This document shows, piece after piece, positions 1 to 20,654 of a stretch of DNA of 20,654 nt (positions are counted from its first letter, which is position 1; each line of letters starts with the position of its first letter). Source of the stretch: a virus. A program made the position numbers and the translations under genes. Under the pieces are notes generated by a model. It was not told the DNA's origin. It saw only the letters and a program-made list of their open reading frames with translations, and did not search any database. The stretch is from positions 1-20,654 of the IMG/VR virus record IMGVR_UViG_3300033571_030427; one strand, written 5' to 3'.

Positions 1-109
1 AAGGAACTTGAATTAATGCGCAAGGTTTTTTAACCTCAACCATATTTTCAATAAAGTTTACATCTCCGACGAGCTCTTCACCCGTGGTTAGTTTTAGAAC
101 TTTTATCAT
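1..109 (-). CDS. Conserved small phage protein, 5' part only (cut by window edge)
   Basis: This short reading frame was found by hand. It opens with ATG at 109 and runs off the left edge after 36 codons. The visible protein begins MIKVLKLTTGEELVGDV and continues to a VKKPCALIQVP segment. That pattern recalls a small Sm/LSM-like protein common in T4-like marine phages, but the family assignment is from memory. A GAAAGG ribosome-binding site sits about 7 bases before the ATG, which supports this start. It overlaps the end of the 66-aa gene by 32 bases in another frame. Function is unknown. Confidence 0.7.
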   Translation of the reverse strand, partial: MIKVLKLTTGEELVGDVNFIENMVEVKKPCALIQVP

Positions 110-278
110 TTAATAACCTTTCAATAAACTCATGGGCAACTTCTTCACTATAAAAAACTTTAAAGTCTGCCTTCATTGTAATTTCATTATATAAAAAAAT
201 CAATAGTTGTTCGTCAAGGATACTGGCTTTTATTTGCCAATCTCCTCGACGAACTGGCTGCAGCGTAAATAGCTGCAT
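78..278 (-). CDS. Hypothetical protein, 66 aa
   Basis: Small acidic/basic mixed protein beginning MQLFTLQPVRRGDW, with no signal peptide, membrane segment or motif that I recognise. It contains a short predicted helix (EEVAHEFIERLL). The ribosome-binding site before the ATG is weak. The 3' end overlaps the next gene by 32 bases, and that gene's ribosome-binding site lies inside this frame, which suggests translational coupling. It could be a real small phage gene. The weak start signal and long overlap leave some doubt. Confidence 0.5.
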   Translation of the reverse strand: MQLFTLQPVRRGDWQIKASILDEQLLIFLYNEITMKADFKVFYSEEVAHEFIERLLNDKSSKTNHG

Positions 279-373
279 TTTATTCAGAGATAAAAAATGG
301 ATATTTTAAGTAAGCTTTAGCTCTCATATCCCTGACTTCACAAATTACCGTTATTAAGAAATTAAAAAGGTTT

Positions 374-895
374 TTAAACCCTTGCATTGACGTCATCTTC
401 TGTTAGCAACTGGGGTTTAGAGTTATTAGCAATGAACTCCGTCACTGTCGAAGGTTCATCAGAAACATTAATTTTTTTAGGTTTTTTGTGCTCAGGAATA
501 ATACGCTCAAGTCCAATTTTAAGCATACCATTAATTAACGCCGCGCCTCGGATTTCAATTTGATCGTTAAGTGCAAACGTTCTAGTAAAATTACGATTAG
601 CTATACCTTTAAACAAAACTTCCGGGCTATCGTTATCTTCTTTAGCGTTTCCTCTTACAATTAATTTGTCATCAGCGAATTCCACCTCAACTTCAGATTT
701 AGAAAAACCAGCTACCGCAATCTCAATTACGTAGCGGTTATCATCCAATTTTTTAATATTGTAAGGTGGGTAATTAGGAATATTCTTTGTAAGATCATCA
801 TGAAGCTTGACAATTTTATTAAACTGATCGTCAAAGCCAACAAAAAATTTATCAAAGTCTTTTAACATAGAACTCGGGCGATAAAATACGTCCAT
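374..895 (-). CDS. hsp20: Small heat-shock protein, Hsp20/alpha-crystallin family
   Basis: ATP-independent holdase chaperone of 173 aa that binds unfolding proteins in the cytoplasm. The alpha-crystallin domain spans roughly residues 42-143, with the typical NRYVIEIAVAGFSKSEVEVE opening strands and the conserved NGMLKIGLERIIPE strand near the end of the domain. Length fits the family. Hsp20 genes are common in T4-like marine phages, where they are thought to help capsid assembly or protect phage proteins. The start is well supported: AAGGAG lies 8 bases before the ATG, and it overlaps the TAA stop of the upstream 79-aa gene, so the two are probably translationally coupled. A late promoter upstream of the pair suggests late expression. 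Confidence 0.95.
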   Translation of the reverse strand: MDVFYRPSSMLKDFDKFFVGFDDQFNKIVKLHDDLTKNIPNYPPYNIKKLDDNRYVIEIAVAGFSKSEVEVEFADDKLIVRGNAKEDNDSPEVLFKGIANRNFTRTFALNDQIEIRGAALINGMLKIGLERIIPEHKKPKKINVSDEPSTVTEFIANNSKPQLLTEDDVNARV

Positions 896-907
896 AATGT
901 TATCTCC

Positions 908-1147
908 TTAAGCTGCTGCCTTGTAAGGTTTAAAAGCATTCTCTGCAGCACTGACATAGTCATAGCTTACTAGAGTCTTACCAAGGGAATCAAACGCTGT
1001 AGTGAGGTCTTTAGCAAACGATATCTGAGCGGCAACGATTGCTAGAAGAGGGCCACGTAACTTTTCATCTTTAAAAACAGTATTGAGAAGATTAGAATTG
1101 GCGTGCTGAACGGCATCAATAGCCGGATTTATAAAAGCTGCTAACAT
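908..1147 (-). CDS. Hypothetical protein, 79 aa, upstream of hsp20
   Basis: Small alanine-rich, mostly helical protein starting MLAAFINPAIDAVQHANSN and ending FKPYKAAA. I do not recognise a family. The longest frame would start at 1207 inside the terminator hairpin. The ATG at 1147 is the better start because a strong AAGGAG lies 7 bases before it. There is no clear signal peptide. One hydrophobic helix (GPLLAIVAAQISF) is too short and mixed to call a membrane segment. Its TAA stop forms the first bases of the hsp20 Shine-Dalgarno, so it is the first gene of a two-gene unit with hsp20, behind a T4-type late promoter. Confidence 0.75.
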   Translation of the reverse strand: MLAAFINPAIDAVQHANSNLLNTVFKDEKLRGPLLAIVAAQISFAKDLTTAFDSLGKTLVSYDYVSAAENAFKPYKAAA

Positions 1148-1154
1148 AGTATTT

Positions 1155-1160
1155 CTCCTT
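1155..1160 (-). promoter_or_regulatory. Shine-Dalgarno that fixes the 79-aa gene start
   Basis: AAGGAG on the minus strand, 7 bases before the ATG at 1147. It favours that start over the longer frame that would begin within the upstream hairpin. Confidence 0.8.
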
Positions 1161-1178
1161 AAGTTAAGCGAGTTAATT

Positions 1179-1207
1179 AAAAAAATGCCACCCCTTAGGC
1201 CTGGCAT
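1179..1207 (-). terminator. Rho-independent terminator after regA
   Basis: On the minus strand, ATGCCA (1207-1202) can pair with TGGCAT (1190-1185) around an 11-base loop that may pair partly. A run of seven T residues (1185-1179) follows. It lies 81 bases after the regA stop and ends the long glycan/replication operon. A late promoter TATAAATA lies immediately upstream of the 5' arm. Confidence 0.75.
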
Positions 1208-1210
1208 CTA

Positions 1211-1218
1211 TATTTATA
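1211..1218 (-). promoter_or_regulatory. T4-type late promoter TATAAATA
   Basis: Exact TATAAATA on the minus strand, the T4 late promoter consensus read by the gp55/gp33 RNA polymerase. It lies in the largest non-coding gap of the window, upstream of the 79-aa gene and hsp20. The expected start of transcription, about 5-7 bases downstream, falls in or next to the 5' arm of the terminator hairpin. An 8-mer of this composition can occur by chance in AT-rich DNA, so its position is the main support. Confidence 0.6.
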
Positions 1219-1258
1219 CAACAATACAACTATTTACAACCACTACTTTAAGTACAAC
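1217..1258 (-). repeat. Four copies of hexamer GTTGTA upstream of the late promoter
   Basis: TACAAC on the plus strand (GTTGTA on the minus strand) occurs at 1217-1222, 1225-1230, 1235-1240 and 1253-1258, all in one orientation. The starts are 8, 10 and 18 bases apart. The first copy overlaps the TATAAATA box. This could be a protein-binding array or chance in low-complexity DNA. Confidence 0.4.
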
Positions 1259-1288
1259 TTTATCATTTTTTAATAAATTATAAACTCT

Positions 1289-1720
1289 TTATTCGTTACT
1301 ATCCACTCTTTTTTTACCAATATTATATTTTGCCTGAAGGTCCCATTCGTGCTTGTCTTTGTAAGCAATTATTTTAATTTGTGAAAGAGGGGCAAGATCA
1401 TTGAATTTGTCTGGATTAACGATTTGAACTAGCTCCCAATCAGAAAGTAACTTAGCTATAGTATTACGTCTTTCAATATCGTTGTCGGTTAAGTCTGCTA
1501 GTTTTCCATCTAATGCAAAAAGCTCTTTAAAATGGACAATATAATAGCGACCTTGTTTGTGAAGTATGTGGCAAGACTGATAAAGTATCTTATCTTTTTT
1601 TGATGCTACACCTATACGTGTTAGGGTTTCTTTTACTTTAAGAAAATCATCAGGCTGTACAAGCGTTACTTTTAACGGCACATAACCTGGAATATCAATT
1701 TTAAATTGCTCATGCGACAT
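1289..1720 (-). CDS. regA: RegA translational repressor of early genes
   Basis: RNA-binding protein that represses translation of early phage mRNAs by covering their start regions. It has 143 aa from the ATG at 1720. Residues matching T4 RegA are extensive, including DDFLKVKETLTRIG, KDKILYQSCHIL, YYIVHFKELF and KHEWDLQAKYNIG. Relative to the 122-aa T4 protein it carries an N-terminal extension (SHEQFKIDIPGYVP) and a slightly longer C-terminus. A GTG at 1729 would give a longer form, but AAGG about 8 bases before the ATG at 1720 favours the shorter one. The start overlaps the end of gene 62 by 11 bases. Gene order 45-44-62-regA is as in T4. Confidence 0.95.
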   Translation of the reverse strand: MSHEQFKIDIPGYVPLKVTLVQPDDFLKVKETLTRIGVASKKDKILYQSCHILHKQGRYYIVHFKELFALDGKLADLTDNDIERRNTIAKLLSDWELVQIVNPDKFNDLAPLSQIKIIAYKDKHEWDLQAKYNIGKKRVDSNE

Positions 1721-2162
1721 TACTTCCACCTTTTTTTAGTTTTTGTTTTAAATTATCTAGTTGATTTTTTGAAAAGATAGAATGTACTTGTCGTGCTTTT
1801 TCGGTGCTATATCCATAATAGGCTTTAATAGTTTCTATCGCTTCAATTTTCTCGGCCTTAATCCACTTATTAAATCGTTTTCTTGGCCTTATATTATTTA
1901 TAAGAAAATGAAACTGTATTTTTTTATCAAGATGTTGCCTGGAATTCATCTCATTTGCAGGAATAACAGTATCTGCACCAAAAGACAGGCCTTTATTTAC
2001 CAAATATGGTACGTACTGCTTTTCTGACCATTCATCAACTATTAATTCTTCTTTTGAATAATTGATGGCATTAATAAAATCAAAAGGTGAAATAGAAGGT
2101 TCTTTATAGCTTAAATCCTCCGGTTCTTTTGCTTCAGAACCAAAAATATCATTTATATTCAT
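1710..2162 (-). CDS. 62: Sliding-clamp loader small subunit, gp62-like
   Basis: Non-ATPase subunit that joins the gp44 ATPase to load the gp45 clamp on DNA. It is 150 aa, shorter than T4 gp62 (187 aa), which fits the form in marine T4-like phages. Recognisable features are SPFDFINAINYSKEELIVDEW, QYVPYLVNKGLSF and the basic IRPRKRFNKW segment. A helical ending (YYGYSTEKARQVHSIFSKNQL) follows. Assignment rests on these segments plus strict position between 44 and regA. It overlaps the preceding small gene by ATGA. Codons for the IRPRKRF region include ATA, AGG and AGA, the kinds of codon served by the two tRNAs in this window. Confidence 0.9.
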   Translation of the reverse strand: MNINDIFGSEAKEPEDLSYKEPSISPFDFINAINYSKEELIVDEWSEKQYVPYLVNKGLSFGADTVIPANEMNSRQHLDKKIQFHFLINNIRPRKRFNKWIKAEKIEAIETIKAYYGYSTEKARQVHSIFSKNQLDNLKQKLKKGGSNVA

Positions 2163-2446
2163 AACATTCTAATCAGACCAATGGTGTCTATTGTAGTTAA
2201 CAGGAGGTAGTTAACCAGCATGCCAAAAGATTGCCTAGTATAAGCAGCCCAAGCGTACATAGAGCAACCTATAATCCAAATAGGGTACAAGATAATAAGA
2301 GGTGGATTTGGGACTGTTGCTGCCATAGTAATGGAGCAACCGATACTTATAGCCCAAGCCAAAAGCTCAACGAAAAAGCGAAAAGGGTGAGATTTAAAAT
2401 CATCCTGTATCCAATCAAAGGTAGGTTTAAGTAAATCTAAAATCAT
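2159..2446 (-). CDS. Small membrane protein between genes 44 and 62
   Basis: 95-aa protein of unknown function. Three hydrophobic stretches are visible, near residues 24-44, 48-68 and 76-93, so it probably spans the inner membrane two or three times. There is no lipobox or catalytic motif. It is locked into the replication operon by ATGA overlaps on both sides, with gene 44 before it and gene 62 after it. T4 has no gene here. From memory, similar small membrane proteins sit at this place in marine T4-like phages. It might link clamp-loader expression to the membrane, but nothing in the sequence shows this. Confidence 0.85.
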   Translation of the reverse strand: MILDLLKPTFDWIQDDFKSHPFRFFVELLAWAISIGCSITMAATVPNPPLIILYPIWIIGCSMYAWAAYTRQSFGMLVNYLLLTTIDTIGLIRML

Positions 2447-3375
2447 TTTATCTCTACTGATGCCATTATTTCAGTTAAGCACGCAACAAGGTTTATTTCC
2501 TGATCAGAAACAAAAGCTGATTTATATTGATAGTCAGCAATAGTTAAAACGAGTTGTGGTACCTGATTTGTCTGAGGTACTAAGACATCGTAAATTTTTC
2601 TAAACAAGGATACAGGTTCATTGTCTAAATTATTTACAACCCATGTTCTCATTTTCTTCCAGTCTTTTTCTTTTAGAGACTCAACAAGTATTTTCATGTT
2701 GGTGTCAACTAAATTAATTAGAATACCCTCGTCTATTTTTCCTGTTTGGCTATAGCGCTGGAGTTCGTTAAGGGTACGTCGAAAATCTGGAAAGTGTTTT
2801 TCAATTACCTTAGCAATTACTTTCTTATCAAACTCAATAACCTCCCCCTCAAGTACGTTTACTATACGGTTGAAAAACTGTGAGGCTATCTTTTGTTTTT
2901 CGTCCCTAGGAATTTTAAACTCAATTACTGCACACCTTGAATGAAGAGGAGGAATAATTCTGTTTTTAAAATTACAGGTAAAAATAAACCTGCAATTATT
3001 TGCAAATTCTTCTATAAAGCCTCGGAGGGCTGGTTGGGTAGAATTGGGATTTAAATAGTCAGCTTCATCTAGTATCACAACTTTAGTGTTACCAGTAAAC
3101 GAGACTGTAGATGCGAAAGATTTAATCTTAGTACGTAAAACATCGATACCTGACTCTTCAGAACCGTTAATTATAATATAGTCTGAATTAAGTTCTTCAC
3201 ATAAGGCTCTTGCTACGGTTGTTTTACCCGTGCCCGCAGTACCACTAAGTAACATATTTTGAATCTCGCCATTTTTGACTAGATTCTTAAAGTACTCTTT
3301 CTGCTCTTTAGGTAGAATACATTCATCAATTGTCTTAGGACGGTATTTCTCCACCCAAAGGAAATGCTCGCTCAT
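2443..3375 (-). CDS. 44: Sliding-clamp loader ATPase subunit, gp44
   Basis: AAA+ ATPase of 310 aa that, with gp62, opens the gp45 clamp and places it on primer-template DNA. Walker A is GTAGTGKT at residues 45-52, Walker B is VVILDEAD at 99-106, and the arginine-finger SRC motif is at 146-148 within PPLHSRC. The sensor-1 region reads FIFTCNFKN. Length is close to T4 gp44 (319 aa). GGAG precedes the ATG at 3375. Its start region closely resembles that of gene 45, which may reflect shared control by RegA. It lies 18 bases after gene 45 and overlaps the membrane-protein gene by ATGA. Confidence 0.97.
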   Translation of the reverse strand: MSEHFLWVEKYRPKTIDECILPKEQKEYFKNLVKNGEIQNMLLSGTAGTGKTTVARALCEELNSDYIIINGSEESGIDVLRTKIKSFASTVSFTGNTKVVILDEADYLNPNSTQPALRGFIEEFANNCRFIFTCNFKNRIIPPLHSRCAVIEFKIPRDEKQKIASQFFNRIVNVLEGEVIEFDKKVIAKVIEKHFPDFRRTLNELQRYSQTGKIDEGILINLVDTNMKILVESLKEKDWKKMRTWVVNNLDNEPVSLFRKIYDVLVPQTNQVPQLVLTIADYQYKSAFVSDQEINLVACLTEIMASVEIK

Positions 3376-3386
3376 AATATAACTCC
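3372..3386 (-). promoter_or_regulatory. Possible RegA operator at the gene 44 start
   Basis: The start region reads GGAGTTATATTATGA, nearly the same as that of gene 45 apart from a 2-base insertion. T4 RegA is known to bind AU-rich RNA around start codons of these genes. That this is its site here is inferred from similarity and context only. Confidence 0.35.
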
Positions 3387-3393
3387 ATCATAA

Positions 3394-4065
3394 TTAAAGT
3401 ACTGAACCAGGCTCGCAGGCAATCCAATACTGTAGAGGCTTTGATTCATGACTAAAATGTAAAAACTTAGCTTTGCCATTAGCGGTGCTTGCAACTGCTA
3501 CATCATATGCTGCAGGTATTACTTTTAAATTTTCAACTGCTATAAACACATCGAAGGATTCAAAAGATGTACCAATACTTTTCTTAAAGCTATTTGCCGA
3601 GTTATTTTTTCGATTATTTACTAATAACTCAACATTTTGATTTTTGCTTGTAATTGAGATTGTAGGGGCACCGGTAATAGCAGCCGCTTTCATTATCATC
3701 TGCACGTCCTCGGCTGCCAGCTTAAATTTATACACATCATTATGTTCAATTTCTCCTGTAGGAGCTGCTTTTACTACTTCAGGGCTTGAATAGTAGTATT
3801 CAAAACTACCCTTATCACTTTGTACTACTAATCGCTTATCCTCAAAAGTAATTTCTTGATTTTCCATAAGAGAAAGCATTGCAAGAAGTGAGTTAAGGTC
3901 ATAGATGCAAAACTCGTTAGGGATATCTTCCTTAATAGTTGCTTTTGCAAATATATTTGTTGCATTAGAAATTGTACTAATTGTATCACCAGGTCTAAAG
4001 ACCATATTGGTGTTTATAGAAGCAAAATTCTTAAGTAACGCTAACGTATCACCACATATTTTCAT
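3394..4065 (-). CDS. 45: Sliding clamp, DNA polymerase processivity factor gp45
   Basis: 223-aa clamp subunit that forms a trimeric ring on DNA, tethers the phage polymerase and, in T4, activates late transcription as a mobile enhancer. The N-terminal MKICGDTLALLKNFASIN, the LNSLLAMLSLM segment and the C-terminal half fit the gp45 family, and the length is close to T4 gp45 (228 aa). A GGAG ribosome site precedes the ATG at 4065. The gene follows a glycosyltransferase by only 11 bases with no obvious promoter or terminator between them, so clamp expression probably depends partly on the glycan operon. Confidence 0.95.
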   Translation of the reverse strand: MKICGDTLALLKNFASINTNMVFRPGDTISTISNATNIFAKATIKEDIPNEFCIYDLNSLLAMLSLMENQEITFEDKRLVVQSDKGSFEYYYSSPEVVKAAPTGEIEHNDVYKFKLAAEDVQMIMKAAAITGAPTISITSKNQNVELLVNNRKNNSANSFKKSIGTSFESFDVFIAVENLKVIPAAYDVAVASTANGKAKFLHFSHESKPLQYWIACEPGSVL

Positions 4066-4074
4066 AATAACTCC
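4062..4074 (-). promoter_or_regulatory. Possible RegA operator at the gene 45 start
   Basis: The start region reads GGAGTTATTATGA and closely matches the gene 44 start. Genes 44 and 45 are known RegA targets in T4. Assignment here is by analogy. Confidence 0.35.
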
Positions 4075-4076
4075 TG

Positions 4077-4862
4077 CTATAATGTTATAGTATAAAAGCT
4101 TTCTTCTTTTTTATCAACTTGTTTCCAAGGAAAAGCTTCACCATATACCTGCTTAATTTTTTCGTTACCGGTTAAAAAAAATTGTGCTTGTACTGAATCA
4201 TTTCTATTACCTACACGATAATTAAGAGTATAGGCTTTTGAGCAGTCGTATTTGGGTTCTTGTTGCATTAATACACTGGTAATAATTCTATCTACTTCAG
4301 GTTGTTCTTGAGGATGTCTTGCACGCCGGTACCATAGTGGTGTTACTAAAAGGGCAAGTTGTTTAGGTAAAAACCAACACCCCACATCAATAAAATTATC
4401 ATTAAGAACTGATTTCCATTTACCTAAAGACTCACAATTATCCTCACATATAAACTTTTTATCTTGAGTGTAAATATTTCGTAAAGAATAAGCCCATACA
4501 TTATCTTTTTCAATTACATCCACAAGCGCTTCTACGTGCTCGGGCTCAAGCCAATTATCCTCATCTAAGTACATTATATACTGCCCATTACATAGGTACG
4601 TAAATGCACCGTAAATTCTATGTCCGTTATAATTATCTTTACCCGTGGCTACAGGCAAAACACAAGTCTTAGTAGAATTAAATTTATTAAGAATTTTTAT
4701 AGCTTCTTTTTTTCTTTCTATACCATCTATTACTACATAGTGTTCAATATTTTTATATGTTTGTCTACATACCGAACGCATTACATCTTCAAGCATTAGG
4801 TTACCGGTTGTTGCAGTAATAATAGAAACAAGCGGTTTGTTTGATGTACTTACTACATTCAT
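4077..4862 (-). CDS. Glycosyltransferase, GT2 family (GT-A fold)
   Basis: 261-aa transferase likely to move a sugar from a nucleotide-sugar donor to a glycan acceptor in the cytoplasm. The N-terminal strand LVSIITATTGNLMLEDVMRSV and the QTYKNIEHYVVIDG segment are typical of GT2 enzymes. The DxD metal-binding motif is in YLDEDN at residues 98-103. No membrane segment is visible. It shares one base (TAATG) with the gene before it and is the last glycan gene before the replication block. Donor and acceptor cannot be told from sequence. Confidence 0.9.
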   Translation of the reverse strand: MNVVSTSNKPLVSIITATTGNLMLEDVMRSVCRQTYKNIEHYVVIDGIERKKEAIKILNKFNSTKTCVLPVATGKDNYNGHRIYGAFTYLCNGQYIMYLDEDNWLEPEHVEALVDVIEKDNVWAYSLRNIYTQDKKFICEDNCESLGKWKSVLNDNFIDVGCWFLPKQLALLVTPLWYRRARHPQEQPEVDRIITSVLMQQEPKYDCSKAYTLNYRVGNRNDSVQAQFFLTGNEKIKQVYGEAFPWKQVDKKEESFYTITL

Positions 4863-5632
4863 TATATGACTCCAATTAATTGCTGTGCAATGGATGGGTG
4901 TCTATCATACTGGTGTACAATCGCTGGTATTTTATTATCTATTCCAACAATTACACCTTCATCATTTATTTTTGTATCCCCTAAAGAGTGACCAATAGTA
5001 GCAATTGCTTCTCTACCTGTATAATGTAATGTGGAGGGGGGTAATTTTTGCATAGCAAAGCACATATTTAGATATGCTTGATCTACAAACCTACTGCCTA
5101 ATCTATTATGCTCATTAATCATAAGTTCACAAAGTTGTAAAGCATATGAAGTACCACCCCCTGTAACCCCTGCACAAAGTATCCAATTATCTTTGGTTTG
5201 CTCCAGCATTTCAAAGCTGTAGATATCATTCATCCATTTAGCATTAAAGTGCGTACATTCTTTAATTTTTTTAGTTTCAACAGAAAGGTCCAAGCCCTCG
5301 GTATTAAAATATTTAAACGGGTTATCCTGAAAAATTACATCTCTTGTGTCAGTAAGAAGAACATAATCAACAGCATCCTTATACTGCATGTTAATGATTC
5401 TATGCGGTAACACCCATCTCATATACATTACAGATTCGGGTGTAATTTTATTCCCAAGCTTAAACACATCTACATCAAATGACTTTAAAAAAAGTATAAA
5501 TTCCTCGTCATCACTATCAGTGGCAATGCAGATAAGTCCATCAGAATATTTTCGATAAGACTTAAGAAAAGAATCCATACTAGAAATATTTGAATATATG
5601 CCTGTTGCCATTCCAAATGTTAATGTTTTCAT
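4862..5632 (-). CDS. Glycosyltransferase-like protein with DTRD motif
   Basis: About 256 aa. It has a GT-A-like pattern: N-terminal MKTLTFGMATGIYSN, then LLTDTRDVIFQDNPF around residue 95, which resembles the metal-binding region of nucleotide-sugar transferases that work on surface glycans. A HQYDRHP segment near the C-terminus may also bind the donor. The ATG at 5632 gives the ATGA overlap usual in this operon. A second ATG two codons earlier (5638) is possible, and neither has a strong ribosome site. Substrate is unknown, and the family is less certain than for its GT2 neighbour. Confidence 0.75.
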   Translation of the reverse strand: MKTLTFGMATGIYSNISSMDSFLKSYRKYSDGLICIATDSDDEEFILFLKSFDVDVFKLGNKITPESVMYMRWVLPHRIINMQYKDAVDYVLLTDTRDVIFQDNPFKYFNTEGLDLSVETKKIKECTHFNAKWMNDIYSFEMLEQTKDNWILCAGVTGGGTSYALQLCELMINEHNRLGSRFVDQAYLNMCFAMQKLPPSTLHYTGREAIATIGHSLGDTKINDEGVIVGIDNKIPAIVHQYDRHPSIAQQLIGVI

Positions 5633-6558
5633 AGCCATTCTTTATTGTTAGTATACCACTTAACTGTTTGTTGGATACGTTGTTGAAGTGTATATGGGTT
5701 TTTCCACTGGTTATAAATTTTACCAGAATTAATTGTCATTAGAATGCCGTGGCCGTTTCGGCTAGGCTCAACAAACTTTACTTTTAGTGGCTTGCCCAGT
5801 GATCTAGCAATCATTTGACACAGTCCAAGATTAGTAGTAAAGCTGTTATGTGCGCTGTTCCATTTTTCACATAATTGCTTTTGATTATTTAAAATAAATC
5901 TGGTATGAAGGGCTACATCTTCTACATGCTGCCATTTTCGACCGCTTATTTGATAACCGTCAGAAACTATAAGAACTTCTTCCTCGTTCATTATCTTATT
6001 AATTGCAATAACAGGCAATCTGTTTTTTTGTGATCGTTCACCAAACGTATTTGCAATATTAATAATACTAACTGGTAGATTAAAAGTTTTTGAATATGCC
6101 ACACAGAGTTCTGCGCCTCCTGCTTTAGATGCAGCATACGGGCTTACACTATCGTAAGGGTCGTTTTCATACTTGTCTGTACCAGGAGTTGAGGGACCGT
6201 AAGATTCTGCAGCACCATAATAAACAAACCGTTTTAAATTAGGTAATTTTTTAGCAAACTCTAACATATTTGCTGTACCTATCACGTTATCCATTACTAC
6301 TGAGAAGGGGTCGTTAATGCTTGACTCTGAACTAGGATTACCTCCAGCGTGAAGTATAACTTCAATATCGTCCAGATTATGTACAAATTCTTCTCTTAAA
6401 TTATGTTCGATTAACTTAACGTTTAAGTTTACATCTTTAAGTCTTCGTAAGTTACCGTTAGGTCTTACTACACATATTAATTTATAGTCTTCAAAAAATT
6501 GTTTGACTAAAAAATGCCCTATAAATCCGGCAGCACCGGTAATTAACATTTTTTTCAT
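5629..6558 (-). CDS. NAD(P)-dependent sugar epimerase/dehydratase (extended SDR)
   Basis: 309-aa nucleotide-sugar-modifying enzyme. The Rossmann dinucleotide site is GAAGFIG at residues 8-14, and the catalytic YxxxK is YAASK at 141-145. Where most extended SDRs have Ser or Thr, the FVYYGAAESYG segment (111-121) has Ala, so the usual catalytic triad may be incomplete. The C-terminal half (GRKWQHVEDVALHTRFIL) is typical of sugar-binding parts of this family. It overlaps neighbours by ATGA on both sides and sits next to the split ThDP enzyme, so it may reduce or epimerise that enzyme's keto-sugar product. The reaction cannot be fixed from sequence. Confidence 0.88.
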   Translation of the reverse strand: MKKMLITGAAGFIGHFLVKQFFEDYKLICVVRPNGNLRRLKDVNLNVKLIEHNLREEFVHNLDDIEVILHAGGNPSSESSINDPFSVVMDNVIGTANMLEFAKKLPNLKRFVYYGAAESYGPSTPGTDKYENDPYDSVSPYAASKAGGAELCVAYSKTFNLPVSIINIANTFGERSQKNRLPVIAINKIMNEEEVLIVSDGYQISGRKWQHVEDVALHTRFILNNQKQLCEKWNSAHNSFTTNLGLCQMIARSLGKPLKVKFVEPSRNGHGILMTINSGKIYNQWKNPYTLQQRIQQTVKWYTNNKEWL

Positions 6559-7301
6559 AATAAAGATTTATCAATCATTTCTTCTTTAAGCTCTTCATCG
6601 CTTAAATGAGGTTGCATATCATGTAAACCTGCTTGTTTACCATTTTTAAAAGTTTGAGCTGGTAGTATAGCCTGATCTTCTAAACATTTACAATCAATAA
6701 TTGCAGGACCGGGTTTATGTAATATTTCCTCTAATGTTTCTAGTTGACATTTAGTTCTTATTTCGTGGAATGTATGTTCGAATGCAAGAGCAATATTTTT
6801 TAAAGAGGGAAACCAAAGACCGGTCTCACTACTTGTACCATGCACTCTCCCCTCAAAAAATCTACTCTGAGTATTTTTAATTGAAAGATAACCGTCGTTA
6901 TTAAGAATAATAAATTTTATATTAAGTTGATGTTGTCTGACGACGGCAAGTTCTTGAATATTACTCATAAAACTTCCATCACCAATTATAGCAATTACCG
7001 GTTGATTACTTGCTATAGCAACTCCAATGGCTGCAGGTAGTGCCCAGCCCATATCAGCTTGTGCAGGGCTAAAAATAAACCGTTGACTATCTTTTGCTTT
7101 AAGTGCTACAGGCCCGGCATAACTTATACTACCAGCATCACCCATAATAATATCAGTTAATAAACTAAATCTGTTTACTGCGTCTAGAACTGCATAGATA
7201 TTAAGTTTATAATCATCTTCTTTAGGTAAGTATTCTGGAATTATAACAGGCCATTTATTTTTCCAGCTCTCACATTTTTTAATCCATAGTTCTTTATTCA
7301 T
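6555..7301 (-). CDS. ThDP enzyme, PP (cofactor diphosphate-binding) half, acetolactate synthase-like
   Basis: 248-aa protein matching only the C-terminal third of acetolactate synthase-type enzymes. The ThDP diphosphate/Mg motif starts at GDGSF (residues 107-111) and ends at NND (134-136). QADMGWALPAAIG upstream of it is the usual PP-domain entry. The NNDGYLSIKNTQSRFFEGR stretch resembles ThDP proteins in O-antigen clusters. The N-terminal PYR and central domains lie in the next gene upstream, joined by an ATGA overlap. Together they have the normal length of one enzyme, and the cut falls in the interdomain linker. It probably forms a complex with that partner. Confidence 0.9.
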   Translation of the reverse strand: MNKELWIKKCESWKNKWPVIIPEYLPKEDDYKLNIYAVLDAVNRFSLLTDIIMGDAGSISYAGPVALKAKDSQRFIFSPAQADMGWALPAAIGVAIASNQPVIAIIGDGSFMSNIQELAVVRQHQLNIKFIILNNDGYLSIKNTQSRFFEGRVHGTSSETGLWFPSLKNIALAFEHTFHEIRTKCQLETLEEILHKPGPAIIDCKCLEDQAILPAQTFKNGKQAGLHDMQPHLSDEELKEEMIDKSLL

Positions 7302-8320
7302 AGCATTACTCTAAAAAAATCTTTCAAGTCACATTGCCAGCTCACATCATTTTTAATAATGTCTTTATTTAATTCGTTACAATCTATGTCTACTACAATT
7401 TTTTTACTTGAGGGACTAAATAAAGATGAACTATATCCAATAACGCTTGAATTTAAACTGGACCCCAGTACAATAAGAAGGTCACAATTTTGAACGGCAA
7501 AATTACCTGCCCTACTACCCTTAATACCAATGGTTCCAATATTAAGGGGATGACTATCAGAAAAATAATCTCTCGAACCATAGGTACTTACATACGGGAG
7601 ATTATACTTACCTATAAATTCTCTAAATTGATCTATAGTATTACTTTGTCTTATACCGTAGCCGGCTAATACTAAAGGTCTTTCTGACTTGTCGATTTCA
7701 TTTTGAATAGTACTAGCTTTAAAAGACAAATACTCCTCATCTATAGGTGTACTTAAAGAATTAAACTCTTCATATTCATCTGGTATTAAAGCAGTTTGTA
7801 TATTTGCCGGTATATCAATCCATACTGGACCTGGTCTACCTGTAGTAGCAGTCCAAATGGCTCTTTGCAATATAAAAGGAACATCCGAAGCTGAAATTAC
7901 AAAATCTGTTCTCTTTGTAATTTCTTTGTAAGTGTCTACTATATGGTGCTCTTGTACACCATATTTTCTTATATTGATATTTTTATGAACGTTTATCCAG
8001 CCCGAGCAATCTTCCAGCTTTACATTACCACTTATAAAAATAACTGGTACACTGTCTTGCCATGCATTCAATACCGAAGTAGCACAGTTAGTACCCCCAC
8101 ACCCGGTAGTTGGATTAACTACGGAAAACCTACCTGTAAACTTGCTTTCACCTATTGCTGCATGCCCGGCTCCTTGTTCATGATGGTAGCATATGTACGA
8201 AAGTTGTCCATGTTTAATAAACCCATCATTAAGCCCCATAGCACCGCCACCCATAAGACCGTGTACAAATCTTGCACCATTATCGTAAAGATAATTAGCG
8301 ATCCAGTCGCATACTCTCAT
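7298..8320 (-). CDS. ThDP enzyme, PYR plus central domain half, acetolactate synthase-like
   Basis: 340-aa protein matching the N-terminal two thirds of acetolactate synthase-type enzymes. The PYR domain carries the catalytic Glu that activates ThDP in YHHEQGAGHAAIGESKFTG (Glu48), and GPVWIDIPANIQ ends this domain. The central domain (LAGYGIRQS to VVDIDCNELN) resembles the FAD-binding middle domain of acetolactate synthase. The start at 8320 is chosen because AAGG lies about 9 bases upstream. A longer frame from 8347 would overlap the previous gene further. Enzymes of this type transfer a two-carbon unit from pyruvate; YerE does so onto a 4-keto sugar. That activity here is inferred. Confidence 0.88.
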   Translation of the reverse strand: MRVCDWIANYLYDNGARFVHGLMGGGAMGLNDGFIKHGQLSYICYHHEQGAGHAAIGESKFTGRFSVVNPTTGCGGTNCATSVLNAWQDSVPVIFISGNVKLEDCSGWINVHKNINIRKYGVQEHHIVDTYKEITKRTDFVISASDVPFILQRAIWTATTGRPGPVWIDIPANIQTALIPDEYEEFNSLSTPIDEEYLSFKASTIQNEIDKSERPLVLAGYGIRQSNTIDQFREFIGKYNLPYVSTYGSRDYFSDSHPLNIGTIGIKGSRAGNFAVQNCDLLIVLGSSLNSSVIGYSSSLFSPSSKKIVVDIDCNELNKDIIKNDVSWQCDLKDFFRVML

Positions 8321-8969
8321 GTATATAAACCTTATCTCCGTCAACATTCTTTTTTGAGTCTCTATAACCCATACTTGATAAGAATGTTAAAATTTTATTA
8401 TAGTTAACTTCATATCTTTTTGCCCATGCATCATGGTACTCTAGGGCAATAACCGGTCGGTGTGTCTTTATTGTATTAACTGCTCCTTCAAGCGCAAAAA
8501 GTTCGTACCCCTCCACATCAAGATGGATTAAATCACATACCTGTAAAAAAAGATCATCGACTTGAAAAGTTGGAATTAAACCTACCCCCTGTACGTGGGT
8601 TGACCCCGTATCGGGTGTAATCTGATCAAGACCTACACAACCGCGAGTATTACCAAGACAGGCTTGAAATTTAATTACATTTATTTCAGTTACATTTTTT
8701 GTAAGGCAATAAAAATTTACAGGCTCAGGTTCAAATGTATAAACAACATCAAATAAATTTGCATACTGCTTTACATAAAAACCCGCATTACCACCGGCTT
8801 GAACTACTACACGTCTATTAGGTACATAGGCACTTATATATTTTGGAACTGCGGGATGCGTTTGCATATAATGCCAACACGATGTTGGTCCCTCATAATC
8901 ACCATAACCATCATTACCAGGCCAAAACCACCCGGCTGAGTTAATTACTACTTTTGTTTTTATGTCCAT
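8295..8969 (-). CDS. FkbM-family SAM-dependent methyltransferase
   Basis: 224-aa methyltransferase. The SAM-binding region is VVVQAGGNAGFYVKQYANLF followed by VYTFEPEPVNF. The FkbM signature DLIHLDVEGYELFALEGA is clear, and LEYHD follows. FkbM enzymes usually O-methylate sugars or polyketides and are frequent in phage and bacterial glycan clusters. The start ATG overlaps the end of the aminotransferase gene by 29 bases, and the 3' end overlaps the ThDP gene by 26 bases. The ribosome site is weak, suggesting coupled translation. Probable role: methylating a sugar made or transferred by its neighbours. Confidence 0.9.
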   Translation of the reverse strand: MDIKTKVVINSAGWFWPGNDGYGDYEGPTSCWHYMQTHPAVPKYISAYVPNRRVVVQAGGNAGFYVKQYANLFDVVYTFEPEPVNFYCLTKNVTEINVIKFQACLGNTRGCVGLDQITPDTGSTHVQGVGLIPTFQVDDLFLQVCDLIHLDVEGYELFALEGAVNTIKTHRPVIALEYHDAWAKRYEVNYNKILTFLSSMGYRDSKKNVDGDKVYIHESMRLDR

Positions 8970-10125
8970 TTACCCACTCATTTATTCTGTCTAAAGCTAG
9001 GCGAATATTGTCTCTACTAGTGGCGTAGCAAAGGCGAATATACCCCTCACCATATTCACCAAAGCAGTTACCGGGGCAAGATACTACCCCAGCATCAAGA
9101 AGACCCTCAAAAACTTCTTCTGAAGTTAAGCCTGTTCCTGTAATATTTGGAAACACATAAAACGCACCACCGGGATTAACACAGCTAAATCCTTTTATCT
9201 TATTTAATCCATCCACAAGAAGTTTACGCCTTTCTTTAAACTCTCTCATCATATTATATACTTCTTCTTGTGAACCTTCCAGCGCTTCTTTACCTGCTTC
9301 TTGAATAAAGGGGCTTACACAGCTAGAGGTTGTCTGTAACAAAACTGCCATTCGCTCAACTACTTTTTGTGGGCCAATTATTGTACCAAGTCTCCAGCCT
9401 GTCATTGCAAACGATTTACTAAAACCATCACTTAAAATTATATGTTCGCGACACTGATCGTAAACGCTGGGGCTATAAATGAGAGAATGATCATAATTCA
9501 TACGACTATAGATTTCATCACTATAAACGTAGATATCATGCTTCTTAGCTATCTCATATACTAACCTTATTTCATTAAGGGTCATTACACTACCAGTAGG
9601 ATTATTGGGACTATTAATAATTATTAATCTAGTTTTTTCTGTAATAGCTTTTTCTATATCTTCAGGACTCATCCTAAATTGATTTTTTTCTAATAAGGGC
9701 ACTCTTACTGCTTTTGCACCACACATTTTTATAGTACTGTAATAAGTTGCAAATCCAGGGTCAGGTACTATAATCTCACAACCGGGATCAACCAAGCAAT
9801 AAATTGCATAAAAAATACCAATGTTAGCACCAGGGGTAATAAGTACCTGATTAATATCTGGTGTAAACCCTCGGCTTTCTTTTATGTGTTGTCTTATTGT
9901 TTCTCTAAAGTCAGGCAATCCAAAACTGCTACAATAGTGTGTACCCCCATTATGAAGTGACCTATAAGCAGCTTCAATTATATTATGTGGTGTTGTAAAG
10001 TCAGGATCACCAATTTCCATATGAACTAGGTGCTTGCCTTGCCGCTCGAGATCTTTAGCGCGGTCAAGGTATTTAAACATTGGTTGACCGTCAATGTTTT
10101 GTGATGCTTGCGAAAGAGATTTCAA
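8941..10125 (-). CDS. Class I/II PLP-dependent aminotransferase
   Basis: 394-aa fold-type I aminotransferase of full family length, resembling the aspartate/alanine group. Motifs seen are NSPNNPTG (171-178), the PLP ring Asp in YSDEIY (Asp203), the PLP Lys in SDGFSKSFAMTGWRLG (Lys237) and the Arg of WRLG (Arg245). The protein looks intact. Such enzymes normally act on amino and keto acids and not on nucleotide sugars, so its place in a glycan block is unusual. It might supply pyruvate or an amino acid building block, for instance by an alanine transaminase reaction. This is speculation. It starts 2 bases after the GT25-like gene ends. Confidence 0.93.
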   Translation of the reverse strand: MKSLSQASQNIDGQPMFKYLDRAKDLERQGKHLVHMEIGDPDFTTPHNIIEAAYRSLHNGGTHYCSSFGLPDFRETIRQHIKESRGFTPDINQVLITPGANIGIFYAIYCLVDPGCEIIVPDPGFATYYSTIKMCGAKAVRVPLLEKNQFRMSPEDIEKAITEKTRLIIINSPNNPTGSVMTLNEIRLVYEIAKKHDIYVYSDEIYSRMNYDHSLIYSPSVYDQCREHIILSDGFSKSFAMTGWRLGTIIGPQKVVERMAVLLQTTSSCVSPFIQEAGKEALEGSQEEVYNMMREFKERRKLLVDGLNKIKGFSCVNPGGAFYVFPNITGTGLTSEEVFEGLLDAGVVSCPGNCFGEYGEGYIRLCYATSRDNIRLALDRINEWVNGHKNKSSN

Positions 10126-10127
10126 TT

Positions 10128-10892
10128 TTAAAGACCAGCAAGGGTAAGAATTTCAGGCATATCGTTTCTAGTTTGCATATTGATATCCATATATTGACTA
10201 TGCAATGGTTGTTCGGTTTGAAATAGCCCGTTTTGAGAGCCTTGAGCAACAATAGGAGGCTCTAACCAATATACATTCATATCTAACATTTTCATCCAAA
10301 AACCTAGTTCCGGATCCGGATTGAAACATATTTTTTTGGCATTCATATAGTCATAAACTTTTTTTGCTGCTTCTTTTTTGAAAAGAATCGAATCTGCACA
10401 CCTGTCAGCAGGATGTTCTTTTTTATACCAAAATACACCTTCTTTAAGACGTTCTTTTGGTATGCGTTTACCTGCACCTTGACCGATAAATGCTACGTCC
10501 CATTCTTTAGGTAAACTGTTCATGTATATGTGAAGTGTTTCTTTAAAGTTTTCACAAATAATAGCATCATCTTCAAACATTATTCCTACTTCATTAATAC
10601 CATATCCAATTCTTCTAAACGCTTCTTTTTGCTTAAGACTCAAAGATACCATTGATGGTTGAAGAGGGTAGTGGGGATAAAATTCGTTAGGATCTTGACC
10701 TCGGCGTTGATATTCTAAGTGGTCGGCTTGAAAATTATCCACGTAAAGTTGATAAGAAACTTCTTCTTTATCCCAATCTAATATCCAATGAACGTTTTCC
10801 ATTTTTTCTTTTTTAAAAATAGCGTCCATTACTGCTTTACGTCTAGCATTTCCTTTATAGTGTACAACATAGGAAGGAATGTCTTTATTCAT
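10128..10892 (-). CDS. Glycosyltransferase, GT25 (LPS core type) family
   Basis: 254-aa transferase of the LPS biosynthesis GT25 type. The acidic metal motif is MFEDDAII (EDD at residues 107-109). SILFKKEAAKKVYDYM and the C-terminal VYWLEPPIVAQGSQNGLFQT follow the usual GT25 order. No signal or membrane segment is visible, so it is probably cytoplasmic or loosely membrane-bound. ATGA overlap with the upstream GT4-like gene links the two in translation. Likely role is adding a sugar to a lipid-linked glycan or LPS core. Donor unknown. Confidence 0.85.
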   Translation of the reverse strand: MNKDIPSYVVHYKGNARRKAVMDAIFKKEKMENVHWILDWDKEEVSYQLYVDNFQADHLEYQRRGQDPNEFYPHYPLQPSMVSLSLKQKEAFRRIGYGINEVGIMFEDDAIICENFKETLHIYMNSLPKEWDVAFIGQGAGKRIPKERLKEGVFWYKKEHPADRCADSILFKKEAAKKVYDYMNAKKICFNPDPELGFWMKMLDMNVYWLEPPIVAQGSQNGLFQTEQPLHSQYMDINMQTRNDMPEILTLAGL

Positions 10893-11833
10893 TTAAGAAA
10901 GACCTCGTCAAATTTTTTAATTACAGATATAGGATTAAACTGCTCTACTAAATGTTTCCAATCCTGCCTTTTAAACTGATCTATGTTTTGTAGTTTTTCA
11001 ATTATATCTTTTTCATTGTAAAGGGAACCAGAGGACTTAAGAAGGTAATTATGATTTTGATCAATACCACCTTCCCAAGCAAATACTGGTTTATTATGAA
11101 ATAGAAACTCACAGACTGATAATCCAAAGCTTTCCCCCCTGTTGCGAGCATGGAGCATGGCATCACACGTATTAATAAAGTTAGATTTCTTTTGTCTATC
11201 TACTATGGAATCAACATAGATAACACGTTCATGTTTTATAAATGGTTCAGTATTAACTAATAGTAAAACAAACCTGTTGTCTTTATCTAAAAGTTGCTTA
11301 ATTGCTTGTTTAGCAAACGGTAAATCAAATGTTAAGTAACCGCCATAACGACCAAGCACAATTTTATCTTTACTGATACCAAGTTTTTGTCTATAATCTT
11401 CATTAGGAGAAGGAAGATCTACAATATGAGGCACAAACGGAATTTCCCCGCCCATAGTTTTTGAAAGCCATTCAGATACATATGCATAGCGATCACCATG
11501 AGGTTCTTTTGCCTGAAATACGGCATGCACCGCGGTACGTACATTATGAGGTAAGGGCTCGTCAAAACCATAACGTATAAAATAAGTAACATCAGCGTCT
11601 TTAACTGCTTCTTCTAATTCTTTAGAATTTTTATAGGAACGGACCTCAAATGATTTTTTCATAAAATCAAGTGCTTCCTGTTCTGTACCTACATCCTTTT
11701 CATAAGGAAAATCATTATTATATAAAATGATACTTTCGTTTCCTAAAACCTCTTGATTATATTTTGCATAATCATAAACTGCAACTGCAGTCCCTCGGTA
11801 GTTTAGTGTTATAGTATGAAATATAACTTTCAT
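10889..11833 (-). CDS. Glycosyltransferase, GT4/GT-B type
   Basis: 314-aa retaining glycosyltransferase candidate. The EX7E donor-site pattern is seen in RGESFGLSVCEF (Glu234 and Glu242), preceded by CDAMLHAR and followed by NKPVFAWEGG, as in GT4 C-terminal domains. The N-terminal domain is shorter than usual, so the protein is compact. It lies between two other transferases with ATGA overlaps on both sides. Sugar specificity cannot be inferred. Confidence 0.85.
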   Translation of the reverse strand: MKVIFHTITLNYRGTAVAVYDYAKYNQEVLGNESIILYNNDFPYEKDVGTEQEALDFMKKSFEVRSYKNSKELEEAVKDADVTYFIRYGFDEPLPHNVRTAVHAVFQAKEPHGDRYAYVSEWLSKTMGGEIPFVPHIVDLPSPNEDYRQKLGISKDKIVLGRYGGYLTFDLPFAKQAIKQLLDKDNRFVLLLVNTEPFIKHERVIYVDSIVDRQKKSNFINTCDAMLHARNRGESFGLSVCEFLFHNKPVFAWEGGIDQNHNYLLKSSGSLYNEKDIIEKLQNIDQFKRQDWKHLVEQFNPISVIKKFDEVFLK

Positions 11834-12561
11834 CCTAACTTTGCCTTCACGTTTTGATATAATTGTTGTTCAGCAGGAAAACAAGCAATACGACCTTGAA
11901 AGTCAAAATTAGTTGACTCAAACATACCTTTAGTTGTAAATGTACCTTTCACTACCTCTTTACATCTTTTAATAAAAAGCTGTACGTTGGTTTCCATTCT
12001 ACTTTGAAAGAGGTGATAAAATTTATTTGCAAATACTGTACCTACACCATACAGGCCGTAATTGTTTAGTCTCCAGACGCCTTCTTCCGGTTCTCTTTCA
12101 AAATGTGTAGGGTAGAATGCTTTCATTCTTACCCCGTTTTGTTCAGCTATGTAACATAGTTCTTCTGCAACATCTGATCGCTGGGTTTCTAAAAATGATG
12201 GCTTACCTAGTGCTACCCATAATGGTTTGTATATAAAGAAGCATGAAGGTGCTATGAATGTATGGGTCATAGGAGGCAGGTGATTGGTTGCCTGTACATT
12301 ACCAGCGATACTTTTATTAAGTCCGACAAATTGTACTAATTCCATAATTGCATCCCCTGATAAAGGTATACAATCAATATCTAAAAATCCTACAATTTCA
12401 GCGTCGGTATTTTCCATTATAGAATTCATAAAATCACCGTGCCTGATTACCTGCTCATAATAATTAACTGGAACGTTCCAATGTTCCATAACTTTTTTAT
12501 GGGCACTTATGAACTCTTGATTAGAATTAGGAAAATAAAAAGTATTAATTGAAACTTTCAT
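11830..12561 (-). CDS. Glycosyltransferase-like protein with DxD motif
   Basis: 243-aa protein beginning MKVSINTFYFPNSNQEFI. A GT-A-like metal site is visible in GFLDIDCIPL (Asp61 and Asp63), where strands leading to LDxD are typical. The rest (HTFIAPSCFFIYKPLW, FYPTHFEREPEEGVWR) resembles sugar transferase-like proteins of phage and bacterial glycan clusters, without a family I can name. It overlaps both neighbours by ATGA. Assignment as a glycosyltransferase is probable but not certain. Confidence 0.65.
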   Translation of the reverse strand: MKVSINTFYFPNSNQEFISAHKKVMEHWNVPVNYYEQVIRHGDFMNSIMENTDAEIVGFLDIDCIPLSGDAIMELVQFVGLNKSIAGNVQATNHLPPMTHTFIAPSCFFIYKPLWVALGKPSFLETQRSDVAEELCYIAEQNGVRMKAFYPTHFEREPEEGVWRLNNYGLYGVGTVFANKFYHLFQSRMETNVQLFIKRCKEVVKGTFTTKGMFESTNFDFQGRIACFPAEQQLYQNVKAKLG

Positions 12562-13379
12562 CGTAGTAATTGATCCACAGTTGCGTTAATAGAATAGACC
12601 GGTATATAACCTAGAGCTCTGAGCTTTGAGTTTTCCATATACATAGATTCTACCTGTACTGTTTTATGAAAAAATGGTTGCTCAATATAATTGATCTTTG
12701 ACGTTGAGTTAATTTTCTTAATAGCATAGTCAATTATATCCTTAAATAGAGTTGGCTTGCCATTGCCTATGTTATAAATTTCATTTTTTTGACCGCGTTC
12801 TATAACTAATTTAACCGCACTACATAAATCAGCTACGTGGATATAATCCCTGTAGAACTGCCCTTCATTATACAAATTAATATCGTGATTGTTTTTAATC
12901 TCATTAATAAGATATGTAAGAGCGTTTTTCTTTTTTGAAACACTTTTATCCCCCGGGCCAATTACATTTGCAAATCTTAATATGCGGTAGTTAATGTCGT
13001 AAGTCTCGCAATATGATATTAACAGCTGTTCAGCTGCACGCTTAGTAATAGAATAAAAACCTCTAGGTTCACAATATGAATCTTCTCTTGCCGGGAGGGT
13101 TGTATCACCGTAAACAAACCACGAACTTGCAAAATTAAAAACCTTATGTGGAGATTCTTTTCTAAAGTTTTCCAGCACCCTAATAAGGGTTATTAAATTA
13201 GTTTCAATATCAATATACGGGTTAACCTTTACATTATAATTAGTAGTAGTACTAATTAAATATAGAACATCATGGCCAGGTTTTGGGATTAAATTATCAC
13301 GCTCGTTCAAAACACAAGCGTACCGCTTACAATATTCTGTCCCAATAAACCCAGTTCCACCAAATAAATTCACTATCAT
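12558..13379 (-). CDS. NAD(P)-dependent sugar dehydratase/epimerase/reductase (SDR)
   Basis: 273-aa extended SDR acting on a nucleotide sugar. The dinucleotide motif is GGTGFIG (residues 7-13), the catalytic Ser is in FNFASSWFVYG (Ser86), and YxxxK is YSITK (109-113). FANVIGPGDK and FYRDYIHVADL are typical of this family. All triad residues are present, unlike the SDR at 5629-6558. It follows the E1-type dehydrase with a one-base overlap, so it could act on the 3-deoxy-4-keto sugar, for example as a C4 reductase. It may instead be an unrelated epimerase. Confidence 0.88.
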   Translation of the reverse strand: MIVNLFGGTGFIGTEYCKRYACVLNERDNLIPKPGHDVLYLISTTTNYNVKVNPYIDIETNLITLIRVLENFRKESPHKVFNFASSWFVYGDTTLPAREDSYCEPRGFYSITKRAAEQLLISYCETYDINYRILRFANVIGPGDKSVSKKKNALTYLINEIKNNHDINLYNEGQFYRDYIHVADLCSAVKLVIERGQKNEIYNIGNGKPTLFKDIIDYAIKKINSTSKINYIEQPFFHKTVQVESMYMENSKLRALGYIPVYSINATVDQLLR

Positions 13380-14668
13380 TAAAACTCACTTAATACTTTG
13401 TCAATATATTGTAATACTTCCTCTGTATAAAGAGGAGAGCAACCTAAAAAGAAAACATTACTTAAAGCCATATTAGAATTAGGGTACTTAGTAAAATCGT
13501 CTAAGTGCTTATATCCTGGGTGTAATAAAATATTACCGGAAAAATAGTTACGAGTCTGGATCTTTTTTTCTTCTAGATAGGCAACTAAAAACTCTTTTAA
13601 ATCTTGTGACTCGCAGAATACCGGGACACCAAACCACGAGGGATCACAGTTGGAATGTGCCTTTATAGTACTTAAGCCTGAAACTTTTTCTAACGAAGAA
13701 TCAATGCGCGCTTTGTATTTTCTTCTAAGTTCGTCAATCTTGTCAATTTTTTTAAGCTGCGCGATACCAATAGCACCCTGAAGGTCTAAAGGCTTCAAAT
13801 TATAACCCATGTAGGTAAATAGATACTTGTGATCAATTACCCCTTCATAGTCAGGCAACCAGTTGCTAAAACGTTTTCCGCATGTACCGCAAGGTAAGAA
13901 ACTATTTGCACCAACACAGTAACAATCCCGACCCCACCAACTAATGCTCCTTACTCTATCAATTAAAAGTTTATCATTAGAGCAAACCATTCCTCCCTCG
14001 CCGGTACTAATATGGTGGGCGGGATAAAACGAAGTTGTCCAAGAATAATAATACTCTGTAATTAGCTTACCATTTACTTTTGTTCCGAGGCTGTCACAAT
14101 TATCACCTAATAATAAGATACCATGTTTGTTACACAATGCATCTAGCTTATCCATATCAGGGGGATTACCAAGAACAGGAGATACAAAAATAGCTTTAGT
14201 CTTAGGTGTGATCTTTTCTTCGATTTTATTGACATCAAAATTTAATGTATCTAATTCAATATCAATAAAGACTGGCTTTAGATTGTTTTGAACTAAAGGA
14301 GCAATAGTTGTTGGAAAGCCAACAGGTGATACGATCACCTCATCACCACACTCCCACTCAAAGTGATATTTGAGTGCTGTAATCATAACTAGGTTTGCTG
14401 ATGAACCCGAGTTAACCATGTGTGCGTAGCCAACATTAAATTTTTCACAAAATTTTGTTTGAAACTCGTCTACATAGTCACCAGAAGTAATCCAATTACC
14501 TTTCACAAACGCAGAAAGAGCTAATTCAAGCTCTTCTGCATCCCACCACTGACCTGAGTACTGAACAGTATCCTTCCCAGGACTAAACTGTTCGTACGAT
14601 TTCAGGTAAGCAGGTTTAACTTGTGATAAGGTTTTAATGGCATTATTAATCTCATCAATGGTAGGCAT
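13379..14668 (-). CDS. rfbH: PMP-dependent 3-dehydrase, CDP-4-keto-6-deoxyglucose-3-dehydrase (E1/RfbH) type
   Basis: 429-aa DegT/DnrJ/EryC1/StrS fold protein. The residue that is normally the PLP-binding Lys is His218 in SFYPAHHISTGEGG, the hallmark of 3-dehydrases that remove the C3 hydroxyl. Phosphate binding is in NSGSSAN, and DNCDSLG holds the cofactor Asp. Cys191, Cys249, Cys251 and Cys263 (before GKRF) match the [2Fe-2S] pattern of E1, C-X57-C-X1-C-X7-C, except that the last gap is 11 residues and holds an extra Cys260. ColD-type dehydrases, as I recall, lack the iron-sulfur cluster, so E1/RfbH is favoured. E1 needs an E3 reductase partner, which is not in this window. GGAG precedes the ATG closely. 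Confidence 0.9.
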   Translation of the reverse strand: MPTIDEINNAIKTLSQVKPAYLKSYEQFSPGKDTVQYSGQWWDAEELELALSAFVKGNWITSGDYVDEFQTKFCEKFNVGYAHMVNSGSSANLVMITALKYHFEWECGDEVIVSPVGFPTTIAPLVQNNLKPVFIDIELDTLNFDVNKIEEKITPKTKAIFVSPVLGNPPDMDKLDALCNKHGILLLGDNCDSLGTKVNGKLITEYYYSWTTSFYPAHHISTGEGGMVCSNDKLLIDRVRSISWWGRDCYCVGANSFLPCGTCGKRFSNWLPDYEGVIDHKYLFTYMGYNLKPLDLQGAIGIAQLKKIDKIDELRRKYKARIDSSLEKVSGLSTIKAHSNCDPSWFGVPVFCESQDLKEFLVAYLEEKKIQTRNYFSGNILLHPGYKHLDDFTKYPNSNMALSNVFFLGCSPLYTEEVLQYIDKVLSEF

Positions 14669-14669
14669 A

Positions 14670-15245
14670 TTACTCCACTTTTGTTATTACAGTTTCCTTA
14701 GACTCATCAAGTGCTTTAAATTTGTCTTCACGGGTTTGTTTATTATTAGATTTAACACTAACTAGACGACGACCCTCATCTCGAGAGATTTTAAACATAA
14801 CAAACGCTCTATAGAAATCTTTTTCTTTAACTACAGCGACACGTTCGCGACGGAAAAACGACAAATCTTGTTTTACACGTACCTTAGATACGCGGTCGAT
14901 TTCTCGTTCAACATCTTTAACGCCAACACCACTCTCGAGGGCAGACTCTTTCTTCAACGAATCAACGTTGAGCCCTAGTCGCTCAGCAATTTGAATTTGT
15001 GCATTGAGGGTTGCTTTGTCGATTGCAAACTGCATGTCTTTAGATACATCAGTTGCTGTGACGGTAATGTCTTTTTCATTATCCACTTCCTGGGTTAGAA
15101 ACCATTCAGGGATATTGTCGACTTTGTTTTTAGGTACTTCAACCATCTTATTGTCTTTGCTATTAGGACCCAGACCGATAGTTGAACACCCTGTTAAGAT
15201 AATACCCAAAGCACATGCTGCAACATAACTAATAATCATTCTCAT
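14670..15245 (-). CDS. LPP20-like outer-membrane lipoprotein
   Basis: 191-aa lipoprotein. A basic N-terminus and hydrophobic segment end in the lipobox LTGC (residues 17-20); Cys20 would be lipidated, and Ser at +2 favours the outer membrane. The mature part has IPEWFL near its start and a mixed alpha/beta region ending FYRAFVMFKI, which resembles LPP20-family lipoproteins. The tail is charged. GGAG lies 6 bases before the ATG. It overlaps the upstream secreted-protein gene by ATGA, so the two are probably made as a pair. LPP20-family function is not established; a role in changing the host envelope or blocking further phage adsorption is only a guess. Confidence 0.8.
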   Translation of the reverse strand: MRMIISYVAACALGIILTGCSTIGLGPNSKDNKMVEVPKNKVDNIPEWFLTQEVDNEKDITVTATDVSKDMQFAIDKATLNAQIQIAERLGLNVDSLKKESALESGVGVKDVEREIDRVSKVRVKQDLSFFRRERVAVVKEKDFYRAFVMFKISRDEGRRLVSVKSNNKQTREDKFKALDESKETVITKVE

Positions 15246-16024
15246 CTCAATCTCCGTTCAATGATGATGTCTTGATACACAACCCTACGGGAGAAGGTTG
15301 GTATGGACTTAACCATATTATCAATTTCTAAAACAGTCCACTCTTTTTTGTCATACAGCTTATGTTTAGTAAAAAGAAAAATTAATTGCTCTTTACTAAC
15401 ATCCCCGTACGCGACATAAGTGGTGAACTTAACTTTGTCGGTACCAGGAAATTGGAACTTACCGTTGACTATATTATTATTTAGTCGTTCGGTAGGGTAC
15501 ATTAATTCTGCTTTTTTCTGATTATACCCTATATTGTAAACGTTGAATACATAAAGATATAAAGGCTCTTTAGTTTCAAAAAAATACTCGATTGGCTCAC
15601 CAGAAAAATATCTTTGTTTTCCTCTTACTTCAACATCTAAAAGACGAGTCTTTTCAATTTCTACTACAATATTAACAACACACAAGTCATCTTTGGAGTG
15701 TATTTTTACTACAGACTCTTCAATAACTTTCTTAAGGGTGCCTGCTGTTTCAACGTCAAAGGATTTTTCAAAAGAACAGTCAACTTCATAATTTTTTTCT
15801 TTACAAGATGTTCTTTTAGTATAATCGTATTCAATTCCAGCATGACGCTCTAAAGCATTCTTTATTGCCAACCCGCGAGCAACCTCACAACTCTTGTCAC
15901 TACCACTACCAGACTCTACTGCATGGTTTGAGCTCTGTGACTGATGTATAGCGGCATAAAGCGTCACCGGGGTAAACAAAAGTACCGGTAAAAAATTTTT
16001 CACTTTATTAATATAATTTATCAT
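15242..16024 (-). CDS. Secreted DUF4384-like envelope protein
   Basis: About 260 aa from the ATG at 16024. The N-terminal MINYINKVKNFLPVLLFTPVTLYA looks like a signal peptide cleaved after Ala. Mature protein has several Cys (CEVARG, RTSCKEK, VDCSF, DLCVV) that could form disulfides. The C-terminal half (YFSGEPIEYFFETKEPLYLYVFNVYN, then ELMYPTE) resembles DUF4384, a domain of cell-surface proteins. A longer frame from a TTG at 16060 is unlikely because a perfect promoter occupies that stretch. With this promoter the transcript may start almost at the ATG. A GTG seven codons on (16003) is an alternative start. Function unknown; it is paired with the lipoprotein gene. Confidence 0.75.
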   Translation of the reverse strand: MINYINKVKNFLPVLLFTPVTLYAAIHQSQSSNHAVESGSGSDKSCEVARGLAIKNALERHAGIEYDYTKRTSCKEKNYEVDCSFEKSFDVETAGTLKKVIEESVVKIHSKDDLCVVNIVVEIEKTRLLDVEVRGKQRYFSGEPIEYFFETKEPLYLYVFNVYNIGYNQKKAELMYPTERLNNNIVNGKFQFPGTDKVKFTTYVAYGDVSKEQLIFLFTKHKLYDKKEWTVLEIDNMVKSIPTFSRRVVYQDIIIERRLR

Positions 16025-16031
16025 TGTATTA

Positions 16032-16060
16032 ATTATATCATAAAACTGTTTCAATGTCAA
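16032..16060 (-). promoter_or_regulatory. Consensus sigma70 promoter for the glycan/replication operon
   Basis: On the minus strand, TTGACA (16060-16055) and TATAAT (16037-16032) both match consensus at 6 of 6 positions, with the ideal 17-base spacer. It sits just after the stop of the oxygenase gene. The predicted transcription start (about 16026-16024) coincides with the ATG of the DUF4384-like gene. It is likely read by host RNA polymerase early in infection. Confidence 0.85.
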
Positions 16061-16074
16061 TAGTTACTTCTTAA

Positions 16075-16635
16075 TTATTTATTTAATTTGTAAAATATTG
16101 CTAGGGTAAATCGGTAACCTGGTGCAATGCGTGAAGGCCCTCTAATTGTATGTGGTATACTTCCATCAAAAAGAATAACTCTACCAGGCTTATATACAGA
16201 AGTAAATAATACCTCACTAAGATTTTCACTAAAAAATAATGTTTCACCAGCCCATTCTTCTTTCCATTGAGTGTTTACGTAGTAAAGAAGTGAAAGCCCG
16301 GGGTGGGTGTGTGCAAAATAAACATCTCCGGGTTGAGAAAGATTGAGGGTTACTCTACTGGGGGTTAAATTAGCTATCTTAAAAAGTAAATTAACATTGT
16401 TTATATTTTCAACAAATTTAAGGTGTTGAAACTCCTCTAGGCTGTAATTAGAATGTAGGTTACGAAATTCTGAGTAAGGTAACTCTTCAGTATCATTAAA
16501 CCCTATTTTAAATAAAGAGTTTTGAGCAGTTTTAACAACAGAGCTTCTCCAAGCCAAATCAAAGACATTATCAAAAACGTAAACTGTTTTTTCACGGTCT
16601 ACTTTTATTTCTTTATAGTCTTCATCCATGGTCAT
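16075..16635 (-). CDS. 2OG-Fe(II) oxygenase-like protein with HxH motif
   Basis: 186-aa cupin-like double-stranded beta-helix oxygenase. The metal site appears as YFAHTHPGLSLLYYVN, with His109 and His111 where many relatives have HxD. The distal His is in IPHTIRGPS (His162), and Arg175 in YRFTLAIFY may bind 2-oxoglutarate. WAGETLFF between them is typical of the family. The substrate is unknown; phages of this type carry several such genes. It lies directly after the CAU tRNA and before the strong promoter. The ATG at 16635 has only a weak ribosome site, and a second ATG two codons later is possible. Confidence 0.8.
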   Translation of the reverse strand: MTMDEDYKEIKVDREKTVYVFDNVFDLAWRSSVVKTAQNSLFKIGFNDTEELPYSEFRNLHSNYSLEEFQHLKFVENINNVNLLFKIANLTPSRVTLNLSQPGDVYFAHTHPGLSLLYYVNTQWKEEWAGETLFFSENLSEVLFTSVYKPGRVILFDGSIPHTIRGPSRIAPGYRFTLAIFYKLNK

Positions 16636-16681
16636 AGACCATTATCCATTCCATTGTTGCGATCCTCGTTGAGTTTTTATA

Positions 16682-16758
16682 TGGTGGGCCCGGAGGGACT
16701 TGAACCCCCGACCAAGCGATTATGAGTCGCCTACTCTAACCAACTGAGCTACAGGCCC
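16682..16758 (-). tRNA. tRNA with CAU anticodon, probably tRNA-Ile2 (lysidine type)
   Basis: Full cloverleaf of 77 bases including an encoded CCA. The acceptor stem is GGGCCTG/CGGGCCC with one G-T wobble, the anticodon loop is CTCATAA, and the anticodon stem resembles that of E. coli ileX. C4-G69 and C5-G68, known recognition pairs for the lysidine enzyme TilS, are present, so Ile2 reading AUA is favoured over elongator Met. It begins 6 bases after the DUF932 stop and is co-transcribed with it. Confidence 0.92.
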
Positions 16759-16764
16759 TGTTGC

Positions 16765-17751
16765 TTAAGCAGCCTCAGCGTATTGAACTGCTAGGTTTAG
16801 AGCTTTTTCTTTACGAGTACGATTAATACCATACCAGGCTGAGGTTAACCGGGAGTCACGAGACCGGCCCAGTTTATGGTCAGTTAAATAAGTTACTGTA
16901 TTAAAAGCCTGCCACCAACTACCACGAGCAAATTCTGCACCCGGTTGCGTATGAAGAATAGCCATCGCCTCTTCTGCTTGACGTGATATTGGTTCGTTTT
17001 TAGGAGACCAAACTTTTGTCTCATCTTTGCTAAGGGTAGGAAAGACTCTATTAAAGTATTCTGTAATAGTTTCTTTTGTAAATTTTTTCTTACCAAGGAA
17101 ACTAGCTTGCTCTTTGTAACCCTTCAGCTGATCTTTTGCAATGCCAAGTGTTTCTTTTACCATCTCTGCATCAAATACAGAACGGTGATTAATCTTTACT
17201 GCGTGCTTGGAGGCTGAAGAACCCTTTGATTCAAGAGCAAACGTTAGTGTATTGTTACAAACAACGCGTATAGGGGTAAAGCGGACGTCGATAGAACGAC
17301 CGAACTCATGTGGATTAGAGAATAAAAGGTAGCCTTCAACTTTGTCACCTCCGAAAAGAGTAAAACTGTCTTTAATTTTAGCCATCGCCCATACCATTTT
17401 GCCTTCGCGTAAGGAACCGGCGGTATGCATCTCCATGTCCCCAGCAATCACAAAGTCATTAAAAAACTCAAATGCTTCAATGTTCTGAACTGGATGCCAT
17501 TGATTGGAAACTATGGTAAGCAGTTTATCATCTGTTGAACGTACTAATGCTTGTGATCTAGTTTGAACCGGGCCGTCATCTGTTTCATAAAAGAGGGGCT
17601 TTTTTTCAACCTCCCAGTCAAGGTTAGCGGCCTTAAGCATTTGCTCAGGTGAAAGATCAGCCGGTACACGCTTACCTAAACCATGCCAAGGAACTTCTCC
17701 AACATAAGCCATATGGGCTTGTCCGTCAACAATTTCTAATTCGTGAGCCAT
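16765..17751 (-). CDS. DUF932 phage/plasmid protein
   Basis: 328-aa protein of the DUF932 (TIGR03299) phage/plasmid family. It opens AHELEIVDGQAHMAYVGEVPWHGLGKRV, a family hallmark, followed by the LFGGDKVEGYLLFSNPHEFG and RFTPIRVVCNNTL segments and a C-terminal GSWWQAFNTVTYLTDHKLG. Length is normal and the frame is intact. No enzymatic activity is known to me. AAGGAG lies 6 bases before the ATG. A sigma70-like promoter lies just upstream and a tRNA just downstream, so this gene leads a short transcription unit. Confidence 0.92.
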   Translation of the reverse strand: MAHELEIVDGQAHMAYVGEVPWHGLGKRVPADLSPEQMLKAANLDWEVEKKPLFYETDDGPVQTRSQALVRSTDDKLLTIVSNQWHPVQNIEAFEFFNDFVIAGDMEMHTAGSLREGKMVWAMAKIKDSFTLFGGDKVEGYLLFSNPHEFGRSIDVRFTPIRVVCNNTLTFALESKGSSASKHAVKINHRSVFDAEMVKETLGIAKDQLKGYKEQASFLGKKKFTKETITEYFNRVFPTLSKDETKVWSPKNEPISRQAEEAMAILHTQPGAEFARGSWWQAFNTVTYLTDHKLGRSRDSRLTSAWYGINRTRKEKALNLAVQYAEAA

Positions 17752-17781
17752 TTACATCTCCTTTTCAAGTATTGTATATTC

Positions 17782-17810
17782 ATTATATAGCGGTTGCCCG
17801 AGGAAATCAA
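17782..17810 (-). promoter_or_regulatory. Sigma70-like promoter before DUF932
   Basis: TTGATT (17810-17805, 4 of 6 consensus) and TATAAT (17787-17782, 6 of 6) with a 17-base spacer, in the 65-base gap between the MazG-like gene and DUF932. It would drive DUF932, the CAU tRNA and the oxygenase at 16075-16635. Confidence 0.7.
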
Positions 17811-17816
17811 CTGTTA

Positions 17817-18107
17817 CTATACCCTCATGTGCATTATCGGTCCCGGGCTGTTGTAAATGTTACTATATTTTTTAAGTCTTTCTTCCTTTTTATTAATACG
17901 TTTATCTACTTCTTCTTTATTGGAGCTAATAATTTTATACTCGTAACAAAGGTTAATCATACAAAGTACATCGGCAATTTCTTGCTCCAACTGCTCTTGA
18001 TTATTTGCCATACCGAAACGTTTTACTTTACTAACTGCCTGAATAACTTCGGCACACTCCTCTTGCAATATGAGAAGTATTTCGTCCCGTTTACTTAGTT
18101 GGTTCAT
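17817..18107 (-). CDS. mazG: MazG-like nucleotide pyrophosphohydrolase
   Basis: 96-aa all-alpha NTP pyrophosphatase-like protein. The metal-binding EExxE is EECAE (16-20) and the second half, ExxD, is EIAD (43-46). This is the single-domain MazG form, shorter than the E. coli protein. Phage MazG proteins are thought to trim nucleotides or alarmones; which substrate is used here is unknown. The start ATG overlaps the end of the upstream oxygenase gene by 17 bases, with GGAG 9 bases before it. Confidence 0.88.
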   Translation of the reverse strand: MNQLSKRDEILLILQEECAEVIQAVSKVKRFGMANNQEQLEQEIADVLCMINLCYEYKIISSNKEEVDKRINKKEERLKKYSNIYNSPGPIMHMRV

Positions 18108-18690
18108 TTGTAGGCTCCGATTCTAAAAAAACATACCACCCGGTTGTAATATACTTTACTTCTTTTGGTGCTGGTGCCCCCCTATGGGTATGGGTCCATA
18201 TTGATGGCCATATAATAGTAAGGCCTTTTTCAGGTTTTATTTTAGTATTTTGATAAAAAAATTCTGTCTCTCCCCCTTCTTTTACAGTATTAAGATACGT
18301 TAAAAAAACTAGATGTCTTTTATCTTGATTGTTTGTAGTAGCTGGCCACCCAGCATTTTCACAGTGCCAATTGGAGTAGAATTTGCCGGGAGAATATTTT
18401 TGTATATTAATATCACTGTCAGGAGCATAGTAGTATACGTTGTCAACATAGCCGTAAATTTTTTTATATTCTTTAAGCACCTTATCTACAATTAGTAAAT
18501 ACTCTGTGTAAAGACCGGCGTCCATGTTTAAAAGATTTGCGACCGTATATCCTCTATGATTACCCGTTTCATCCATTCTAACAAAATCTTTATCACTATT
18601 AAAAACACTAATAATTTGATCCCATAGAGGGGTATCAAAGTACCATCCTGCAATGAAGTTATTAGAGGTATTTACTAGATGGGGCTTCAT
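18091..18690 (-). CDS. 2OG-Fe(II) oxygenase, prolyl-hydroxylase-like
   Basis: 199-aa oxygenase from the ATG at 18690. The metal site reads NWHCENAG (His109 and Glu111, an HxE form of HxD), followed by LVFLTYLN and GGETEFF. A distal His lies in WTHTHRGAP (His167 or His169), with a downstream Lys in KYITTGWYVF that could bind 2-oxoglutarate. This start gives a TAATG overlap with the membrane-protein gene. A start 16 codons earlier (18738) is possible but poorly supported. Substrate unknown. Confidence 0.87.
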   Translation of the reverse strand: MKPHLVNTSNNFIAGWYFDTPLWDQIISVFNSDKDFVRMDETGNHRGYTVANLLNMDAGLYTEYLLIVDKVLKEYKKIYGYVDNVYYYAPDSDINIQKYSPGKFYSNWHCENAGWPATTNNQDKRHLVFLTYLNTVKEGGETEFFYQNTKIKPEKGLTIIWPSIWTHTHRGAPAPKEVKYITTGWYVFLESEPTNEPTK

Positions 18691-19043
18691 TACTTTACTA
18701 AATGCTGGGCTAATACCATACAACTTATCCAGGCCCATATTGTATTAAATCCTACAAGGGTAGGCAATAGCTTTATATTAGAAGCCCATATTAATAACAG
18801 GCTTGTAAACAGTGTAAAAGTAAATAACCACCAAATCTGTATTCCAAATATTAAACCTGGAATAATAATTACTGCTTTTGTTGCCCATGATAAAAACTCT
18901 ACTGTATTATAGTTTGTCCAATACTCTTTAGTAAACCATAGCTTATAACAGTCTTTAATATTTTTTAACCCTGTATGATGGTAAACTAAAAGTAAGAGAA
19001 TAAAAGCAGCTAAATTAGCTATTAAGATTTGTAATGTGGTCAT
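18690..19043 (-). CDS. Small multi-pass membrane protein, 117 aa
   Basis: Hydrophobic protein with about four predicted membrane segments: LIANLAAFILLLLVYH near the N-terminus, AVIIIPGLIFGIQIWWLF, LFTSLLLIWASNI and FNTIWAWISCMVLAQ. No motif identifies it. It lies in a run of small genes with the 116-aa, 53-aa and 59-aa proteins. Function unknown. A holin-type role is possible but unsupported. Confidence 0.75.
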   Translation of the reverse strand: MTTLQILIANLAAFILLLLVYHHTGLKNIKDCYKLWFTKEYWTNYNTVEFLSWATKAVIIIPGLIFGIQIWWLFTFTLFTSLLLIWASNIKLLPTLVGFNTIWAWISCMVLAQHLVK

Positions 19044-19065
19044 AATTAACTTTTAATATTATAAC

Positions 19066-19416
19066 TTATCGCTTTGGAGGAGGTTTAGGTAATTGGGGAA
19101 GTGATTTCCAGTATTCCATCCATTTACGTGTTTCTTCTAATTCTTTTTCAATTGCTAATTCACGATGATGAATATCTAGAACATCTTTTTTTATTTGTCC
19201 TATATTTTCATTTGTCTTATCAAATCTTTGATCTATATAATTTAAACGTTGATCCATTATGGAAAGCCGGTCTTTGAAGTAATCCACATCTTGACCACGG
19301 CTAACTAAAAACCCGTAAAGAGTAACTAAGGTAAAGAAAAAAACTACAAACAGGGTTAAAATAACCTGGCCGCGCTCCTCTGGGGGAAGATCTTTCCAGA
19401 TTTTAAATGGATTCAT
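19066..19416 (-). CDS. Single-span membrane protein with coiled coil, 116 aa
   Basis: One membrane segment lies near residues 17-39 (QVILTLFVVFFFTLVTLYGFLV). A long charged helical region (about 45-105) follows, with heptad-like spacing (RLSIMDQRLNYIDQRFDKTNENI), and then a proline-rich tail ending LPKPPPKR. This topology recalls inner-membrane spanin components but is not specific, and no partner lipoprotein with a lipobox is next to it. It overlaps the 53-aa gene by ATGA. Confidence 0.78.
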   Translation of the reverse strand: MNPFKIWKDLPPEERGQVILTLFVVFFFTLVTLYGFLVSRGQDVDYFKDRLSIMDQRLNYIDQRFDKTNENIGQIKKDVLDIHHRELAIEKELEETRKWMEYWKSLPQLPKPPPKR

Positions 19417-19574
19417 GCTCTAGGTCTTTGCTCACACCATACCAATGCTTTAGACTCACTTTGTTTAAAGGCATTTTGATACATACGTACCTTGTCTTGA
19501 CATAGACTATTATTAGTAAAGCTATCTACGTCAATAGCGTAACCATTCATAAAAAGAACAAATATATAAATCAT
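19413..19574 (-). CDS. Small secreted-like protein, 53 aa, two cysteines
   Basis: Found by hand. It begins MIYIFVLFMNGYAIDVDSF; the first 13 residues look like a very short signal peptide or membrane anchor ending at Ala. The remainder holds two Cys (in SLCQDK and LVWCEQ) that could form a disulfide. AAGGA lies about 7 bases before the ATG. Its ends overlap both neighbours by ATGA, which strongly supports it as a real gene. Function unknown. Confidence 0.75.
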   Translation of the reverse strand: MIYIFVLFMNGYAIDVDSFTNNSLCQDKVRMYQNAFKQSESKALVWCEQRPRA

Positions 19575-19750
19575 TTTTTTTCCTTTTCTTTTTCTAAAGC
19601 TGAAAGTACACAGTCTTCGGTAGAGAGAATGTCTTGGTAGTCGTTTTGATAGGCCTGTGGGTTGGGTAAATCGCTATAGTAATCCCATTTTTCTGAAAGC
19701 TTTTGGTAATCAGTTGGTTGTTGTTTTAATTCTTTTCTTGCTTTTTTCAT
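19571..19750 (-). CDS. Small hydrophilic protein, 59 aa
   Basis: Found by hand. It begins MKKARKELKQQPTDYQKLSE, is rich in Lys, Gln and Tyr, and ends in a charged LEKEKEKK tail. No membrane segment or motif was found. The ribosome site is weak, but the stop overlaps the 53-aa gene start by ATGA, and the gene begins 24 bases after tRNA-Arg. Its 3' end contains the Shine-Dalgarno of the 53-aa gene. Function unknown. Confidence 0.65.
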   Translation of the reverse strand: MKKARKELKQQPTDYQKLSEKWDYYSDLPNPQAYQNDYQDILSTEDCVLSALEKEKEKK

Positions 19751-19774
19751 TACTTAGTCTTTTAGTTTTAAAAT

Positions 19775-19851
19775 TGGCCTGCCCTAGAGGACTCGAACCT
19801 CTGGCCTACGGCTTAGAAGGCCGTTGCTCTATCCAGCTGAGCTAAGGGCAG
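19775..19851 (-). tRNA. tRNA-Arg, anticodon UCU
   Basis: 77-base cloverleaf with encoded CCA. The acceptor stem CTGCCCT/AGGGCAG is fully paired, the anticodon stem is ACGGC/GCCGT, the loop CTTCTAA gives anticodon UCU, and the T arm AGAGG/CCTCT is fully paired. It reads AGA and AGG, codons favoured in AT-rich phage genes. It lies 24 bases after an oxygenase gene in the same direction. Confidence 0.95.
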
Positions 19852-19875
19852 AATTAATCTTCCACCATATACTGT

Positions 19876-20442
19876 TTACCACGCCCATGACACCCATGAG
19901 TGACGACGCCCTTTAGTAACGGTAGTAACCTCATGGGGAAAGAGAAAGATGGAGGGAAATATAATAATGTCTCCAGTTTCTAGTTCAAATTTTCTTTCAG
20001 AAACAAAAAATTCACCGCCTTCATAATCATCATTTAGCACCCCCACCATAGATAGTACCGGGATGCCGGTTTTTTCACCGTCAAACAGTGAATGAATGTG
20101 GTCGATATGAGTTCTAATGCGGGTACCCTCAGTATAACAATTTAATCGGGGGAGGGAGTAGTCATTAAGTGGGGCCAGGCCATTTACATTAAACATTCCC
20201 AGGTAAAAATTCATGCAATCTTCAATAGCTGTAATAAATTTATCAATAAATGGGTTAATATCGTTAAAAACCAAGAATTCTTTCCCCTCCTGAGTAACGT
20301 CCCCATAGTAATTGCTCCATTTATGGGTGGTCCATCCCCCAGGCATTAGACTTTCGGTATAACTTACCACCGAGTGACAGTCTTCTTTGGAAATTCCTTC
20401 TTTACATACATGGACATAATTAAAAATATCGTTTTTTTGCAT
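19876..20442 (-). CDS. 2OG-Fe(II) oxygenase, prolyl-4-hydroxylase-like
   Basis: 188-aa oxygenase with a complete iron site: His112 and Asp114 in RTHIDHIHS, distal His170 in LFPHEVTTV, and Arg179/Arg180 in KGRRHSWVSWAW, one of which could bind the 2-oxoglutarate carboxylate. GVLNDDYEGGEFFV between them is typical of the P4H group. GAGG lies 8 bases before the ATG at 20442. Substrate unknown; protein residues or small molecules are both possible. It follows another oxygenase-like gene, whose stop lies 10 bases before its start. Confidence 0.93.
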   Translation of the reverse strand: MQKNDIFNYVHVCKEGISKEDCHSVVSYTESLMPGGWTTHKWSNYYGDVTQEGKEFLVFNDINPFIDKFITAIEDCMNFYLGMFNVNGLAPLNDYSLPRLNCYTEGTRIRTHIDHIHSLFDGEKTGIPVLSMVGVLNDDYEGGEFFVSERKFELETGDIIIFPSIFLFPHEVTTVTKGRRHSWVSWAW

Positions 20443-20452
20443 AATTTATCCT

Positions 20453-20654
20453 CTACAACGCCTGACTTACACGGTGAAGGGGTGATGGTTGGGTTGTTTT
20501 TACATATTTAAAAAAGGATACCAGGGTTAGGCGCTTGTTTTCCCCCGTCCAGGGTGACGAGCCATGGAGGAGTTGGGAATCAAACACCACCAACCGATTA
20601 AATTTACTATGGACCACCATCGTTTCTTCAAATTTTTGGTTGTTGGCCAGTTTA
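20453..20654 (-). CDS. Oxygenase-like protein (DUF6445 type), 3' part only
   Basis: Open frame entering from the right edge, 66 residues visible. The core FNRLVVFDSQLLHGSSPW followed by NKRLTLVSFFKYV matches the C-terminal part of a DUF6445/2OG-like family seen in marine phages: a strand with a distal His, then an Arg-containing strand. The gene's start and first metal ligands lie outside the window, so activity cannot be judged. It ends 10 bases before the next oxygenase gene. Confidence 0.7.
   Translation of the reverse strand, partial: KLANNQKFEETMVVHSKFNRLVVFDSQLLHGSSPWTGENKRLTLVSFFKYVKTTQPSPLHRVSQAL

Follow-up and report, generated by a model that had tools for sequence, protein, structure and literature searches.

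The sequence examined here, referred to as the window, is the whole of a 20,654-nt (20.6-kb) record fragment from a T4-like aquatic phage. All of the enzymes named below are encoded by ORFs on the minus strand, with neighbouring operon genes overlapping or lying a few bases apart (Table 1). The first-pass annotation of this DNA had placed five transferases and an FkbM methyltransferase within 6555-14668. The methyltransferase was confirmed by its PF05050 match. Of these five transferases, only the GT2 enzyme is backed by a genuine Pfam match, the remaining four being weakly matched or unrecognised, and two lie beyond that span. The transferase next to SDR1 returned only noise in Pfam searches, even at an E value of 5; a gene whose product is 64% identical follows RfbH-SDR1 in L083, a close relative. 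A class I aminotransferase (AT1) and a second SDR (SDR2), neither mentioned at first pass, also lie in the operon.

Table 1. Genes and features of the window, with the evidence for each assignment
Feature	Position	Strand	Evidence
RfbH, Fe-S/PMP nucleotide-sugar 3-dehydrase, E1-like, 'RfbH_A' subtype	13379..14668	-	NCBIfam RfbH, 3bcx, active site, tree
SDR1, extended SDR, 273 aa, probable C4 ketoreductase	12558..13379	-	synteny, triad
Putative transferase, no recognised family	11830..12561	-	Pfam null
Putative GT1/GT4-type glycosyltransferase	10889..11833	-	weak Pfam Glycos_transf_1, E 0.007
Putative GT25-type glycosyltransferase	10128..10892	-	weak Pfam Glyco_transf_25, E 0.014
AT1, class I PLP aminotransferase	8941..10125	-	Aminotran_1_2 9e-70
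FkbM-family methyltransferase	8295..8969	-	PF05050 E 4.8e-15
ThN, PYR + central domains, split YerE-like ThDP carboligase	7298..8347	-	Pfam domains, PDB matches, trees
ThC, PP (ThDP-binding) domain, split YerE-like carboligase	6555..7301	-	TPP_enzyme_C 2.4e-30, PDB, motif
SDR2, extended nucleotide-sugar SDR of ThDP cassette	5629..6558	-	Epimerase 1.1e-38
Putative nucleotide-diphospho-sugar transferase	4862..5638	-	weak PF03407, E 0.003; PHROG glycosyltransferase E 2.8e-5
GT2 glycosyltransferase, final operon gene	4077..4862	-	PF00535 1.9e-10
Sigma-70 consensus promoter TTGACA-17-TATAAT, extended -10	16032..16060	-	12/12 positions; consensus match alone

The RfbH protein matched the NCBIfam RfbH model with 373 bits (E = 1.7e-111), under the equivalog cut-off of 423, and its best PDB match was Yersinia E1 (3bcx; E = 2.3e-77). 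Alignment to E1 showed that His220 and Cys193, Cys251, Cys253 and Cys261 are retained. Thus, the PMP-dehydrase His that replaces the PLP Lys and all four Fe-S cysteines of the Yersinia enzyme are present, in agreement with the original description of an E1/RfbH-type 3-dehydrase. However, the window protein carries an added, phage-specific CG[TS]CG insertion and belongs to a phage clade linked to RmlB (97/93), separate from the E1/RfbG-linked clade (98/99), and its relatives are linked to dTDP-type dehydratase genes. No E3 was recognised in the window, and no Fer2 domain was found in 25 related records.

The acetolactate synthase-like ThDP enzyme reported at first pass is present, with its motifs intact across two proteins. 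ThN contains the TPP_enzyme_N and TPP_enzyme_M domains and an intact HHEQ with the catalytic PYR-domain Glu; ThC contains TPP_enzyme_C and an intact ThDP-binding motif, GDGSFM...NNDGYLSIKNTQ (GDG...NN). The two genes are joined by an ATGA overlap, and the ThN start probably lies near 8320, because its homologues begin at Met10. The two best PDB matches of ThN were 5ahk and JanthE (8rph), and the latter was also the best match of ThC; 5ahk is presumably PpYerE. PpYerE is a YerE-like enzyme named in a review (PMC12247030), and JanthE, the characterised YerE-like reference in our comparisons, accepts ketones (PMC12247030; PMC12188165).

In the ThDP tree, the window sequences fell in a split phage clade (100/100) nested in a clade with JanthE (100/98), and AHAS I, II and III formed a separate group (100/99). 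The AU test rejected a grouping of the ThDP pair with AHAS (p = 0.005). The tree comparison that the first-pass annotation had proposed therefore groups the pair with the YerE-like carboligases, and together with the AU test it leads us to reject an acetolactate synthase identity. Homologues from a phage-record collection were uninformative, since they were at most 36% identical and many were host contigs filed as phages. The single chain of about 590-620 aa seen in YerE-like enzymes is split in the window, as it is at 74 of 78 phage loci (which are related to one another) versus 71/72 fused among cellular loci. To our knowledge, all characterised YerE-like carboligases are one chain; splitting therefore marks a variant of this clade rather than exclusion from it. 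Judged by sequence, the ThDP pair is a predicted YerE-like sugar carboligase in two proteins. It shares with the YerE-like lyases (YerE, ErwE, JanthE; PMC12247030) the domain order, catalytic Glu, GDG/NN motifs, a GYLxIKxTQ segment, membership of the JanthE clade and a constant RfbH-type 3-dehydrase partner. It differs in consisting of two polypeptides (PYR+central / PP) as against the single chain of the cellular relatives examined, in linkage of the phage enzyme to RmlB rather than RfbF/RfbG, and in an adjoining aminotransferase in place of a NeuB-like or HMGL-like donor gene.

We found RfbH within the same cluster at 80/80 phage ThDP loci; a count of 'RfbH upstream' (66/78) misses loci with overlapping genes or with RfbH downstream. 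Cellular relatives of the ThDP enzyme also showed 3-dehydrase linkage at many loci, with RfbF-RfbG-RfbH clusters. Given this constant linkage and the YerE-like grouping, the best reading is that the predicted product would be a phage-encoded C4-branched 3,6-dideoxyhexose, which supports the branched 3,6-dideoxysugar part of the pathway suggested at first pass. Such a product would resemble a sugar known from the surface coats of certain bacteria. The window was the sole ThDP locus seen with an RfbH_A; the RfbH proteins of other ThDP records are 36-43% identical to it, and RfbH_B, the partner of the cassette elsewhere, is missing here.

SDR1 has the full catalytic triad originally described (S86/Y109/K113, in the motifs SSWFVYG and YSITK), invariant among 19 phage homologues. 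Its AF2 model (pLDDT 87.6) gave GDP-4-keto-6-deoxymannose reductase (6x3b) as the top fold match, but GalE folds trailed so closely that the search does not decide between reductase and epimerase. At almost every one of 80 phage loci, SDR1 directly follows RfbH_A as a stand-alone pair, with no ThDP gene. This pattern makes the YerF role first suggested for the SDR less likely; because SDR1 accompanies RfbH and not the ThDP pair, it is probably the C4 ketoreductase of a 4-keto-3,6-dideoxy intermediate. The window copy of SDR2 has Ala in place of the catalytic Ser (GAAESYG versus SSAEVFG in most homologues).

AT1 carries its catalytic Lys within SDGFSKSFAMTGWRLG, and its nearest PDB entries are Pyrococcus aspartate/aromatic aminotransferases. 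The gene occurs in 35/80 ThDP loci versus 0/80 RfbH_A loci, a linkage suggesting that AT1 may supply the 2-oxo acid donor of the ThDP enzyme. The branch donor need not be pyruvate.

The earlier observation that the window lacks RfbF, RfbG and E3 held, with no other such ORF found; the only 4,6-dehydratase-like matches are SDR1 and SDR2, both far under cut-off, and no RmlB was found in these 20.6 kb. Across 55 related phage records (50 plus 5 further phage genomes), we found neither RfbF nor an RfbG over cut-off. TIGR02622 matches in 40/50 phage records were rejected as RfbG because they are cross-matches of other SDRs, all under cut-off, and weak TIGR02623 matches in 5 records, which reached 29 bits at most, were likewise not accepted as RfbF. 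An RmlB-like gene (285-308 bits) was present in 24/30 ThDP phage records. These proteins fall under the RmlB cut-off (about 300 versus 365 bits), and their catalytic pair is Asp-Glu (STDEVYG) rather than the Asp-Lys of RfbG; Asp-Glu is typical of dTDP-type and not CDP-type dehydratases, and is also found in UDP-GlcNAc dehydratases (PMC8987622). In four complete cyanophage genomes, RmlB scores over cut-off and is accompanied by an RfbH of the same type as that in the window; RmlC is encoded as well in both genomes examined closely. The cultured Synechococcus phages S-B05 and RN05-S have RmlB, RmlC and RfbH. A Ca. Harrisonbacteria contig has RmlB, RmlA, 3-dehydrase, cupin and ThDP genes in consecutive order. 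GDP-mannose dehydratase exceeded its cut-off in some ThDP phages, and in one phage ThDP group the RfbH is of CDP type and RmlB is lacking. The presence of RmlB in relatives and the place of RfbH in an RmlB-linked clade suggest that the intermediate is probably dTDP-4-keto-3,6-dideoxyhexose.

On balance we favour the view that the phage uses this operon to build a C-branched deoxyhexose linked to a nucleotide. By analogy with its relatives, an RmlB-kind (dTDP) 4,6-dehydratase, from the host or the unsequenced remainder of the phage genome, would produce dTDP-4-keto-6-deoxyhexose. RfbH, with the family and active site described above, would then strip the C3 hydroxyl using PMP and a [2Fe-2S] cluster; since no E3 is linked, its electrons would come from a host or separate ferredoxin/reductase. 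The two-protein YerE-like enzyme would decarboxylate a 2-oxo acid, probably made from an amino acid by AT1 as gene linkage suggests, and attach its acyl group at the C4 ketone, producing a tertiary alcohol. SDR1 may reduce a C4 ketone or the branch, FkbM may methylate, and the transferases may place the sugar on a host-surface or virion glycan.

A different account would divide the locus into two separate pathways, with RfbH_A and SDR1 producing a dTDP-3,6-dideoxyhexose of the ordinary, unbranched kind and a recently inserted AT1-FkbM-ThN-ThC-SDR2 cassette acting on a different keto-sugar or representing an import in decay. The stand-alone RfbH_A-SDR1 pairs, the similar operon of L083 without this cassette, the missing RfbH_B and the lost Ser of SDR2 all fit such a division. 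However, every other ThDP locus has RfbH in the same cluster, the ThDP and AT1 genes of the window are intact, and the gene junctions are tight. We regard two pathways as unlikely.

Less likely still is a CDP-yersiniose-like pathway proper, as first proposed, with CDP-4-keto-6-deoxyglucose (RfbF/RfbG) and E3 supplied by the host. The likeness of the window RfbH to E1, the RfbF-RfbG-RfbH clusters around cellular ThDP relatives and the phage group with CDP-type RfbH are consistent with it; the 55 phage records, the RmlB-like dehydratase of most ThDP records and the exclusion of the window RfbH from the E1 clade argue against the Yersinia route. Exact yersiniose synthesis is thus not supported. 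The yersiniose A pathway of Yersinia pseudotuberculosis likewise unites 3-dehydrase, ThDP carboligase, SDRs and transferases in one operon, but the window lacks RfbF, RfbG and E3, its nucleotide is probably dTDP, and its SDR1 is associated with RfbH instead of the ThDP enzyme. An acetolactate synthase, or another amino-acid enzyme unrelated to sugars, is a very improbable identity for the ThDP pair; AT1 would then be a branched-chain-type aminotransferase. HMM libraries do label both halves acetolactate synthase, and AT1 resembles amino-acid aminotransferases; however, the scores are far under the AHAS cut-offs, the AU test opposes that grouping, the operon has no recognisable regulatory subunit, ilvC or ilvD, linkage with RfbH and sugar genes is constant, and NNDGYLSIKNTQ is shared by ThC and JanthE but not AHAS.

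The substrates of characterised nucleotide-sugar 3-dehydrases are CDP-4-keto-6-deoxyglucose, GDP-4-keto-6-deoxymannose and dTDP-4-keto-2,6-dideoxyglucose, the last being that of SpnQ (reviewed in PMC8987622). The window RfbH is proposed to resemble SpnQ as an Fe-S 3-dehydrase that acts on a dTDP sugar and draws on general ferredoxin/flavodoxin reductases in place of E3, but the SpnQ substrate is a 2,6-dideoxy sugar of antibiotic biosynthesis and the substrate here would be a 6-deoxy sugar. If true, a dTDP-4-keto-6-deoxyhexose 3-dehydrase would add a fourth specificity, encoded in many phages, cultured cyanophages among them. Paired with a two-protein carboligase, such an enzyme would let phages make branched sugars of their own for virion decoration or host-surface change, and would offer new biocatalysts for tertiary alcohols in an enzyme class under active engineering. 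Among the open-library titles and abstracts listed for phage dideoxyhexose pathways, none was on point. The whole combination, a phage dTDP route to C-branched 3,6-dideoxyhexoses with an RmlB-fed 3-dehydrase of its own clade, a two-subunit carboligase and a non-pyruvate donor supplied by the aminotransferase, is put forward tentatively, at somewhat worse than even chances.

A search for the T4 late-promoter motif TATAAATA in the window gave no signal (2 matches versus 4 expected). The candidate sigma-70 promoter lies upstream of two lipoprotein-like genes, both of which precede the operon.

RfbH is, on its sequence, an E1-type 3-dehydrase; its top PDB match was E1, and it keeps His220 together with Cys193, Cys251, Cys253 and Cys261. 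The ThN and ThC genes, which overlap by ATGA, jointly encode all three domains of one decarboxylase-family enzyme. The top two PDB matches of ThN were 5ahk and 8rph, and that of ThC was 8rph. The 8rph structure is that of the YerE-like enzyme JanthE, which has been characterised (PMC12188165; PMC12247030). In the ThDP tree, the pair fell inside a clade of split phage enzymes (100/100) that nests in a clade with JanthE and cellular proteins, apart from acetolactate synthases; a tree test rejected grouping with the latter (p=0.005). Of 78 phage loci, 74 have the two-protein split; in cellular relatives the enzyme is one polypeptide, and a second phage lineage has kept the fused form. The first-pass annotation had identified the enzymes correctly, and its idea of a branched 3,6-dideoxyhexose holds up, given the clade shared with JanthE and the presence of RfbH in all 80 phage ThDP loci.

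RfbF was not found in 50 long phage records, nor was RfbG over cut-off in the same 50. An RmlB-like dehydratase (285-308 bits) was present in 24 of 30 phage ThDP records, and the STDEVYG motif of RmlB-like dehydratases in 59 of 80 phage ThDP loci. An Asp-Glu pair is characteristic of dTDP-type dehydratases, an Asp-Lys pair of the CDP type (PMC8987622); the cellular RfbG proteins inspected have Asp-Lys. In the RfbH tree, RmlB-linked phage proteins, the window's included, form one clade (97/93), marked by an inserted CG[TS]CG-type sequence close to the Fe-S cysteines; the other clade (98/99) holds cellular RfbG-linked RfbH, E1 and a single phage group without RmlB. Because the window's RfbH sits apart from the E1/RfbG-linked clade, a CDP route in this phage appears unlikely. 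With no RfbF or over-cut-off RfbG in these related records, the specific Yersinia CDP pathway of the first-pass annotation is left without support.

A search found 522 viral relatives of RfbH; in nearly all of the best 80, which were read, an SDR1 homologue directly follows RfbH and no ThDP gene was found. RmlB was over cut-off in 7 of 20 records with RfbH_A, the window's subtype, one of the seven also having RmlA. Four complete cyanophage genomes encode an RfbH that shares 54% identity with that of the window; they also have RmlB over cut-off, no RfbF, and no RfbG over cut-off. Two of the four, RN05-S and S-B05, were read in detail and have RmlB, then RmlC and an SDR; RN05-S has a ferredoxin-like gene. 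A DUF6267 protein follows RfbH-SDR1 in 61 RfbH_A loci; L157 and 42 others have a ~602-aa protein there, with an N-terminal cytidylyltransferase-like domain.

The window was the only ThDP locus seen with RfbH_A, other ThDP records having an RfbH 36-43% identical to it. The related locus L013 has the ThDP cassette with its own RfbH_B (the subtype that accompanies the cassette elsewhere) and RmlB; in the relative L083 the operon has RfbH_A and lacks the cassette. The window resembles a recombination product of these two arrangements, one in which RfbH_A may work for SDR1 as well as for the ThDP enzyme. The catalytic Ser of SDR2 has been lost in both the window and L013 (GAAESYG versus SSAEVFG), which would mean either a changed activity or decay. 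Adjoining the L013 cassette are a GDP-mannose 4,6-dehydratase (534 bits, over cut-off) and a further epimerase-family gene; related phages have FucT-type transferases.

Around the observed enzyme families, active sites, linkage and trees, we infer the nucleotide, donor, product and target of a pathway. RmlB of phage or host would provide a dTDP-4-keto-6-deoxyhexose, which RfbH would deoxygenate at C3 with electrons drawn, as in the case of SpnQ, from a general ferredoxin system (PMC8987622). ThN and ThC would then carboligate a 2-oxo acid onto the C4 ketone, before reduction, methylation and transfer of the sugar.

Cellular ThDP relatives frequently show the order RfbF, RfbG, RfbH, donor gene, ThDP, where the donor gene, as we call it, encodes either a NeuB-cupin protein or an HMGL-type aldolase, both from families that produce 2-oxo acids; this would fit ErwE, which is known to use longer 2-oxo acids (PMC12247030). 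AT1 often fills this slot, occurs in 35 of 80 ThDP loci versus 0 of 80 RfbH_A loci (best 80 of 522), and has aspartate and aromatic aminotransferases as nearest solved relatives. In a few phage loci this position is taken by a second, small ThDP enzyme made of two proteins, one E1_dh-like (~208 aa) and one Transket_pyr-like (~180 aa). For these reasons we tentatively propose that AT1 could supply the 2-oxo acid donor. A Ca. Harrisonbacteria contig (L171) encodes RmlB, RmlA, a 3-dehydrase, a cupin and a ThDP enzyme in a row; the 3-dehydrase is His-type, without Fe-S cysteines. With its ColD-like dehydrase, the cluster is a cellular candidate for a dTDP pathway to a branched sugar.

Positions of features in the window and in related loci
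Feature	Position	Strand	Remarks
Sugar operon	14668 down to 4077	-	start/stop codons overlapping or nearly so at every gene junction
RfbH	13379-14668
SDR2	5629-6558	-
Perfect sigma-70 consensus, extended -10	16032-16060	-	12/12 match; upstream of two lipoprotein-like genes leading into operon
2OG-Fe(II) oxygenase-like proteins	16075-16635, 18091-18738, 19876-20442	-	three, by eye; near operon
Second, very small ThDP enzyme, two genes	L043:8828-9996 region; L081:8828-9451		some phages; between RfbH and YerE-like enzyme
Dehydratase and epimerase-family genes	L013:971-2910
~602-aa protein	L157:13385-15190
Ca. Harrisonbacteria cluster	L171:5383-10869

The window, a complete IMG/VR record, is a fragment of 20,654 bases that encodes a T4-like sliding clamp and clamp loader, the loader's nearest isolate relatives (~62% identity) being Pelagibacter phage Mosig and the Methylophilales phages Melnitz. 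A small heat-shock gene precedes the clamp in both Mosig and Melnitz, as does a TIGR03299-type gene in Melnitz. The pre-clamp regions of Mosig and Melnitz, both read, have no sugar genes, which suggests that the sugar operon was inserted ahead of the clamp. Genes for tRNA-Met and tRNA-Arg also lie near the operon.
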